64,000 bases of DNA from Nitrosospira multiformis (GTDB lineage: Bacteria > Pseudomonadota > Gammaproteobacteria > Burkholderiales > Nitrosomonadaceae). This document shows positions 1 to 64,000 of this stretch, one piece after another (position 1 is the stretch's first letter; every line of letters starts with the position of its first letter). The position numbers and the translations under genes were made by a program. The DNA lies in NCBI GenBank assembly GCA_017306155.1, contig JAFKJB010000013.1:53159-117158 (forward strand), in the 5' to 3' direction. A model generated the notes under the pieces. The model saw nothing but the letters and a program-made list of their open reading frames with translations. It did no database searches and was not told where the DNA came from.

Positions 1-5
1 GTCAT
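1..5 (-). CDS. First codon of a gene leaving the window to the left
   Basis: On the minus strand an AGGAGG-type ribosome binding site (plus positions about 9-16) lies at ideal spacing before an ATG whose A is at position 5. Only five bases of the putative gene are inside the window, so nothing can be said of its product. It would be the next minus-strand gene after NhaA, about 150 bases downstream of it, and might be co-transcribed. Confidence 0.35.
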
Positions 6-157
6 GTTTCCTCCTCATATGGAAAAGTTATCGTTTACTTCCATCGCACAGCCTGATTATGAAGGCGTTTCAGAAAATGGTTCTGCCGCCCGGATATCTG
101 CTTCATTTTAATCTTCGCTTCCAGCGCGTCCTCTTGCTATTTCGGCCTGGACCGCTT

Positions 158-2056
158 CTACTCACGCTTATGGATTTTTTCTTTCTCTGCCTGTGCATTC
201 CAGAGTATGGCGACACCGATGACTGCCGAGAGAATTGATCCGCCGAAAATTGCGATTTTGGCGGCCGCATAATCGCTTACCTCAGAGAAGGCCTGGCTGG
301 CTATGAAAAGCGACATGGTAAAACCGATTCCGGCGAGGGCTCCTGCTCCCCCAAGCTGTCGCCAGGAATAGGCCTCCGGTTTGGTGGCAAAGCCCAGTTG
401 AACAGCGGTTACGGTGGCAGTGATAAATCCGAGGGGTTTGCCGATGACCAGTGCTGTTGCGGTGCCGAGCATTAACGGTATGTGCTCGTTGAATACGCTT
501 GTCTCTACAACCACTCCTGCATTCGCGAATGCAAACACCGGCAATACCAGAAAACTCGATCTTGGTGCCAGGTGCCGGAGCATGCGCTCAGCGGGAGATT
601 CCAAGCGGTCATGAATGGCATCCAACGCCTCCAGCGCAGGTTCGGAAGGACCGTAATGCATAACCTCCCTCCCGCGCCGGCTTTCCGCAGTCAGAATGGC
701 ATCCGCCTGAAGCATGAGTGCGCGCAAATTGGGCGGCGGACGTGTAGGAATGAACAATGCGAGAATGATGCCTGCCAGCGTGGCATGTATCCCGCTTGCG
801 TACACACAAGCCCACAGGGCGATTCCGAGAATCACATACGGAGATGCGCGATACACGCTGCTCTTATTGAGCAGCGCCAGTAACCCCACAATCGCGGCTG
901 CACTGCCCAGATAACCGGTATTCAGTTCGCCTGAATAAAAAATTGCAACGACAATGATTGCCCCAATATCATCGACAATGGCAGCCGCGGTAAGAAAGAC
1001 GCGTAGCTCGACTGGAACGCGCCTGCCCATCATGGCAATCAACGCAACTGCAAATGCTGTATCCGTTGCCGTCGGGATACCCCATCCATATGACCACGTC
1101 CCATCACCTCCCTCCGATCCTGGAGCAATTGGTGGTCCTGACGGCACTAGAATCAGATAAAGCAAGGCGGGGGCAGCCATGCCACCAGTCGCTGCCGCGA
1201 TCGGCAACATTGCGGATTGTCGATTCGCAAGATGCCCCACGGTGAACTCGCGCTTGATTTCGAGGCCGACAACCAGGAAAAAGATCACCAGTAATCCGTC
1301 ATTTATCCAATGACGCAATGAGAGATCGAACGCCCTGTCCTCGAACGTAATCCCGAGGCGTTGCTCCCACATTTCATTGAAATCCGCCCCAATGGGCGAG
1401 TTGCTCAGAATAACTGCGAGCCCGGTGGCAAGCAGCAGCATGATCCCCGTGGAAGGCGCCCATTTGGCAAAATCCAGCGCGGCAGCATGCACAACGTGGC
1501 CAAGCGAGCCAAGCAGTGCTTCGGAGAGTGAGCGCACATCCCAGGGGCCATCGTAACGTCGATCATTAATGAAGAATGTCGGCGTGACGGTCACACCGCT
1601 GGCATTCGCGCTGGCTATATCCGCATCTACGCGATCTCTTGCTCTTGCTCTTGCCGCCGCCGCTGCTTCTTCCTGCTGCCCGGCTCTTTTATTCCCATCC
1701 AGCTTCAAATCAGAAATAATGGTGCGCAGATCATCTGTGTTCAGCTTGTCAGATCGGCTCATCAGTGCGACATGCAGGTTCCAGAACCGGGCGGGATCGT
1801 CATATGATTCCACCAGCTCAGCTGCGCGGCGCGCAATTTTGCTTCCTGCCAGCGGGCGATGGCGAAATACATAGCGCATGCGGTTGCCAAACCGGCTTCG
1901 CAACTCGGCAACACGCCCGTGCGCAGAGCGTGAGGGTGCATCGGCGTAACTACCGTACTCGACCAGGGTAATTTCGGCATCCGCAGGTCCCAGGGTATGG
2001 TCATACGCTTCGTCGACCGGCCTGTCTAGGCGATTTGGTGGCGGTTCAGGATTCAT
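158..2056 (-). CDS. nhaA: Na+/H+ antiporter NhaA with N-terminal DsbA/thioredoxin-like domain
   Basis: Inner-membrane sodium/proton antiporter that exports Na+ in exchange for protons for pH and salt homeostasis. Residues about 15-190 form a DsbA-like thioredoxin fold: a cis-proline segment GVTVTPTFF lies at 154-162. At the position of the usual CXXC there is YADAPS (37-42), so both catalytic cysteines are absent. Residues about 195-620 are NhaA: GLEIKREF (264-271), PTATDTAFA (328-336) and VDDIGAI (361-367), whose paired aspartates bind the ion. With 632 residues it is far longer than E. coli NhaA (388), which the extra domain explains. The fusion is a known NhaA architecture; the lost cysteines suggest a structural rather than redox role. 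The start is the first in-frame ATG, just upstream of the domain. Confidence 0.93.
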   Translation of the reverse strand: MNPEPPPNRLDRPVDEAYDHTLGPADAEITLVEYGSYADAPSRSAHGRVAELRSRFGNRMRYVFRHRPLAGSKIARRAAELVESYDDPARFWNLHVALMSRSDKLNTDDLRTIISDLKLDGNKRAGQQEEAAAAARARARDRVDADIASANASGVTVTPTFFINDRRYDGPWDVRSLSEALLGSLGHVVHAAALDFAKWAPSTGIMLLLATGLAVILSNSPIGADFNEMWEQRLGITFEDRAFDLSLRHWINDGLLVIFFLVVGLEIKREFTVGHLANRQSAMLPIAAATGGMAAPALLYLILVPSGPPIAPGSEGGDGTWSYGWGIPTATDTAFAVALIAMMGRRVPVELRVFLTAAAIVDDIGAIIVVAIFYSGELNTGYLGSAAAIVGLLALLNKSSVYRASPYVILGIALWACVYASGIHATLAGIILALFIPTRPPPNLRALMLQADAILTAESRRGREVMHYGPSEPALEALDAIHDRLESPAERMLRHLAPRSSFLVLPVFAFANAGVVVETSVFNEHIPLMLGTATALVIGKPLGFITATVTAVQLGFATKPEAYSWRQLGGAGALAGIGFTMSLFIASQAFSEVSDYAAAKIAIFGGSILSAVIGVAILWNAQAEKEKIHKRE

Positions 2057-2177
2057 CAGAGATCGAGCGTATCAAATATATTCGCTCCCTCCTGGCAATG
2101 GCGCCGAAGGTTTACCGCTTTTTGCTCTCTATCCGCTCGATGAAATTGGGGTTGCGAAGCGAACTGCTGCGCTTCGC

Positions 2178-2486
2178 TTAATAGATGAGAAACGGATTGT
2201 ATGTTTCCGCCAGCACCGGGGTTGCAAGCTCGTGGTCTTCAAGGCGCTCGATTGCTCTCGACAATGCGTCTCGAAGCTCTCGGGCCTGTTCAGCCTGCAT
2301 CACGTAGGGCCTGCCAGGATCTGCCTCGGTAAGCTTTTGCTGCTCGTGAGATAAAAATGGAAACCGGACCGAGAGCAATCCATCAACAGGTTCTGTTTTT
2401 ATTTCCCATCCCGTGATTGGGAATTGAAAAAGATCGTCACCCATTACAGCAACTCCTGTCATTCTCTGAAACCCAAAGCCTAGCAA
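2178..2486 (-). CDS. Conserved hypothetical protein, 102 aa
   Basis: Unrecognised small soluble protein, acidic to neutral, with no signal peptide or membrane segment. A middle segment ETEPVDGLLSVRFPFLSHEQ and a glutamine/arginine-rich helix near the C-terminus are the only notable features. The reading frame is clean and the opposite strand offers no better candidate. It lies on the same strand as nhaA, 120 bases upstream of that gene's start, and could be transcribed with it. The function is unknown. Confidence 0.55.
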   Translation of the reverse strand: MLGFGFQRMTGVAVMGDDLFQFPITGWEIKTEPVDGLLSVRFPFLSHEQQKLTEADPGRPYVMQAEQARELRDALSRAIERLEDHELATPVLAETYNPFLIY

Positions 2487-2593
2487 AAAAAACGATTCTT
2501 TTTCGTTGGATAGCGCACATAGAGGAACATTTGGCGGGCAGCATGACTTGTTTCCCGTCTCCTCCGGAATTTACCCTCAGGCTTATGGCTTCT

Positions 2594-3823
2594 TTAGATA
2601 TAAGGCGTCCACCAGCTGTCGCGGTGCCGGGACTTGAATGCGGCGAACCGCCGGCAGATCGGATAGAGCAGCGCGGTTATCACAACCCAGACAAGGTAAA
2701 CAACTGGAAGGCTGAATCCCCACCAGGATGGAAATTCCCACGAAGAAGTCATGAATGAGCTGATATCGGCTCCCATTGCCAACGCAATGAGCAGGGCGAG
2801 CCCGTGAATAAAATACAGATGAATGAGATAGAAAAACAAGGGCACGCGCCCAAAGGTGATAAGAAAACGCCCCGCGCCGCCATGCGGTCCATGTGCCTCA
2901 TGCCACCAGTCAAATGCAGATATCAATAGGAACATGAGTCCGAGCGTCATCAGCAGATAGAGCAGCGACGGCGGATATTTTGTCGCATTCAGGAAAGATA
3001 GCAGGGTAAATACCGAGGTTTCCTGCACAACCCATGGACCCGGATCACCATAGATATTCAGGGCCCGGAGAATGAGGAAGCCTGCGACAAGAATAACGCC
3101 GCATTCAAGCACTGCCTTTATTCTTGCCTTCGATGGCAGCAGCATGATCGGACCAAATGCGTAACCTGCGGCCATTACTCCGATCCAGGGAATGAGGGGA
3201 TACACTACCGGGAAGTGGGGGATATGGAGCACACTCAACAGCCATCCTTTCCAGGTGAGCGAGCCGCCCGCTGTCTGAAAATCCTCAAGCCGTATGCCAT
3301 CGAGCAGATTGTGAGTCAGGATCATGCCGATGCCAAAGCCGGCTATCGCCCATAGCGGCAGATAGACGAGGGCTGCCAGAGCAATCATCGACCAGCCCAG
3401 CGCCCAGATCACCTGCAAATCCATCAAGCTGTAATCCAGGTTGAAGAACCAGGCAAAACGCACCACTGTCAGCTCAAGAAATACCAGCCACAACCCCCGC
3501 AGGAGTAACCGTTTTGCCAGTTGTGAGCGCTGCATGCCTCTGGATGCAGACAGATAAGCGCTCGTGCCCGCCAGAAAGACAAATACCGGTGCGCACAGGT
3601 GAGTGATCCATCGTGTCAGGAAAATGGCGGGAGTGGTGCGGGCAAGATCCGTGGAGCTGAAATCCGCATCGGTGAAAAACCCGCGCACATGGTCGAGCGC
3701 CATGAGAACCATGACCAGCCCACGCATGAGGTCGATGGAGGTAATATAGGGTGGTGGGGTTGAGGAAGGTTTAGGGGGGGATTTATTGGGCATGGCGAAC
3801 GTTCCCCATTGTTTTCTCGTCAA
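2594..3823 (-). CDS. DUF1624 / HGSNAT-like multipass membrane acyltransferase
   Basis: Inner-membrane protein of about ten hydrophobic segments. The N-terminus contains SIDLMRGLVMVLMALDHVRG, the signature of the DUF1624 family related to the heparan-alpha-glucosaminide N-acetyltransferase catalytic region, with a histidine (DHVRG) in the first loop. Known relatives move acetyl groups across the membrane onto sugars; the substrate here is unknown. Length (409 aa, or 399 from the internal ATG at 3793) is normal for the family. The upstream 85-aa gene is on the same strand and belongs to the phage-like immunity region. This gene could therefore be either a passenger of the leftward phage transcript or ordinary host DNA at its border. 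Confidence 0.8.
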   Translation of the reverse strand: MTRKQWGTFAMPNKSPPKPSSTPPPYITSIDLMRGLVMVLMALDHVRGFFTDADFSSTDLARTTPAIFLTRWITHLCAPVFVFLAGTSAYLSASRGMQRSQLAKRLLLRGLWLVFLELTVVRFAWFFNLDYSLMDLQVIWALGWSMIALAALVYLPLWAIAGFGIGMILTHNLLDGIRLEDFQTAGGSLTWKGWLLSVLHIPHFPVVYPLIPWIGVMAAGYAFGPIMLLPSKARIKAVLECGVILVAGFLILRALNIYGDPGPWVVQETSVFTLLSFLNATKYPPSLLYLLMTLGLMFLLISAFDWWHEAHGPHGGAGRFLITFGRVPLFFYLIHLYFIHGLALLIALAMGADISSFMTSSWEFPSWWGFSLPVVYLVWVVITALLYPICRRFAAFKSRHRDSWWTPYI

Positions 3824-3886
3824 CTTACCGGAAGACCCGTATCAAGATTTTTGGATATTGCGATCAGTGCCAGCAGCAGAAAACAT

Positions 3887-4144
3887 CTATTCATTCACCT
3901 CCTTCCACTTCGCCGCCGCGAGACAAGCCGCTTCCCGCAGAGTGGCGGCGCTGCTTCTGATTTCATCGCAATGGAGAGTGAAGCCAGCGCAAGATTGCGG
4001 TGTCGAGCGATTATAGATGGCCTGGTCACAGTATTCGCTTAACCAGTCCAGTATCTCGGTATCCGAGAGATCACAGGGGGCAGGACGATGTTCGGTCCAC
4101 GCTGCCATCCAGCTCATCCATCGTCCCACCCCGTTTCCCATCAC
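3887..4144 (-). CDS. Small phage-type protein, 85 aa, first gene of the leftward early transcript
   Basis: I do not recognise a named family. The protein starts with an aromatic-rich segment and contains LSDTEILDWLSEY and a C-terminal helix LREAACLAAAKWKEV, a composition often seen in small early phage proteins of beta-proteobacteria. It lies about 220 bases downstream of the operator-bearing leftward promoter at 4369-4397, with nothing between but a hairpin. That is the place occupied in lambda by the first gene of the PL transcript. Plus-strand frames across the same bases are low-quality shadows. The function is unknown; an antitermination or early-regulatory role would be pure guesswork. 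Confidence 0.55.
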   Translation of the reverse strand: MMGNGVGRWMSWMAAWTEHRPAPCDLSDTEILDWLSEYCDQAIYNRSTPQSCAGFTLHCDEIRSSAATLREAACLAAAKWKEVNE

Positions 4145-4320
4145 GCTCTCCCTCGCTCTGCCATAGTTTGCCCTTTCAAGTCGGGCTCAAGTTCCGCGCC
4201 AGGCACGGCCTGGATATTTCTTTATGCCTTTCCCTTCCCTGACCGCTTGTCTTTCGACGCCCTGAGGGTCTTAATCGATCGAGGCTATGCCTGAGGCAGG
4301 CTGCACGTCTGTTTCACGGA

Positions 4321-4360
4321 TGCTGCAACACCAGGACCGAGTAACTGCGGTGTTGCAGCA
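4321..4360. repeat. Perfect 12-bp inverted repeat at the 5-prime end of the leftward transcript
   Basis: TGCTGCAACACC (4321-4332) and GGTGTTGCAGCA (4349-4360) are exact reverse complements separated by 16 bases. Neither side has a T-run, so it is not a simple terminator. The predicted start of the leftward transcript is about 4362, so the RNA would begin with this hairpin. Confidence 0.7.
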
Positions 4361-4368
4361 TGGAGAGC

Positions 4369-4397
4369 ATATTACAAGTATTACTTGTAATTGTCAA
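4369..4397 (-). promoter_or_regulatory. Leftward sigma-70 promoter (PL-like)
   Basis: Reading the minus strand, TTGACA (plus 4392-4397) is followed after exactly 17 bases by TAATAT (plus 4369-4374). A 17-bp operator occupies the spacer. The layout is almost base-for-base the same as the rightward promoter at 5926-5954. It would drive the 85-aa gene at 3887-4144. Confidence 0.75.
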
Positions 4398-4435
4398 GAC
4401 ATACTTGTAAACAAGTTTGCCTTGTTTACAAGTAT
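4371..4435. promoter_or_regulatory. Cluster of three 17-bp repressor operators (OL-like)
   Basis: Three sites fit the consensus TACAAG-N5-CTTGTA. Site 4373-4389 is perfect and lies within a 21-bp perfect palindrome at 4371-4391. Site 4393-4409 has a degenerate left half (GTCAAG) and an intact right half. Site 4410-4426 reads AACAAG-N5-CTTGTT. The last two lie in a larger perfect inverted repeat with 15-bp arms (4401-4415 and 4421-4435). The first operator fills the spacer of the leftward promoter and the second overlaps its -35 box, so binding would shut it off. Confidence 0.75.
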
Positions 4436-4462
4436 GGAATGGAAGGAGGGTTGAGTTTTGAG

Positions 4463-4789
4463 TTAACGGCCGGGGACCCTGACGAAAGGAATTTCAGCCT
4501 GGCGCTCGTGCGTTCTGCCAGGGCCGAATTCCATCACATGATCATCATGAAGGATGACTGAATAATCGACAGTATTCGGATAGGGTCCACTGAACAAGGA
4601 CCAGGTGTGCCGACGATCGATATAGAGCAATGCCTCATAATCGCCGCTGCGCTGATAGCCGTCCGGATTACCCGCAATATTTATCACTTGTGCTTTTGTC
4701 ATGCCTTCCCGGACGCCTGACATTTTTCCTGTGATGACACACGAAGAAAGCACCAGCATACTGAACAAGGCAACAATAATATTTTTCAT
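4463..4789 (-). CDS. Small outer-membrane-assembly-like lipoprotein (SmpA/OmlA-type fold), passenger of the immunity region
   Basis: A type II signal peptide with lipobox LSSC at about residue 16 predicts a lipid-anchored envelope protein. The segment VREGMTKAQVINIAGNPDG resembles the start of the SmpA/OmlA (BamE-like) domain, whose members bind envelope proteins; the rest is short (108 aa). It lies between the OL-like operators and the repressor, on the same strand as the repressor, 100 bases downstream of the 73-aa gene. This is the location of rexBA in lambda, so expression in the lysogenic state is plausible. A surface lipoprotein here could act as a lysogenic-conversion factor. That is inference from position only. 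Confidence 0.75.
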   Translation of the reverse strand: MKNIIVALFSMLVLSSCVITGKMSGVREGMTKAQVINIAGNPDGYQRSGDYEALLYIDRRHTWSLFSGPYPNTVDYSVILHDDHVMEFGPGRTHERQAEIPFVRVPGR

Positions 4790-4888
4790 ATGAGCTCCTG
4801 ATCAATAAAAAAGGCGAAAAAAAAGAATAAGACATAAACTATAAAATCAGTACATTATTTCATGCTAAATTTCAGCTTTCCGGATAAA

Positions 4889-5110
4889 TCAGCTCTCCAG
4901 TTCCCGGATAAGCAATGCGACTTCCGCTACTTCACCCAGCACTTCCTTTACTGCCTGCTCAAGTGTATACCTCCTTTTTTCGAGTTCCCGCAATTCCTCG
5001 GGGAATTGCATAATATATTTGTCACGTTTTGCACGTGCCTTTTCTGAAACATGAAAAGCGAGCAGCATCTCCGTGCTGTCATACGGCAGTCTGTTTGCTA
5101 ATGGTCTCAT
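4889..5110 (-). CDS. Small charged protein, 73 aa, between repressor and lipoprotein
   Basis: Unrecognised hydrophilic helical protein with many Glu, Arg and Leu residues (EELRELEKRRYTLEQAVKEVL). The pattern may form a coiled coil. No signal peptide or membrane segment is seen. It lies downstream of the repressor on the same strand, in the interval between the two operator clusters, and could be part of a lysogenic transcript. The 214 bases between it and the repressor stop contain no further ORF I can support. A small regulatory partner or superinfection-exclusion protein would fit the place, but no sequence evidence shows it. Confidence 0.55.
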   Translation of the reverse strand: MRPLANRLPYDSTEMLLAFHVSEKARAKRDKYIMQFPEELRELEKRRYTLEQAVKEVLGEVAEVALLIRELES

Positions 5111-5324
5111 GATGGCAGGAGCGTTACTGGCATATCACTGGTCCAGATTATTGTAAGGCGCACCACTCTTCTATTGTTCCGATGATATTTACGAGTGGGC
5201 GACGGGAATATGTTTCGTATTTCCGTATATATATTTTCTTTTTATAAACATGCTACTACAGCATGGTCAGCCTCGGCGTCTGTCACTTTTGCGACGATCT
5301 GGTCCGTGCCTGGAAAACTGGCGT

Positions 5325-5879
5325 CTATCTGATTGCCGTCTTTCCTCTGACCTTCGTTCTACTCTCGGGCATCCGACGCGGAGGAAAAGCTGGAGGTGGA
5401 TGAGGAGGCAGATCCGGTACCGGCAACGGTTTCAAATCTACCGAAGGGACCGCTTCAACCACTTCGGCAGATGTTTCGCCGACCAGGGCTTTGCTTATTG
5501 TTACCAGGCGGGCTGCATCTTCTTTCGACATGCGCCGCATTGCTTCGACAACCTGATCGATAAGCGCATCGTTCTCCGAAGCCGGTTTCTCAGCGATGCG
5601 GGGAGAAGTACCTCGGGTTCCACGTGCCAGATTCTCCGGCTGAGGCGATACAGTAGTATCAGGCACAGCCGGAACTTCCAGTGACATCCCGAAGTGCATC
5701 ATCGCTGGAGGCAGCTTGAGCACTTCCGCGATCCTGTTCAGTCTTTTCCCGCGAGGCTGCGTAGCACCGGATTCCCACTGCTGAACCGCTTGCGGAGAGA
5801 CGCCCACGAGCTCCGCCAGCTCCGACTGGTTCAGTTCAAGCTTTTCGCGCCCTTCGCGAATTATCCGCGCAATGTCCAT
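5325..5879 (-). CDS. XRE-family helix-turn-helix repressor (phage CI-like)
   Basis: DNA-binding regulator. The N-terminal 60 residues form a Cro/CI-type helix-turn-helix: LNQSELAELVGVSPQAVQQWESG is the canonical recognition unit. The remainder is a proline-rich linker and a short helical C-terminal part; I see no Ser-Lys LexA/CI peptidase domain, so induction may not use RecA self-cleavage. I chose the ATG at 5879 (MDIARII) over the TTG at 5894. A TATTAT box lies seven bases upstream of it, so the mRNA may be leaderless, as from lambda PRM. Three operators lie immediately upstream and three more at 4373-4426. It is the obvious candidate to bind them, repressing both outward promoters and possibly activating itself from the middle site. 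Confidence 0.88.
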   Translation of the reverse strand: MDIARIIREGREKLELNQSELAELVGVSPQAVQQWESGATQPRGKRLNRIAEVLKLPPAMMHFGMSLEVPAVPDTTVSPQPENLARGTRGTSPRIAEKPASENDALIDQVVEAMRRMSKEDAARLVTISKALVGETSAEVVEAVPSVDLKPLPVPDLPPHPPPAFPPRRMPESRTKVRGKTAIR

Positions 5880-5889
5880 GCCATCATAA

Positions 5890-5950
5890 TACAAGCAATT
5901 CTTGCACCCCGCTTACAAGTTTCCCTTGACATCTACAAGTAAAACTTGTA
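5890..5950. promoter_or_regulatory. Cluster of three 17-bp repressor operators (OR-like)
   Basis: Three sites fit TACAAG-N5-CTTGTA: 5890-5906 (TACAAG-N5-CTTGCA), 5914-5930 (TACAAG-N5-CTTGAC) and 5934-5950 (perfect). Centre-to-centre spacings are 24 and 20 bp, within the range of lambda OR. The site nearest the rightward promoter is the best match and fills its spacer. The site nearest the repressor gene overlaps its presumed -10 region. The middle site is centred about 43 bp before the presumed repressor transcript start. Confidence 0.75.
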
Positions 5951-5954
5951 ATAA
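5926..5954 (+). promoter_or_regulatory. Rightward sigma-70 promoter (PR-like)
   Basis: TTGACA (5926-5931), 17-base spacer, TAATAA (5949-5954). The spacer contains the perfect operator 5934-5950. Transcription would start near 5961 and run through the two phage-type genes at 6163 and 6397. Between 5961 and 6163 only tiny ORFs occur and no cro-like gene is visible. Confidence 0.72.
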
Positions 5955-6162
5955 TATCTTTCATTGGAAATCTTCAAGCAAAAAAGGTTCGCCCATCACA
6001 GTGGACCACAAAGCAATGCCACTTATCGTCGAACAAATGGCTCTGCACCCTGAATGACTACAGATGCACCGGGTGCCTATCAGCAACAACCTGTGGCACA
6101 GGCATTCACAAAGGACGGCTGCAATCATGGTGGAAAATTTTTAAGGAATCAGAGGGTAACCA

Positions 6163-6393
6163 ATGAGAACGGGTATCAGAAGATCAGACACCGAAAAGAA
6201 CGGTATACGCTTGCCTCTTGAGCGTTGGGAGTATGGAAATCCAGAAGCGGTTGCAGAGCGCAGACAGGCCCGGTCATGCCATGGCTGCCGGCATGAATCG
6301 AAAATCCGGATGGGGTGGAATAACCTGGAGTTTTGTGAAAAAGGGCGAAAACACGGCATTCGTTGTACATTTTTTTCAAAAAAGGGAATATGA
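6163..6393 (+). CDS. Small cysteine-rich phage protein, 76 aa
   Basis: A basic protein with four cysteines arranged CxxC near residue 39 (CHGC) then two later cysteines (EFC and RC), which could form a zinc-binding knuckle. The opening, RRSDTEKNGIRLPLERWEYGN, is of a type I associate with early genes of beta-proteobacterial phages, but I cannot name a family. A GAGGG ribosome binding site precedes the ATG. It ends three bases before the next gene, so the two are translationally linked. It lies about 200 bases downstream of the operator-controlled rightward promoter. The function is unknown; nucleic-acid binding is the most natural guess. Confidence 0.6.
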   Translation: MRTGIRRSDTEKNGIRLPLERWEYGNPEAVAERRQARSCHGCRHESKIRMGWNNLEFCEKGRKHGIRCTFFSKKGI

Positions 6394-6396
6394 AAA

Positions 6397-6921
6397 ATGA
6401 AGTTTAATGATCCGCAGCATGCATTGAGCTGGGCATATGAAACCACTAGCCGTCCGATCGTAAAAATCTCATCCGTTAACGCAATGCGTGGAGCTGAAAG
6501 AGCAGGGGAGGGGGGCGCAAATGATGAATTGACCGCGTATGATCTTCACGCGCAGGCAGCGCTGATTCTAAGTCTATGCAAGCGCATATTATCCGATCTG
6601 CATATGGCGTACATAAATGTTCAATTCGGCCGGGAAGCGAGCGGCTTCGATCTGCTCAGCCGGCACCTCGCTGCAAATTTTGGGACGGGAATCCACAATC
6701 GTAGAGGTATCGAGCAGATAATTCGCGCCTACTGCGGCCAAAAGATCGGGTTGCGTGAAATCAGGAAAACCATGGCCTGTGGAATGCTCAAGGCAGCCTC
6801 ATTGCGTAATCGCGGCTATGATGCGCTCGATCTGCTTCATGATCAGGCAATGGATATGCTGCAAAGGGAGATGGAAAGCCGCGGCCTGCTGCGGAACCCG
6901 CGGGTCAGTGAAATGGCGTAA
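6397..6921 (+). CDS. Phage-type regulatory protein, 174 aa (possibly late-gene antiterminator-like)
   Basis: Soluble protein without signal peptide. It has an N-terminal segment HALSWAYETTSRPIVKIS, a central helical part LTAYDLHAQAALIL, and a C-terminal region with a possible helix-turn-helix (GLREIRKTMACGMLKAASL). Proteins with this order of segments occur at the end of early operons in phages of Burkholderia and relatives, where Q-type regulators usually sit. The assignment as an antiterminator is weak inference. It follows the cysteine-rich gene after three bases and is the last gene of the rightward remnant; beyond 6921 the DNA returns to non-phage character. Confidence 0.6.
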   Translation: MKFNDPQHALSWAYETTSRPIVKISSVNAMRGAERAGEGGANDELTAYDLHAQAALILSLCKRILSDLHMAYINVQFGREASGFDLLSRHLAANFGTGIHNRRGIEQIIRAYCGQKIGLREIRKTMACGMLKAASLRNRGYDALDLLHDQAMDMLQREMESRGLLRNPRVSEMA

Positions 6922-7163
6922 TTAGACCAGACCAGAAGAAGATCGAGCTGGTATGCCGTAAACTTCCTGCCCCGGCTCGATCCCGGTTCTGCGCCGATCC
7001 AGAATGGAGTTCTGTAACGGCTCTGTCTTTTTTCAGGTTGAGTACGCCACCGCACAGAATTAGTCTGCTGATTTATGCAATTCTCAAATGGTATGAACAC
7101 GGACAGAACGGTGAGTACCGGATCTGTTTTATCACAGATAATCTACCCTCGAAGAATTTACCT

Positions 7164-7454
7164 ATGAGAGAGAAGACGACTATCGTTTCAGTAGGAATGA
7201 GCGGACTCGTGATAGTAATGCTTGCGGGATGCGGTACCCGCACCACCCAGGAAGACGTCAGATCCGTTGACTGGTATGAGGCGCATGCAACGGAACGAAC
7301 TGCAAAGCTAAATGATTGCATGACCAATCCGCATACGCTGGATGCAACGCCCGATTGTGTCAATGCGAGCCGTGCTGAAAATAACGTTAAAGCAACGACC
7401 AAGTGGGCTACGCCAGACGAAGGTGTCCGCACTGAGCCCACTATAAGCAATTAG
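7164..7454 (+). CDS. EexN-family lipoprotein
   Basis: Lipoprotein with signal peptide and lipobox LAGC at about residue 21. The mature part matches the EexN pattern: VDWYEAHATERTAKLNDC, then CVNASRAENN, with the two conserved cysteines presumably disulfide-linked. EexN of IncN plasmids causes entry exclusion, blocking conjugative transfer into cells already holding the plasmid. Chromosomal family members are common and their role is unclear. No conjugation gene is nearby. I chose the ATG at 7164 because the upstream part of the frame has no signal-peptide character. A stem-loop followed by T residues lies 120 bases downstream. Confidence 0.78.
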   Translation: MREKTTIVSVGMSGLVIVMLAGCGTRTTQEDVRSVDWYEAHATERTAKLNDCMTNPHTLDATPDCVNASRAENNVKATTKWATPDEGVRTEPTISN

Positions 7455-7574
7455 CAATTAAGAACGAACAGGAGGATGCTGACTTCCCGCGATGTAAAGA
7501 AGGTACGAAGTAAGCGGAGGTTGGCTCGGATGCTGCCTGTAAGATTGCTGAACTATCGGCAACAAAGTGCTTTG

Positions 7575-7606
7575 ATCGTACCACGGGAGGAACTGGTACG
7601 ATTTTT
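7575..7606 (+). terminator. Possible rho-independent terminator
   Basis: ATCGTACCA (7575-7583) pairs exactly with TGGTACGAT (7594-7602), with a 10-base loop and five T residues at 7602-7606. It would end transcription from the EexN-like gene. The rest of 7455-7928 holds no convincing gene; a copy of the sequence AGGGTCTGTTAACA, shared with 51677, lies at 7791-7804. Confidence 0.5.
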
Positions 7607-7928
7607 GAGTTTGAGAACTACTACAGCGAATATTGTCGACCGAACCGCGCCACGCTCCAGTTTCCTTTCCGTGGTTTTCGAGAAATTCCTTGAAGCACTG
7701 TTAGCACTGTTCGTACGGGCTTTTATTGCCCCAGAGCGTCCCCCAGCCCTTCAAGGAAGCCCTGTGGTTCATAATCGAGATTTCCCGGGCAGGGTCTGTT
7801 AACATTTGTATTCCCCGGCATGCTGCTTGCCGTAACAGGTCAAGATAACTGGATCAAGAAGACAGTTCTTGGGCAAGGAGAAGGTCGGCTGCATAAATCC
7901 CGATTGCGCAGATGCTCAAGAGAGACGG

Positions 7929-8615
7929 TCAGATTTCTATTATGGCTTTCAAGGGCAGGTGATCCGATGCAATCCGTGCGAGGCCGCTGGTATGAGCTTC
8001 GAGGCTTTTCAGTCGGCGGCGGGGATGCACCCACAGACGGTCCAGCGCCATAAAAGGTTTTCGCGCGGGAAATGTGGCGCAATGAGGGGGACGCTTGAAG
8101 TGAGCGTGCAACCAGCGAAGAGGACGCCCCCACAGGAACCACTCATTGAGATCGCCCATTAACACATAGGTCTCCGTAAGACGGATTTCAAACAGCCTGA
8201 GCAGGTGGCGCACCTGTTGCCGTCGTTCCCAAGGTCGCAGGCCGAGGTGGGTTGCAACCACATGCACTTGTCGTTCGTTCCAGGCAAGAGTGACATCAAG
8301 CGCCCCGCGCGGCTCCCGCCCCGGCAGGGTGAGATCTATCCGATTTACCGCCACGACCGGAAGCCTCGTTAACAGGGCATTTCCATAATGGTGTGTTCGG
8401 CGTACCAGGGTTGGTCCGGCAATGGCGGTGAGGCCGGTCTTCGCTGCGAAATAATCCAGCAGGTCATGACCTTCAATCTGGTGATGCTCTACTTCCTGCA
8501 GAGCGACTATATCCGCATTCATCTCCTGCAGAACGTCTATGATGCGGTCAGGCTTAAAGCGTCCATCGGCGCCGATGCAACCGTGTATATTGTAGGTGGC
8601 CAATGTCATTTGCAT
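7929..8615 (-). CDS. Endonuclease/exonuclease/phosphatase (EEP) family hydrolase
   Basis: Metal-dependent phosphohydrolase of the EEP superfamily (DNase I / AP endonuclease / phosphatase fold). The start TLATYNIHGCIGADG, the motif ADIVALQEVE with its metal-binding glutamate, the segment VLMGDLNEW and the C-terminal SDHLPL with the catalytic histidine are all present. It has no signal peptide and, at 228 aa, is a minimal domain. It lies 92 bases downstream of the PLD-VTT gene on the same strand. These three modules (PLD, VTT, EEP) recur together or fused in proteobacteria, suggesting joint action on phospholipid or a related phosphodiester. The substrate is unknown. Confidence 0.88.
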   Translation of the reverse strand: MQMTLATYNIHGCIGADGRFKPDRIIDVLQEMNADIVALQEVEHHQIEGHDLLDYFAAKTGLTAIAGPTLVRRTHHYGNALLTRLPVVAVNRIDLTLPGREPRGALDVTLAWNERQVHVVATHLGLRPWERRQQVRHLLRLFEIRLTETYVLMGDLNEWFLWGRPLRWLHAHFKRPPHCATFPARKPFMALDRLWVHPRRRLKSLEAHTSGLARIASDHLPLKAIIEI

Positions 8616-8707
8616 AGAATTTCATGAATCCCCGTTTTTTTATCCGAACAGGTGTTTAAACTGAAAGCTGCCGGGCTGAAAGCAGGGAGCCGGCGCCCGG
8701 GCAAGCT

Positions 8708-10861
8708 TCAGTCAGCTTGAGTAACTGGTGATGCGTTCATCGTCTCACGGCGTCGATTCACCCATCTCCAGCATGCCCATGTGATAACGATTATGATCGC
8801 AGCAACGGCAACCAATGCGGTAAACGCGGGCAGGTCAGGTTTCTGGATAGCGGCAGCCAGCTGATCCGTAAAAACGGATATGCCGGTTATCCCTGGCAGC
8901 AAACCTATTGCGCTTCCCAGCATGAAATCCCGGAAACGGATCCGTGACGCTCCTGCAACGAGATTGATGACCGTGAATGGGGCGAGCGGTAGAATCCTGA
9001 GAGTGATGATAGTCATCAGACCGCGCCGGGCCAGGCGTTTATTCAGTTCCCTGATTTTTCTTCCGGCAAAGCGCCAAACTGTATGGCGTCCTACCAGATG
9101 GCCGATACCGTAGCTGGAAGCCCCACTCAATAGCGCCCCCGTCATCGAATAGAGAAAACCGTACCAGGGGCCAAATACCAGCGCACATACCACAATAAGC
9201 ACAGTGAGTGGAAATGCAACCAGGCCACCTAGAAGAAATATGGCGAGCGTAATGAATGGAGCAGTTGGGGCGCGCTCGAATTCAGCGGCAAGCGTTACCA
9301 GGGTACTGATGTCTATCCATTCCTTGAGCGGCGACCAGCGCCATGCGGCCGCGAGCGCCACTACACTGACCAGTATCGATACGATAAGACCGATGTGACT
9401 TCGCGCAGGGGCGCGTTCTCCCTCGGGAATAAGCTTCGCCATCAGCAGGCTTGCATCGAGCGGCTTGTCCGGATCCACGATATCCTCGTCCGGCACCAGG
9501 GCATCCACATCGGCATCGACCCGAAACCGCCACGGACGTAAGGTACGGCCATGACCTCGCAACACTTCGATCGTATGTATCAGCGACCCTTCCTGGGCGA
9601 GGCGCTCTTCGATTTTATCAGCCTCCATGTCTAAATGTTCGGCAAGCAGACGGGTTCTAAAACCCGCTATTGCCCGGCCTATATCCTCTCTGCCATTCGC
9701 TTCAAGCATAAGATCGCATTCGGTATCCAGTCCCATGGAGCGATTATTGAGATTGGCCGATCCGATACGCAGCCGCTCATCGTCAATGATGATGACCTTG
9801 GAGTGGACATTGACGCACTCGTTGACAAGCCGGGGTATGCACGGCTCGTAAAGGGCCAGGCGGTGGTGCCGATCTGCGGCGACCAGGCGCTTGAGCAAGC
9901 GCTCGCGCAGTACATCCATTGTGTATTGCGATAGCCAGCCGACTGTCTGTTCCGCCAGCAGCATGACGACTTCCGGTCCGTGCTCTTCCTCCAGTCGCCG
10001 AACCAGTGCATCCGCTACGATGTGGGTAGTAAAATACTGCGCTTCGATATAGATGTTATCGCGCGCGGAGGCGATCAGATCCAGCACCAGCCGTTCCACC
10101 TCACGCACTTCTTTCTGGTTTTCATATTCGGGAACAGTGCGGGCGATTGCGACCTCGATGTTCTCAACGTCAGGTGCAAGATAATCCGGCCAGCAGTTTT
10201 GCTCTCTCCTGACCCTGGGAGCAGAAAGTTTCTGTCCCGTTGCAAGAAACCACCGCTCACGCGCCAATTCTCCCAGTGCGGTTGCGATCGGGCCGGAAAC
10301 CATCATCTGGATATCGTGATAGGGCTGGGGTATGGGTTCTGTCAGCAGATCCCTGCGGCGCTCGTCACACGCCGCGTGCTCAGTGGTGTCCCAGCGACCC
10401 AGCGTCAGATCCAGCCCACCCACAAACGCCACCTGGTCATCGACCACCACGACTTTCTGGTGATGCGAGGCTCCGGCGGGATGGTGATCATCAAGATGAA
10501 AATGTAAGCGTCGGTGGCCATTCCATCGTTGTTTATAAAGAGGAAGCCATTCGCGGTCTGATGCAAATAGCATAATAAAATCCCAGTCGAGGACATGAAC
10601 GTGGAGATTTCTGTTACGCTTGACCAGGCTGTTGAGGAAGTCACCGAGGGTGATAGGCCAGTCATCGGGTTCCTCATCCCGTACCAGTTTCAACCTGCTG
10701 TCGATGTCCCAGGCCATGATCAATATGGAACGGCGGGCGTATTTTACCGTTTCCCGGAAAGCACGAAAAAAATCCGCTCCATCAACGATAAAAGCAGCCT
10801 TGTCCGCGTTTTCGATGCGCCAGCAGTTATTCCTCGGCTTCAGGATGGATGATCCGCTCAT
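8708..10861 (-). CDS. Phospholipase D-like / VTT (SNARE-associated, DedA-like) fusion protein
   Basis: Two PLD half-domains form one active site. HxKxxxxD motifs appear as HHQKVVVVDD near residue 133 and VHSKVIIIDD near residue 350 (counting from the ATG at 10861), each followed by the usual GG or GSAN. This is the cardiolipin-synthase/phosphatidyltransferase superfamily. From about residue 490 there are roughly six membrane segments of the VTT/SNARE-associated family (FGPWYGFLYSMTGALLSG), related to the DedA lipid-scramblase fold. The combination suggests lipid head-group chemistry coupled to flipping in the inner membrane. I chose 10861 over the upstream start at 10930, which would lengthen the overlap with the 123-aa gene upstream. 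With 717 residues the fusion is complete. Confidence 0.9.
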   Translation of the reverse strand: MSGSSILKPRNNCWRIENADKAAFIVDGADFFRAFRETVKYARRSILIMAWDIDSRLKLVRDEEPDDWPITLGDFLNSLVKRNRNLHVHVLDWDFIMLFASDREWLPLYKQRWNGHRRLHFHLDDHHPAGASHHQKVVVVDDQVAFVGGLDLTLGRWDTTEHAACDERRRDLLTEPIPQPYHDIQMMVSGPIATALGELARERWFLATGQKLSAPRVRREQNCWPDYLAPDVENIEVAIARTVPEYENQKEVREVERLVLDLIASARDNIYIEAQYFTTHIVADALVRRLEEEHGPEVVMLLAEQTVGWLSQYTMDVLRERLLKRLVAADRHHRLALYEPCIPRLVNECVNVHSKVIIIDDERLRIGSANLNNRSMGLDTECDLMLEANGREDIGRAIAGFRTRLLAEHLDMEADKIEERLAQEGSLIHTIEVLRGHGRTLRPWRFRVDADVDALVPDEDIVDPDKPLDASLLMAKLIPEGERAPARSHIGLIVSILVSVVALAAAWRWSPLKEWIDISTLVTLAAEFERAPTAPFITLAIFLLGGLVAFPLTVLIVVCALVFGPWYGFLYSMTGALLSGASSYGIGHLVGRHTVWRFAGRKIRELNKRLARRGLMTIITLRILPLAPFTVINLVAGASRIRFRDFMLGSAIGLLPGITGISVFTDQLAAAIQKPDLPAFTALVAVAAIIIVITWACWRWVNRRRETMNASPVTQAD

Positions 10862-11198
10862 TGCTTTTGAGATTTGCACCGGGAAGTATGATAAAGATTT
10901 TTGCAGGACTTGAAACCTGCACCATCGCACGAACGGCGGTTAGAGGCTCTGTGAGCAAGCTGAATTCCTCCAGGCCGCTGACGGCTGCAATATGAACAAG
11001 CAGTTCCGGTCCACCTGCCGCGTCAATCTCTTCGAGTTGAGCCGGGGGTTCTCCGGGATGGAGCGTTTCAAACAGGGCATGGTTATAGTTGGAGGGGAGG
11101 GTTATTTCTATTCGCTGTGCCCCTTCCAGTAGCGGGGGTATTGATTCAATCGTTTCACGTCCACGCCAGGGCAATTTGATCAACGGTTCTTTTTCCAT
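10827..11198 (-). CDS. Conserved hypothetical protein, 123 aa, upstream of PLD-VTT
   Basis: Soluble protein with no recognised domain. It has alternating hydrophobic strands (LLVHIAAVSGLEEFSLL, AKIFIILPG) suggesting a small alpha/beta fold. Its 3-prime end overlaps the start of the PLD-VTT gene by about 35 bases, so the two are almost certainly in one operon and probably translationally coupled. The 418 bases upstream (11199-11616) contain only low-quality ORFs, and I see no promoter I would defend. Confidence 0.6.
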   Translation of the reverse strand: MEKEPLIKLPWRGRETIESIPPLLEGAQRIEITLPSNYNHALFETLHPGEPPAQLEEIDAAGGPELLVHIAAVSGLEEFSLLTEPLTAVRAMVQVSSPAKIFIILPGANLKSNERIIHPEAEE

Positions 11199-11616
11199 CT
11201 CAAGGTTATCCTATGGTTGAGAAGCTGCTTCGCCCTTAAAAATAACTCAGCACCAGCCATGGCTCGCGGTCTACTGGAGCATCCTGTCATGGCCGTTCGT
11301 TGCGCATGGCAAACCCCCGATGGAGGATTGCGGATAAGCCAGCTCTGGAATGCCGAGGTTATACCATGGTCGATGAAGGTGATAATGCCTGAGCTATCGC
11401 TTCGTGTTCCGTTCGTTTTCGTACATAAAGGGCACGGACTTGATAATGGAAGATGAAGCGCTCTCGATGTGAACGGGAAGCGAAGCACCTGGCACCCGAT
11501 GAGGGAAGGGCTGCGGGTTGGATGCGGAAAGATGTGGCTTCGGTATGTCGGGAAGGAAGCTCCCACAGCGCGATTCAGGAGTTCTGACAGCGCAAGCCGG
11601 ATAACAACTACAACAA

Positions 11617-11973
11617 CTACCAGTTATCCAGTACATTCAACCGCATGCGCAAGGTCTCAATTTCATCCAGTAACTGCAGGGCAAGTGCAACTCCCGCAAG
11701 ATTGACGCCAAGATCGCTTTGCAGCCGGAGTGCCATCCTGGCGCGATGCATCTGTATCCCGGTAAAGCGCCAGCAATGCGGCTCATGCTCTTCCGTCATA
11801 ATCTGCGGGGTAATCAACCCTTCATCCACCAATTCGATGATATAGCCACTTTGTACCGAGCATGCGTGGCTGAGCTCCGTCAGTGTCAATGCGTTCTGTT
11901 CATCGACAAGAGTTACCGATAGTTCCGGCGGTGGTGAAGGCGTGTTGTTCCGATGACCGTTTTCGTCGCTCAT
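11617..11973 (-). CDS. cbpM: Chaperone modulator CbpM-like protein
   Basis: Small MerR-like helix-turn-helix protein: [26 protein letters not shown] at the N-terminal third and a C-terminal helix [12 protein letters not shown]. CbpM binds the J-domain of CbpA and inhibits both its DnaJ-like co-chaperone and DNA-binding activities. Its start overlaps the end of the cbpA-like gene by four bases (ATGA type), the classic cbpA-cbpM operon. The 118-aa length is near that of E. coli CbpM (101). The about 20-residue polar N-terminal extension ([15 protein letters not shown]) is not part of the known fold. Confidence 0.85.
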
Positions 11974-12953
11974 GTCTGCACTCCCAGTTTGGCCCGCGGG
12001 TTGAACGATTTGAATTGCTCTGCCATGCTGCGGTAAAAGGCCTTGTCTTTTTCATCCGTGGCTGGAGGCGGTGCAATGCGCAATACGACGTAGAAATCCC
12101 CTGGTGTTTTACCGGGAATGCCGCGTCCTCTTAACCGCAGCTTCCGTCCGGTAGTGGAATCAGCAGGTATTTTCAAGTCAACCATTCCTTCCGGAGTGGG
12201 AACAGTGACCGTTGCACCCAAGGCCGCTTCCCATGGTGCTACCGGCAGGTCAAGATAGACGTCGTACTCATCCACCCGGTAGATCGGATGGGGGCGGAAT
12301 TCGACTTCCAGATACAGGTCGCCGGCTTTTCCTTGACCGTGCCCGGGTGCGCCCTTACCCGTGAGGCGAATGTACTGCCTGGGCCGAATACCACGGGGGA
12401 TAACTACATTCAACTTATGTTCGCGGGTTGATACATGCCCTTCTGCATCGACCTCCGGTACTTGCAGCGAAATAGTGTGGGTGGCGCCGTGATATGAATC
12501 TTCCAGATCGATCATTATCTTGGCGTACCGATCCTCGCCAGGGGCATGAAAGAAAGCTCCACCAGGCCCTCCATGGGTTTCTCCTCCGCGTCGCGCCTGC
12601 TCTGCACGAAAACTGCGTCCAAACAGGGATTCGAAAAATTCGCTGAACTGGGAAGCATCGGCTCCTGTAAATCCCTGTTGCGAAAACTCGAAGCCGGCAT
12701 TCCAATCCGGCGGGGGACGAAATTCCTGATCGGCTTTCCAGTTTGTGCCAAGGCGATCATATGCTACGCGCTTCTCTGGATCTTTGAGGACCTCATAGGC
12801 TTCACCCAATTCCTTGAAGCGGGCTTCCGCCTGCGGATCTTTGCTGACATCCGGATGATATTTGCGTGCCAGTTTCCGGTAAGCGCGCTTGATGTCATCC
12901 TGAGAGGCATCGCGGGGGACGCCCATGATTTTGTAGTAATCCTTGAATTCCAT
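11970..12953 (-). CDS. cbpA: Curved-DNA-binding J-domain protein CbpA
   Basis: DnaJ homologue lacking the zinc-finger region. The J-domain at residues about 4-70 has the HPD motif (YHPDVSKDP) that stimulates DnaK. A G/F-rich linker ([14 protein letters not shown]) is followed by two DnaJ C-terminal beta-barrel domains ([44 protein letters not shown]). CbpA acts as a DnaK co-chaperone and as a nucleoid protein with preference for curved DNA in stationary phase. Length (327 aa) is normal. It is the first gene of an operon with the cbpM-like gene, which modulates it. Confidence 0.93.
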
Positions 12954-13238
12954 TGCGATTACGGCGGAAAGAGACCGTTATGAGATTGAGATTTCAAGCA
13001 TAGCCAATCCCGCTGAGAATGTAACTACTGCTGTACCAAACTCTAGCCAAAATGGCTTATTTGGTGGTGACCTGAACCAGGATTACGAGCAAGGTTGACG
13101 TCGTCCGCACAATCAGGAAGCCATGCTCGCCGTAGCGCAGCCTGCCGATATCGGCTATTCAATATATTGGAGCAGGCATCTGAGGCCCATTGTCGTCTCA
13201 TATCCCCGCTATAAAGACTTATGCGTCACTCCATGAGG

Positions 13239-13787
13239 TCATTTCTCATAATCGATGCCCCATTTTCTGGCCCGCCAGGCGAGCGCAAGGAGTAATAATC
13301 CCGAAACGATGGCGTACATGGCGATTATCCAAACCAGGGCCAATGCGCCCGCACCAGGGAAGAAGAACACGAACGCACCGAACGCAATGGAGACGATGCC
13401 GTTGAGAATCAGGAACCCTTCTCCATGGATGATTTTGCGTAACCGGATGGCCATTGCAATATCCACAATCCCGCTTGCCAGTGCGGTTGCTCCTATTATC
13501 AGCACGAGCACTACGGCCGTCAGATCGGGAAGCATGAACGCTGTTACACCCGCTCCAATCCCTACTACTCCCCACAATAGCATCAGCCACCAGTCATGAT
13601 GGGTTTTCCGGCTCTGGAATGCTGCCACAGCGGATACCACGCCCTGAATGAGAGCATAGGCAGCAAACATGACAAGCAGCCACAGGAGCGTGATTCCAGG
13701 CCAGAGTGCTGCCAGGATACCGAACACCAGGGATATGGCGCCCCGGAGCGCCAGCGAACGCCATGATTTAGAAAACAGTTCGTTCAT
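13239..13787 (-). CDS. HdeD-family membrane protein (DUF308)
   Basis: Inner-membrane protein of six hydrophobic segments with the DUF308 repeats (ISLVFGILAALWPGITLLWLL; later FLILNGIVSIAFGAFVFFFPG). E. coli HdeD contributes to acid resistance at high cell density, by an unknown mechanism. The 182-aa length fits. It is transcribed on the same strand as cbpA but separated by 285 bases. The 346-base interval upstream (13788-14134) is AT-rich and holds no gene I can support. Confidence 0.88.
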   Translation of the reverse strand: MNELFSKSWRSLALRGAISLVFGILAALWPGITLLWLLVMFAAYALIQGVVSAVAAFQSRKTHHDWWLMLLWGVVGIGAGVTAFMLPDLTAVVLVLIIGATALASGIVDIAMAIRLRKIIHGEGFLILNGIVSIAFGAFVFFFPGAGALALVWIIAMYAIVSGLLLLALAWRARKWGIDYEK

Positions 13788-14137
13788 GATGCTACCTCTC
13801 TTTTTTCAAAGTAATGTGTACAAAGAATGAACATGCAGCGCATTTAATTGCCGGATCCCTCTGTAATTTTAGAAAATCCATTTATCATTAAAGAAAAAAA
13901 TGTCCCGCAGCATTCAGTGTTGTTGATATCTTCCATTAATTCAATGACTGATGCCGTGCGTTAACCGACATAAGACGGATGGGTGCGGGGAAAATCTGCC
14001 CGTTATGTGCGGTGGGACACAGCCAGAAGGCCGACGGTTAGGGTAAGGTTGGAATCGATTCGAACTTGCCGGCAGTCATCCCCGCTTTGGAGGCCTTCGG
14101 TTCATGCCTGTCAGCATATATGCACTATGGGTGAATG

Positions 14138-14485
14138 ATGGCCGCAGATGAAAAGCCTTTCTCCAGGCGGATGCGAGGGCGTGAGGAAACGGGAACGCTG
14201 ACAGAACGAGTGGACTTGCCCAAGCTGGAACCAGGCGTCGAGGATCAGGCAGAGCAGCAGATGTTGTTGCCGCATGAGCGCGACGAGACAACTCGGCCAA
14301 CTGGCACGAGCCACCGGGGGAACGAGCAGACCCGCGAGGTAATCGAGCAGGCACATGACGATACGAAGCAGGGTCTGAAGGATACGGACCGGCGCGGAAT
14401 ACCCTCCGATATAGTCGATTCTGATATCCCGGCTGCAGATGATATTCCTGGAGTCTCCCGCGACAGAAACGTAAAGAAGCATTGA
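14138..14485 (+). CDS. Hydrophilic conserved hypothetical protein, about 115 aa
   Basis: Highly charged protein, likely disordered, rich in Glu, Arg, Asp and Thr. Segments such as MLLPHERDETT, EVIEQAHDDTKQGLKDTDRRGIPSDI are visible. Proteins of this type occur in many beta-proteobacteria without known function. No signal peptide or membrane segment is present. It precedes a secreted protein and a large MscS channel on the same strand. I chose the second of two adjacent ATGs; either is possible. Codon use is that of neighbouring real genes and no competing frame is better. Confidence 0.6.
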   Translation: MAADEKPFSRRMRGREETGTLTERVDLPKLEPGVEDQAEQQMLLPHERDETTRPTGTSHRGNEQTREVIEQAHDDTKQGLKDTDRRGIPSDIVDSDIPAADDIPGVSRDRNVKKH

Positions 14486-14612
14486 AGTGCTTGCATTTTG
14501 TACTCATACAGCAGGGAATGAGAAGAGCAGAAAAGACAAAACGCTATCATTCCAGTGTTCTCAACCAGACAAGCGGCGGCAAGCCCCTGAGGTAAGCCCC
14601 GGAGGCCGGTTA

Positions 14613-15101
14613 ATGAAAACTTTTAAACACATTCTTATAGATGTGATTGTATTTGCATTTTTCCTGGGAGGTATTACCTCCAGTCCTGGTTTTGCTCAAG
14701 CAGGACCAGATCCCTCCTCTACTCCTGTTGCGCTCCCGCCTGTGCAATCACAAGGTCAGACCGAATATTTGACAGGAGGTATCGGGGCGGATGAGTCGGA
14801 GGCAATACTGCAGCAAGCGCGTGCCTGGCCTCTGGTACTCGAGCTTGCCCAGAATGGCCCGACTCGTGCTGCCTACATCAGCGATGTTAGTGTTACGATC
14901 AAGGACGGGTCGGGGAAGATAATTCTCGACACGATTACCGAAGGACCCTTTCTGCTTGTCAGGCTTGCGCCTGGAAGATATTCGCTCGATGCTTCTTATC
15001 AAGCGAAGACGCTTCATCGTGCTGTGAGCATAGGGAAAGGGGGCAGCAACAGGATAATCTTGCTATGGCCTGCTTCCGGGAAAGAGGGAGGCAGTCAATA
15101 G
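14613..15101 (+). CDS. Exported carboxypeptidase-regulatory-like protein, 162 aa
   Basis: A Sec signal peptide covers residues about 1-30 (ends near GFAQA). The mature domain has a beta-sandwich pattern (VSVTIKDGSGKIILDTITEGPFLLVRLAPGRYSLDASY). It resembles the carboxypeptidase regulatory or transthyretin-like fold used in periplasmic proteins for adhesion or sensing. Its length suggests a single domain. I chose the ATG at 14613, preceded by a GGAGG-type site, because the longer frame lacks a signal peptide at its start. It may respond to envelope stress with the MscS gene downstream, but the 390-base gap argues for separate transcription. Confidence 0.72.
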   Translation: MKTFKHILIDVIVFAFFLGGITSSPGFAQAGPDPSSTPVALPPVQSQGQTEYLTGGIGADESEAILQQARAWPLVLELAQNGPTRAAYISDVSVTIKDGSGKIILDTITEGPFLLVRLAPGRYSLDASYQAKTLHRAVSIGKGGSNRIILLWPASGKEGGSQ

Positions 15102-15494
15102 GGGGCTAAACAGCCAGGGGATGTCTTTTGGAGATTTAACAGGAACAATTCTGGGAGTACATTCCTTGATGAACGGCAGGAGTTGCGGACAAAACCTGTA
15201 GTCCCGCCCGTCCAGGCGATTGTGAAACCAGTCGACAATCAGTTTCCCCTGCCCATCGTGGGTTTTCAGGCTGAACCACGAATGGGGACGGGGTTCCGCC
15301 AGATTTCTTTGTCTCCCTTCTGTGGCTTTTGCCCGACTCCGGCGAGGGTGCTGCGTGCCAGGAATAGCAATTCCGACTGCGCTTTACTGTCAGGTGATCG
15401 ATTCAGGCCGGTGTTCCCATCCGCATAAACCGATAGCAGTTCCGGGCCGGACGGGCCTCTGAACCTGATCGGTTGTCGCAAATAATATCTTGCC

Positions 15495-18032
15495 ATGACA
15501 ATGAATAAAATATCTGCCCCTGCCTTTATCTTTATCTTTATGGCCGCAATCAGCCTGTTGTTGCCAGTGACCTGGGCAGGCCCCGCTGGGGCGGAAGAAC
15601 AAGCAACCCGGTCTACGCTTACTCCCGCTCAAGCCAGGCGAACGTTATCGATTCTTCAGAATGATGCAAAGCGTGTGGAACTCGAGCAGACGTTAAGGGC
15701 AATTGCACAAGCGACGGCGGAAGCGCCGCCGGCAAACACACCAGACGAAGTTTCCGGATCCGCTGCAACTTCTGATTCCGCCCCCTCTCCTGCTGCCGTA
15801 CAAACCAATGGAACCTCGTCATCCGGCGCTCCATCGGCAGGAGGTGTTCCTATTGAAATCGCCAAGGGTGGACTTGTCGCCCAGGTGTTCGATCTCATCG
15901 GCGAGCGGCTGCACATCGTGATGAAGCAGTTACGGGCAGCCGTTCAAACACTTCTCCAGATAAGAACGGTGGGCGATTGGTGGCAGCACAATCTGGGTGT
16001 GTCGGAACGGCGTGCCATTGTCCTGGATGCATTATTGGAAGTTGCTCTCATACTTGGCGGGGGATTATTTGTCGAATGGGCCCTGAGGCGGGCCCTGCGG
16101 CACCCGCGGAGAATGATTGAAGACCGTGCGGCGGTTCGCCAAAACGCGATTGACCAGCAGATTGACCAGCAGAGGGACGATGAGGAAAGGGCGAAAGAAA
16201 AAACAGGGCCGGAGAAGGAGATCGACCAGCCCGCTCCTCATCTTCAATCTGCAACGAGCCTGCATGCTGTCCCTGGCTCTGCCCTTGGAACAGGCAGGGC
16301 AACGGCTGTCGACAGGCACTGGAGCCTGTTGCGTCGCCTTCCATTTGCTCTGGGTTACTGGTTGCTCGAATTGGTTCCGGTGGGCGGGTTCGTGGCGGGA
16401 GCCACTCTGCTCCTGACTGCGTTCGGCGGAAGATCGTCAATATTCTACACGACTACGATTCCGCTCATCAGCGCTTATGCCGCTACACGAATCGCACTGA
16501 GTATCGGTCATCTCATGGCATCACCGGTCGGACAGCGCTTGCGTCTGATGCATATCAGTGACGAGGCGGCAAATTTCCTGAACCTGTGGTTGCGACGCAT
16601 TGTCATTGTCGCTGTTTTCGGTACTGCCATTGCCGATATCGCCCTTGAAACCGGAGCGACCCTCGACACTCATAATGCGCTTTCCAAACTGGTGGCTCTC
16701 ATTGTCCATATCATGCTGCTGATAATGATTTTTCGCAGCCGCAAGGAAGTGGCAGCAGCGATCCGTGGTTCCGCCGAAAACAGTCAAGTCGTGGCTGGAC
16801 TGAGGAGGCTGCTGGCTGATAGCTGGCTTTTCGTGGCAACGTTTCTTGTCGTAGGCGTCTGGCTATTATGGTCGATGGGAACGGAAAATGGGTTTCAGCA
16901 GGTGCTCCACATCTTTGCGCTATCAGCCGTGGTTGTGATCAGCGCGAGCCTTGCATCGATCTTTGTTCTGGGTGCAATCGACCGCGCCTTCATTGCCGAT
17001 CGGAGAAATACGCCGGAGCAGCAAGGACAGCAGTTGTTCGAGGGATCAGCCGAAGCTGGGACAAAAAGCCCTTATCATCTGTTGATACATCGTGCGGTCT
17101 CGTTGTTGATCGCCGTTGTTACCGGGCTCGTATTGCTTCGGGTTTGGGGTGTGGATACTTTGTCCTGGTTTGAAAGCGGATCAGTCGGCCGGCGGGTGGC
17201 TTCAGCGGTTGTTACAATCACGGTTACCTGTGCTTTGGCACTCGCGGCATGGGAGTCATTGAATACTGCGATCTCTCGGCGCATCGATCGGTGGGAGAAG
17301 GCCGGCGATATTGCCCGCGCCGCCCGTTTGCGTACCCTCCTGCCTATGCTGCGAACGACCATGTCCGTTGTCTTTATCATGATAGTGCTGCTTGCAGCGC
17401 TGGATGAGCTTGGCATCACCATTGCGCCCCTGCTGGCCGGTGCCAGTATCATCGGAGTTGCATTGGGTTTTGGTTCACAGAAGCTGGTGCAGGATTTCAT
17501 CACCGGAATTTTCCTGCTCATGGAGAATGCCATCCAGGTTGGCGATTTCATCACAGTGGCTGATCTTTCAGGATCGGTCGAGCATTTGTCGATCCGCACT
17601 GTCCGGCTGCGTGCCCCGGACGGGGCGTTGCACGTGGTTCCGTTCAGCTCGGTTTCAACCGTTACCAACACCAATCGCGGCCTCGGGAACGCCTCGATCA
17701 GGATCAGCGTGGCTGCCGATTCGGACATCGAGAAGGTGTTCACTGCTATCAGAAGTGTCGTGGATGATATGCGAGTCGATCCCCGTTTCAAAGATCTCAT
17801 CCTGTCGGAAGCCGATATCTGGGGCGTCGACCAGATGGATGGGTTCATGATTACCATCCTTGGACAGATACGGACTCTGGATAAAGGCAGATGGCCAGTA
17901 CAGCGCGGCTTCAACTTACGGATTCTGGAGCGTTTCCGTGAATCGAATATCCGGTTCGTCAATCCTCAGGAGCGGCAGGTGGTGATGGAGAAAGAAGAAA
18001 CCGGGGCGGGTAGCACACAATTCAATTCATAA
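15495..18032 (+). CDS. Large MscS-family mechanosensitive ion channel
   Basis: Inner-membrane channel that releases solutes under membrane tension. A signal peptide (residues about 1-33) is followed by a Gln/Ala/Pro-rich periplasmic region of about 150 residues. Multiple membrane segments follow, interrupted by a charged loop (about 210-270, RDDEERAKEKTGPEKE). The MscS core begins around residue 630: GITIAPLLAGASIIGVALGFGSQKLVQDFITGIFLL forms the pore helix and VHVVPFSSVSTVTNTNRG-like sequence the beta domain. At 845 residues it belongs to the large MscK/YbdG/YnaI-type group. It stands alone, with the PRC-barrel gene 218 bases downstream. Confidence 0.92.
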   Translation: MTMNKISAPAFIFIFMAAISLLLPVTWAGPAGAEEQATRSTLTPAQARRTLSILQNDAKRVELEQTLRAIAQATAEAPPANTPDEVSGSAATSDSAPSPAAVQTNGTSSSGAPSAGGVPIEIAKGGLVAQVFDLIGERLHIVMKQLRAAVQTLLQIRTVGDWWQHNLGVSERRAIVLDALLEVALILGGGLFVEWALRRALRHPRRMIEDRAAVRQNAIDQQIDQQRDDEERAKEKTGPEKEIDQPAPHLQSATSLHAVPGSALGTGRATAVDRHWSLLRRLPFALGYWLLELVPVGGFVAGATLLLTAFGGRSSIFYTTTIPLISAYAATRIALSIGHLMASPVGQRLRLMHISDEAANFLNLWLRRIVIVAVFGTAIADIALETGATLDTHNALSKLVALIVHIMLLIMIFRSRKEVAAAIRGSAENSQVVAGLRRLLADSWLFVATFLVVGVWLLWSMGTENGFQQVLHIFALSAVVVISASLASIFVLGAIDRAFIADRRNTPEQQGQQLFEGSAEAGTKSPYHLLIHRAVSLLIAVVTGLVLLRVWGVDTLSWFESGSVGRRVASAVVTITVTCALALAAWESLNTAISRRIDRWEKAGDIARAARLRTLLPMLRTTMSVVFIMIVLLAALDELGITIAPLLAGASIIGVALGFGSQKLVQDFITGIFLLMENAIQVGDFITVADLSGSVEHLSIRTVRLRAPDGALHVVPFSSVSTVTNTNRGLGNASIRISVAADSDIEKVFTAIRSVVDDMRVDPRFKDLILSEADIWGVDQMDGFMITILGQIRTLDKGRWPVQRGFNLRILERFRESNIRFVNPQERQVVMEKEETGAGSTQFNS

Positions 18033-18250
18033 ATACGAGCATGATAAAGTTGTGGGCCCTGGAGTTCGAGGCCCGGCCCATCCCCTTGGGATGCTGGACG
18101 CTCCAGTTTCGCAGAGTGTGAGAAAAGAATGCTCCCCCGGTTTTGTCGCTGAGCATGAGTGTGCTACCGAACAGAGAAATATGTTCGTTATTTTTAAAAT
18201 AAGTTTTATGTGGATTAAGTTGAAAAAGCCGCGCTTCACGGGAGAGTGGT

Positions 18251-18682
18251 ATGAGCTATGAACGCTATGAATATAACGTCTATGGATTGGATAAAATTGT
18301 CGACGGCACCAGTCCTATGCCCAGATTCATGGGTGCTACATGGCCCATAGGAGAGGATGTCTACAATAACAAAGGCGAGAAACTGGGTGATATCAAGGAA
18401 GTCATGCTGGACGTGGAGAAAGGAAGGGTGGCCTACGCAGTATTATCTTTCGGCGGATTTTTCGGGGTTGGCGACAAGCTCTTTGCAGTGCCGTGGAACG
18501 CACTTACGTTGAAGCTGGAAACGCTGGACAAGCGTTTCATACTCGACGTGGAGAAGGCCTGGCTGGAGTCGGCGCCGGGCTTCGATAAGAACAATTGGCC
18601 CGATATGGCTGACGAAACCTGGATTAATCACCTCCATGCCCACTACGGCGTCGAGCACTATCTAGACGATAGACGAGAGTAG
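18251..18682 (+). CDS. PRC-barrel domain protein
   Basis: A soluble 143-aa protein containing one PRC-barrel: GEDVYNNKGEKLGDIKEVMLDVEKGRVAYAVLSFGGFFGVGDKLFAVPWNAL. The fold is named for the photosynthetic reaction-centre H subunit and the RimM C-terminus. Stand-alone bacterial versions are often stress-linked and of unknown action. The family usually binds partner proteins or RNA. It ends 30 bases from the convergent egtB-like gene. No signal peptide is present, so it is cytoplasmic. The start is the ATG preceded by a GGGAGAG site. Confidence 0.85.
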   Translation: MSYERYEYNVYGLDKIVDGTSPMPRFMGATWPIGEDVYNNKGEKLGDIKEVMLDVEKGRVAYAVLSFGGFFGVGDKLFAVPWNALTLKLETLDKRFILDVEKAWLESAPGFDKNNWPDMADETWINHLHAHYGVEHYLDDRRE

Positions 18683-18711
18683 AAGAATTTATCTTGCCGG
18701 TCTATTGGCAG

Positions 18712-20001
18712 TCAGTTTGCATCTCTCGCAAGACGAATTCCAGAAAACTGCCAGCACGTCGTCGCGGGGAAAAAATTACGAAAACTTGCCCGTATCCGCT
18801 CTTTTGGAATCGCGCACGAGCCACCGCGCAGCACATACTGGTTCACCATCGACCGGCTGTTATATTCGCCTACCGCCTCATCCCAGACAACGGACATCGG
18901 TTCATTCTCGTTCGGCTTTGCAGGATTGTAGCCGGGATAAGGAGAATAGGCGGATTGCGTCCATTCCCAGGCGTCCCCATAGAGTTGAGCAAGGCTATCG
19001 GTATTCTCAGCTTGTGCTGCCTCACCCGCGGAGGAGGGATGAAGACGGTTGTTATCAGCGAAACAGCCCTTTATTTCCTGCCGAGCAGCAGCGTTTTCCC
19101 ATTCGGCTTCCGTGGGGAGCCGCGCGTCCGCCCAGCGTGCATAGGCGTCTGCTTCATAGAAGGACAGATGAATGACGGGCAGATTCAGGTCCAGCGGCAT
19201 GGTGCCCCTGAGGGTGAATTCCTGCCATCCCTGATCCCCATCCCGCCAGTAAAGAGGATGCCTCCGGTTGACTTTCATCCAGTCCCATCCTTCGGAAAGC
19301 CAGAGGCCGGGGTTGTCATATCCATCGGCTTTTATGAATTCAAGGTATTCACGATTGGTAACAAGCCGGGATGCAAGCTGGTAGGGTTCCAGGTATTGCT
19401 TATGCAGGGGGGATTCATTGTCGTAGCTGAACCCTTCTCCCTTGTAGCCTATTTCAACAAGGCCCCCGTCAAAACGACGCCATTCGAGAGTCGGAGGGGC
19501 AGGGGAGTCGGGGAGAGAATGGCTATTATAGGAAGGGTTCAAAGGGTTTTGAGAAAACAGATGCTTGACGTCAGCCAGCATAAGTTCCTGGTGTTGTTGC
19601 TCATGATGCATTCCCAGCACGGCGAGCATCCGCAGCATTTGATCTTCTTCGAAGCGTTTCAGGATCTGCTCCATACGCTCGTTGACGTTATTGCGGTATT
19701 CTCGGGTCAAGGACAAGGATGGGCGGGTGAACAGTCCGCGTTTTGGATCAGGGTGGGTCTGACCTGATTTATTGTACGAACTGAACATCGTGAGAAAAGC
19801 CGGGTGAAAAGGCGCAAAGGGCTTTTCGTAATGCTGCAATACAAACTTCTCAAAAAACCACGAAACATGCCCCAGATGCCATTTTACCGGGCTTGTACCA
19901 GGCATGGACTGTACGCAACAGTCCTCGTCCATCAGCGGCTCGACCAGATTTAAGGTCCGGTCGCGGATCGAGGAATATTTTACGTACAACGGTGTTGTCA
20001 T
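18712..20001 (-). CDS. egtB: EgtB-like non-heme iron sulfoxide synthase
   Basis: EgtB couples gamma-glutamylcysteine or cysteine to trimethylhistidine (hercynine) with oxygen, the committed step to ergothioneine. The N-terminal DinB-type bundle carries the iron ligands: HLGHVSWFFE near residue 45 and a HxxxHxE motif in MHHEQQHQE near residue 145. The C-terminal FGE/sulfatase-modifying domain has the typical ending VLRGGSCAIPKERIRASFRNFF and LARD. Length (429 aa) is full. I chose the ATG at 20001 rather than the GTG at 20025. The hercynine synthase gene egtD, often adjacent, is absent from this window. It is divergent from selO across about 100 bases that must hold both promoters. Confidence 0.9.
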   Translation of the reverse strand: MTTPLYVKYSSIRDRTLNLVEPLMDEDCCVQSMPGTSPVKWHLGHVSWFFEKFVLQHYEKPFAPFHPAFLTMFSSYNKSGQTHPDPKRGLFTRPSLSLTREYRNNVNERMEQILKRFEEDQMLRMLAVLGMHHEQQHQELMLADVKHLFSQNPLNPSYNSHSLPDSPAPPTLEWRRFDGGLVEIGYKGEGFSYDNESPLHKQYLEPYQLASRLVTNREYLEFIKADGYDNPGLWLSEGWDWMKVNRRHPLYWRDGDQGWQEFTLRGTMPLDLNLPVIHLSFYEADAYARWADARLPTEAEWENAAARQEIKGCFADNNRLHPSSAGEAAQAENTDSLAQLYGDAWEWTQSAYSPYPGYNPAKPNENEPMSVVWDEAVGEYNSRSMVNQYVLRGGSCAIPKERIRASFRNFFPATTCWQFSGIRLARDAN

Positions 20002-20098
20002 GATCCCATTGATCGGGCAGAACACTGCGAGAATTTGATGTCTAATGTCAAATGGCGGCTATAAATAAAACGTGTATGTTTTCATCTTACGGAAATAA

Positions 20099-21796
20099 AT
20101 GAGTCAAGGCAATCTTCAGCGGAGTAAGCCGGTCGTTACGTTATCAGCCCTGGACGCTGCGCAGTTCGATAACCGCTTTGTGCGTGAGCTACCCGGCGAT
20201 CCGGAAACGCGCAATGTTCCCCGTCAGGTTCGCAACGCCTGTTACACATTAGTGAAACCTGCGCCTGTTCGCTCACCGCGACTCCTTGCATGGGCGGATG
20301 CAGTGGGCGAAATGATGGGTATTGCCCGCCCGGGGTCTCCGGTTTCGCCAGCAGTGGAAGTGCTTGCGGGTAATAGAATTCTGCCAGGCATGCAGCCTTA
20401 TGCAGCACGTTATGGCGGACACCAGTTCGGGCACTGGGCAGGGCAGCTTGGTGACGGGCGCGCCATCACTTTGGGGGAATTGATCAGCCCAGACGGTAAG
20501 CGCTACGAGTTGCAACTCAAGGGTGCAGGGAAAACGCCCTATTCACGTACCGCGGATGGACGTGCGGTGTTGCGCTCTTCCGTACGCGAATTTCTTTGCA
20601 GTGAGGCGATGCACTTCCTTGGGGTGCCTACTACGCGGGCATTGAGCCTGGTGGCGACAGGGGAACCGGTGATACGGGATATGTTTTACGATGGGCATCC
20701 GGAGGCGGAACCGGGTGCGATCGTCTGTCGCGTCTCGCCTTCGTTCCTGCGCTTTGGCAATTTCGAGATACTGGCCGCGCAGAAGGAGCCAGAACTTCTT
20801 AGACAGCTCGCCGACTTCGCGACAGGCGAACATTTTCCGGAACTGGTTTCGTCTCATCGGGCACCTGAAGTTTATGCGAAATGGTTCGAGGAGATTTGTC
20901 GCCGCACAGGTATCCTCATCGCGCACTGGATGCGTGTCGGTTTCGTTCACGGCGTGATGAATACGGACAATATGTCCATACTGGGGCTGACGATAGACTA
21001 TGGTCCTTATGGATGGCTCGAAGGTTTCGATCTGCACTGGACGCCTAATACCACTGACGCACAAGGGCGGCGCTATTGCTATGGTAACCAGCCCAGGATT
21101 GCGCAATGGAATCTGACTCGCCTGGCCGGCGCGTTGACGCCGCTGATCGAGGATGAGGCTGCGCTGGAGCATGGGTTGGCAGTTTTTGGTGAAACATTCA
21201 ATAACACATGGAGCGGCATGCTGGCTGCCAAGCTCGGGCTGGCCTCACTCGAACACGCCGACGATGATTCGCTTTTGAGCGAGCTATTCGAAACGCTGCA
21301 ACAGGTTGAGACGGATATGACTCTGTTCTTTCGCTGCCTGATGAACATTCCTCTGAATCCGGTCTCCGGAAACAGGGCGGCAATCTCCCATGCTCCAGAA
21401 AGCCTGGAAAGCGTGGACCCAATGAACGACCGGAGACTGGTCGAGCTGTTCCGCCCGGCATTTTACGATGAGCACCAGGCATTTTCTCCTGCGCACCTCA
21501 TACGACTGGCCGGCTGGCTGCGGCGCTATATCGCAAGAGCACGCCAGGAAGGGGAACCCGCAGACATGCGCTACCATCGCATGAGTCGTGCAAATCCCAA
21601 ATATGTGCTACGCAACTATCTCGCGCAACAGGCGATAGAAGCACTGGAGCAGGGAGACGATTCGGTGATAACGCGGTTGATGGAAGTGCTGAAGCACCCC
21701 TATGATGAACAACCCGAGCACGAGGATCTTGCGGCCAGACGTCCGGAGTGGGCACGTAACAAGCCTGGCTGCTCCGCTTTGTCGTGCAGTTCCTGA
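20099..21796 (+). CDS. selO: Protein adenylyltransferase SelO (YdiU)
   Basis: Pseudokinase-fold enzyme that transfers AMP from ATP onto Ser, Thr or Tyr of target proteins, implicated in oxidative-stress response. Diagnostic segments are YGGHQFGHWAGQLGDGRAI, LKGAGKTPYSRTADGRAVLRS, VGFVHGVMNTDNMSILGLTIDYGPYGW (metal-binding and catalytic residues) and the extreme C-terminus with two cysteines (CSALSCSS). Length 565 aa is near that of longer beta-proteobacterial members (E. coli YdiU 478). The reading frame is intact. It is divergent from the egtB-like gene; pairing of two redox-protective genes is notable. The 460 bases after it contain no supported gene. Confidence 0.95.
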   Translation: MSQGNLQRSKPVVTLSALDAAQFDNRFVRELPGDPETRNVPRQVRNACYTLVKPAPVRSPRLLAWADAVGEMMGIARPGSPVSPAVEVLAGNRILPGMQPYAARYGGHQFGHWAGQLGDGRAITLGELISPDGKRYELQLKGAGKTPYSRTADGRAVLRSSVREFLCSEAMHFLGVPTTRALSLVATGEPVIRDMFYDGHPEAEPGAIVCRVSPSFLRFGNFEILAAQKEPELLRQLADFATGEHFPELVSSHRAPEVYAKWFEEICRRTGILIAHWMRVGFVHGVMNTDNMSILGLTIDYGPYGWLEGFDLHWTPNTTDAQGRRYCYGNQPRIAQWNLTRLAGALTPLIEDEAALEHGLAVFGETFNNTWSGMLAAKLGLASLEHADDDSLLSELFETLQQVETDMTLFFRCLMNIPLNPVSGNRAAISHAPESLESVDPMNDRRLVELFRPAFYDEHQAFSPAHLIRLAGWLRRYIARARQEGEPADMRYHRMSRANPKYVLRNYLAQQAIEALEQGDDSVITRLMEVLKHPYDEQPEHEDLAARRPEWARNKPGCSALSCSS

Positions 21797-22260
21797 GCAT
21801 ATTTTTTGGATGACGACGCTTCTTTCTGATGCAGGGCCGGGAATTGCAGTGGAAAGAAAGACATGTGCGCTACCGGCATTTTGCACCTCTTTTTGTAAAA
21901 AGCACGAAAACCAGCGGGAAGCTTGCGATGGAACTCGAAGATCAGATCCAGCGCTACCTGCTTGTCTTGATCATATCAATACGTCGATCGCCGTATTCAC
22001 CTGGTGGGCACTTGAATTGTATGGGTTGGAACACGCCGGAGAATGCTGTTCGGCATTGGGTTACAGGAAAGGTTCGCTAGGGTGAATGAGGCGGTGCTGT
22101 TCATCGCCCTATTATTTTTTGCCTGACTGTGGGGCGTGGCCGGCTTACTGCTGGGGGCGTCGTTGCTGGCCGTTGGAAAAGTGATGCGACCACATCGAAT
22201 CGCTCAAGCCCGTGGGTGAAATGCTGGGGCGGTAGCCTAAGAGTCCGAGCTGGAGCTGTG

Positions 22261-22758
22261 ATGGATGGTGGCAAGAAATATACAAAACGGTAGTATCGGA
22301 ATTCTCCGATCTGCCCACCGTTGTCGAATTTACCCGCGTCATTCTGCGCCTTGCCATCGCGGCCATACTGGGAGCGCTGCTTGGTCTGGAACGGGAGCAT
22401 AGTGGCAAGGCGGCGGGTGTGCGCACGCACATGCTGGTTGCTGTCGGCGCAGCTGTCTTCGTGCTCGTGCCGCAGCAAATGCAGATGCCGGATGCGGAGT
22501 TGTCACGCGTGATACAAGGCGTCATTACGGGTGTCGGATTTCTGGGAGCTGGAACCATTCTTAAAAGGACCAGTGAGGAAACAGTAAAAGGACTGACTAC
22601 GGCGGGCAGGATTATGGTTGACAGCGGCTATTGGCATTGCTGCCGGACTTGGGCGCGAAGGTTCTGCTGTATTGAGTACACTTCTTGCATTAGCCATCCT
22701 GCAATTAGCCATCCTGCATTTGGTGCCTAAAATCCTGCCAAAAGGAATGCGGCATTAG
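22261..22758 (+). pseudogene. MgtC/SapB-family membrane protein, broken by two frameshifts
   Basis: Reading frames across 22265-22610 encode WWQEIYKTVVSEFSDLP and then AAILGALLGLEREHSGKAAGVRTHMLV, VGAAVFVLV and GVITGVGFLGAGTILK, the MgtC hallmarks. At the start, ATGGA is followed by TGGTGGCAAGAA one base out of frame, so the original initiator is disconnected. Near 22612 the frame shifts again; the continuation (LWLTAAIGIAAGLGREGSAVLSTLLALAIL, then LVPKILPK) is found in another frame and ends at the TAG 22756-22758, just before pyruvate kinase. Two separate breaks make sequencing error less likely. Intact MgtC-like proteins are inner-membrane proteins linked to growth at low magnesium. Confidence 0.8.
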
Positions 22759-22759
22759 G

Positions 22760-24307
22760 ATGGCCGTGGAAGCAAATCAATTGGAGTATACCGTGACAAA
22801 CTGGCATCGAACCAAGATTGTTTGTACGCTGGGCCCTGCAACGGATGCACCCGGAGTTATTGAAGGTCTGATCAGCGGAGGAATGGATGTCGCGCGCATC
22901 AATGCCTCGCATGGTGATCACATCACGCATTTGCGCCGCATTGAGCGGATTCGGGAGGCAGCAAGTAAAGTCGGGCAGCCAGTGGCTATTCTTGTCGACC
23001 TACCGGGTCCCAAGTTTCGTCTCGGCAATCTGCCCGATGACTGTTGCACACTGGCTGAAGGCACTATCGTTACGCTCGTGAAAGAGGACAAGGCGGTAGA
23101 GGTGAGTAGTGAGAGTATGGACAGCAGCTGGTTGCCAGTGCGCAACCCGGAATTACTCCAGGCGCTGCGTGCGGGGGAGCGGATATTTCTGGCTGACGGA
23201 TCGGTCGAGTTGCGTGTAGAGGGCAGCGTGGCGGCTCAGTCTGGACTCGGCGCAACCTGGGTCCGGGTCCGATGTGAAGTTCTTATAGGCGGTGTTGTGC
23301 GCTCCGGGTCCGGTATCAATGTTCCTGAATCGGCTCTGTTTGAGCTCATTCCGACTGACGACGACCGGCAGCATCTTGCCTTTGCGCTTTCCCAACAGGT
23401 GGAATGGATAGGGATTTCCTTTGTTCAGTCAGTTGATGATATCCACCGTGTGCGGGCGCTGCTTCCTTCCACGGGTGGGCCGCTCGTGATGGCAAAGATA
23501 GAAAAGCGCAAGGCACTCGTCAATCTGGAGGGGATTGTGGAGGCAGCCGATGGGGTAATGGTGGCGCGGGGAGACCTGGGAGTGGAAACCGATCTGGCCG
23601 AAATTGCGCTGGTACAGAAGCGGATCATATCGACTGCCAACGCTCGGGCACGTCCCGTCATTACCGCTACCCAGATGCTCGAGTCCATGGTGGCGCACGA
23701 GCATCCGACACGTGCCGAGGTGACCGATGTGGCCAATGCGGTGCTGGATGGCACGGACGCCGTGATGCTTTCCGCCGAAACGGCAATCGGACAGTTTCCC
23801 GTCGCGGCTGTGAGAGTGCTGCACCGGGTGATTGCCGCTACCGAAGCAAGGCATACCAGATCCGGCAGACTCGAGGAGGCGTCCTGGCATGACAGGCGCA
23901 CGCTGAGTGAGGTGCAGTCCGTCAGCATATCGGGACCAAAACAGGGTAATCTTGGCTTTTCCGCTTGTGAACTTGCCGTACGCATGAGTGCCCGGGCTGT
24001 GGTTGTCTTCGTCCAATCCTTGGCAGCAGCGCTCGAAGTCGCGCGTTTCCGGCCGCAAGTGCCCATCATTGCGATCACCGGTTCTGCCACGCTATATCGC
24101 AGCCTGGCGCTGGCTCATGCGATTTCACCGCTTTTATGCGTCGAATGCAATCCTGCTGCCGAGTCTCGAAGCCTGATAACAAAAGCACGGGCCTGGTTGC
24201 TGGCACAAGGATTGGCGCGACCGGGGGACGAAGTCGTTCTTCTGACGGGGTCACAGATGATTGATGGAAAGCTGGATACCTTGCAGATCGTTCAGCTGGC
24301 TTCCTGA
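22760..24307 (+). CDS. pyk: Pyruvate kinase
   Basis: Cytoplasmic glycolytic enzyme converting phosphoenolpyruvate and ADP to pyruvate and ATP. Motifs seen: TKIVCTLGPA near the start, ARINASHGDH (NFSHG in most enzymes, here with Ala for Phe), LVDLPGPKFRLG, VMAKIEKRKAL with the catalytic lysine, DGVMVARGDLGVE, ATQMLESM, and DGTDAVMLSAETAIGQFPV. The C-terminal allosteric-type domain is present (about 390-515). Length of 515 aa is slightly above E. coli PykF (470). An insertion of the B domain is complete. The gene starts two bases after the MgtC pseudogene, so it may have been its operon partner. Confidence 0.95.
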   Translation: MAVEANQLEYTVTNWHRTKIVCTLGPATDAPGVIEGLISGGMDVARINASHGDHITHLRRIERIREAASKVGQPVAILVDLPGPKFRLGNLPDDCCTLAEGTIVTLVKEDKAVEVSSESMDSSWLPVRNPELLQALRAGERIFLADGSVELRVEGSVAAQSGLGATWVRVRCEVLIGGVVRSGSGINVPESALFELIPTDDDRQHLAFALSQQVEWIGISFVQSVDDIHRVRALLPSTGGPLVMAKIEKRKALVNLEGIVEAADGVMVARGDLGVETDLAEIALVQKRIISTANARARPVITATQMLESMVAHEHPTRAEVTDVANAVLDGTDAVMLSAETAIGQFPVAAVRVLHRVIAATEARHTRSGRLEEASWHDRRTLSEVQSVSISGPKQGNLGFSACELAVRMSARAVVVFVQSLAAALEVARFRPQVPIIAITGSATLYRSLALAHAISPLLCVECNPAAESRSLITKARAWLLAQGLARPGDEVVLLTGSQMIDGKLDTLQIVQLAS

Positions 24308-24331
24308 TTCAATTCATTCCGCACGCTTTGC

Positions 24332-25423
24332 TTATTGGCGTTCCGCCATGTCGTCCGTTGTCACTACACGATTACGGCCTCTTTTTTTCGCTTCATACAT
24401 TGCTCCATCTGCCCGTTCAAGCAGTGATTCTCTGGATTCCCCAGGTTTCAGCATTGCCACGCCCAGGCTGATGGTAATGTGGATGTTGAATTTTTTTATA
24501 TGAAATGGCGTTCTCATGACTCCCAGGCGTATGCGTTCGGCAATTACCTTTGCCAATTCGAGGTCAGTATCCGCCATAATGACGACGAACTCCTCCCCGC
24601 CGAACCGGCCGATCAGGTCGAAGTCGCGGGTTGCGGATTTTATACGTTTTGCCAGATGCTGCAGCACCAGATCGCCAACCATATGGCCATAGGTATCGTT
24701 GATTTTCTTGAAAAAATCGAGATCCGACATGATGAGGCACAAAGGGCTGCGTTCGTGGCCTCTATGCACCGCTCGTTTGATATGGTGTTCGAGAGACTCC
24801 ATGAGCCTGCGGTAGTTCATCACACCTGTCAGCTCGTCGGTCCAGGTTCTCTGCTGCAAGCGTGACGCTTCTATGCGCAATTTATCCAGCTTTTCTTCCA
24901 GCTTATCGAGTTCCGGAAGGTGATAACCTTCGGCGGCAAGGTACAAGTCAAGTGCAGTGAGTTTCAGGATGACGTCCAGGAGCGCCCTGATTTCATCTGC
25001 TTTAAGATCAGACCTGTCCGACAGATTATCTATCAGCGCCTGCTGTATCAGAAAGGAAGGAAGCTGCAAGGCTCCGAGGGGAATGTTTGCACGCGCGAAA
25101 GCAGTAGCCAGCGCCAGCCGCTCTTCAAAATAACCTAGAGTAGCAAAATCTTTGCCAAAGGATCGCAAGCGATATTTCCATTCCTGCCTGAAGGCTTCGA
25201 TACCGATATCCCTCTCGATTAACTCAAAACTATCACTGCCCGCAATTACAGCAAAGCAGGAATTGATCACGTCATCGACCCTTTCAGAGATAACTTCGGT
25301 CAGCAGGCTGCTCGCGGCTGCTTTTTCATGGTCCGCATCCAGTCCCAGCAGGGAAAGTGCCTGCTGGATTCGGTTCTTGTCGAACCCGAGCGTTGCGCAA
25401 TGCGGGGTTGCTTCGGTATTCAC
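24332..25423 (-). CDS. GGDEF-domain diguanylate cyclase
   Basis: Makes cyclic di-GMP from two GTP. The C-terminal GGDEF domain (about residues 195-360) has LTGVMNYRRLMESLEHHI, DLDFFKKINDTYGHMVGD, and the active-site GRFGGEEFVVIM. The inhibitory RxxD motif is not evident at the expected place. The N-terminal 170 residues are a helical domain of unknown type (no PAS, GAF or membrane segment recognised), probably sensory, followed by a short coiled coil that would align the dimer. The start is GTG at 25423. It is convergent with pyruvate kinase (24 bases between stops) and divergent from the lipoprotein at 25569. Confidence 0.9.
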   Translation of the reverse strand: MNTEATPHCATLGFDKNRIQQALSLLGLDADHEKAAASSLLTEVISERVDDVINSCFAVIAGSDSFELIERDIGIEAFRQEWKYRLRSFGKDFATLGYFEERLALATAFARANIPLGALQLPSFLIQQALIDNLSDRSDLKADEIRALLDVILKLTALDLYLAAEGYHLPELDKLEEKLDKLRIEASRLQQRTWTDELTGVMNYRRLMESLEHHIKRAVHRGHERSPLCLIMSDLDFFKKINDTYGHMVGDLVLQHLAKRIKSATRDFDLIGRFGGEEFVVIMADTDLELAKVIAERIRLGVMRTPFHIKKFNIHITISLGVAMLKPGESRESLLERADGAMYEAKKRGRNRVVTTDDMAERQ

Positions 25424-25568
25424 GTATTATTCGTGGACGATTGTGTGCGTGAAAATCCTGTGGTTGAGCGGTTGCGACATAAAGGATAACGCATTATTCT
25501 CCCTCATTGCTATTCTTACTATTGGTTCCCTTCTCTGGCCAGGGCCAAACGCACTTCTGGAGTTTTTT

Positions 25569-26252
25569 ATGAATATCAGCCGTAGAATAGTACTCGGCTC
25601 TGTTATTGCTTCTTTTGCACTGGCTGGCTGTACTTCGCCAAAAAAATCCTTTCTGGGCGCATCTTTTCCCAAAGTAACCTATAGGGACATCGCGGAGCGA
25701 AAAGTACCGCTTCGGTTAACGCTCAGTGTCGAATTCCAGCGCAATGGCAAACATTTTCCCAAAGGCGATATTCCCTTGAAGGACTATACAAATGCAATAC
25801 TCAGGGATACGCGGGTAGTGGTCCCCGTGATTGATCGGGCGGAGGGAGAGGTCAGGGTGGTCTTGAACAACATCGCTGATAGCGGAACGGTCGCCTCGGA
25901 GGCTGCACGCACGGGCTATCCGTTGTGGGTGATTGGTAAAACCATTACTGACGCATATGAATTATCCATGTTCATCACGACCAAGGAGGGGACGATCAGC
26001 AGGATAGGAGTAAAACAGGCTGTCCATACCGCGATTGGCAATATGAGCATACCGGAGAATGTGCCGAGTTTTCCTCAGGACCAGGCCTTTGGGAAAGTAC
26101 TGGAACAGATGATCCTGCAGGCGTTGATGGAGATGCAGCAAAGTGGAGAGCTTACAGGGTTGAGTTTGCCAGTCGTCGTTTTATCGGAAGAAACGACGCA
26201 TAGGTATTGGCTTAGTGCTCTGGCAGAACATGCCTTGGGAGCGGCTCGGTAG
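25569..26252 (+). CDS. Lipoprotein, 227 aa
   Basis: The signal peptide has a lipobox LAGC (about residue 21), giving a lipid-anchored envelope protein. The mature part is a mixed alpha/beta protein with the segment PLRLTLSVEFQRNGKHFPKG and repeated hydrophobic strands; I do not recognise a named family. It was assigned the ATG at 25569 because the longer frame upstream (from 25152) runs antisense to the diguanylate cyclase and lacks a signal peptide. Its 3-prime end overlaps the convergent FAD-Rieske gene by about 40 bases. The function is unknown; envelope localisation is the only firm statement. Confidence 0.72.
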   Translation: MNISRRIVLGSVIASFALAGCTSPKKSFLGASFPKVTYRDIAERKVPLRLTLSVEFQRNGKHFPKGDIPLKDYTNAILRDTRVVVPVIDRAEGEVRVVLNNIADSGTVASEAARTGYPLWVIGKTITDAYELSMFITTKEGTISRIGVKQAVHTAIGNMSIPENVPSFPQDQAFGKVLEQMILQALMEMQQSGELTGLSLPVVVLSEETTHRYWLSALAEHALGAAR

Positions 26253-27714
26253 CCGGTCCTTCGATTACTGTGCCATCAGGTGCGAAGCGGCTTCCGTGAC
26301 AGGGACAGTCCCAGCTTTTTTCCACCGCGTTCCAGTGCACCCTGCACTTCATGTGGGTGCACACAGGCGAAACGGCAAACAATGTACCCCCGGCATCTCT
26401 GTAAGCAGCCAGCGATTCGCTCTCGAATTTGACTATCGCGGCCTTTCCGGGCACGAGTTGAGGCAGTGGCATAGCCTCCCGGTCGGTGATGTAGTCCTTG
26501 ATGAAGGACTTCATTACCGTCATGTTTTCCTCGACCATCCCCTTTAAGCCTTTCACCGGCTCAAAGCGGCTTGCCTTGACAACCGAAGCAAAGACGTTGT
26601 CACGCCCGGCAATCTGGTCAGCAATGAGTGAGGCCGCAAGAGTTCCATAGGTCAGGCCATCGGTTTCAAATCCGGTCGCGATGAAGCAGTCCGTTGCATC
26701 GCGGCCGATATAGGGCAGGCCATCGGCAGCCCTGTAATTCTGGGCTGACCAGCAGTAATCAATTTCCTTCATGCCAAGATATTCGCTTGCTGCCGTTTCC
26801 AGCCGGTCGATGCTGGTCCTGGTATCCTGCTGTCCGATTTTATGCTCTTCACCGACACAGATGAGGTATGTCGCATCCCCGACATCCAGGGTACGAACCG
26901 AAAGCCTCTCCAGGCCACTGCTCCAGAAGATTCCCGCGGGATATGCATCCCTGGGGATGCGCCTGGCAACTCCGTACTCCCGGTTCACCACCATTTCGGC
27001 CTGCACGAGGTGAACGCCCTTGGGCGAATGAGTTGCAAGGACGATTTCCCTGGCAGTTACTTTGCCGTTAGCGGTACGTACGACACGCTGATCCGCATCC
27101 ACTTCCAGGACCGTCGAATTTTCGAAGATACGGCAACCCTGTTTTGCCGCCTGATGCGCAAGTTCGCGGACATATGTCTGCGGATGAAACTGGGCCTGGT
27201 TATCCAGGATCAGTATCCGTCCATGCGGGATGGGAAAAGGGTGCGGAAGCTTGTCTTCCAGGCGCACCGGTAATCCTGCATTGAGCGAACCTTGGTATTC
27301 CTGCTGCACGCGCTCCTTTCCGCCTGCCGAGGTAGCGTAGCGGTACAATGGGCAACGTCGGAATCCGCAGGATATATTGTATTTTCGCACCCGCTCCTCG
27401 ATCTGATCCACTGCCTGGCGCCGGGCAGTGGTGACAGCATGAGCAGCATCCTTGCCCCATCGCTCGACGATGGGATGAATACCACGGCTCAGGGTTTCGT
27501 AAAGGTTGCCAGTGGAGTTTCCTGTGCTGCCGAAACCGCAATCACGTGCTTCCAGCAATACCGCTCCGATGCCTTGCTCAGCCAGATTCAAGGCCAGGGA
27601 AACGCCGGTTATGCCGCCACCCACGATTATGACATCCGTGGCGAGTTTTTCCTGCAACATCGGGAAACCGGCAGAAGGCGCCGTGGCACGCCAGACAGAA
27701 GTCGTGTCCATCAC
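26212..27714 (-). CDS. FAD-dependent oxidoreductase with C-terminal Rieske domain
   Basis: The N-terminal DAO-type flavoprotein has a dinucleotide-binding motif VIIVGGGITGVSLALNLAEQG at residues about 28-48. The C-terminal 2Fe-2S Rieske domain shows CTHMKCRVHW and CPCHGSRFAPDG, i.e. the two Cys and two His ligands. Such proteins oxidise an unknown amine or hydroxy substrate and pass electrons from flavin through the Rieske cluster; no substrate can be read from the sequence. Length of 500 aa is typical. The protein has no signal peptide. The true start is probably the ATG at 27711, one codon after the GTG at 27714. It is convergent with the lipoprotein and divergent from the metY region. Confidence 0.9.
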   Translation of the reverse strand: MMDTTSVWRATAPSAGFPMLQEKLATDVIIVGGGITGVSLALNLAEQGIGAVLLEARDCGFGSTGNSTGNLYETLSRGIHPIVERWGKDAAHAVTTARRQAVDQIEERVRKYNISCGFRRCPLYRYATSAGGKERVQQEYQGSLNAGLPVRLEDKLPHPFPIPHGRILILDNQAQFHPQTYVRELAHQAAKQGCRIFENSTVLEVDADQRVVRTANGKVTAREIVLATHSPKGVHLVQAEMVVNREYGVARRIPRDAYPAGIFWSSGLERLSVRTLDVGDATYLICVGEEHKIGQQDTRTSIDRLETAASEYLGMKEIDYCWSAQNYRAADGLPYIGRDATDCFIATGFETDGLTYGTLAASLIADQIAGRDNVFASVVKASRFEPVKGLKGMVEENMTVMKSFIKDYITDREAMPLPQLVPGKAAIVKFESESLAAYRDAGGTLFAVSPVCTHMKCRVHWNAVEKSWDCPCHGSRFAPDGTVIEGPATEPLPRHVLPEH

Positions 27715-27936
27715 GTATTCCTTTTTTATGCGGCATCTTCAAGTTACGGGTATCGGCTTCAAGGAATTACCGATCCGTCCAGTGTTCAGTGCTTAACTTG
27801 CTCACGCATTGGTAAGCGGCTTTCAGCAAATTCTCTTTCCGTTGAACAGCAGGAGTGGAAGATTGCTCATTAGCATTAATGATTCTCCGGGATCTTTCTG
27901 TACGCTACGACACAAAGCACCTGCAGCGCCTGTCAC

Positions 27937-27972
27937 AAATCAATGGACCGGGGTACTCCGGTCCATTGATTT
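27937..27972. repeat. Perfect 15-bp inverted repeat upstream of metY
   Basis: AAATCAATGGACCGG (27937-27951) and CCGGTCCATTGATTT (27958-27972) pair without mismatch around the 6-base loop GGTACT. There is no T-run on either strand. It lies 200 bases before metY. The interval 27715-28173 holds no gene I can firmly support; a 74-aa minus-strand ORF (27905-28129) covers the hairpin. Confidence 0.65.
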
Positions 27973-28173
27973 CATTGGCAATGTTCCAAACCCGGTCATC
28001 GCAGCCATCGTATCTCAGGAAAAACCAGCGAGGTCGGAAATATCGGTTCCGGGGCAGTTTTCGAGCCGTGGCTGCCTGCGTAGCTTCCTGCTGCTGATCA
28101 TGCCGTTTTATGAGATCATCGAGTGTCATGAGAAGCTTGCCGAAGATATTTTTTTAGGTGGGGATGGGTTGTT

Positions 28174-29463
28174 ATGGAAAAGAACGGTATGAAACTGGAA
28201 TCTCTGGCATTGCATTACGGATATAAATCAGAAGCTTCGACGAAGGCTGCGGCGGTACCCATTTATCAGACGACTTCCTATACATTCGACAATACACAGC
28301 ATGGAGCCGATCTGTTTGACTTGAAGGTGCCGGGAAATATTTATACCCGGATAATGAACCCGACCAATGCTGTGCTGGAGCAGCGCCTGGCAGAGATGGA
28401 AGGCGGAGTGGGCGGGCTGGCGGTTGCTTCAGGCATGGCTGCAATCACTTACGCCATCCAGTGCCTTGCTAATGCCGGAGACAACATTGTGAGTACCAGC
28501 CAGCTGTACGGAGGGACATACAACCTGTTTGCGCACACTTTTCCCAGGCAGGGAATCGAGGCGCGCATGGTATCGCACGATGATTTTGATGGAATCGAAC
28601 GATGCATAGATGATAAAACCCGGGCAGTTTTTTGTGAATCCATTGGAAACCCCTCGGGAAATGTTGTCGATATCGAGAAGATCGCTGGCATCGTTCATCG
28701 GCATGGCGTTCCCCTCATCGTCGACAGTACGGTTTCCACTCCTTATCTATGCCAGCCTTTCAGGCTCGGAGCAGATATTGTCGTGCATTCCCTGACAAAA
28801 TATATCGGGGGTCACGGGACGACCGTTGGAGGAATGATAATCGATTCCGGGCAGTTCGACTGGATAAAGCACAAGGACCGCTTTCCCTTGTTGAACGAGC
28901 CTGACCCTTCATATCATGATGTTGTTTATACAGAAGCATTTGAAGCGGCGGCTTTCATAGGCCGCTGCCGGGTTGTGCCGCTGCGCAACACCGGTGCAGC
29001 GCTGGCGCCCCACAGCGCATTTTTGATACTGCAGGGACTCGAAACGCTGGGCTTGAGAATGGAGCGGCACTGCGAAAATGCCTTGAAGGTGGCGCAGTAT
29101 CTGGAAGCGCATCCCGTCATCGAACGCGTCAATTACGCGGGTTTACCCAGCAGTAAGTATCATGATCTGTGCAACAGGATCAGCAAAGGGAAGGCATCGG
29201 GCCTGCTGAGTTTTGAGGTCAAGGGGGGAGCGGTTGCCGGCAGCGAGTTTATCGATGCCTTGAAGATGATCCTGCGACTGGTCAATATCGGCGATGCCAA
29301 ATCGCTTGCCTGTCATCCTGCATCAACCACTCACAGGCAGTTGAGCCCCGATGAATTGAAGGCTGCGGGAGTTTCACCGGGTCTCGTGAGGATATCGGTT
29401 GGAATTGAGCATATTGACGATATCATCGCGGATATCGCGCAAGCCCTTGATGCGATTGTCTGA
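28174..29463 (+). CDS. metY: O-acetylhomoserine aminocarboxypropyltransferase (sulfhydrylase)
   Basis: PLP enzyme of the Cys/Met metabolism family that makes homocysteine (or methionine) from O-acetylhomoserine and sulfide (or methanethiol). Motifs: IYQTTSYTFDNTQHGADLF and YTRIMNPTNAVLEQRLAEMEGG near the N-terminus; VDSTVSTPYLCQPFRLGADIVVHSLTKYIGGHG with the PLP-binding lysine near residue 210; HPASTTHRQLS near the C-terminus. The conserved tyrosine of the PLP-phosphate site is in the YTR motif. Length (429 aa) is typical for MetY and longer than cystathionine synthases (about 390). Start: ATG at 28174 with a GGTGGGG site. A MarR-like regulator follows convergently 13 bases later. Confidence 0.92.
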   Translation: MEKNGMKLESLALHYGYKSEASTKAAAVPIYQTTSYTFDNTQHGADLFDLKVPGNIYTRIMNPTNAVLEQRLAEMEGGVGGLAVASGMAAITYAIQCLANAGDNIVSTSQLYGGTYNLFAHTFPRQGIEARMVSHDDFDGIERCIDDKTRAVFCESIGNPSGNVVDIEKIAGIVHRHGVPLIVDSTVSTPYLCQPFRLGADIVVHSLTKYIGGHGTTVGGMIIDSGQFDWIKHKDRFPLLNEPDPSYHDVVYTEAFEAAAFIGRCRVVPLRNTGAALAPHSAFLILQGLETLGLRMERHCENALKVAQYLEAHPVIERVNYAGLPSSKYHDLCNRISKGKASGLLSFEVKGGAVAGSEFIDALKMILRLVNIGDAKSLACHPASTTHRQLSPDELKAAGVSPGLVRISVGIEHIDDIIADIAQALDAIV

Positions 29464-29476
29464 CTTTGCGCCGTGT

Positions 29477-29875
29477 TCAATCGGCCTGCCAGGATATCTC
29501 CCGAAGCATCGAGATGGAACGGTCCAGGAAAAGTTCGATTTTCCGCCTGAGATCGGCTGACATCGTGATTTGCCTGGATCGCTGATCCTGAGGGTCCATT
29601 CGCTCAATGAGCAAGCCGTGATCAATGGCTGTCTGGATATATTTGATTGCTGTCCGCTGGCTGATGTGCGGCATGAGCTTGTATAACTCGGATTTACGGA
29701 AGGTATCGTCCTCTGAACTGTCAATCCTGAGCCACATCTGCGTGAAAAGGTCATAGTAGTTCAGGTCATGGAAAAGCTTGTTTCCAAGAACCTCTATCCA
29801 GTATTGATCGAGATCTGTCAGCAGTTGAACGAACTGGCGACGCCGGGCGTTTGACTGCTTATAAAGTCCGGTCAT
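29477..29875 (-). CDS. MarR-like winged-helix transcriptional regulator
   Basis: A 132-aa regulator with a winged helix spanning about residues 60-115: KSELYKLMPHISQRTAIKYIQTAIDHGLLIERMDPQDQRSRQITMS, where the DPQDQRSRQI wing is typical of MarR proteins. No ligand-binding cysteines are obvious. It is divergent from the desaturase at 30019. The 140-base intergenic contains a 7-bp inverted repeat (29955-29976) that is a natural candidate operator. It is convergent with metY and may control either neighbour. MarR dimers usually bind and release DNA in response to small phenolics or oxidants. Confidence 0.78.
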   Translation of the reverse strand: MTGLYKQSNARRRQFVQLLTDLDQYWIEVLGNKLFHDLNYYDLFTQMWLRIDSSEDDTFRKSELYKLMPHISQRTAIKYIQTAIDHGLLIERMDPQDQRSRQITMSADLRRKIELFLDRSISMLREISWQAD

Positions 29876-29954
29876 TTTTTCTTTCTTTTTCTTCCCTTTG
29901 TTTTGGAAACATGGGCTTTATTATAGCCGCAGAATAATACACATAAATACACAT

Positions 29955-29976
29955 ATACATGCAAATTTACATGTAT
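29955..29976. promoter_or_regulatory. Candidate operator between MarR-like gene and desaturase
   Basis: ATACATG (29955-29961) and CATGTAT (29970-29976) are exact inverted copies eight bases apart. They lie in an AT-rich stretch between the divergent regulator and desaturase. The arrangement suits a dimeric winged-helix protein. Because the site includes the ATG at 29959, the desaturase start is better placed downstream at 30019. Confidence 0.45.
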
Positions 29977-30018
29977 AATTGCAATATAGGATTTGGATTT
30001 GTTGCGAGCTATAAAACC

Positions 30019-31059
30019 ATGTTCACAAAAATCGAGAAAACATGTTTTCGCTATAAAGGCGGCCTGTTTCCGAGCGTTTCAGCCTTGCTTTATTGCCACT
30101 TGAGCTATCTGGGAGGATTTGCGCTTATCCTGTCCCTGCATCCGGTTCCTATGGTGATCGGCACATTTGCCGTGGCTCACGGTATGGTGATTGCCTCGTA
30201 CCTGATTCACGAGTGCGGGCACAATACGCTGTTCAAGTCCGCGCGGCATAATGCGCTGCTGGGCAGCATGCTGAACTGGTTGACTGGAGGTTGCTATGGC
30301 ACTTTTGCAGATCTGCGGGAAAAGCATATGCGGCATCATGTGGATAATGCGGATGTGGTCGAGTTCGATTATAGGGGTTATCTTGCCCGCCATTCCATCC
30401 AACGTAAATTCGTGAAAGTGCTGGAGTGGCTGTATGTGCCCGCTATAGAGCTTCTTATGCACGGTGTGCTCGTTTTTGCGCCATTCCTTTTTGAAGAGAG
30501 GAAAGATCAACGGCTCCGGACAGCGAAGGTTATTCTTGTCCGGTTCAGTCTGCTTGCGGTACTGTTCCTGTATTCTCCATTTGCCTATCTATGCTACCTG
30601 ATCGCCTATGTCATATTTCTGACAATCCTGCGCTTCATGGATGCGCTTCAGCATAATTATGACATTATTATAGGGTTCGATAACGATGCGGAATTGGTGA
30701 AATACCGGGGTGACCGGGATTATGAGCAGGCTCACACATTCAGCAATCCGGTTTCGATCAAATATCCATGGTTGAATCTCATTACTCTGAATTTTGGCTA
30801 TCATAACGCCCACCATAGCCGGCCAACCACACCTTGGCACGAATTGCCGAAGCTGCACAGAGCACTGTACGGGGCGCAGTATGAGGGTAGAGCGCCATTT
30901 ATCATCCCGTTCCGGAAACAACTCGCGAGCTTTCATAAGAGCAGGGTTGCGCGCGTAATGGGTGATGGCAGAGAAGCCCAAGGGAATCTTTTCGCGCGTC
31001 GGCTCCAGGATGGGTCCGCCGTCGGCGCGAATGGCGTATCTTTCCTGACTCCATTCTAA
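30019..31059 (+). CDS. Membrane fatty acid desaturase
   Basis: Integral-membrane di-iron desaturase that introduces double bonds into lipid acyl chains. Three histidine boxes bind the irons: HECGHN, HMRHH after the first hydrophobic pair, and HNAHH after the second pair. About four membrane segments are visible. No cytochrome b5 domain is fused, so an external ferredoxin or similar donor is needed. Start chosen at 30019 (MFTKIEKT) since the earlier ATG at 29959 lies within a likely operator; the first 20 residues from that ATG look non-native. The C-terminal 30 residues are poorly conserved in character. It is controlled probably by the divergent MarR-like gene. Low-temperature membrane adaptation is a common role. 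Confidence 0.88.
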   Translation: MFTKIEKTCFRYKGGLFPSVSALLYCHLSYLGGFALILSLHPVPMVIGTFAVAHGMVIASYLIHECGHNTLFKSARHNALLGSMLNWLTGGCYGTFADLREKHMRHHVDNADVVEFDYRGYLARHSIQRKFVKVLEWLYVPAIELLMHGVLVFAPFLFEERKDQRLRTAKVILVRFSLLAVLFLYSPFAYLCYLIAYVIFLTILRFMDALQHNYDIIIGFDNDAELVKYRGDRDYEQAHTFSNPVSIKYPWLNLITLNFGYHNAHHSRPTTPWHELPKLHRALYGAQYEGRAPFIIPFRKQLASFHKSRVARVMGDGREAQGNLFARRLQDGSAVGANGVSFLTPF

Positions 31060-31182
31060 AAACTGCTGCCAGCACCTCAAGTTCCTTTGCGGCAATGGGT
31101 ACTTCTTTTATCGCTTTATCGCTAACGTCATTTGCTATGGATGACAAGGGACGATCGCGCGATTAACAGTCAGATCAGAGGA

Positions 31183-32073
31183 TCAGTTTCGCCTTGGCAA
31201 GTACCGGTCCAGAAAATCCAGTATGCGATTTTCGTATTCCCTGCCTGCATAAGTATGCATATTAAAATGTCCTCCGCCCGGAACAATCCATAATTCTTTT
31301 GGCTGACGGGCAGCGTCAAACAGCCTTTCGGTTTCCGCTACTGTCGTATGCCGATCGTCAGTTCCTGAAATCAGCAGAAGAGGAGAGTTGAGATTACCGA
31401 TGCGATCGATCGGATTCAACTCGTCACGATTTACATCGAGACGAAAGGAGAGCTGCCATAGCAGCAAGGGGGAGAAAACCGGCCCGAAGTTTCCCAGGTG
31501 AAGTCTGAGACGGTTATCCACCGCTTCCTCAATGGTAGGATGAAGGGATTCGAGCACCACGGCATCGAGCCGCGGTGGATTTTTCGCGAGCACAATAGCG
31601 GCTGCACCAAGCGAGACGCCAATCGCGCCGATCCGTTCCCCGGGAAAGGTATTACGTAGCCAGGCGATAGCCGCTTCCACATCTTCAGCTTCGCGGACGC
31701 CAAACGTAATGCGCTCTCCCGGCGTTTCACCATGTGCCCGAAGATCGATGAGGAGGGCGCCATATCCCTGCCGGTTCAAAAATCGGGCACGGCTCAGCAT
31801 TTCCACCCGATTACTCCTGAGAGAATGAACTAGCAGCACGACACCATGCCCGCGTACTCCCCGTACCAGCCATCCTTGCACGTTTGAGCCTGTCGCGCGG
31901 GCATCAGCGTAGACAGGAATCTCCGCCGGTTCGACCGGCAGGTCGATCGAGAGTGTATTTACCGCGGTGGGTACTGCTCCGGACAGGAGTTCGCCCACTC
32001 CAAGTGCTGCCAGCAGGATGACAGCAGTGCAGGAGAGAAAGAAAAATATCCCGGTCAGGATCCAGCGACGCAT
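31183..32073 (-). CDS. Alpha/beta hydrolase, membrane-anchored
   Basis: The N-terminus is a single hydrophobic segment (WILTGIFFFLSCTAVILLAALG) that would anchor the protein to the inner membrane with the catalytic domain outside. The hydrolase core has GVSLGAAA (nucleophile elbow GxSxG, near residue 155), an acid in ISGTDDRHTT and a C-terminal histidine in VPGGGHFN. It resembles the serine aminopeptidase/BEM46-like group acting on esters or short lipids; no substrate can be assigned. Length of 296 aa is usual. It stands alone, in convergent orientation to the desaturase. Confidence 0.88.
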   Translation of the reverse strand: MRRWILTGIFFFLSCTAVILLAALGVGELLSGAVPTAVNTLSIDLPVEPAEIPVYADARATGSNVQGWLVRGVRGHGVVLLVHSLRSNRVEMLSRARFLNRQGYGALLIDLRAHGETPGERITFGVREAEDVEAAIAWLRNTFPGERIGAIGVSLGAAAIVLAKNPPRLDAVVLESLHPTIEEAVDNRLRLHLGNFGPVFSPLLLWQLSFRLDVNRDELNPIDRIGNLNSPLLLISGTDDRHTTVAETERLFDAARQPKELWIVPGGGHFNMHTYAGREYENRILDFLDRYLPRRN

Positions 32074-32221
32074 CTTCTACGAAAATAATACCGGAGCGGT
32101 GAGCAACGATACTATTTTGCCATGCAGTGATGACTTCGCGTCGAAATGGGGGCAGGAAAATCAGGTTTGGGTTGCGAGGAGCCTGGTGTTTTGAATAAGG
32201 AGCAGACCGAAATCGGCTACA

Positions 32222-34330
32222 CTATGAAACCCGCTGCCGCTTCCCTCCGATCAGACTGTCGATGGCGGCAATCAGCTCGTTTGATTCGACAGGCTTGGAG
32301 AGGTGCAGCTGGTAACCCGCCATCCTTGCACGGGTACGATCTTCCGAGTGCGCGAACGCGCTCAGTGCAATCGCCGGTGTCTCCCCTCCGCGGATTGCAG
32401 GAAGCCTTCTCGCTTCGCGAATAAACTGGTAGCCGTCTTTTTCCGGCATGCCAATGTCGCTGATCATCACATCCAGTGTCTGGCTTTTCAGTATCGACAG
32501 TCCTTCCATGGCGCTTGCTGCGGTGATGATCTCAGCCTGCTGCTGCGCGAGCACCTTATGGATGAGCTCACGCGCGTCCCGATCGTCGTCAATCACGAGA
32601 ATCCTCATGCCGGAGAGGAGAGTATTGCTATCCCTCTTGAGAAAGGGTGTGGTGGCGGGTAACTGTTGTTTGTCGATGCCGTCCTTGATCGGGGCAGGCG
32701 GTAAGGCAACGATAAATGAGGCACCGTGACCTTCTCCCTTGCTCTCCGCGCGAACCGTTCCACTATGCAGTCCCACAAGCTGCTTCACGATGGCAAGTCC
32801 CAGGCCCAGGCCTCCATGATTTCGGGTGAGGGAAGAGTCGGCTTGCCGGAAACGGTCAAAAACGTACGCGAGGAATTCAGGTTTGATACCCACCCCCGAA
32901 TCTTTTACGATGACCCTGAGCTGCGATGCGGCGTGTTCCACGATTACCTCTACGGTGCCGCCGTCAGGGGTGAATTTGACAGCATTGGAAAGAAGGTTCC
33001 AGATTATCTGCTGAAGGCGATGGTTGTCGCCTAAAACCCGACCTGCCGTGGCATGGATCGTTCTTCGAATACATATTCCTTTAGCTTCGGCTGCGGGTGC
33101 AATAGATTCGACCGCTGCCTCGGCTATTGCACCGAGGTCCAGTTCCCGCATATCCAACCGGATTTTGCCAGAAATGATGCTGCTCATTTCAAGAAGATCT
33201 TCGATAAGCTTATTTTGTGCCCGAGCGTTTCGCTCGATGGTTTCCAGACCCCGCTGAATGTCCTCGTTTTTCATTGTTCCCTGCAAGATAAGCTGCGACC
33301 ACCCGAGGATGGCATTAAGCGGTGTTCTGAGCTCATGGGAGAGGGTTGCCAGGAAATCATCCTTGATGTGGTTCGCGTGTTCGGCTTCGCTTCGTGCAAT
33401 CCGTTCATTTTCAAGGAGTTGTTTTTTCTCTTCGTTCGCGCGTTTGAGCGTATCGATATCCGTGTTCGAACCGACCCACATGGATACATATCCTTTCGCA
33501 TCGCGCCGGGCCTGTGCCTGAAGCAGGTGCCAGCGGTAAGTGCCGTTCGCCTGGCGGAAACGGCACTCCATCTGCAGATGCTCCCCGGTGTTGAGCGAGT
33601 GCTGCCAGCGCCGCACGCACTCTGGGACGTCATCGGGATGGATGAGCTTGGTCCATTCCCAGCCCTGCATTTTCTCAGGAGCAAGACCGGTATAATCCTT
33701 CCATTGCTGATTGAAATAATCCACGGCCCCATCCGCACGCGCGGTGAATATTTTCTGCGGCATGGCCTCAGCCATGAAGTGCAGACGCTCAGTGCTTTCC
33801 TGCAGCGCTTCTTCGGCGTGTTTACGCGCCGTGATATCTCTAAAGCTCCATACGCGGCCTACGCATAACCCCTCTGCATACTGAATCTTCGAAAACCGTT
33901 CAAGCACCCGGCCATCGCCAAGTTCCAGCAAGTCGTATGTTTCAGGCGGCCAGGCAGCATATATTTCCTCTATTCTCTCAAGATATTGCTTCGGGTCCGC
34001 CAAGTACCTGCAACTGAGCTTCTGCAGTTGCCTGTGCTGACGCAATTCAACGATATCGGGGAGCTGAATCTGCCACATCTGTAGATACCGTTCGTTGTAG
34101 CGAAGCATGTGGCCATACTCGTCGGTAACCAGAATTCCATCGGCGGTGGATTCTATGGTCGCTCGCAGGATAGACAGTGATTCATCAAGCTGCTTCGTCT
34201 TATCCTCAAGGGCCCTTTTGACCTGCTGGAGCTCATGCTCGACCCGTTGGCCGGCCTGGAGTACGGCGTTTGTATGCAAGGTAACTGACTGCGGCAGGTT
34301 TTCATCATTATTATCCATTATCTGTTTCAT
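32222..34330 (-). CDS. Hybrid sensor histidine kinase (PAS-PAS-HisKA-HATPase-REC)
   Basis: Soluble two-component kinase. The order is: a coiled coil (about 30-60), PAS (about 60-165, ending in FRDITARK), a second PAS with PAC (about 175-300, IHPDDVPECVRRWQHSL), HisKA with phospho-acceptor LSHELRTPLN, HATPase with NLLSNAVKF, DSGVGI and GLGLGLAIVK, and a C-terminal receiver whose acceptor lies in SDIGMPEKDG. No membrane segments are present, so a cytoplasmic signal is likely. With 702 residues it is complete. No DNA-binding response regulator or Hpt gene is adjacent; a partner elsewhere is needed. It is divergent from a second hybrid kinase, with 440 bases between. Confidence 0.92.
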   Translation of the reverse strand: MKQIMDNNDENLPQSVTLHTNAVLQAGQRVEHELQQVKRALEDKTKQLDESLSILRATIESTADGILVTDEYGHMLRYNERYLQMWQIQLPDIVELRQHRQLQKLSCRYLADPKQYLERIEEIYAAWPPETYDLLELGDGRVLERFSKIQYAEGLCVGRVWSFRDITARKHAEEALQESTERLHFMAEAMPQKIFTARADGAVDYFNQQWKDYTGLAPEKMQGWEWTKLIHPDDVPECVRRWQHSLNTGEHLQMECRFRQANGTYRWHLLQAQARRDAKGYVSMWVGSNTDIDTLKRANEEKKQLLENERIARSEAEHANHIKDDFLATLSHELRTPLNAILGWSQLILQGTMKNEDIQRGLETIERNARAQNKLIEDLLEMSSIISGKIRLDMRELDLGAIAEAAVESIAPAAEAKGICIRRTIHATAGRVLGDNHRLQQIIWNLLSNAVKFTPDGGTVEVIVEHAASQLRVIVKDSGVGIKPEFLAYVFDRFRQADSSLTRNHGGLGLGLAIVKQLVGLHSGTVRAESKGEGHGASFIVALPPAPIKDGIDKQQLPATTPFLKRDSNTLLSGMRILVIDDDRDARELIHKVLAQQQAEIITAASAMEGLSILKSQTLDVMISDIGMPEKDGYQFIREARRLPAIRGGETPAIALSAFAHSEDRTRARMAGYQLHLSKPVESNELIAAIDSLIGGKRQRVS

Positions 34331-34772
34331 TCCCCTTTATGAGGTTTGTCCAAGCCAGGCTGGTTTTAAGCGGCAATCACCGGCAGCAGACATACGTGTA
34401 AACTGGTCCGTTCAAGAGTTTTGACAGTCATATATAGAGGAGGTTTTACTTATTGGGTTTCTGCAAACTCAAGACTGTCCCTGACCGTTGGTCGTCATGA
34501 ATGATTCAAACAGGACTTGAGGCAGATCCTGCCTTGTTGATGTCGTGGTTGTGTCCAGGAGGAGGGAAAGTGTGTTACTTATGTATTGTGGGACGAGAAT
34601 CGGAGCATTTTTACCGACATTCGCATTAGAGCTTCTCCAGATCATATTGAAGTCAGGCATGAACCGGAAATTTGGAGAGCTTTGTTCAGGTTCCGGAGCA
34701 GGAGTTATGCTAGGCCTTGAACAGGATTTTCCGCGATGCGTAATATCAATATTGTGTCAGAAAGAGGAAGGG

Positions 34773-37214
34773 ATGAACGAGCGGGAAACCACAAACTCAG
34801 CGGAACTGCCCGAGTGGCTTCGAGGGAGCGAAATGGGTGAACTGATTTTTGCCTATGATTGGATCGATTCGGGTCTTGGACCTATATCGGCATGGTCGCC
34901 CGCTCTTCGATTCACAGTCAGCATGATGCTGCTGATGCCTTCGGCTGTCCTGTTACTGTGGGGACCGAAACTGATACAGATCTATAACGATGGTTATCGC
35001 AATCTGATGGCTGCCAAGCATCCGGATGGATTGGGACAACCCGTTTCGGAGTGTTGGCCGGAGGTGTGGCATTTTCTTGCGCCCATTTGCGAGGGGGTGA
35101 TGGAGCGGTGCGAGTCCTTCAGTTTTGAGGATCAACCGCTTGTCATCAATCGCACCGGAAACCCTGAAGAGGCTTTTTTCAAACTCACCTACAGTCCCAT
35201 TCGCGATATCAAGGACAATTTTTCCAGTGGTGTTTCCCCAGATGCGAAGCAAGCTGGGGTGTCAGGTGTACTGGTGACGGTAACCGAGACAACGGAGCTT
35301 GTCCGGGCACGTGCTCATGAAGTGGAGAAAATCAGGTTCAGGGAGGCATTGGCTGAGCAGGCGCTTCGTGAGAGCGAGCAGCGCTTCCGCCAGGCACTCG
35401 AGATTGAGGCGGTGGGAATTATTTTCTTCAATAGCGAAAATCGGATTACTGAAGCGAACGACGCCTTCCTGGAGATGAGCGGGTTCAGCCGGGAAGATGA
35501 GCGAGCAGGGGTGCTGCAATGCGATGAGCTAACCCCGCCGGAGTGGCGAATGACTGCTTCCCGGGTTGCAGATGAACTCAAGGCAATGGGACGTGCCGCC
35601 CCTCATGAGAAGGAATTATTTCGCAAGGATGGGTCCCGCTGGTGGGCATTAATCGCGATGAAGCAACTCAAAGGCAACGAGGCGGTAGCATATGTGGTCG
35701 ACATAACGGAACGCAAACGCGTCGAACGTAGCCTGCGCGAGAGCGAGGCAAGATTCCGTGCGCTGGCCGAGGCTTCCCCAGCATTCATCTGGCAGGTGGA
35801 TCCGCAAGGAAATGCGGTTTATCTTAACCAGCGCTACCAGTACATGTTTGGGAAGAGTCTGGAAGAGCTGATGCCGACCGGATGGCGCGGGATTCTCCAT
35901 CCTGACGATGCACCGGCGTATCTTGCCGCATTCGAGCGGGCGCTCCATGACCGTGCGCGCTTGATCCATCGGGTCCGGGTCAGGACAGCCGAGGGAGAGT
36001 GGCGCTGGCTGAAATCGTACGCCTTGCCGTGGTTCACCGCCAGGGATGAGTATGCGGGGCACGTGGGCATATCGATAGACGTTACTGAAGCAGTAGCTGC
36101 GGAAACCGCTCTGCTGGAAGCCGACCGCCGCAAGGATGAGTTTCTGGCTACGCTGGCGCATGAATTGCGTAATCCCCTTGCACCGATTGTCAGCGCGCTG
36201 ACATTCATCGCACACCCCGATGGTGCGGCCGAAATACCTCGTCTATTGCCCGTCATCAGCCGGCAGGTCAGGTACATGGTTCGACTGGTGGATGATCTCC
36301 TGGAGATATCGCGCATTACCAGCGGAAAGGTTGAATTGCGCCAAAAACCCACTGATCTGGCCATTGTCTTGCACAATGCGGCCGAGGCCAGTATGGATCA
36401 GATAAGGGAGAAAGAGCTCGGATTGAGCGTATCCATCACCGATACGCCTTTGATTGTATATGGGGACAGCGTGCGCCTTGAGCAGATCTTCGCAAATCTG
36501 CTCAACAATGCTGTCCGTTATACCGGGAAGGGTGGGCAGATATGGCTTACTGCCCGCAGGGAAGATCATAAAGCTGTCGTATCCGTGAAGGACAATGGTA
36601 TAGGAATATTGCCGGACATGCTGCCGCGTTTATTCGATATGTTTGCACAGGAGCGGCGCTGCGGCATGGACGCTCAGGAGGGATTGGGCATCGGCCTCAA
36701 TCTGGTGGATCGCCTTGTCCAGATGCACGGCGGCAGTGTCGAAGCCTCGAGTGAAGGGAAGGATCAAGGCAGTGAATTTACAGTGCGCCTGCCTTTGTCC
36801 GAGACCACTGCAGATGGAAAAAGCGGTCAATCCACGAAGGTGACTTTCGAACCCCATGAACTGCGCGTGCTGGTAGTCGATGACAATCAGGACGCCGCGG
36901 AAGTCCTGTGCATGTTGTTTCAATCAATGGGAGTGGATGTCAAAGCAGTGGATAGCGGTCCTGCCGCACTTGCCATGATTCCCTATTACCTGCCTGATGT
37001 GATTCTGATGGATATCGGTATGCCGGGGATGGATGGTAACGAAGTGGCACGACGTATCCGCGCGCAGCCGCAGTTCAACAATATAAAGCTCATCGCATTG
37101 ACCGGCTGGGGTCAGGAAAAAGACCGACAGCTGGCGCACGAGAGCGGCTTCGACCATCATCTGACCAAACCGGTAAACTTCAAAGTCCTGATAGAACTGA
37201 TTGCTTCGATCTGA
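34773..37214 (+). CDS. Second hybrid sensor histidine kinase (PAS-rich, C-terminal receiver)
   Basis: Cytoplasmic sensor kinase. An N-terminal PAS-like region has AWSPALRFTVSMMLLMPSAVLLLWGPKLIQIYNDGY (the PP-like PAS start). Two further PAS/PAC modules follow (VVDITERKR and HVGISIDVTE boundaries), then HisKA with LAHELRNPLAP, HATPase (NLLNNAVRYT, DNGIGI, GLGIGLNLVDRLV) and a receiver (VVDDNQDA, MDIGMPGMDG, acceptor aspartate). About 813 residues. I chose the ATG at 34773, preceded by GAGGAAGGG, because the upstream part of the long frame has no domain character. It is divergent from the first hybrid kinase. Both lack an adjacent output regulator. Confidence 0.92.
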   Translation: MNERETTNSAELPEWLRGSEMGELIFAYDWIDSGLGPISAWSPALRFTVSMMLLMPSAVLLLWGPKLIQIYNDGYRNLMAAKHPDGLGQPVSECWPEVWHFLAPICEGVMERCESFSFEDQPLVINRTGNPEEAFFKLTYSPIRDIKDNFSSGVSPDAKQAGVSGVLVTVTETTELVRARAHEVEKIRFREALAEQALRESEQRFRQALEIEAVGIIFFNSENRITEANDAFLEMSGFSREDERAGVLQCDELTPPEWRMTASRVADELKAMGRAAPHEKELFRKDGSRWWALIAMKQLKGNEAVAYVVDITERKRVERSLRESEARFRALAEASPAFIWQVDPQGNAVYLNQRYQYMFGKSLEELMPTGWRGILHPDDAPAYLAAFERALHDRARLIHRVRVRTAEGEWRWLKSYALPWFTARDEYAGHVGISIDVTEAVAAETALLEADRRKDEFLATLAHELRNPLAPIVSALTFIAHPDGAAEIPRLLPVISRQVRYMVRLVDDLLEISRITSGKVELRQKPTDLAIVLHNAAEASMDQIREKELGLSVSITDTPLIVYGDSVRLEQIFANLLNNAVRYTGKGGQIWLTARREDHKAVVSVKDNGIGILPDMLPRLFDMFAQERRCGMDAQEGLGIGLNLVDRLVQMHGGSVEASSEGKDQGSEFTVRLPLSETTADGKSGQSTKVTFEPHELRVLVVDDNQDAAEVLCMLFQSMGVDVKAVDSGPAALAMIPYYLPDVILMDIGMPGMDGNEVARRIRAQPQFNNIKLIALTGWGQEKDRQLAHESGFDHHLTKPVNFKVLIELIASI

Positions 37215-37258
37215 CCGTGCGTTTTGTCATCCGGTTGGCCGGCTGGCCTTCGATTCGG

Positions 37259-37460
37259 GTAAAAGTGATTGCAATTACCGGTGCATCAAGCGGCATAGAT
37301 CCTGCTGCAGCAATGCTTGCAGCAGAACCGGCGGCAAAGCGCATCTTATTGCCCATAGCGCTAAAACACTCAAATATCTGGTTGCAAGGATAGCAAACAC
37401 GGGGGGCAGGCTATCGATGCTGTCGCGGATGCTGCCGATCGGGAGAAAATGCGCTTCTCA
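37259..37460 (+). pseudogene. Short-chain dehydrogenase (SDR) remnant
   Basis: The frame beginning near 37260 reads KVIAITGASSGIDPAAAMLAAEPAAKRILL, the NAD-binding start of an SDR (TGASSGIG-type motif). A shifted frame continues with LKYLVARIANTGG and a third with QAIDAVADAADREKM, the normal continuation of SDR proteins. At least two frameshifts and loss of everything after about 37460 make this dead. The rest of 37461-37657 has nothing I can support. Confidence 0.7.
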
Positions 37461-37675
37461 ACCAAGCTGCTTGATTTTTGGAGTTATGTGGGACTCCGTA
37501 CATAAAACAGCAGATATGCCAATTAAGATGGAATTCGTCTTTGTACTGGAACCCTTCACAGGTTCTTAAGGCCAGAGATATAGCAGAGATAAGGCTTCCG
37601 GAGACATGACAGAATACCTGGGATGTAAGCAGATATTCAACGGGAATCTTCAATATTTTGTACAAGGAGATAAAC

Positions 37676-37927
37676 ATGCCTTCATCAAAAAGCGGTGGCG
37701 GCAATACCAGCAAGCGAGGTTTCGCTTCGATGGATCAGGAGAAACAACGGGAAATAGCGAGTAAAGGCGGAAAAGCGGCTCATGCAAAAGGCACTGCCCA
37801 TGAGTTTTCTTCGGAAGAGGCCCGCGAAGCCGGTCGGAAAGGTGGCGAAGCCTCTCATGGAGGCGGAAGAGGCAGCTCTTCAAGTCGCGGCAGTTCATCC
37901 AAGCAGCATGGCAAGGCAGGTACCTGA
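37676..37927 (+). CDS. KGG-repeat stress-induced protein
   Basis: Small, basic, glycine-rich hydrophilic protein of 83 residues with repeats of the KGG/GGK type: REIASKGGKAAHAKG and REAGRKGGEASHGGG. Stress-induced bacterial proteins with such repeats (YciG-like, also named for fungal Con-10) are cytoplasmic and thought to be desiccation or stationary-phase protectants. The start is MPSSKSG at 37676 with an AGGAG site (aaggagataaac) eight bases upstream; an earlier in-frame ATG at 37658 has no such site. It stands beside decayed genes on both sides. Confidence 0.85.
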   Translation: MPSSKSGGGNTSKRGFASMDQEKQREIASKGGKAAHAKGTAHEFSSEEAREAGRKGGEASHGGGRGSSSSRGSSSKQHGKAGT

Positions 37928-37941
37928 AACGAACAAAGTCA

Positions 37942-38435
37942 TCATTTGGCGCCCTCGGTCTGTTCGATCCATAAACCCATGACGTCGTGCTGTCCATCAG
38001 CCTGGATACCCAGCGCCAGGTAGACTGCCTTGTTGCTGACGACCCCCATCGCTGGGATTCTTGACTCGCAGTATATCGAAGAACACGACCGGATACATGG
38101 CCTCCAGCGGGCGGCTTTGCCAGGCGATGGCCTCGGCCATGACTTCATCGGTGACTGAACTGATAAAGTCTGGCGACACCTCGGTGCCATAGCTTTCAGC
38201 CAAAAACACCCGGATCTCGCGCACGCTCATGCCCCGGGCGTACAGGGCGATGCGTTTATCGAAGCCAGTAAATCGGCACTCGTGCCTGGGGATAAGAATG
38301 GGCTCGAAGCTGCCATCCCGATCACGCGGCAGTTCCACACGCACGGGCCGCGATCCGTAATGGTGGTCTTGCCGCTGGCGCCGTTGCGCTCATTGGCCCC
38401 TTGACCAGCTCATCGAGCAATTCCTTGGACAGATC
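37942..38435 (-). pseudogene. IS256-family transposase fragment
   Basis: Minus-strand frames carry typical IS256 transposase pieces: LPDLSKELLDELVKG near the start; ELPRDRDGSFEPILIPRHE and FDKRIALYARGMSVREI; AMYPVVFFDILRVK; and, after another shift, NKAVYLALGIQADGQHDVMGLWI. At least two frameshifts are needed to join them, and the coding sequence stops right after EQTEGAK, about half-way through a normal IS256 protein. No terminal inverted repeats were found around it. It is an inactive relic. The 770 bases between it and the ABC gene (38436-39203) contain only shadow ORFs. Confidence 0.85.
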
Positions 38436-39203
38436 AGGCAGTGGCCCTCGGGTAGCCGCCTGTGCGGCAACAGTACGTTTCTTCTTCAAGTTTTTTGATA
38501 TCAGTAACAGTCGAGCCGACACCGCACAACACGGCCGTCTTCCATCCTCCAGGCCCGTTTCTCCTTCGGATTTTTTGATGGAACGTATATCCTCTACTGT
38601 TCCTTCTGCTACTCCTCCATACTGTCTCGGAACAAGGCGGGGACATGGTGTCAGTCTCTCCTGCTGCTCCAGACTTATCGCCCTCTTTCCTGATACATTT
38701 TACCGCGGCATCAACCCGGCACGTTTCTGTAATAGCGTCTGATGTAAATAGCCAGTCAGTCGGAATATTACTCAAGTTCCAGCAGTGTATTCTCTACTCC
38801 AGAAATAACGCCTCTCCTCAGGCCCCTTTATCCTTTTTATAGCGGCCGCGTTGTCTTCGGCTGCCTCAAAAAGAAACCTCCTCGGTAAACCTGTAATGCG
38901 CTTGGCCGTTATAGCCGCTGAACGGCAAGTGTTTATGAATTTCGCTATTGCTGGAACAGGAGTCAAAACGTCCCTGAATTCGATCTATTACGGGATCATC
39001 CCTTAAGTTATCTTGCTCGCCGTTACACAGCCGCTGAAAAAAGGTTTTCCTGAATTTTCCCCACGATGAATATGTCGATCAAGATCTGCTTCACGCATCG
39101 GGTTTGCAGCGAGGCGAAATTGTTCCCAGGCGAAATTGATTCCTATTTGCATCCTCATTTCCAGTCAGACTCTGTATTTTTTCAACCCTGAGGTTCTTTT
39201 TAC

Positions 39204-41025
39204 ATGTTCGCTTTTTTTGAACAGCGCGTTCGGGCCACTGTCGTCCCTAAAAAATCCCCGCCCCCCGAACTACTGGCATTCTATTGGCACTTTATCAGCC
39301 AGACGAAAGGTTTATATGCGGCACTGTTTGCCACCGGATTAGCCGTGGCTCTCATCGACACGCTGATCCCCGTTTTCATTGGACGCCTTGTGGAGGTGAT
39401 GGAGGCGACTGCGAGAGTTGCGGGATGCAACTTCAATGCTATTCGGCATGGCATTGCTGGTGCTGATCGCCAGGCCGCTCGCGATCCTGATCGATAGTCT
39501 TGTGCGTCATAACGCCGTAGTGCCCGGGGTAACCAGCATGATTCGCTGGCAGAGCCATTGGCACGTCATCCGACAGAGTTGGTCGCTCTTTCAGAACGAT
39601 TTTGCCGGACGCATGGCAAACCGCGTCATGCACATGGGCGATGCGGTGCGCGAATGCGTAGTGTCGAGCATTCATGCAGTCTGGTACATCGGCGTGTACG
39701 GTGCTTCTTCACTGTGGCTCATGAGCAAGGCAGACTGGCGACTGGCGATCCCTACGGTGTTATGGTTTATCGCGTATGTTTTTTTCCTGTGGTACTTTGT
39801 GCCGCGCATGCGTGATCTGGCAAGAAGCAGTAGCGAGCGACGCTCCGCAGTGATGGGCCGGGTGGTGGATAGCTATAGCAACATCCTCACCGTTAAACTG
39901 TTCTCGCGTGCGAGCGACGAAGACGCTTACGTCCGCGAAGCAATCGAACATCATACAGTGGCCATTGCCGCTCACATGCGCACGATCACAAAATTCTCCA
40001 CCACGTTATCCCTGCTCAATGCGCTTCTGCTGGCGGGCACGACTGCGATCGGCATCATGTTGTGGTCCCAGGGAAGGCTTGACGCGGGTGCAGTGGCTAT
40101 GGCCGTGCCGCTCGCCTGGACGATCGCCAATGCGGCGGGATGGGTCAGTTGGGAACTGAATCGGGCTTTTGAACACATGGGCGTGGTCCAGGAGGGCATG
40201 CAAACCGTTGCCGTGACGAACGCTCTGGTGGACAAGCCTGGAGCGCACGAACTGGACGCCAGTGAAGTACGTGGAGAAATCCGCTTCGAAAGATTGACCT
40301 TCACCTTCGGCCGGAGCGATGGCCGCAAAGTGCTCGATGCTCTCAATTGTGTCATCCGACCGGGCGAGCGCGTGGGACTGGTCGGTAGCTCCGGCGCGGG
40401 TAAATCCACGTTGATCAATCTGTTGTTGCGCTTCTACGAGATGAAGTCAGGCGGTATCCGGATAGATGGACAGGATATCCGCGAAGTGACGCAGGAGAGT
40501 CTGCGCCGCTGCATCGGTGTCGTAGCGCAGGATGTGTCCCTGCTGAACCGCTCCATTGCCGAAAACATTGCCTACGGAAGCCCGGGAGCAACACGGGAAC
40601 AGATTGAGGCGGCTGCCCGGCGCGCCCAAGCGCACGACTTCATCATGAGCCAGAGGGATTGGCTGGGGCGCAGCGGCTATGACGCGCACGTAGGCGAGCG
40701 TGGCGTCAAACTCAGCGGCGGGCAGAAACAACGTATCGCCATTGCCCGCGTCATGCTCAAGGATGCTCCGATCCTAGTACTGGATGAAGCTACCTCGGCC
40801 CTCGATAGTGAAGTAGAGCTTGCGATTCAGGATCAGTTGATGGGACTGATGGAAGGCAAGACAGTGATTGCAATTGCGCATCGACTCTCCACCATCGCTT
40901 GCCTGGACCGATTGCTGGTGCTCAAGGACGGATGTATCGTCGAGGAGGGCACGCACGAGGAACTTCTCAGGCAGGGTGGCCAGTATGCAATGCTCTGGCG
41001 ACATCAGTCAGGAGGGTTTCTTTGA
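39204..41025 (+). pseudogene. ABC exporter (fused permease-ATPase) with one frameshift near 39417
   Basis: The protein is an MsbA-type half-transporter: about six membrane segments, then an ATP-binding domain with Walker A GSSGAGKST, Q-loop, signature LSGGQKQRIAIARVML and Walker B ILVLDEATSALD, H-loop AHRLST. The N-terminal part (MFAFFEQRV to RLVEVMEATAR, 39204-39416) is in one frame; the remainder (LRDATSMLFGMALLVL onward) continues in the next frame, a one-base gain. Joined, the product would be about 606 residues, normal for the family. Either a real disruption or a base-calling error is possible, since the rest is intact. Substrate unknown; no partner gene is nearby. Confidence 0.8.
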
Positions 41026-41055
41026 TTTGTAGAACGCGTTTCCCGTTTTGCTGCC

Positions 41056-41072
41056 CTAAGGGTTTCCCTTAG
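41056..41072 (+). repeat. Short perfect hairpin downstream of ABC gene
   Basis: CTAAGGG (41056-41062) and CCCTTAG (41066-41072) pair around TTT; a TATAAAA stretch follows. It may end the ABC transcript or be an upstream control element for the 41160 gene. A second hairpin (AGGATGAA/TTCATCCT, 41119-41126 and 41133-41140) lies 20 bases before that gene. Confidence 0.4.
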
Positions 41073-41159
41073 TATAAAACCAGAGTTTCCCTAATATACG
41101 CATAGTGTTGACTGAGATAGGATGAAGTTATTTTCATCCTGCTTGGGTTCATTACTATC

Positions 41160-41573
41160 ATGAAAACAAAACTAGGAAATATCTTCGCAGAGTTGTCGAT
41201 GGTAGCCTTGCTGGGTTCGATGAGTTTCCTGACGATTGCAGCTGAGCCTGTTGACACTCCTGAGATTCGCGCGGCTGTCCAGAAAGCCACGACCCGTGGT
41301 GATCATGAGGCGGTAGCGGAATATTATGAAAATGCCGCTATGCAAATGCAGGCAAAAGTGAAGGAAGAAAAGGAATTGCTGGAGCAGTATAAGAATAAAA
41401 GCTATCTTTATGGCAGGCAAGCTCAAGATCTACAATCGCATACCGCAGCATTGATACGCCGGCACGAGCAGGCCGTTATGGCAGACATGCAAGAAGCCGC
41501 CTTGCATCGCCGAATGGCATCGAAACTTGATGAAAACCATGCTGTATCCGACTCCAAGAGCCCGGCAATGTGA
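41160..41573 (+). CDS. Exported coiled-coil-like hypothetical protein, 137 aa
   Basis: The N-terminal segment (about 1-27, ending near TIAAE) is a Sec signal peptide. The mature protein is helical and rich in Ala, Glu, Gln and Lys (YYENAAMQMQAKVKEEKELLEQYKNKS). It probably forms helical hairpins or a coiled coil in the periplasm. I recognise no family name. The gene follows the ABC exporter by 135 bases and has its own leader with two hairpins, so a separate promoter is likely. No ribosome binding site of note precedes the ATG. Confidence 0.7.
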   Translation: MKTKLGNIFAELSMVALLGSMSFLTIAAEPVDTPEIRAAVQKATTRGDHEAVAEYYENAAMQMQAKVKEEKELLEQYKNKSYLYGRQAQDLQSHTAALIRRHEQAVMADMQEAALHRRMASKLDENHAVSDSKSPAM

Positions 41574-42115
41574 GTAATTGCAGCCAGGATATAGATATAG
41601 GATAGCTGTAGCAGTCGCGATCTCATCTGACAGTTACCCGACTTTACGGTGCAATTGTCAGATCAGATTCAACTGTTCAGTAATGTGATTTTATCATTCC
41701 ACCCCTCCCTGCGATCGATTTCGGCCTCTCCGATAAAGCCTTATTACCTGCTTGCGCAATTCATATTGCGCCGCATGTTCCAGTTTCTTGCGTCTTGTTT
41801 ATCCATGGAAAGCAGACATCAACCAATTACAATAATTATTTGTGTGCCGGGTCAATAACTTCTAAGATTGCTCCTCTCAAAACCCACTGAGGCGGTTTTT
41901 TCTGTTATCAGATTCCTGGTTTTTAGCCAAGCAGACACATCTTTCCAAACCTGTCTCATTACAGGTGCTAGTCGAGGCAGTTACAGGTATCATAACTTGT
42001 CTGATTGAAAGAGACGGAAGTGCAATTTCTATTTTTCTCTTTCTTGTCCTTTCTTTGTCCCTTTTCAGGTATTAAAGTAACAACTACCCCCTTATCGAAA
42101 AGTATAGGAACCCCT

Positions 42116-42529
42116 GTGAGAGTCACTAACAAACCTATTCTTCTCGTTGAGGACGATCAGGTGGACATGATGAGGATTACTCGTGCCCTCAAGGAAATTG
42201 GTGTTACAAATCAGATTGTGCATCAGGAGAACGGGGAGGACGCCCTAAATTACCTGCGGGATGAGGATAGTGAGAAACCCTGCCTCATCTTGCTGGACTT
42301 GAGCATGCCCATCATGAATGGCATCGAATTCCTGCGGGCAGTGAAAAAAGACGAGAAACTCAGACGTATTCCCGTGGTGGTACTAACCACTTCCGATGAC
42401 CAACAGGACAAGTTAAACGGCTTCAATTCCGGCGTTGCAGGATATATGGGAAAACCGAGCGACTATCCGCAATTTGTGGAGGTCATAAGGTCAATCGATA
42501 CGTATTGGACCATCAGCCAGATGCCGTAG
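42116..42529 (+). CDS. Single-domain response regulator (Rcp1/CheY-like)
   Basis: A stand-alone receiver of about 138 residues: ILLVEDDQVDMMRITRAL gives the acidic pocket, PCLILLDLSMPIMNGIEFLRAV the phospho-acceptor aspartate, and VVLTTSDDQQDK and GYMGKPSDYPQF the conserved Thr/Ser and Lys. The Rcp1-type features (long linker before the acceptor, NG-x-EFL) point to a partner of a histidine kinase without its own output; the two hybrid kinases upstream are possible partners. The start is taken as the GTG at 42116 because the upstream frame is hydrophobic and atypical. The 540-base interval before it has no supported gene. Confidence 0.85.
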   Translation: MRVTNKPILLVEDDQVDMMRITRALKEIGVTNQIVHQENGEDALNYLRDEDSEKPCLILLDLSMPIMNGIEFLRAVKKDEKLRRIPVVVLTTSDDQQDKLNGFNSGVAGYMGKPSDYPQFVEVIRSIDTYWTISQMP

Positions 42530-42590
42530 TCAGGGGCAGAAATTCATTGATCAATATGAAGTGGAGTATCGCAGTCCTAAGGAGCTATCA

Positions 42591-42842
42591 GTGATTAGAG
42601 CAGCTTGGCTTTTGTCAGGGATATTTGTGTTGGCCTGCGAGCGGGAAATGCCAAGCGTAGACGACGCGGATAACATTGTAGTCGACGGTGAAGAGATGAG
42701 CCAAACTGATTTCATCAACAAGTATTGTATCGGGAAAGAAAAAAGTCTGACTTGTTCCAAGGTATTGGACGCAGCAGCTAAAAGTCTTATAGATAGAGCC
42801 CGTGGCCAACGATTTGGTTCTATTGAGAGACAAACGAATTAG
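42591..42842 (+). CDS. Small lipoprotein, about 83 aa
   Basis: From the GTG at 42591 the protein starts VIRAAWLLSGIFVLAC, a short type II signal peptide ending in a lipobox cysteine. The mature part has an acidic N-terminal half and two cysteines in FINKYCIGKEKSLTCSKVL, which resembles the cysteine pattern of small EexN-type lipoproteins. I cannot assign a role. It overlaps no other supported gene and precedes a transposase relic by about 40 bases. Confidence 0.55.
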   Translation: MIRAAWLLSGIFVLACEREMPSVDDADNIVVDGEEMSQTDFINKYCIGKEKSLTCSKVLDAAAKSLIDRARGQRFGSIERQTN

Positions 42843-42882
42843 TCCCGCTGTATGCTGGTGTAGAGTTACAGAGGGAAGAATT

Positions 42883-43054
42883 ATGGGACATGTATCACAT
42901 GACCGAGCCGTAACGACAGAGGTAATGCGTCGAGCGATACAGCATACATAGTCAGGAGGGCCTGATGGTTCTGGCCATCCGCCATGGGATCAATCCGAAG
43001 ACGATGGCGAAGTGGCGCAAGGATAGGGCTGCTGGATCTGGTTTTGGCAAATGA
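42883..43054 (+). pseudogene. Transposase helix-turn-helix remnant
   Basis: The frame starting at MGHVSHDRAVTTEVMRRAIQH stops at TAG near 42948. The expected continuation, LAIRHGINPKTMAKWRKDRA, is found in another frame and ends at TGA just before 43054. Together they look like the first 50 residues of an IS481/IS3-type transposase. The rest of the gene is missing. A perfect 12-bp inverted repeat (43053-43064 and 43069-43080) follows directly. Confidence 0.6.
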
Positions 43055-43080
43055 ATGTTGCGTCACGCGACGCAACATTC
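43053..43080. repeat. Perfect 12-bp inverted repeat with tetraloop
   Basis: GAATGTTGCGTC and GACGCAACATTC flank ACGC. No T-run follows in either direction. It lies 62 bases beyond the stop of the convergent DUF4142 gene and could protect its 3-prime end or be a leftover transposon end. Confidence 0.55.
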
Positions 43081-43141
43081 TACTTCTCTCATAGCTTCCA
43101 CAGGAAAGTGTCAGAACGATGTAGAAGTATTCCGGGATTTT

Positions 43142-43678
43142 CTACCACTGGTCGAAAGCAGATTTGATTTTTTCCGCATGCTCGAGGTGAGAGACGAGTA
43201 CCGGACGTGTTTTAACCAACAATGCCTTCAGTTCCTCGTTCTTAACGTTGGGCACGAGTTTGTTGTCGGCAACTTCGATTACCTTCTTATGAAGCGCGAT
43301 TTCACCGTCAATGTATGCTTTGTCGAACTCCTTCCCGCTCAATCCTTTAAGTTTTTCAAGGCCGGCTTTGGCGTCTTCCTTCAAGCTCCGACTGATGGCG
43401 TTGTCCTTGGGAGTTACGTTAAGTTTTTTCGCAAGTTCAGTCGCTTGCCGGTTGCTGTCCGTATGATCCGAGACCATTCGATGCGCGTATCCGTGAACGT
43501 CTTGGTTCGCGGCTTTTTTCTTAGCCAGATTTCCGTTTTCAATATCAGCAGTGTTTGCAGTTACCACAATGTGTGCAATTTCCGCGTCAGTGAGAGCGCC
43601 TTGGGTCTCTGCCGCTTGTACGCTGAGGGTAAACGCAGGAAGCATCAAAGCCATTGCCAGTATGACTGATTTTTTCAT
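43142..43678 (-). CDS. DUF4142 periplasmic protein
   Basis: A signal peptide (about 1-23) is followed by a four-helix bundle of the DUF4142 type: LTDAEIAHIVVTANTADIENGNLAKKKAANQDVHGYAHRMVSDHTDSN, then IDGEIALHKKVIEVADNKL. DUF4142 proteins are exported, ferritin-like helical bundles, often induced by envelope or oxidative stress. Length of 178 aa is typical. An AGGAGAAG site precedes the start. The 1,038 bases between this gene and the cytochrome gene contain no gene I can firmly support; one 79-aa minus-strand ORF (43981-44220) and two small hairpins (44455-44471; 44500-44520 region) are the only features. Confidence 0.9.
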   Translation of the reverse strand: MKKSVILAMALMLPAFTLSVQAAETQGALTDAEIAHIVVTANTADIENGNLAKKKAANQDVHGYAHRMVSDHTDSNRQATELAKKLNVTPKDNAISRSLKEDAKAGLEKLKGLSGKEFDKAYIDGEIALHKKVIEVADNKLVPNVKNEELKALLVKTRPVLVSHLEHAEKIKSAFDQW

Positions 43679-43980
43679 AACTCTTCTCCTAAGTATGATG
43701 TGTTTGGAATGCTGGTGCTAATAAAAAAATGGAGACTTGATAAAGGATACGTAGCGGGAACCGCTACTTGACAATGATGGGGCTGAGCTACAAAAGTTTC
43801 TGTGCGCTACCAGACACAACTATATGTGCTGTGCGCTATCGCACCGAGTTTTGGCTGCCAGTAGGGGAAATGAAAAATATAGAGGCCAATAAACCTTGCG
43901 ATAGATTCACTTCATTGTCTGCCTGAGTACATTTCCGCATCTTTTCAAGAATTACCTCAATCCAGGTGTAACGCTCGCCG

Positions 43981-44220
43981 TCATAACTTCAACACCGTCA
44001 TAGCCTTGGCTTTCGATCTTTGAAAAGCCGCAGAGCCGGTAGTTGCCTCAGTCAAATTTATTTCTGCCGTGAACCGAATTTCCAGCTGCGGTAAGACACT
44101 TCTACTACCATTAATCTGGATGACTTCGCGAAAGAGGGAGCGGGAGCCAAGGCTGGTTATTTCTGTAGGGCATGGCAAAAAGAAAAAATCAATTTCTCTT
44201 TCTCTGGGTGCGAAATTCAT
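43981..44220 (-). CDS. Doubtful small ORF, 79 aa
   Basis: Unrecognised. The frame has strand-like segments (LFREVIQINGSRSVLPQLEIRFTAEI) with a protein-like pattern, and it stops shortly upstream, so it is self-contained. No clear ribosome binding site is present. It could be a genuine small protein or a fragment of a lost gene. Confidence 0.25.
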   Translation of the reverse strand: MNFAPREREIDFFFLPCPTEITSLGSRSLFREVIQINGSRSVLPQLEIRFTAEINLTEATTGSAAFQRSKAKAMTVLKL

Positions 44221-44717
44221 TATTGCTTCGTTGATCGGAATGCGCGATAAACCTCAATTGGAAATTCTGAGTTTGACGTCTGGCATTTTTCAATCGGCTA
44301 TTCCTTCACATTCTACTTTTCCAGGTGGTTATATTTCCGTCCTCCTCTTCCCGCAAAGACGTCTGCCAATGCAGGTTGTCAGGCAAACCTGGTCTTGATC
44401 ATTGAACCGTTTTTTAATCTCTTCTGGTTTAATTCCCCGCTTCTTGAGGCGAAGGCTGGCTGAAAGCCAGCGAATTGTAAAAGCGCAGTTAATACCCCGC
44501 CGCTATGGCGGAGTGCTTTATTGTCATGGACGTCTGTTATAGTGTTTCCCCAACTCAAAACCGGTACGGCAGAGAGCCGATGCAACCTATAATAAGAGAG
44601 TTGATGGCGGAACAGGTAAACTCCACATTTTATTCACGCAAACATAAAGGCTTATCCGTAACCACCGATAAAGCAAGGGAATGTCTTTTCGGCTAAGATT
44701 CTGCCTGGAGGAATAAT

Positions 44718-45047
44718 ATGAGAAAGACAAAATCCGTAAGGACTGTGACCGCACTCATGCTCTCAATATCAGTCATCGCGGCGATGACGGCAGATATTGC
44801 GTGCGCAACTGCGGAAACAAATACAGAGAAAGGGTTCCGCTGGAGAAATGGCGCAGAAGTCTATTCCAAGGTTTGTAGCTATTGCCATGAAAGTCAGGTA
44901 GGGCCTCGCCTGTTCGGTCGAGAACTTCCGCCGGAATACATCCGTACCATCGTACGGAACGGGAGCAGGGCGATGCCTCCATTCCGGCCGTCGGAAATCG
45001 ACGATGAGTCGCTGGCGAGATTGGCCGAATATATTCAGCGCAATTAA
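44718..45047 (+). CDS. Cytochrome c subunit of a p-cresol methylhydroxylase-type enzyme
   Basis: Periplasmic class I cytochrome c. The signal peptide covers about residues 1-32. The heme motif is CSYCH at residues 53-57, and the axial methionine is in AMPPF near residue 86. The mature size, about 8-9 kDa, matches PchC of p-cresol methylhydroxylase, which takes electrons from the flavoprotein PchF. The flavoprotein gene (46124) lies downstream with one extra gene between. A GGAGG site is seven bases before the ATG. The assignment rests on the pairing; small cytochromes alone are not diagnostic. Confidence 0.85.
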   Translation: MRKTKSVRTVTALMLSISVIAAMTADIACATAETNTEKGFRWRNGAEVYSKVCSYCHESQVGPRLFGRELPPEYIRTIVRNGSRAMPPFRPSEIDDESLARLAEYIQRN

Positions 45048-45069
45048 TCGGCACGGTGGAGGCTGAGGA

Positions 45070-46098
45070 GTGAAAATCGTGGACGTACACAGACGTAATC
45101 TCATGAAAGGCCTGGTGACGGGAGGAGCGTTACTGGCGCTTGGACTCCCTTCACGAGTGTTTGCAAGCACAATGGCTGGAAGCGCGCGGAAATTTGGATT
45201 ACTCCTGGTAAATACTCCAGTAGACGCGGCATTTACAGCAGGAGTGCGCACTGCTTATGCTCTCAGCAGTAATGCACGGCTAAATGGAATTTCTGGAAGT
45301 GAGGCAGCGGGGCGAACGGAGTCGATCGGGAAAGCCTGGTTCTCTCCACCTCGCGTGATAAAACTGAAAGGCGGATTACTTAACGAGTATGAGGTAGTGG
45401 CGAAACTGCTGGAAGGTGCCCATGGAGTGCGCTGGATTGCCGTCATGGATGATGGCAGTGCGGCGGTTTTCATGGAATTGATGCGCAATGCCGGGGCAGG
45501 ACTGATTCTTCGGGGTTCACATACATTTTCCAGTCATGGTGCCTCCGGCCGCTCCAGCTTCTCACGGGATGTTCCCGAGCTTCGGCATGTGTGGACCGCC
45601 GCATCGCCAGAATTCAGTGCGGGTGATGTTCTTGCGGAGAAGCTTCTTCCTGGTTACAACAGTTTTTCTATTGTAGAGGATTTTCTTTCAAGCGAACATT
45701 CCGCTACCGGGGTGTATGCTCGGAGATTAAATAAGCCTAAACCGGGCTTTCTCAGTTACCGGCTGGATGGATTTGATGATATTCATCTTCACTGTTCCGG
45801 TCTTTCGGCAGCAGACGGTTGTGAATCGGTGGGTTGGAGCAAGGCGGGCACGTGGGTGCCCCTCAAAGGACAGGAGCTGGAATCGGACGAGGGTTCAACG
45901 CGACCGAGGCATGCGCAGATGCAATTGACCGGCTGGATTGAATCCGTGGGATATGCGGCCATGACTGCCGCGATAGGATTGCATTCATATCAAATCCCTT
46001 GCTCTCAACGCGCATTTGTACATCAGCTACCGCTCAGACCCCATCCTCGGCGGAATGTACGCACTGAACGATTTGCCTCATTCGTGATAGAGACCTAA
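45070..46098 (+). CDS. Tat-exported protein between cytochrome and flavoprotein genes; 3-prime end probably frameshifted
   Basis: The N-terminus has a twin-arginine signal, VHRRNLMKGLVTGGALLALG (RRxLxKG then a hydrophobic stretch), so the folded protein is exported. The mature part is about 300 residues without a recognised domain. From residue about 305 the annotated frame turns into an unlikely tail (SQRAFVHQLPLRPHPRRN). The other frame over the same bases reads LNAHLYISYRSDPILGGMYALNDLP and ends at a TGA near 46087, which looks native. A one- or two-base indel around 45985-46000 is therefore likely. It sits between the two subunit genes of a methylhydroxylase and may assist its assembly. 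Confidence 0.7.
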   Translation: MKIVDVHRRNLMKGLVTGGALLALGLPSRVFASTMAGSARKFGLLLVNTPVDAAFTAGVRTAYALSSNARLNGISGSEAAGRTESIGKAWFSPPRVIKLKGGLLNEYEVVAKLLEGAHGVRWIAVMDDGSAAVFMELMRNAGAGLILRGSHTFSSHGASGRSSFSRDVPELRHVWTAASPEFSAGDVLAEKLLPGYNSFSIVEDFLSSEHSATGVYARRLNKPKPGFLSYRLDGFDDIHLHCSGLSAADGCESVGWSKAGTWVPLKGQELESDEGSTRPRHAQMQLTGWIESVGYAAMTAAIGLHSYQIPCSQRAFVHQLPLRPHPRRNVRTERFASFVIET

Positions 46099-46123
46099 CC
46101 CTGATAGGAGCAAGGCACTCAAA

Positions 46124-47668
46124 ATGTCAAATAAATATATCGCATTGCCGAAAGGAATATCCGAAAAGACTTTCGATTCTGCCATAGCGGATTTTCGCAG
46201 TGTGCTCGGCGACGCAGCCGTGTTTACCAGCGCGCAGCAGCTTGCCCCTTACATCAAAACAATGATGCCCGTGCCTGATTCGGATCACACCCCATCTGCC
46301 GCCCTGATGGCAACGACGGTAGAGGAGATCCAGAAGATTGTCGGCATATGTAACCGGTACAAGATTCCCATCTGGACCATTTCCACTGGAAAAAATCTGG
46401 GCTATGGGGCGGCGGCGCCAGCTGAACGCGGACAGGTGGTTCTCGATCTCAAGCGAATGAACCGCATACTGGAAGTCGACAAAGACCTGGCTTATGCCCT
46501 GGTTGAGCCGGGAGTGACTTACAAGCAGCTCTATGACTATATTGCCGAGCACAAGCTGGGCCTGTGGTTATCCATGCCCGCTCCTTCCGCAATTGCAGGA
46601 CCGGTTGGCAATACGCTTGATCGTGGAGTCGGCTATACCCCCTACGGAGAACATTTCCTGTTTGCCTGCGGTATGGAGGTGGTGCTGGCAAATGGCGAAG
46701 TGCTGCGCACCGGAATGGGATCGATGCCGAATTCCAATACCTGGCAAGTGTTCAAATGGGGATACGGACCCTATCTGGATGGGATTTTTACTCAATCCAA
46801 TTATGGCATTGTCACCAAATTTGGCTTCTGGCTCATGCCTGCTCCACCTGCTTTCAAGCCCTTCGTCATTCAGTACGAGGACGAGGAAGATATCGTGGAG
46901 ATCGTGGAAATCATTCGCCCGCTGCGCATCAGCGGGGTGATTCCAAATGCAGTTGTCATTGCTCACGCGTTATATGAAGCACCTGTCAAGGCCCGACGCA
47001 GTGACTATGTGACTGGCCCAGGGTCTATTCCGGATGCGGCAGTGCGCAAGCTCGCGAAGGACCATCATCTGGGTATCTGGAACGTGTATGCTGCATTGTA
47101 TGGTACGCCGGAACAGAACGAGGTGAACTGGAAGATTGTGACTCAGGCATTCAGCAAATCCGGCAAGGCGAAGATTCTGACCGAGCGGGAGGCGGGCGAT
47201 GATCCTGCCTTTAAATATCGCGCATCTCTCATGCGCGGCGACATGACACTTCAGGAGTTTTCACTGTACAACTGGCGCGGGGGCGGCGGCTCCATGTGGT
47301 TTGCGCCGGTGTCTCAGGCAAGAGGAAGCGAGACGCTGAAACAAATGGCGTTAACCAAGCAGATTCTTGCCAAGTACGGTCTGGATTATTCGGGGGAATT
47401 CATCGTCGGAATGCGCGATATGCATCATATCGTAGACGTTCTCTATGACAAGACCGATCCGGGTCAGGTCAAGGCGGCATACCAGTGTTTCGATGAACTG
47501 CTGACAGTCTTTTCGGCACAGGGGTATGGGACCTACCGCGTCAATACGGCGTTTATGGACAAGGTGGCGGAAACATACGGACCGGTACAACGTCAAGTCC
47601 ACAAGACGCTAAAGAAGGCGCTGGACCCGAACGGTATCCTGGCGCCGGGAAAATCCGGTATTCACTGA
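46124..47668 (+). CDS. p-Cresol methylhydroxylase / vanillyl-alcohol oxidase family flavoprotein
   Basis: FAD enzyme of the VAO/PCMH family that oxidises 4-alkylphenols or 4-hydroxybenzyl alcohols via a quinone methide. The FAD-binding PCMH domain (about residues 50-250) has PIWTISTGKNLGYGAAAP and PAPSAIAGPVGNTLDRGVGYTPYG. The substrate/cap domain follows, including WRGGGGSMWFAPVS and the C-terminal GTYRVNTAFMDKV and LDPNGILAPGKSGI. Length of 514 aa matches PchF (about 520). Whether FAD is bound covalently cannot be decided here. The cytochrome gene upstream supports a dehydrogenase (PCMH) rather than an oxidase. A strong terminator lies 55 bases downstream. Confidence 0.9.
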   Translation: MSNKYIALPKGISEKTFDSAIADFRSVLGDAAVFTSAQQLAPYIKTMMPVPDSDHTPSAALMATTVEEIQKIVGICNRYKIPIWTISTGKNLGYGAAAPAERGQVVLDLKRMNRILEVDKDLAYALVEPGVTYKQLYDYIAEHKLGLWLSMPAPSAIAGPVGNTLDRGVGYTPYGEHFLFACGMEVVLANGEVLRTGMGSMPNSNTWQVFKWGYGPYLDGIFTQSNYGIVTKFGFWLMPAPPAFKPFVIQYEDEEDIVEIVEIIRPLRISGVIPNAVVIAHALYEAPVKARRSDYVTGPGSIPDAAVRKLAKDHHLGIWNVYAALYGTPEQNEVNWKIVTQAFSKSGKAKILTEREAGDDPAFKYRASLMRGDMTLQEFSLYNWRGGGGSMWFAPVSQARGSETLKQMALTKQILAKYGLDYSGEFIVGMRDMHHIVDVLYDKTDPGQVKAAYQCFDELLTVFSAQGYGTYRVNTAFMDKVAETYGPVQRQVHKTLKKALDPNGILAPGKSGIH

Positions 47669-47722
47669 CCTTTGGCTGGCTGATAAATTAAATCGGCCAG
47701 CAGGATAATATTTTCAGCGAAG

Positions 47723-47758
47723 GCGGCCTCCCTTAATGGAGGCCGCATTGCCTTTTTT
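47723..47758 (+). terminator. Rho-independent terminator of the flavoprotein gene
   Basis: GCGGCCTCC (47723-47731) and GGAGGCCGC (47738-47746) pair perfectly around a 6-base loop. Six T residues follow at 47753-47758. It ends the pchC-Tat-pchF transcript. Confidence 0.85.
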
Positions 47759-47759
47759 A

Positions 47760-48434
47760 TCAGGATAGTCCACGCCGGTTTCTTCTTGCCCCGATCCATC
47801 CGATCAATGTAAGCCCGGCAAGCATCATCGCGTAAGTTTCAGGCTCAGGGGCAGGAGACAATGGCCCTTGTTCAACGGCAAGATTCACGCGGGCAGAAGT
47901 GGAAGAATTGAACTGGAGGTTCTCGACATCAATAAGCAGCTCATTCCCCGCCAGGCGCACATCCGATGGCTGCAATCCCAATGTTGTCATGCTGTTGTCA
48001 ATTTCTGCTGCGGCAATGCTCCTCGCGGTCCCGCTGTCAAACTGAAAAACAATTGTATTCTGGAATCCGGCACCCAACCGTGCGAAAGGGGTTGAGTTGG
48101 TAAAGTCGATGGTAATGTGGTCGTTGGCGATATCGATAGCAGCATTAACAAGATTTGGCGCGAATTCAGACTGTCCTCCTGTGGCCGGATTGAGGAGGTT
48201 CATGATGAACTGCGTCGGGCTGCTATGCTCGGGAATCAGCTCGCGGGTCATTATTGCCACGTGGGGGTATTCGACTCCAGGCCCCGCCGTCACTGTCCGC
48301 TCAAGAGAGGTAATGACCGGAGAACTGGATGATGTATCCTGAAGAATTGTTCGAAGGGTGACGTCGGCACCATTCAGCCCCGCATAGGCAGGCGTGGTTA
48401 ACAGGAGAGTTGTTGTCAGAACAAGCTTTTTCAT
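47760..48434 (-). CDS. PEP-CTERM exported protein, 224 aa
   Basis: A signal peptide (about 1-19) precedes a beta-rich extracellular domain. The C-terminus is a textbook PEP-CTERM sorting signal: PEPETYAMMLAGLTLIGWIGARRNRR, i.e. the PEP motif, hydrophobic helix and basic end. Such proteins are processed by an exosortase (EpsH/XrtA family) and are linked to exopolysaccharide and biofilm. No exosortase is in this window, so it is elsewhere in the genome. The middle segment IDNSMTTLGLQPSDVRLAGNELLID hints at repeated beta strands. It is convergent with the flavoprotein gene. Confidence 0.9.
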   Translation of the reverse strand: MKKLVLTTTLLLTTPAYAGLNGADVTLRTILQDTSSSSPVITSLERTVTAGPGVEYPHVAIMTRELIPEHSSPTQFIMNLLNPATGGQSEFAPNLVNAAIDIANDHITIDFTNSTPFARLGAGFQNTIVFQFDSGTARSIAAAEIDNSMTTLGLQPSDVRLAGNELLIDVENLQFNSSTSARVNLAVEQGPLSPAPEPETYAMMLAGLTLIGWIGARRNRRGLS

Positions 48435-48630
48435 CTATCGCTCCTTGTATTATTAATATTAGGGAGTTGCGCATCAGCTAAAATATTTTGCGAACGTGGT
48501 GCTGGGAATTGAATTCTATAGCTAAAATTGAGGATGAGGTATTCTTTTATAGGAGCGGAAACTTCTGTCGCGCTTTCATGCGAAAGAGTGAACGGCGCTT
48601 GTGATAGATAAATAGAGGAGGCCATATAAG

Positions 48631-49734
48631 ATGAAAATCCAGGCAGCGACGATTCGACAGAAGGGCGGACCCTTCAGACTCGAGAATTTGACTCTGGATG
48701 AGCCAAGGCCGGAAGAGGTCCTGGTTCGTATCGTGGCCACTGGCATGTGTCATACCGACATGGTAGCGCGCGATCAACTCTATGATGTCCCTCTGCCGAT
48801 CGTGCTTGGGCATGAAGGGGCGGGTGTTGTCGAACGGGTAGGCGTCAACGTGAAAAAAGTGACGGCAGGAGATCACGTAGTACTGACCTATATGTGGTGC
48901 GGACACTGCAGACCGTGCCTCCATGGGGATCTAACCTATTGTCAGAATTTCTATGCGCTGAATTTTGGCGGTGCCAGGGAAGACGGCAGCAGTTCCACTC
49001 GTGATGCGCATGGTTCGCTTCATGACCATTTCTTCGGTCAGTCGTCGTTCGGGACCTTTGCTCTTACCCACGAACGTAATGCAATCAAGGTGCCGAGGGA
49101 AGCTCCGCTGGAACTTCTTGGTCCGCTTGGCTGTGGCATTCAAACTGGCGCCGGTGCGGTGATGAATGCGCTTAAAGTCAATCCCGGCACCAGTTTTGCA
49201 GCTTTCGGCGGGGGAGCGGTAGGGCTGAGTGCGGTAATGGCGGCTCGCATCTCGGGCGCCACAACGATTATTGCTGTGGATGTCGTTCCGTCCCGGCTCG
49301 AATTAGCGAGAGAGCTGGGGGCAACTCACACGGTGAATAGCCGCGAAACTGATGCCGTCGCGGCAGTGCGCAAGATCAGTGGCGGCGGCGTCGAGTACTC
49401 TCTTGAATCCAGCGGCCGCCCCGAGGTATTGCGCCAGGCCATCGATGCGCTGGCCATCCGCGGCACCTGCGGCATTGTCGGCGCACCCGCTCTTGGAACG
49501 GAGGTCAGCTTTGATGTCAATGGCATAATGACCACCGGTAAGCGCATCATCGGGATCATCGAAGGCGATAGCACGCCGGACCTCTTCATACCAGTCCTGG
49601 TCGAGCTTTACATGCAGGGACGCTTTCCATTCGACAAGCTCGTGAAGTTTTACCCTCTTGACAGGATCAATGAGGCGGCAGAGGATAGCGAGAAGGGTAT
49701 CACCATCAAGCCGATTATCAGGCTGGCATTATAA
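48631..49734 (+). CDS. Zinc-dependent alcohol dehydrogenase (aryl-alcohol type)
   Basis: Medium-chain NAD(P)-dependent alcohol dehydrogenase. Catalytic zinc ligands appear in ATGMCHTDMVARD and LGHEGAGVV; the structural zinc is bound by CGHCRPCLHGDLTYC. The Rossmann fold shows AFGGGAVGLSAVMAARISGA. Length of 367 aa and the sequence LDRINEAAEDSEKG near the C-terminus fit benzyl/aryl-alcohol dehydrogenases (XylB-like). In this context it would interconvert 4-hydroxybenzyl alcohol and 4-hydroxybenzaldehyde, between the PCMH-type enzyme and the aldehyde dehydrogenase. It is transcribed from its own promoter, divergent from the PEP-CTERM gene. Confidence 0.9.
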   Translation: MKIQAATIRQKGGPFRLENLTLDEPRPEEVLVRIVATGMCHTDMVARDQLYDVPLPIVLGHEGAGVVERVGVNVKKVTAGDHVVLTYMWCGHCRPCLHGDLTYCQNFYALNFGGAREDGSSSTRDAHGSLHDHFFGQSSFGTFALTHERNAIKVPREAPLELLGPLGCGIQTGAGAVMNALKVNPGTSFAAFGGGAVGLSAVMAARISGATTIIAVDVVPSRLELARELGATHTVNSRETDAVAAVRKISGGGVEYSLESSGRPEVLRQAIDALAIRGTCGIVGAPALGTEVSFDVNGIMTTGKRIIGIIEGDSTPDLFIPVLVELYMQGRFPFDKLVKFYPLDRINEAAEDSEKGITIKPIIRLAL

Positions 49735-49794
49735 GAACCCTATAGCCCCACTTCTTGCGTATGCGGAAGGGCAGGGAGGAAACCGCTTTCGCGA

Positions 49795-50565
49795 TATTGC
49801 ACTCAATTCTCATGCCGCTGTGCGAGAAAGTCAATGAGTGTGCGCATCGATGGCAGAAGTCCGTGCCGAGATGGAAATACAGCGTGGACAATTTTCCGGT
49901 GAGGGGTCCAATCGGCAACTAGCCTGATCGGCAAACCTGACGTCAAATGATTACGTACTATCAGCGTATCAGCACAGGAGTTGTACTATTCCCACACCAG
50001 CCAATTCCGCATTTCTTAAGGTAATCATATCGGTAGTAATTAAACGTGGCATGTGATGAAGAGCGTTGCCTGGGCGCCATCTAGGCCGTGCAGCACCCAG
50101 CTGTAAATTTGTTGAGGCGTTCCAGTCCGAAGCTAGGTGTTTAACCCCACGGTGTGGTGGTGTGGGTTGGATAACGCGCCATAAAGTCGGCCAACATTAC
50201 TCCGACATTCACATGCAGCAGCGTAACAGGGCATGCCAGACGGATGATATCCCGAGATTCAGCTCGCATTGCGTCTATTGCTTCCTGGGCAGCCTCCGCT
50301 TCCACGAGCATCGCTTTGCAGTGCTCGTAATAGGTCTGTCCGGCTTCAGTAACTACAAAGACAAAGCGCCGGGAGGGACGCTGGATCAGGCGCACTCCGA
50401 GCCGCTCTTCCAGCATTGCGTTGCGACGACTGAGCTTTGATTTGGCATTCCCAGTGCCGGCCCGTCTGCGCAAAGCCACCGTGATCGACTGCCTGGACGC
50501 AGTAGTAAAGGTCTTCAAATCTTGCACAGCAGTTACCCATCATCCTGAAACAGGACTCTGATAGC
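49795..50565 (-). pseudogene. LysR-family regulator, disrupted
   Basis: On the minus strand three separate frames carry LysR pieces. DLYYCVQAVDHGGFAQTGR, the start of the winged helix, lies near 50510. KSKLSRRNAMLEERLGVRLIQR and TEAGQTYYEHCKAMLVEAEAAQEAIDAM follow near 50450-50300. The extreme C-terminus RKIVHAVFPSRHGLLPSMRTLIDFLAQRHE lies at about 49800-49900. Between about 49980 and 50140 the co-inducer domain is missing. Several indels plus an internal deletion make it non-functional. Its start is about 75 bases from the divergent pirin gene, the usual LysR-pirin arrangement, so pirin has lost its likely regulator. Confidence 0.8.
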
Positions 50566-50638
50566 AATTTTAGCAGCCTACACACGTACTGGTTTCAAAT
50601 CTATACTTTTACTACATCCTATTAATCAGGAGTTCGAC

Positions 50639-51505
50639 ATGAAAAGAATTCTCGGTGTCTACAATGCGCCTCGTTCCCATTGGGTAGGAGACGGCTTCCC
50701 CGTGCGTTCCATGTTCTCGTACCAAAGTCACGGCAAGCAACTCAGCCCTTTCCTGTTGCTCGATTATGCAGGGCCAGCCGATTTTTCACCCGCTGACAGG
50801 CCTCGCGGTGTGGGCAATCATCCGCACCGCGGCTTTGAGACAGTCACTATCGTTTACAAGGGCGAGGTGGCGCATCGCGATTCGACCGGCCAAGGCGGAA
50901 CTATCGGTCCAGGTGACGTGCAGTGGATGACGGCGGGTGGGGGCATCCTGCATGAGGAGTTCCACTCCCAAGCATTCACTGAATCCGGCGGCGTACTTGA
51001 AATGATACAGTTGTGGGTGAACCTGCCGGCCAGGGACAAAATGACTGCACCCAGCTATCAAGCCATCCTCGATAGCGATGTTCCAAGGGTAGCGCTCCCT
51101 GACGAGACGGGAACGGTTCGCGTGATTGCAGGCGAGTATGCTGGTCATGCTGGTCCCGCCAGAACTTTCACGCCAATGCATGTCTGGGACATGCGGTTGA
51201 AACAGGGGGGGGTGACCGAATTGACACTTCCCGAAGGATGGAACGTGGCAGTGATTGTTCTGCATGGGACCGTGCTCGTGAATGGCGAAACAGTCGCTCG
51301 CGAGGCGCAGATGGTAGTATTGGATCGGGCGGGCCGAGACCTTTCGATTGAAGCCAACAATGACGCTGTAGTATTGCTGCTAAGTGGCGAACCCATCGAT
51401 GAGCCCATTGTCGGCCACGGTCCATTCGTGATGAACAGCCAGCAGGAAATTATCCAGGCCATGAACGATTTCAACAGCGGTCGCTTCGGGCAAATAACCC
51501 CTTAG
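50639..51505 (+). CDS. Pirin family protein
   Basis: Cupin-fold protein of two beta barrels. The N-terminal pirin domain has PFLLLDYAGP and NHPHRGFETVTIVYKGEVAHRDSTG, whose histidines bind iron, and the C-terminal cupin follows (GWNVAVIVLHGTVLVNGE). Bacterial pirins include quercetin-type dioxygenases and redox-sensing regulators; the role here is unknown. Length (288 aa) is standard. It is divergent from a ruined LysR gene, and upstream of the aldehyde dehydrogenase. A GGAGTTC site precedes the ATG. Its original control by LysR is probably lost. Confidence 0.92.
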   Translation: MKRILGVYNAPRSHWVGDGFPVRSMFSYQSHGKQLSPFLLLDYAGPADFSPADRPRGVGNHPHRGFETVTIVYKGEVAHRDSTGQGGTIGPGDVQWMTAGGGILHEEFHSQAFTESGGVLEMIQLWVNLPARDKMTAPSYQAILDSDVPRVALPDETGTVRVIAGEYAGHAGPARTFTPMHVWDMRLKQGGVTELTLPEGWNVAVIVLHGTVLVNGETVAREAQMVVLDRAGRDLSIEANNDAVVLLLSGEPIDEPIVGHGPFVMNSQQEIIQAMNDFNSGRFGQITP

Positions 51506-51676
51506 TCTCCAGTTTGCTGTTTCCGGCGGAGCGACAGCTATTTTCAGTCGGGCAGTGATCATTAGTACTTGATGTTGGGAAGAAAAGTGAGTGGGCGCAG
51601 GAAGTCGTGAGGTGAAATCAGGGGCATCCCGTTTTGTTGCTTCATTCTTCACTGCCATTATCTATATGAAATGACT

Positions 51677-51791
51677 AGGGTCTGTTAACACAAATAGCCC
51701 ATGTTATTGTTTATAAAAGTTTTCTTCTGGCTCAAGCATTCCGGATAATGCTTAAATGTCAAAAGGTTGCTTTGAAGTGTTAACAGGTTCT
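51677..51791. mobile_element. Candidate 115-bp MITE-like element with terminal inverted repeats
   Basis: AGGGTCTGTTAACAC (51677-51691) at one end and GTGTTAACAGGTTCT (51777-51791) at the other are inverted copies with 12 of 15 bases matched. TA flanks both sides. The internal 85 bases are AT-rich and non-coding. The first 14 bases of the left end recur at 7791-7804. It lies just upstream of the aldehyde dehydrogenase start. Confidence 0.45.
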
Positions 51792-51810
51792 AAAAATAAG
51801 GAGCTGCTCC

Positions 51811-53337
51811 ATGAGTTCAGAAACGAAGGGAATTTCTCCATCGCCTTACACAGGCTTTCACCTGCAGCCGATAAATGGACAATGGCGCCCTGGGAAAGCA
51901 ACGAAAGTTTTACGGGATACCAACCCCTATAATGGCGAAGTTCTTGCCGAAATTCAGCAAGCGAGCCGGGATGACATGGAGGAGGCCCATAGCGGAGCAG
52001 CGCGGGCCTATCCTGGCTGGGCTGCCCTGTTACCGGGAGAGCGTGCAGGAGTAATGCGGCGCGCAGTGCAAGTCATGGAGAGGCGACGAGAGGAAATCGT
52101 ATCCTGGCTGATTAAGGAAGCCGGCAGTACGCGCATCAAGGCCAATCTCGAGTGGGAAGCGGTCCACGCAGTCATGCTGGAGGCGACAACGCTACCTTAT
52201 CTCGTTGAAGGGCGCATCCTCCCTTCTGACGTTCCTGGAAAAGAGAGCCGAATGTACCGGAAACCGGTGGGTGTCGTGGGAGTCATCAGCCCCTGGAACT
52301 GGCCCATGCAACTTTCAGCCCGCTCCATAGCTCCTGCACTTGCAGTAGGTAACGCGGTCGTCGTCAAACCGGCGAGCGATACTCCGGTGACAGGCGGTTT
52401 GCTTCTGGCAAAGATCTTTGAGGAAGCGGGTCTTCCGCCGGGTGTAATGAGTGTAACGGTGGGCGCAGGGAGCGAGATCGGGGACGCCTTTGTCACTCAT
52501 CCCGTTTCGCGGGTAATCTCCTTTACAGGATCGACCCCTGTAGGACGTAGTATCGCTCGGCTTGCGGCAGAAGGACCCATCCTCAAGCGACTTGAGCTGG
52601 AGCTGGGCGGCAACGGACCCTTCGTGGTCCTCGAAGATGCTGATCTGGACCGCGCTACAGAGGCAGCGGTATTTGGCAAGTTTCTGCACCAGGGCCAGAC
52701 CTGCATGAGCATCAATCGCTTTATTATCGATGATTCCCTTTACGATTCATTCCTCGAGCGCTTCGCGGAGCGCGTTCGCCAACTGAAATTCGGAAACCCC
52801 GAGGAGTCGGATACAATGATCGGCCCCATTATCAATCAATCACAACTAAACGGGCTTCGCCAACGCATCCAGGAGGCCGTTTCCTCAGGGGCGAAGCAAG
52901 TGGTAGGTGGGGAAGCGCAAGGTCTTGTCCTACCTCCTCATGTCTTTGCCGGAGTGACGAATCAGATGTCGGTGGCTCGTACTGAATCATTTGGCCCAAT
53001 CGCACCATTCTTGCGCGCATCAAATGAGCAGGAAGCACTGAGTATTGCCAACGATACAGATCTCGGCCTTGCTGCTGCTGTTTTTACCAGTGATGTAGAG
53101 CGTGGCTTGCGCTTCGCCCTGGAGTTGGAGACGGGCATGGCGCATGTCAATGATCAGCCGGTAAATGATCTGCCCTATAGTCCCTTCGGTGGTGAAAAGA
53201 ATTCCGGCATCGGTCGCTTCAACGGATCCTGGGCGGTTTCAGCCTTCACAACAGACCGATGGGTTTCTGTGCAGCACAAGGCGCGGAAGTATGTTTTTAA
53301 TGCAAATGTGTGGGCAGGACCCGGTGCGGGCGGATAG
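51811..53337 (+). CDS. Aldehyde dehydrogenase (benzaldehyde/aromatic type)
   Basis: NAD(P)-dependent aldehyde dehydrogenase oxidising an aldehyde to its acid. Signatures are VISPWNWPMQLSARSIAPALAVGN (cofactor entry), FTGSTPVGR, LELGGNGPFVVLEDAD with the catalytic Glu region, and HQGQTCMSINR with the catalytic cysteine. NDQPVNDLPYSPFGGEKNSGIG near the C-terminus marks benzaldehyde/vanillin-type members. The 508-aa length is normal. In this island it would take 4-hydroxybenzaldehyde to 4-hydroxybenzoate. The ATG is preceded by AAGGAG. A candidate MITE fills the upstream region, which could carry or disturb its promoter. Confidence 0.93.
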   Translation: MSSETKGISPSPYTGFHLQPINGQWRPGKATKVLRDTNPYNGEVLAEIQQASRDDMEEAHSGAARAYPGWAALLPGERAGVMRRAVQVMERRREEIVSWLIKEAGSTRIKANLEWEAVHAVMLEATTLPYLVEGRILPSDVPGKESRMYRKPVGVVGVISPWNWPMQLSARSIAPALAVGNAVVVKPASDTPVTGGLLLAKIFEEAGLPPGVMSVTVGAGSEIGDAFVTHPVSRVISFTGSTPVGRSIARLAAEGPILKRLELELGGNGPFVVLEDADLDRATEAAVFGKFLHQGQTCMSINRFIIDDSLYDSFLERFAERVRQLKFGNPEESDTMIGPIINQSQLNGLRQRIQEAVSSGAKQVVGGEAQGLVLPPHVFAGVTNQMSVARTESFGPIAPFLRASNEQEALSIANDTDLGLAAAVFTSDVERGLRFALELETGMAHVNDQPVNDLPYSPFGGEKNSGIGRFNGSWAVSAFTTDRWVSVQHKARKYVFNANVWAGPGAGG

Positions 53338-53387
53338 CAGGAATTGGTTCCTTCGCTTTTAGCTATCACAATGAAGAAAGGAAAATC

Positions 53388-53954
53388 ATGACTCTTAGAC
53401 TTCACACCATTATCTGCAGTACCCGGCCCGGCCGGGTGGGACCATCCGTTGCCAGATGGTTTCATGAATTTGCCGTACAGCACGGAAAATTTGAGGCGGT
53501 GCTGGTCGATCTGGAGGAATTCAATCTGCCGGTATATGATGAGCCCGAGCATCCAGTTCGTCAGCACTACCAGCATGAGCATACGAAGAAGTGGGCGGCG
53601 AGTGTCGATGCGGCGGATGCCTATGTATTTGTGACGCCGGAATATAATTTCGGGCCCCCGCCCTCTCTCCTGAATGCGCTCAATTATGTTTACAAGGAAT
53701 GGAATTATAAGCCTGCTGCACTGGTAAGCTATGGTGGAGTATCAGGTGGCATGCGGGCAGCACTGGTTGAAAAACTTACTCTTACGACACTGAAAGTGAT
53801 GCCCATGATGGAGGCGGTTGCGATCCAGAATGTGTCGGCACATCTGGATGATGTCGAAAATTTCATTCCGGACGACTACCATATGAGTTCGGGCGCATCC
53901 TTGCTCAACGAACTCCATAAATGGGCAGTGGCATTGAAGACGATGCGACAATGA
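53388..53954 (+). CDS. NADPH-dependent FMN reductase-like flavodoxin-fold protein
   Basis: Small flavoprotein of about 188 residues. The opening LHTIICSTRPGRVGPSVARWF is the FMN-phosphate-binding loop, and VFVTPEYNFGPPPSLLNALNYVYKEW with YGGVSGGMRA follow the NAD(P)H-quinone/FMN reductase pattern. It would reduce flavins or quinones with NAD(P)H. I chose the ATG at 53388, preceded by GAAAGGAAAA; the upstream part of the frame overlaps the ALDH gene and has no fold. Spacing of 50 bases from the ALDH stop suggests one transcript. Quinone-like intermediates of aromatic oxidation are possible substrates. Confidence 0.9.
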   Translation: MTLRLHTIICSTRPGRVGPSVARWFHEFAVQHGKFEAVLVDLEEFNLPVYDEPEHPVRQHYQHEHTKKWAASVDAADAYVFVTPEYNFGPPPSLLNALNYVYKEWNYKPAALVSYGGVSGGMRAALVEKLTLTTLKVMPMMEAVAIQNVSAHLDDVENFIPDDYHMSSGASLLNELHKWAVALKTMRQ

Positions 53955-53999
53955 ACTTTAATCCTGTTTATCGTAGTCAACTTCATTATCGCTCTTGAA

Positions 54000-54401
54000 A
54001 TGCCCAGGATCGACGCATTGCTCTCGTTATCCCGTGAACACCATACCTCACTGGTAGTGGCGCGGGAGGCGCGACGTGCAGCCAGTACCGGCGACCCAGC
54101 CGCATTATCCGCAGCTGTCAAGCGTATCGAGAGCCATTGGGCTACGCTTCTGGTCCGGCATTTCGAGGTGGAGGAACGGCTGCTGGAAACCGTGGAGAGC
54201 GTGCTCGGTGCAGAAGTGGCAGCACGAATTCGTGCGGAACACGAAGAATTACGGGAATTGGGTTGCAATAGCTGCGAGCTTGACCCAAGGGAGCGGTTGC
54301 GCCGATTCAGCGACCTTCTCGGTTCGCACGTACGTTATGAGGAACGAATCGTTTTTCCACAGCTGCAATCACATCCGGGCATTATCAATGCGGGTGTATA
54401 G
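54000..54401 (+). CDS. Hemerythrin-domain protein
   Basis: All-helical protein of 133 residues with the hemerythrin-type metal ligands: SREHHTSLV, SHWATLLVRHFEVEERLLE (H and E), RAEHEELRE and HVRYEERIVFP. It would bind a di-iron centre reversibly holding oxygen or sensing nitric oxide or oxygen. It lies 45 bases after the FMN reductase gene and shortly before the FmdE-like gene on the same strand, so all three may be co-transcribed. No partner domain is fused. The physiological role here is unknown; oxygen or NO handling during aromatic or nitrogen metabolism is speculation. Confidence 0.85.
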   Translation: MPRIDALLSLSREHHTSLVVAREARRAASTGDPAALSAAVKRIESHWATLLVRHFEVEERLLETVESVLGAEVAARIRAEHEELRELGCNSCELDPRERLRRFSDLLGSHVRYEERIVFPQLQSHPGIINAGV

Positions 54402-54461
54402 CTTGCGCAACCGCTCAAGCTTTTCATAAAACCTGTTAACCGGTTAGGAGAAAGGAGACGC

Positions 54462-55073
54462 ATGAATTTTCCGGATTTCTATGAAAAAGCGCCTGTTATA
54501 CGCACTCGCGACCCGTTTGCCGCCATGCTGGGTGCCGCTCGTAATGGCATGCTGGAATACTGTTATGTGGATGCCGTGCGCCTTGCCGGACATTCCTGTC
54601 CTACGGTCGCAGGTGCGTTTCTGGTCGGGCGGGCAGCATTGGCTGCTCTGTATCCTGATGAGCCTGCTGAGCGCGGCAATATTGCCGTGCACATGCCGGC
54701 GCCTGAGCACGAGGGTGTGACGGGCGTCATGGCACAGGTGCTGACCTTACTTACAGGAGCTGCTTCCGGCAACGGTTTTCAGGGTATTCGGGGACAGTTC
54801 AGGCGTAAGGGTTTGCTCACTTTCGCGGAGCAACGGGAAGGAGAGGCGATTACCTTTAGACGTCTCGATACAGGCGCAGGTATAGCAGTCTATCTCAACG
54901 TTTCGCCAGTACCGCCAGATCCCGCTCAGGGAGAGCGGTTGGCGGCCATTATGGAGGGTCATGCCACCGACTTGCAGCGAGCGGCATTTGCACAGGCATG
55001 GCAGGAACGTGTACGCCGCCTGCTATTGGAGTTTGCGGATGATCCCGATGTGATAAGAGTGAGGCCTGTATAA
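54462..55073 (+). CDS. FmdE-like protein (formylmethanofuran dehydrogenase subunit E family)
   Basis: A 203-aa soluble protein with the family motif RLAGHSCPTVAGAFLVGRAAL near residue 50. FmdE-type proteins in methanogens bind zinc and associate with molybdenum/tungsten formylmethanofuran dehydrogenase. Many bacterial relatives have no methanogenic role and are unannotated. Only part of the cysteine set is present here (C34, C46), so metal binding is unsure. The ATG follows AGGAGAAAGGAG. It ends the presumed aromatic-island operon; nothing further on this strand follows until the phage region. Confidence 0.75.
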   Translation: MNFPDFYEKAPVIRTRDPFAAMLGAARNGMLEYCYVDAVRLAGHSCPTVAGAFLVGRAALAALYPDEPAERGNIAVHMPAPEHEGVTGVMAQVLTLLTGAASGNGFQGIRGQFRRKGLLTFAEQREGEAITFRRLDTGAGIAVYLNVSPVPPDPAQGERLAAIMEGHATDLQRAAFAQAWQERVRRLLLEFADDPDVIRVRPV

Positions 55074-55237
55074 CAGTCTTGCAATAGCATTTGGCACTCC
55101 ACTCCAGACAACAGAGGGAATGAATGTTGTGTGACCTGCAAACTGGCGCAGCCTGACAGGGCAATCAGGACGGCAAGGCATGCGACATACCAGGTTTCGG
55201 ATTTTTTCTTCTTCCAAAGGCCTTCATGCCGATAGGA

Positions 55238-55909
55238 TCATCGAGGTCCCTCTTGTTGTTGCGTAGTTGGTGTTTTACCAGGAGGCAAAATTGTGCTGTG
55301 GCTTTTCTGCGGTGGAAGCTCGCCATTTATTGTGTAGATGGGGCAGGGTCCTGGATGCTCCGCTATTGAGGGGGATCGCGTTGAAGTGATCTTGATTACT
55401 CGTTGAGTACCTGTTCCTGCCGCTGTTTCCGCAACTGCGCCTCTGTTCAGATTTGGGGGGTTGCAGATGATATAGCCGTTGAATCTGTGAAGAGGTGTCC
55501 CGGGCGGCATGTAGCTGCCGGGGTATTGAAAGCCGGATGCCGTATCAGTATAAGGCTGCGTGGGCAGCACAATGACTGGCCGGCCAAATGAATGCGCATT
55601 GAGCAGGGGGCCATCATGAGCTTGCGCGGATACACCAGCCTGATTTACGAGTGTTGGGGAATAAAAGGACGGGAAAGAAGAACTGCCAAGGGCACTTGGC
55701 GTCAATTCCGCTGGGGGTCTGGCTATCAAAACAGTGCCTTCTGGGACATCCATCTTCCCTGACTCCAACTCTTGTGCTGTTGCACCATTTGAATATGGCA
55801 GACCAAATATAAGAAGCGTTACGAGCTTTTTTATCACAGAATTTCGCTTAAAAGTATGGATAAGGCTTGGGAAGCAGGAGATAGGATGATATTTAGTGGA
55901 TGATCCCAC
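55238..55909 (-). CDS. Exported proline-rich hypothetical protein, 223 aa
   Basis: A hydrophobic segment at about residues 27-45 (KLVTLLIFGLPYSNGATAQ) is a probable signal peptide. The mature part is rich in Pro, Ser and Thr with no known domain and no membrane anchor. The annotated start (GTG at 55909) or the GTG at about 55837, just before the signal peptide, could be used; the shorter one is more typical. It lies between the aromatic island and the phage late promoter, and no other gene shares its strand nearby. The function is unknown. Confidence 0.6.
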   Translation of the reverse strand: MGSSTKYHPISCFPSLIHTFKRNSVIKKLVTLLIFGLPYSNGATAQELESGKMDVPEGTVLIARPPAELTPSALGSSSFPSFYSPTLVNQAGVSAQAHDGPLLNAHSFGRPVIVLPTQPYTDTASGFQYPGSYMPPGTPLHRFNGYIICNPPNLNRGAVAETAAGTGTQRVIKITSTRSPSIAEHPGPCPIYTINGELPPQKSHSTILPPGKTPTTQQQEGPR

Positions 55910-56017
55910 GACCTTTAATTTATACCACTGGCGGGAGAAAAATCAATCTTGTTGTGGTTGGATAATTCAGTGAAAAAATCCTTTTCCCTTAAGGTCAAGT
56001 TAGTGGCAACAAATAGC

Positions 56018-56045
56018 TTGACAATAGACGGTAACGGTGTATAAT
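56018..56045 (+). promoter_or_regulatory. Perfect sigma-70 promoter of the phage late operon (PR-prime-like)
   Basis: TTGACA (56018-56023), 16-base spacer, TATAAT (56040-56045): a full consensus promoter on the plus strand. Transcription would start near 56052. It is followed by about 65 bases of leader and then terminators, with the lysis and packaging genes beyond. Confidence 0.8.
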
Positions 56046-56051
56046 TCGCCT

Positions 56052-56137
56052 CCATATTGTGGATTGTCGTGCGCAATCACAAAACTAAAAACTCCGCTGT
56101 AGCAGTTGTACATCTACCCGTCTCGTGCGGGTTTTTT
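56052..56137 (+). ncRNA. Predicted short leader RNA ended by terminator
   Basis: From the predicted start near 56052 to the T-run at 56132-56137, about 85 nt with no convincing ORF. It resembles the 6S-type leader made from lambda PR-prime before Q-dependent antitermination. Existence as a stable RNA is inferred only from promoter and terminator. Confidence 0.5.
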
Positions 56138-56164
56138 ATTGCCCGCTTTTTAAGCGGGGTTTTT
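56116..56164 (+). terminator. Two tandem rho-independent terminators
   Basis: First stem ACCCG (56116-56120)/CGGGT (56128-56132), then T-run 56132-56137. Second stem CCCGCTT (56142-56148)/AAGCGGG (56152-56158), then T-run 56160-56164. Being only five bases apart they act as one strong block. Confidence 0.8.
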
Positions 56165-56327
56165 ATTATCTGCCGAAGCTTGATGCTCATGCATAGTGTC
56201 AAATAAGAAAGTCAAAGCGCACCATTGTTGAGCGTGACCTGGATTCGGGGTCGAGCCCAGATGACGGGATTCATAATTTTTCTGGCCGTGTCGATAAGCT
56301 CTCATCCAAGTATTTGCAGTAACAGCC

Positions 56328-56351
56328 AACCCGCCTCGAGCGGGTTTTTTT
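56328..56351 (+). terminator. Third rho-independent terminator before the spanin genes
   Basis: AACCCGC (56328-56334) and GCGGGTT (56340-56346) pair around a 5-base loop, with seven T residues at 56345-56351. It lies 50 bases before the start of the spanin gene. The frame that runs across it from 56225 cannot be the gene start. Confidence 0.8.
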
Positions 56352-56403
56352 ATGTCCGCTTCTCGTGGATTTTTCGAGGCAATAATACAAATGTTTACCA
56401 GAA

Positions 56404-56839
56404 AATGATTACGGCAATCAAATCAATGCTTGATGCAATCAAACCAGCAATTGAGGCAATCAGGCCAAGGGTTACGGTAATCCTGGTTGCTATTTTTGCA
56501 GCGCTTGCGTTTACCAGTGGATACCTTGTCCGTGATTGGCGAGCTGAAGCGCAGATGCAGCGCTTGAGTTCGCAGAATGCAGTATTGTCGGCGTCAAACG
56601 AAAAGTGTGCATTGGATATCCGGTCGGTGAAGACAGCGATGAGTACGTTGACAGAAATGGCGACTGAGAGAGAGAAAAGTGCAGCCGAAGCAATGCGTCA
56701 TGCGGCTGCTGCTGCGGCAAAGCATACGAGCCAGGCAAAGAAAATACGCGCCTTTCCACCGGTAGCGCCCGAGCATCAGTACGAGGCAATCACGAGAGAG
56801 CAAATAGAGTATGTGCAGAGCCGCCATCAGAATGATTAG
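56404..56839 (+). CDS. i-spanin (Rz-like) inner-membrane lysis protein
   Basis: From the ATG at 56404 the protein (about 144 residues) has a short amphipathic start, one membrane segment (VTVILVAIFAALAFTSGYLV) and a long charged, heptad-rich periplasmic helix (QMQRLSSQNAVLSASNEKC to REKSAAEAMRHAAAAAAKH). This is the Rz architecture: it spans from the inner membrane and, with the o-spanin, disrupts the outer membrane at the end of lysis. The upstream frame crosses a strong terminator and is rejected. The second spanin gene overlaps its 3-prime end (ATG at 56832 within the last codons), a hallmark of Rz/Rz1. Confidence 0.8.
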
Positions 56840-57170
56840 ATCCAACCCTGTGTATTCCCGTAGCACCTCCTCGCGATTCAATCGCCGCCTGCCAGCCCAC
56901 CTGGCGCTGGTTTTTGCGACCTTATTGACCGGTTGTGCAGGGAAGCCGGTGATTCAGACTCAGGTAATCGAGAAACCTGTTGCTGTCCCTTGTCTCGTTG
57001 ACACTCCGTCCGAGTGCAAGTCGGCTTATGCGATTGATCGCGTATCAATCAAGGACGACCCTCTGACGATCAATAGAGCGTTGCGTACAGAAATAGAAGA
57101 AAGATCGGCCTGTGAGGTCAAATTACTTGCCGCATTGAGAGGATGCAAGAAGGGTATGAGGAGCATGTAA
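56832..57170 (+). CDS. o-spanin (Rz1-like) lipoprotein
   Basis: A 112-aa protein whose signal peptide ends in the lipobox LLTGCAG, so it is attached to the outer membrane. The mature part is short, with several prolines (KPVIQTQVIEKPVAVPC), like Rz1 proteins. It begins within the end of the i-spanin gene (ATGA-type overlap). The pair completes the last lysis step. The alternative ATG at 56811 adds seven residues and is less likely. No endolysin or holin gene is seen upstream, so the lysis cassette is incomplete in the window. Confidence 0.75.
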   Translation: MIRSNPVYSRSTSSRFNRRLPAHLALVFATLLTGCAGKPVIQTQVIEKPVAVPCLVDTPSECKSAYAIDRVSIKDDPLTINRALRTEIEERSACEVKLLAALRGCKKGMRSM

Positions 57171-57182
57171 AAGGAAAGGGAA

Positions 57183-57770
57183 ATGGAAAGGAAAATAGAA
57201 AGGGAGGCGCTGATAAAGCCGGACATGTGGAAACTTGGGGGTGAAGTATCCAGCGAGGAAGCAGAAAAGGGTGCAGTAAGCGTAGAGCCTGCGAGTCTAA
57301 AAAAGAGCAGTCGCGCCATAAAGAGGCGTGAGGTACTTGATGCGATCTTTGCAGGTATTTCACTTGGAAAATCGGCTCGTGCAATGTGCGTGGAGGTCGG
57401 TATCAGTCAGAGAGTTTTATGGAGCTGGCTGGCAAGTGACGAAGAACTTATGCGCCAATATCAACGCGCCAAGGAGCTTTGCGTGGATGCCTATGCGGAG
57501 GAAATCATCGAAATTTCGGATGAGGGATCAAGAGATACGTATGTCGATAAGAAGGGACGGGAGGTCATAAACCGGGAGGTTATTGCGCGCGCGCAATTGC
57601 GCATCGATGCACGCAAGTGGTATGCCGCCCGACTGGCTCCAAGGAAATATGGCGACAAATTACCTGTTACACACGGAAGCGGCGATGCCAAAAAATCCGT
57701 GGTGCATAACATCGCAATAGCTTTTGTCGCTCCGGAAGATAGAGGCAATGAGCCAAATGTATCGTCTTGA
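57183..57770 (+). CDS. Phage terminase small subunit (TerS)
   Basis: DNA-recognition subunit of the packaging motor. Residues about 48-110 form a helix-turn-helix with the typical KRREVLDAIFAGISLGKSARAMCVEVGISQRVLWSWLASDEELMRQYQRA sequence, followed by the oligomerisation region (RAQLRIDARKWYAARLAPRKYGDK). TerS binds the pac or cos site and recruits TerL. Length of 195 aa is typical. The last codons overlap the start region of terL. The N-terminal 35 residues are charged and likely flexible. It belongs to the late operon behind the three terminators. Confidence 0.88.
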   Translation: MERKIEREALIKPDMWKLGGEVSSEEAEKGAVSVEPASLKKSSRAIKRREVLDAIFAGISLGKSARAMCVEVGISQRVLWSWLASDEELMRQYQRAKELCVDAYAEEIIEISDEGSRDTYVDKKGREVINREVIARAQLRIDARKWYAARLAPRKYGDKLPVTHGSGDAKKSVVHNIAIAFVAPEDRGNEPNVSS

Positions 57771-57787
57771 ATGGCGGCTCGAGTGCT

Positions 57788-59041
57788 ATGGCTCCCCATA
57801 GAGCTGAATTTCCGTCAAAGCTCAGATTTCTGTTTGAACCGGCACGCTACAAGATCTTATACGGGGGAAGAGGAGGTGCAAAAAGTTGGGGTGTTGGCAG
57901 GGCATTATTGATTCAGGCGGCTGCAACCCCATTGCGCATCTTGTGTGCGAGAGAATTTCAGAATTCTATCGTCGAATCTGTGCATCATTTATTGAAAGCT
58001 CAGATAGAGGCTATCGGTTTAAGCTCATTTTACGAAGTGCAAAACAGCGTTATCCGTGGAGTAAATGGTTCCGAGTTCATCTTTGCCGGTCTGCGTAGCA
58101 ACGTAACCAGGATCAAGTCGTTCGAGGGTGTGGACAGGGTTTGGGTGGAAGAAGCACAGACAGTGAGCAAGACAAGTTGGGATACGCTTATTCCGACTAT
58201 TCGTAAAGAGGGGTCGGAAATCTGGGTGACTTACAACCCTGAGCTCAATACCGATGAGACTCATCGGCGGTTTGTAGTCACTCCCCCTGTTGGCGCTATC
58301 GTAGTAAAAATCAATTGGAATGATAATCCATGGTTCCCCGAGACCCTGAGACGGGAAAAAGATGAACTGAAAGCGCGTGATCCAGATGCTTATCAGAACG
58401 TATGGGAAGGGAATTGTAGGGTAACGTTGGAGGGAGCGGTTTATGCAAAGGAGCTTCGATTGGCGCAGGAAGAAGGAAGGATACGAAGCGTGCCATATGA
58501 TGAGACAAAGCCGGTACACACCTTCTTTGATCTCGGCTGGGCCGACAATACCAGCATCTGGTTTGCACAGACCGTTGGCAGCGAACTCAGGCTGATTGAT
58601 TACTACAGCAATAGCCAGATGCCAATTCAGCATTATATCGGAGTGCTGCAAAACAAAGGGTATATGTATGGTGCAGACTGGTTACCACACGATGCCAGGG
58701 CCCGGACGCTGGCAACCGGACGTAGCGTGGAGGAAATTATGCTTGCAGCGGGGCGAAAAGTAAGAATCGTACCAAATCTCTCCATTCATGACGGGATCAA
58801 CGCGGCGAGAACTGTCTTTCCACGTTGCTATTTTGATGAGCTGGATTGTGCAGAAGGCCTGCAGAGCCTGCGGCATTATCGATTTGATGTCGATCCCGAT
58901 TCCGGTCAATTCAGCGCAAGACCCTTACATGATTATCACAGTCATGCAGCCGATGCCTTTCGCTACTTTGCTGTGGCAATCGAGGAAGATAAACCGGCTG
59001 TGAGTGCACGAGGCATTAATATGAAAGGTTGGCGGGCATGA
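57788..59041 (+). CDS. Phage terminase large subunit (PBSX/Terminase_3 type)
   Basis: ATPase and nuclease of the packaging motor. The N-terminal ATPase has the Walker A-like KILYGGRGGAKSWGVGRALL near residue 32 and Walker B VDRVWVEEAQ near residue 115. The C-terminal RNase H-like nuclease has TFFDLGWADNTSIWF and ends with the acidic residues in HDYHSHAADAFRYFA. Length of about 418 aa is complete. The ATG at 57788 is preferred; a TTG at 57767 inside the terS stop (TTGA overlap) would add seven residues. It cuts concatemeric phage DNA and pumps it into the prohead through the portal. Confidence 0.93.
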   Translation: MAPHRAEFPSKLRFLFEPARYKILYGGRGGAKSWGVGRALLIQAAATPLRILCAREFQNSIVESVHHLLKAQIEAIGLSSFYEVQNSVIRGVNGSEFIFAGLRSNVTRIKSFEGVDRVWVEEAQTVSKTSWDTLIPTIRKEGSEIWVTYNPELNTDETHRRFVVTPPVGAIVVKINWNDNPWFPETLRREKDELKARDPDAYQNVWEGNCRVTLEGAVYAKELRLAQEEGRIRSVPYDETKPVHTFFDLGWADNTSIWFAQTVGSELRLIDYYSNSQMPIQHYIGVLQNKGYMYGADWLPHDARARTLATGRSVEEIMLAAGRKVRIVPNLSIHDGINAARTVFPRCYFDELDCAEGLQSLRHYRFDVDPDSGQFSARPLHDYHSHAADAFRYFAVAIEEDKPAVSARGINMKGWRA

Positions 59042-61017
59042 CTGAGGCAGGTGTTACGGCAGATATTTCGATTGAGGCCTACGACAAAATATGCAGCGAG
59101 ATTCGGGATCAACCGAAGTGGCGAGCAGACTCGGATACGGATTGTGACTATTACGACGGCGCGCAAACCAGCGCAGAGGTGATCGAGCGGTTGAAGATGG
59201 CAGGCATCCCCCCTCAGGACTCTAATCTGATCAAACCGACGATCAATGCAGTACTGGGATTGGAAGCGCGCAGCCGAACGGATTACAGGGTAACCGCGGA
59301 TGATGAGAGTCAGGGAGAGATTGCGGAAGGTCTTTCCGCAAAGATCAAGGAGGCCGAGACCGAGTCACGCGCAGACCGGGCCATGTCAGACGCATATTCC
59401 GGCATGATTCGCGCGGGTATCGGGTGGGTGGAAATATCCCGGGAATTTGATGCGCTCAAATATCCCTATCGTGTCCGCGAGGTGCATCGTAACGAAATTT
59501 ACTGGGACTGGAGTTCAAGAGAGCCGGATCTGTCCGATGCTCGATATTTGCGACGAGATAAGTGGATAGATCGGCTTCAGGCCGCACTTATATTTCCGGA
59601 CCGGGCGGAAATCATTGCAAATAGCTGGAAGGGGTGGAACGGCACCGATGTATATGAGGGTTATGACAGCGGCCTGGCAAGAGCCTATGAAATCGAACAG
59701 ACATGGAGTCGCAACCAGGAAGATTACCTGAACCAAAACTCGGGTATGGTCAGGCTTTCCGAATTATGGTATCGGCATTTTGAGGATGCATATGTCTTAG
59801 TATTGCCTGATGGGAAGGTAATCGAATATAGCGAGGATAATCCATATCATCAGGCAGCGGTTGCCCAGGGTCTTGTGCAGGTCCAGAAGTCGGTTCTCAC
59901 CAGAATGCGGGTTTCAATTTGGCTGGGGCCGCATAAACTCATGGATGTTCCGAGTCCATTACCTCATTCAGATTTTCCATATGTTCCATTCTGGTGCTTT
60001 CGCAAGGACAGGAGTCGAGCTCCCTATGGATTGATTCGTGACATGCGGGGACCCCAGGATCAGATAATCGATCTGGATATTCTTCTCTACGAAGTCCTCA
60101 ATTCTGTAAAAGTCGAAGTGGACAATGATGCGCTCGATCTCAGCCAGAATTCTTATCAGGAGGTTGCCAATAATATAAGCAGTCTGCGCTCGATGACCAT
60201 CCTCAACTCTCAGCGAAGGAATGCCAGCGGTTTCAGAGTGATGCGTGAGCATCAGCTTGCCGCCCAGGTGTTTCAGCTTGTGCAGGAACGCAAACGCAGA
60301 ATCGAAGAAGTGGGGGGGATCTACCGCACTATGCTGGGAGCACATACCTCAGCAAGCAGCGGGGTGGCGATCAATAGTCTGGTGGAACAGGGCTCGACCG
60401 TGTTGGCGGAGCCCAATGATAATTTTCGCCATGCTCGCCGGCTTGTTGGCCAGCAACTTCTTGCGCTGATCAAGGAGGACATGATTGGAAGACCAGCGCA
60501 AATTACAGTTCAGCAAGGTAATAAACCCAAGGTGGTTTATTTCAATCGCCAGCTGGATGATGGGTTGGTACACAACGATATTGCTTCTGCAATGGTCAAG
60601 GTTGTGCTTGAGGATATTCCCGCTACTCCCACATTCCGGGCGCAGCAGTTGCAAGCCATGTCGCAAATCGTACAAGCCGCGCCCCCTCAGTTCCAGGCTG
60701 TGCTTTATCCGGTAATGCTCGAGCTGTCCAATGTTCCAAACCGGCATGAACTGGCCTATCAGTTAAGGCAGGTGGCTGGCATCCGCGATAATCCACAATT
60801 GCAGGCCATGCGGCAGATGATACAAGAGGCGCAAGAGCAGATTGGTGAGTTGCAGCAGAGATTGAGAGAAGCTGAGCAGCAGCTTAAGGACAAATCATGC
60901 GAACTTGATTTGGAAGAGCGTATGCAGGCGCACAAAGAGGACATGGATGACGCAAAACTCCGTCTGGGGGCGGAGAGGATTGCTGATTGTCATATAGGTA
61001 ACGCATTATCCGCATAA
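59038..61017 (+). CDS. Phage portal protein (P22-like)
   Basis: Dodecameric vertex protein through which DNA enters the head. It shows SRTDYRVTADDESQGEIAEGLSAKIKEAE and RVREVHRNEIYWDWSSREPDLSDARYLRRDKWID (P22-like portal family), a long helical C-terminal part with heptads (EAQEQIGELQQRLREAEQQL) and a tail with HKEDMDDAKL. The start is ATG at 59038 overlapping the terL stop as ATGA. About 659 residues, near P22 gp1 (725). The very C-terminus (ADCHIGNALSA) looks unlike a normal portal end, so truncation by a deletion is possible. The next gene is not scaffold or coat. Confidence 0.9.
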   Translation: MTEAGVTADISIEAYDKICSEIRDQPKWRADSDTDCDYYDGAQTSAEVIERLKMAGIPPQDSNLIKPTINAVLGLEARSRTDYRVTADDESQGEIAEGLSAKIKEAETESRADRAMSDAYSGMIRAGIGWVEISREFDALKYPYRVREVHRNEIYWDWSSREPDLSDARYLRRDKWIDRLQAALIFPDRAEIIANSWKGWNGTDVYEGYDSGLARAYEIEQTWSRNQEDYLNQNSGMVRLSELWYRHFEDAYVLVLPDGKVIEYSEDNPYHQAAVAQGLVQVQKSVLTRMRVSIWLGPHKLMDVPSPLPHSDFPYVPFWCFRKDRSRAPYGLIRDMRGPQDQIIDLDILLYEVLNSVKVEVDNDALDLSQNSYQEVANNISSLRSMTILNSQRRNASGFRVMREHQLAAQVFQLVQERKRRIEEVGGIYRTMLGAHTSASSGVAINSLVEQGSTVLAEPNDNFRHARRLVGQQLLALIKEDMIGRPAQITVQQGNKPKVVYFNRQLDDGLVHNDIASAMVKVVLEDIPATPTFRAQQLQAMSQIVQAAPPQFQAVLYPVMLELSNVPNRHELAYQLRQVAGIRDNPQLQAMRQMIQEAQEQIGELQQRLREAEQQLKDKSCELDLEERMQAHKEDMDDAKLRLGAERIADCHIGNALSA

Positions 61018-61030
61018 AAGGAGTAACAAA

Positions 61031-61606
61031 ATGATTCGGTTTCTGAATGACGAAACTGTGGCGGGATACAGATACGGTAAGGGTGCAATTTCCAGGTTTG
61101 ATGATGTGACTGAAGCGATTTTGATTGCTCAAGGTGATGCTGAAGATTATCCAGCAGTTACCAAGCCGGTAGAGGTGTTGTCGAGTTCGGCCGTGGCTGC
61201 CTCATGCGCGTTGACGGCGACGGATGAAGTTCTGGGATCGTTCACGGTTCATGCAGGAATCATAGGCGTCAACAGCATCATTCAGATCGAGCCACTTTGG
61301 ACGTTTACCGACAGCGCGAATAGCAAGATTCTAAAAGTCAAGGTTGACAACGTGACAGTTTACAGTGCCGCGCGCACTACGTCTGTCAAAGAAGCGCCGT
61401 TGATCGTCCTGGCAAACCGTAATTCCCTGGTATCGCAGATACAGCCCTTGGACAACATGTATGTTACGGCTGGATCGAGCGCTCCGGCTACTTATATGAT
61501 CAATTTTGCAAACAATGTCACAATCGATATTACCGGCCAAAGAGCAAGCAACGGTGATACGCTTAAACTCGAATACTATCGAGTGCTGCATTTCGTGGGG
61601 GATTAA
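61031..61606 (+). CDS. Phage structural/tail-adaptor-type protein with shared N-terminal module
   Basis: A 191-aa protein with no named family recognised. The first about 32 residues, MIRFLNDETVAGYRYGKGAI, closely resemble the start of the gene at 63671. The remainder is beta-rich (VEVLSSSAVAASCALTATD, IIQIEPLWTFTD, NNVTIDITG), as in decoration or tail-fibre domains. A GGAG site precedes the ATG. It takes the place after the portal where scaffold and coat genes usually lie. It could be a head-decoration or tail protein; the shared N-terminus suggests attachment of variable domains to a common base. Confidence 0.6.
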   Translation: MIRFLNDETVAGYRYGKGAISRFDDVTEAILIAQGDAEDYPAVTKPVEVLSSSAVAASCALTATDEVLGSFTVHAGIIGVNSIIQIEPLWTFTDSANSKILKVKVDNVTVYSAARTTSVKEAPLIVLANRNSLVSQIQPLDNMYVTAGSSAPATYMINFANNVTIDITGQRASNGDTLKLEYYRVLHFVGD

Positions 61607-63160
61607 ATGGCTGAGTGGTTTGTTCGTCCTGATACATCACACAGCGGAATGCGCAATGGACAATCCTACACTTCTGCCTGGGGAGGCTGGTCTGAAATTG
61701 TTTGGGGTACCTCAGGGGTAAATACCGGAGACGCTTTATACATCTGCGGAGCGCACACATATACTTCAGTTATTGGGCTAGGTAACGCTACTGGCGTCAC
61801 TATCAGGGGGGATCACTCATCTGAGTCTGGATCGCTTTCTTTTAGGGGCAACAATGTCTATTTCAATGTAAATCGTTCTTCAACAACCGTTGAGGCACTG
61901 ACGATTACTTCTGAAAACAGATGCATTGTGCCTGGTGGAACTCCAATGAAGGGATTTTCAATTAAAAATTGCACATTTAACGGATCGTCATTTCCGTGCA
62001 TTGAATTTCTCTCGATAAACACTTGGGGTTGGGTTAATACCACAATCGACGGCAACACGTTCAATGGTGGAGTCGGCGGCGGTGCTGGGGCCGCAATTAG
62101 CTGGTGGCCGCAGAGTGCTGTGAATACTTATCACGAAAATCTGAAAATAACGAACAATACCTTCAATGGGTGTTCGGCGGCTCAGGGGGTGATCGTGCTT
62201 CTGGCAACCCCAACATCGGCATCTACTGTCCACATTTACGATCTGGAAGTCAGCGGGAATACCTTTATTAATTGCGGTGGTGCCGCCATCAAGGCGTATG
62301 TCCCCAAAACCGGCCAGAATAAAGGTGTGAAGATTTACGGGAATGAGATAAACAACCAAAAAAGAGTAGGTAATCTTGGCGGGGGTATTGTCGTAGGTGG
62401 GTTCATTCAAACAGATACCTCAGACTTTGGACAGAATGTAATCGAAAATAATGTAGCGGACGGCCTGGAGGGTACGACAGGGTTTGCCAATATCATGTAT
62501 GGAAGCTACATCATAAGACATAATTCTGCGAAGAACATTGCTTCAGTTATCTACGATGGCTGCGGTCTTCTGTTTGATCATGGAGCAGACGGGTGCCTCG
62601 CTTATGGCAACTACCTTGAAAACCTGATCGGTCCTGCTGATTTCACAGCCGGGGCAGGAATCGGAATCATCTATGAAGCCACCAACATCACATGCTACGG
62701 AAACGTCATAAAGAATTGTCACATGGGAGTCTTTTACGGCAACCAGACTCCCGGACGGGTGAGTAGCATCTTCAATAACACATTTATAAATTGTGATCTG
62801 GCGGCGATACACGGAAACCCAACAACCTTTCCCGCTGATTCCAATTTTTGCAAAAACAACATATTCACAGCCAAAAATCCTGGTGCGTTTGATATTCGTT
62901 ATGACTCAGGATCCTGGAACCAGGAATCAAACAATGTGTTTTTCGGCTTCAAATCAGGCACCCAAACTTTGAATGCTTCCAGTCTCAATGTAAACCCAGA
63001 CCTTGATCCCAATTATCGCCCCCACTCTTCAAAAGTAAAACGGACTGGAGCTTACCTTGGGGGCAGGGATTACTACGGAAAACAGCTTTATAACGCTCCC
63101 AATATTGGAGCAGTGGAAGATGCAACGAACACGCCGCGTTATACGTTCAGATATAGATAG
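61607..63160 (+). CDS. Right-handed parallel beta-helix tail-spike-like protein
   Basis: A 517-aa protein built of beta-helix repeats, with repeated N-N-x-F and GN-x-I patterns such as NCTFNGSSFPCIEF, TTIDGNTFNGGVGGG, ITNNTFNGCSA, EVSGNTFINC and GNEINNQKRVGN. Phage tail spikes with this fold (P22 tailspike, pectate-lyase relatives) bind or cut capsule or LPS polysaccharide. The start (MAEWFVRPDTSHSGMRNGQSYTSAWGGWSEI) is the common opening of such bacterial and phage proteins. Catalytic residues cannot be fixed from sequence alone. Its ATG follows the stop of the previous gene directly. A terminator 20 bases after the stop ends the unit. Confidence 0.8.
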   Translation: MAEWFVRPDTSHSGMRNGQSYTSAWGGWSEIVWGTSGVNTGDALYICGAHTYTSVIGLGNATGVTIRGDHSSESGSLSFRGNNVYFNVNRSSTTVEALTITSENRCIVPGGTPMKGFSIKNCTFNGSSFPCIEFLSINTWGWVNTTIDGNTFNGGVGGGAGAAISWWPQSAVNTYHENLKITNNTFNGCSAAQGVIVLLATPTSASTVHIYDLEVSGNTFINCGGAAIKAYVPKTGQNKGVKIYGNEINNQKRVGNLGGGIVVGGFIQTDTSDFGQNVIENNVADGLEGTTGFANIMYGSYIIRHNSAKNIASVIYDGCGLLFDHGADGCLAYGNYLENLIGPADFTAGAGIGIIYEATNITCYGNVIKNCHMGVFYGNQTPGRVSSIFNNTFINCDLAAIHGNPTTFPADSNFCKNNIFTAKNPGAFDIRYDSGSWNQESNNVFFGFKSGTQTLNASSLNVNPDLDPNYRPHSSKVKRTGAYLGGRDYYGKQLYNAPNIGAVEDATNTPRYTFRYR

Positions 63161-63181
63161 AACCAAACAGAATCAATCAAG

Positions 63182-63211
63182 AGCCGCCTCTGGAAACATT
63201 GGCGGCTTTTT
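63182..63211 (+). terminator. Rho-independent terminator after the beta-helix gene
   Basis: AGCCGCC (63182-63188) and GGCGGCT (63201-63207) pair around a 12-base loop, followed by five T residues ending at 63211. The 165 bases after it contain no supported gene. Confidence 0.8.
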
Positions 63212-63375
63212 ATTGGCTTTCCGTTCATGCGGCGCGCTGGCGGCGATTGTGTAGTCGTAGTGTTGAAACCCTGATCAATGTGTTTCTTGTGTTGGCTCGG
63301 GGGTTATTTTTTGAACTCTGCTTTTAACCCTGTTCAAGGCAGACCGCTCACTGGGTTACGTAGCTTGGAGGAAAG

Positions 63376-63632
63376 ATGGAAGTGAATCAACTTAATTCGC
63401 AAATCTTATCCCGGAACAAATCGAGATATTGGAAAGCAACCCGGGCAAGCTTGCGGAGGTTCTAGGCAGGCAGGAAGCACCCGAGAAAGAGGAAAAGGAG
63501 AAGTCCGGCCCCAATGTGAAGGATACCATGCTCAACAAGGAGAGCGACGATGAAGGTCAAGATGAGGCTGTCATTTTGAACAAGAGCGGCAAGGGAACTA
63601 TTCCCTACAGAAGCACAAGGAGTTGCGGGTAG
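63376..63632 (+). pseudogene. Small charged phage protein, apparently frameshifted
   Basis: A GGAGGAAAG site precedes ATG 63376 (MEVNQLNS), but that frame stops after about 29 codons. Another frame, entered near 63400, continues with LIPEQIEILESNPGKLAEVLGRQ and a very acidic/lysine-rich tail to TAG at 63632. A one-base shift would join them into an 83-aa protein. Either a sequencing slip, a disrupted gene or a programmed shift is possible; no classic slippery heptamer is present. No function can be assigned. Confidence 0.45.
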
Positions 63633-63670
63633 AGAACCATTTAATATTTGGATAAACGGAAAGGGTAAAT

Positions 63671-64000
63671 ATGATTCGATTTCTGAGCGACACAACTTTA
63701 TTAGGCTATCTTTACGGGAAGGGAACTGCTGTGTCCTTCGATAAAAGTATTGAGGACAGTTTGATAACACTGAAGATTGCTGAAGCGTACGATCCCGACG
63801 GATTCCATCCTTATTACCACTTTCACGGCTTCACGGGAAACCAGGTTGCAAACGACGATAAATTTTACGATCTGACAGGAATAAACCATGCTTCGCGCGG
63901 CGTGAACCTGTCGATCGCGCAACTCTGGGCGCCGAATTCCGGCTATGCGTCCACGATTGACCCGGCAACTGGCGCAACCGATTCCGTATTGCGTATTCCC
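63671..64000 (+). CDS. Phage adhesin-type protein, partial (runs off right edge)
   Basis: An open frame from ATG 63671 to the end of the window (110 codons) with no stop. It starts MIRFLSDTTLLGYLYGKGTAVSFDKS, nearly the same N-terminal module as the 61031 gene. The following part, with HPYYHFHGFTGNQVANDDKFYDLTG and WAPNSGYASTID, suggests a carbohydrate- or host-binding beta domain, possibly of the laminin/lectin type. The protein is incomplete. The shared N-terminus implies it mounts on the same structure as the 61031 product. A GGAAAGGG site precedes the ATG. Confidence 0.6.
   Translation, partial: MIRFLSDTTLLGYLYGKGTAVSFDKSIEDSLITLKIAEAYDPDGFHPYYHFHGFTGNQVANDDKFYDLTGINHASRGVNLSIAQLWAPNSGYASTIDPATGATDSVLRIP

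Follow-up and report, generated by a model that had tools for sequence, protein, structure and literature searches.

The window, a stretch of 64,000 nucleotides from Nitrosospira multiformis, contains a repressor gene and two passenger genes set between two groups of operator-like sites, and the question arises of how a locus arranged like the immunity region of a temperate phage comes to lie in an ammonia oxidizer. The answer favored here, with a probability of about 0.82, is that the locus is a temperate-phage early-control region kept by descent in Nitrosospira and still constrained, that is, a DicA-like domesticated switch of the lambda type. Nothing on this locus was found among the open-licence papers listed.

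Operators and promoter-like sequences

In lambda and P22, the repressor gene and two passenger genes lie between OL and OR, and operators occupy the promoter spacers. An earlier note, made from the window alone, had proposed a comparable layout, and this is borne out: the repressor and its passengers, the latter in the position of lambda rexA and rexB, are flanked by six matches to the 17-bp pattern TACAAG-N5-CTTGTA, three to the left and three to the right, and PL- and PR-like promoters point outward (Table 1). All six sites were recovered at the starts claimed for them, as were the right-cluster spacings of 24 and 20 bp and both TTGACA-N17 promoters, strands and coordinates included.

Table 1. 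Features of the switch region by position in the window; fractions refer to Nitrosospira loci
Feature	Position	Strand	Remarks
p3887, 85 aa	3887-4144	-	First gene after PL; 22/22 loci; dN/dS 0.16-0.35
R1, structured RNA element of PL leader	4167-4322	-	Conserved; covariation
5' hairpin	4320-4361	-	At predicted PL transcript start; 21/21 loci folded
PL-like promoter	4369-4397	-	TTGACA-17-TAATAT; OL1-like site in spacer
OL1-like operator	4373-4389		In PL spacer; 0 mismatches; exact in 22/22 loci
OL2-like operator	4393-4409		2 mismatches; at most 2 in 8/22 loci
Third left site	4410-4426		2 mismatches; 1/22 loci (window only)
Lipoprotein, passenger gene	4463-4789	-	22/22 loci; dN/dS 0.21-0.23
p4889, 73 aa, passenger gene	4889-5110	-	22/22 loci; dN/dS 0-0.11
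XRE repressor, 184 aa	5325-5879	-	P22 C2/DicA-type HTH, helical hairpin, Pro-rich tail
PRM-like -10, TATTAT	5886-5891	-	Predicted start 5879 = A of repressor ATG (leaderless)
OR3-like operator	5890-5906		1 mismatch; overlaps PRM-like -10; 1-2 mismatches in 22/22 loci
OR2-like operator	5914-5930		2 mismatches; same in 22/22 loci
PR-like promoter	5926-5954	+	TTGACA-17-TAATAA; OR1-like site in spacer
OR1-like operator	5934-5950		In PR spacer; 0 mismatches; 0-1 in 22/22 loci
p6163, 76 aa, Cys-containing	6163-6393	+	Behind PR
p6397, 174 aa	6397-6921	+	Behind PR; 22/22 loci; dN/dS 0.08-0.12

With up to three mismatches allowed, 23 matches were counted in the window against 15.0 ± 4.1 in shuffled sequences; given that 4 of 100 shuffles reached 23, this loose count alone is weak evidence. 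Within the 3.0-Mb genome to which the window belongs, only three sites carried zero or one mismatch, every one at the locus, and no excess was seen at up to two mismatches (60 operator matches versus 139 for the reversed pattern). A promoter scan of positions 3700-7100 returned PR and PL as the two best of four promoter-like matches, with an average of 3.8 in shuffles, and read PR with a spacer of 18 and AATAAT. The reality of the sites and promoter sequences is settled by their conservation.

Conservation was assessed in 23 Nitrosospira genomes (one named Nitrosovibrio), from which 22 loci were read. All 41 exact sites present in these genomes fell at the locus, 22 genomes carrying them. A wider regulon was considered and rejected, given that the window's own genome contained no other site at zero or one mismatch and the 23 genomes no exact one elsewhere. 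The best left and all three right sites accompany the homologous repressor in every locus read; on the left, the second site is kept in a minority of loci and the third in the window alone. Operator arms were 95-100% conserved and centers 70-80%, the arm figure for OR2 following in part from how that site was sought. Judged by eye, the right -35 reads TTGAC and the left TTGACA in 22/22 loci; the left -10 differs among them.

Lambda PRM is leaderless, with OR2 near -42. At the Nitrosospira repressor, a PRM-like -10 reads TATNAT in 21/22 loci and TACTAT in one, and no recognizable -35 was present. The predicted start falls on the repressor ATG in 17/22 loci and leaves a leader of 39-47 nt in 5/22. 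The OR2-like site shares its right arm with the PR -35 and is centered at approximately -43, and in these 17 loci the -10 and ATG fit a putative leaderless PRM with OR2 near this position. The likeness to lambda and P22 takes in the genes between operator sets, the operators in spacers and the PRM layout. Unlike those phages, the Nitrosospira locus has no S24 domain or recognized Cro, one conserved left site, no phage around it and, in the window's clade, no replication genes.

The repressor and its phage relatives

The repressor was found in 22/23 genomes, and its start codon is most likely the ATG at 5879 rather than the TTG at 5894 of the open reading frame list. An HTH (about residues 1-57) and a helical hairpin (about 102-133) are followed by a conserved proline-rich tail. 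The protein matched HTH_3 in Pfam (2e-15) and P22 C2 in the PDB (3.8e-8), and scored 55.7 bits with the NCBIfam DicA model PRK09706, under the cut-off of 101. No peptidase S24 match was obtained in Pfam at E ≤ 1, in agreement with the earlier remark that no CI peptidase domain is recognizable. In the structure model (mean pLDDT 70.9), the C-terminal part consists of the helical hairpin together with stretches of low confidence. By class, the HTH belongs with those of P22 C2 and DicA, and the C terminus is the protein's own, helical and proline-rich.

A phage contig (IMGVR_UViG_3300020176_001130; L274/L288) encodes the same recognition helix, GVSPQAVQQW, and shares the operator consensus. Its repressor has three sites at up to two mismatches to the left, of which two overlap, and three to the right, and DUF1376 follows behind the right cluster. 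It differs in a repressor C terminus that reads as S24-type, in a Cro-like gene with the same helix and in spacings of 23 and 33. Given the class of the HTH and this contig with the same helix and similar operator clusters, the switch is judged to be phage-derived, and the earlier suggestion that it evolved independently finds no support.

In 80 viral loci picked by the helix, a redundant set in which three helix strings make up 49 loci, 74 sites at up to one mismatch were found within 1.8 kb, versus 1, 0, 0 and 0 for four control palindromes. Such a site accompanied 25 of 32 distinct helix strings and was missing from 24 of the 80 loci, 18 of which have one string, with exact PQAVQQW. The helix sits in a Cro-like protein in some viral loci. 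No site at up to two mismatches was present in a PQAVQKW stretch (L378) or a Gifsy-1 stretch (L380), and a Bordetella phage (L379) with the helix VSWQTVQQW had two sites at two mismatches. A helix-operator code thus appears to hold for many, not all, viral loci carrying PQAVQQW.

The phage replication genes DUF1376 and DUF6475 lie behind PR in 17/22 loci, DUF1376 being the first clustered family there; the window lacks them, as do its four close relatives. Relatives of p6397 were found in 11 viral contigs (32-61% identity); a search of phage records gave no match, and its structure model (pLDDT 42.9) was too poor for use. Its homologue stands ahead of structural or packaging genes in two prophages, L221 and L235: the fragment L221 reads repressor with UmuD-like part, DUF1376, DnaC loader, p6397 homologue and head-tail adaptor, and in a same-genus prophage, whose DUF6475 is 78% identical, the homologue precedes genes interpreted as encoding lysis, terminase and portal functions. 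Stretch L235, a prophage of the genus itself, contained no operator site at up to two mismatches, and its switch therefore differs from that of the Nitrosospira locus. Matches to p6163 were clear in 18/22 loci, weak in 2 and absent in 2. No Cro-like gene was recognized, p6163 and p6397 giving no HTH match when scanned, and the window proteins scanned gave no match to structural phage genes. The passenger lipoprotein weakly resembles BamE/OsmE, with scores under the cut-offs. Purifying selection on the locus genes is similar to that on nhaA, a neighboring host gene.

Among known systems, the dicA-dicC/dicBF locus of E. coli, the immunity region of cryptic prophage Qin and a remnant kept in many strains, is described as having a short repressor without cleavage bond, three operators per side and a PL-like promoter from which an RNA and a small protein are made, all reminiscent of the arrangement in the window (PMC10448788). 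By contrast, no DicC/Cro gene is recognized in Nitrosospira, the operator sequence and C terminus are its own, and its RNA is a conserved 5' leader in a locus kept across a genus. The PaaR2-YdaS switch of CP-933P is likewise presented as a remnant immunity region with a leaderless repressor and lambda-like PR, PRM and PL, and differs in its toxin-antitoxin genes, YdaS/YdaT, and 18-bp GTTTAGTAA-type repeats (PMC8630535).

A covarying RNA in the left leader

The left-leader RNA is new in this analysis. Compared with mononucleotide shuffles, the 5' hairpin at the predicted PL start had z-scores that averaged -3.5 and ranged from -1.2 to -7.1 in the 21 loci folded (L071 left out). In the alignment of R1, 99.6% of cells were paired, 8 pairs showed double changes (0/500 shuffles) and G-U pairs were kept on the PL strand. 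The folding energy of the single sequence was unremarkable (z-score only -0.23); the case for an RNA is made by covariation. The PL leader is a conserved structured RNA, apparently under repressor control. Neither the conservation across the genus nor the leader RNA was visible to the earlier reading of a single window.

Within its family R1 is restricted to the genus, being present in 21/23 Nitrosospira genomes and 0/102 others; a search across the order found the window's own genome alone among 300, under stricter filters with which weak matches can be lost. A comparison of positions 3700-7000 with 4227 Rfam models returned nothing above gathering score and four chance-level matches (best E 1.5), of which the best, mir-187, reached 18.6 bits versus a gathering score of 58 on the + strand at 4308-4371, overlapping the edge of R1. 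In viral sequences, a 22-base scan for the RNA gave one match, in L193, which scored 14.6 bits (E 0.11), lies inside a 684-aa open reading frame read as terminase and was taken as chance; the matches listed for a separate 14-base scan carry no meaning at so short a length.

Alternative readings and the proposed switch

It is conceivable, if rather doubtful, that the locus is an anti-phage device whose repressor would silence infecting phages with the same operators and whose lipoprotein or p4889 would exclude others. Viral contigs (hosts unsorted) with such operators exist, loci without replication genes still have the repressor, passengers and operators, and DicB of Qin is reported to guard E. 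coli against some phages (PMC10448788). However, no exact site lies outside the locus in 23 genomes and none at up to two mismatches in the G114 prophage stretch, and immunity alone leaves the kept PL and PR outputs and the RNA unexplained.

The leader RNA might act as a put-like, factor-independent antiterminator that lets PL transcripts pass terminators, which is unlikely. The put RNA of HK022, about 70 nt with two stem-loops, is described just downstream of PL (putL) and also on PR (putR) (PMC9378689). The Nitrosospira RNA is similarly structured and placed, starting at the predicted PL 5' end with a hairpin plus conserved domain, but at about 200 nt it is larger and has more stems, as compared by size and fold, and model R1 found no second copy in the window.

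Continued mobility is improbable; the locus would then be a satellite or defective prophage, able to excise or be mobilized, that keeps entering Nitrosospira genomes. Phage-type genes would suit such an element, as would the variable flanks, where in several species insertions separate the block from acylT/nhaA; against it, the locus is present once in 22/23 genomes (the exception, G108, is 80% complete in 450 contigs), some flanking gene families are common to different species' loci, and no tRNA was near the locus in the 7 loci scanned. Phage portal matches (7/23 genomes) and sheath matches (11/23) lay on other contigs or at least about 115 kb from the locus, which appears not to be an active prophage. 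A genus-wide structural module under the switch, such as a tailocin or gene transfer agent, was sought with these two families and rejected, none being found. Least likely of all is that the left-leader block is a coding or DNA element such as an origin, for which the near-zero folding z-score and the opposite strand, each frame open in 11-13 of 20 rows, might speak, given the double changes, the kept G-U pairs, the single-base indels and RNA-strand frames open in only 0, 0 and 7 of 20 rows.

Under the favored reading of a phage control region kept by descent, the repressor would bind TACAAG-N5-CTTGTA at both clusters and turn the outward PR- and PL-like promoters off. Occupancy of OR2, beside the poor -35 of the leaderless PRM-like promoter, would uphold repressor synthesis, and occupancy of OR3 would cap its level; the passenger genes are probably co-produced. 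Once repression is lifted, PL would give the structured leader RNA and p3887, and PR would give p6163, p6397 and, in loci that have them, the replication genes. Because no peptidase domain was found, release would be expected not by self-cleavage but in the manner of DicA and the Gifsy repressors, through a partner or an antirepressor. The Gifsy repressors GfoR and GtgR are described as small, uncleaved on induction and subject to a known antirepressor (PMC3121763); the Nitrosospira repressor is also small, but the recognition helix differs and Gifsy-1 has no such operators. More tentatively, and with considerable doubt, the switch may be a core regulatory device of the genus, its conserved output a new class of structured RNA released from the left promoter and the proline-rich tail a sensor replacing SOS cleavage; the 5' hairpin and 150-nt multi-stem domain might then act as a trans-acting small RNA or processive antiterminator.

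The cryptic prophage switches found described (DicA, RacR and PaaR2) all belong to strains of E. coli. In Nitrosospira, a whole genus of ammonia oxidizers has kept a lambda-type switch, operators intact and its phage gone; the recognition helix PQAVQQW is tied to an operator sequence in many, not all, of the viral loci that carry it; and a strongly conserved, apparently repressor-controlled RNA is revealed. With such a genus-wide switch, its helix-operator link and its conserved RNA, it becomes possible to test why phage switches are retained by bacteria.

Operator layout and promoters

The combination of layout, phage relatives and conservation argues that the locus, in which the genes for an XRE repressor, a lipoprotein and p4889 lie between two clusters of TACAAG-N5-CTTGTA sites, is a lambda-type immunity region, now domesticated, whose repressor is of the DicA type. 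All six sites, both promoters and the spacings claimed in the earlier note were present in the window sequence as described. With up to three mismatches allowed, the window contained 23 sites against 15 expected by chance, an excess that proves little. Sites with 0-1 mismatches in the window's own genome (3.02 Mb) numbered three, all at the locus; at ≤2 mismatches there was no surplus over the reversed pattern (60 versus 139 reversed). Across 23 genus genomes, 41 exact sites were found, spread over 22 genomes, compared with eight for the reversed control pattern, and all 41 coincided by coordinates with the OL1- or OR1-like site of the locus.

Features of the locus, in window coordinates
Feature	Position	Strand
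Leader RNA element, between PL-like promoter and p3887	4167-4322	-
PL-like promoter	4369-4397	-
OL1-like site	4373	
OL2-like site	4393	
Third left site	4410	
XRE repressor gene	5325-5879	-
Proline-rich motif (repressor residues 150-169)	~5373-5432	-
OR3-like site	5890	
OR2-like site	5914	
OR1-like site	5934	
PR-like promoter, toward p6163 and p6397	5926-5954	+
EexN-family lipoprotein gene, 3' of p6397	7161-7454	+

The loci compared numbered 22 (that of the window and 21 others). The best left site and all three right sites were present in 22/22 of them. The second left site (≤2 mismatches) was found in eight loci and the third in the window alone. Operator arms were 95-100% conserved and centers 70-80%. 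In the right cluster, one spacing was 24 bp in every locus and the other was 20 (18 loci) or 19 (4 loci). Given that the geometry script located OR2 by its own motif and set OR3 24 bp away, the 24-bp spacing and the OR2 arm score rest on a separate free site scan.

By eye, the -35 elements were constant (TTGAC on the right and TTGACA on the left, each in 22/22 loci) and the left -10 differed between loci. A PRM-like -10 facing the repressor overlaps OR3 (TATNAT in 21 loci, TACTAT in one). With +1 taken seven bases past this -10, transcription would begin at the first base of the repressor start codon (ATG) in 17/22 loci, giving a leaderless transcript, and a leader of 39-47 nt is predicted in the other five. 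No good -35 was visible for this promoter, which would suit activator dependence, without being proof of it. The OR2 center lies at -43 relative to the predicted start; in lambda it lies at -42, and the lambda PRM transcript is likewise leaderless. The likeness extends to PaaR2, whose repressor transcript has been shown to be leaderless (PMC8630535).

Repressor and its recognition helix

Domain searches with the repressor returned HTH types (HTH_3, 2e-15) and no match of another type covering the remainder, which bears out the claim that it has no recognizable CI peptidase domain. The closest solved sequence and fold was the P22 C2 N-terminal domain, and the closest NCBIfam model was DicA, under its cut-off. 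A structure predicted from a 14-sequence input showed a helical hairpin besides the confidently modeled HTH, with three stretches scoring below 50. Among the same 14 sequences the recognition helix was near-invariant and a proline-rich tail, LKPLPxPDLAPHPxPAFPPRR, was strongly conserved; this motif near the C-terminus is a candidate docking site.

The helix PQAVQQW is present in phage repressors and Cro-like proteins and often accompanies TACAAG-N5-CTTGTA. An operator scan gave five of 50 viral stretches with at least two sites inside 120 bp. One viral contig (L274/L288) was recovered by both the operator scan and the helix scan. Its repressor carries the helix GVSPQAVQQW and ends in a C-terminus read as S24-type, and the contig also encodes DUF1376 and a Cro-like protein bearing the same helix; sites at ≤2 mismatches lie at 1515, 1528 and 1548 (mismatches 2, 1 and 2; the first two overlap) and at 2441, 2464 and 2497 (0, 2 and 1).

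The best 80 of 85 viral loci matching PQAVQQW or M[DN]IA[KR]IIR (L287-L366) carried, at ≤1 mismatch and within 1.8 kb, 74 sites, compared with one for the reversed pattern and none for three other palindromes. At ≤2 mismatches the same best 80 of 85 gave 222 sites versus 35, 3, 4 and 14 for the controls. Of these 80, 56 had one or more sites at ≤1 mismatch, representing 25/32 distinct helix strings, and 13 had at least two. The link between recognition helix and operator sequence is strong but not absolute, because 24 of the best 80 of 85 loci had none at this threshold, 18 of them sharing one string that has the exact motif. No site at ≤2 mismatches was found in a PQAVQKW phage or Gifsy-1, and a Bordetella phage had two sites, each with two mismatches.

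Leader RNA and conservation across the genus

A conserved structured RNA element, one copy per genome, lies in the PL leader. Column identity between PL and p3887 averages 88% (20 sequences); for the repressor proteins, identity to the window copy is 61-95%. RNAalifold gave 34 pairs. In a test biased in its favor by taking the structure from the same alignment, 99.6% of cells were paired, both sides had changed in eight pairs and 0/500 shuffles matched; pairing fell to 26-40% when the structure was slid along the alignment. The "further pair types" measure was equaled by 57/500 shuffles, and single-sequence folding energy was unremarkable. G-U pairs are retained on the PL strand. Under stricter filters the RNA model matched 21/23 genus genomes, 0/102 other family genomes and, over 300 genomes of the order, the window's own genome alone; Rfam gave no match above gathering score. 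The genus genomes lacking a match were G108 and G112, the latter missing most of the conserved block. A hairpin of varying sequence lies 5' of the element, at the predicted PL start, in 21/21 folded loci.

Full-length repressor relatives were found in 22/23 genus genomes; among the other 102 family genomes, eight gave matches, at HTH level only. Of 14 named repressor loci, 11 held full-length relatives, ten of them in Nitrosospira and one in Nitrosovibrio, and three matched in the HTH only. The genes p3887, lipoprotein, p4889, repressor and p6397 keep the same order in 22/22 loci, and p6163 was clear in 18, weak in two and not found in two. G108 (80% complete, 450 contigs) lacked repressor, RNA, exact operators and p6397. 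Nei-Gojobori dN/dS (own script; window versus four close strains) was 0.09-0.19 for the repressor, 0-0.11 for p4889, 0.08-0.12 for p6397, 0.16-0.35 for p3887, 0.21-0.23 for the lipoprotein, 0.19-0.37 for p6163 and 0.11-0.14 for adjoining nhaA. The EexN-family (entry exclusion) gene (3.8e-16) occurs in 15/22 loci.

Phage relatives and nearest characterized system

Genes for DUF1376 (PHROG primosomal protein) and DUF6475 lie 3' of PR in 17/22 loci. Family searches used the copies of one of these loci (L064), DUF6475 being searched in all 23 genomes. Both genes are absent from the five N. multiformis-clade loci, the window among them, most simply through loss. In nine loci (L058-L060, L063-L067, L070) a Gly-rich, probably secreted protein (~200-260 aa) is encoded between DUF6475 and p6397; a family search with one copy gave no match.

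Among phage records the closest DUF6475 was gp10 of Burkholderia phage Bcep176 (59% identity), adjoining a primosomal gene. A prophage in G114, of the same genus (L235, G114:C2:1080500-1100400), encodes DUF6475 (78% identity, to the L064 copy), DUF1376 (39%) and a p6397 homolog (35%), preceding ORFs read as spanin-like, HNH, terminase and portal; this stretch has a different repressor and none of the locus-type operators. The G281 fragment (another family of the order; 67% complete) carries a phage repressor, part of which is UmuD-like, followed by DUF1376, a DnaC loader, a p6397 homolog and a head-tail adaptor. The gene order in the G114 prophage and G281 fragment therefore places p6397 at the position that Q has in lambda.

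The closest characterized system is dicA/dicBF of Qin, where a repressor of this kind holds a PL-like promoter down, the output is an sRNA and a small protein (PMC10448788), and repression can be relieved by an antirepressor (PMC10448788; Gifsy: PMC3121763). Compared with that system, the Nitrosospira locus differs in its genus-wide retention, repressor C-terminus and conserved leader RNA, and in that no Cro was recognized at it. The two most likely uses of the domesticated region to the cell would be phage exclusion and RNA-mediated regulation.
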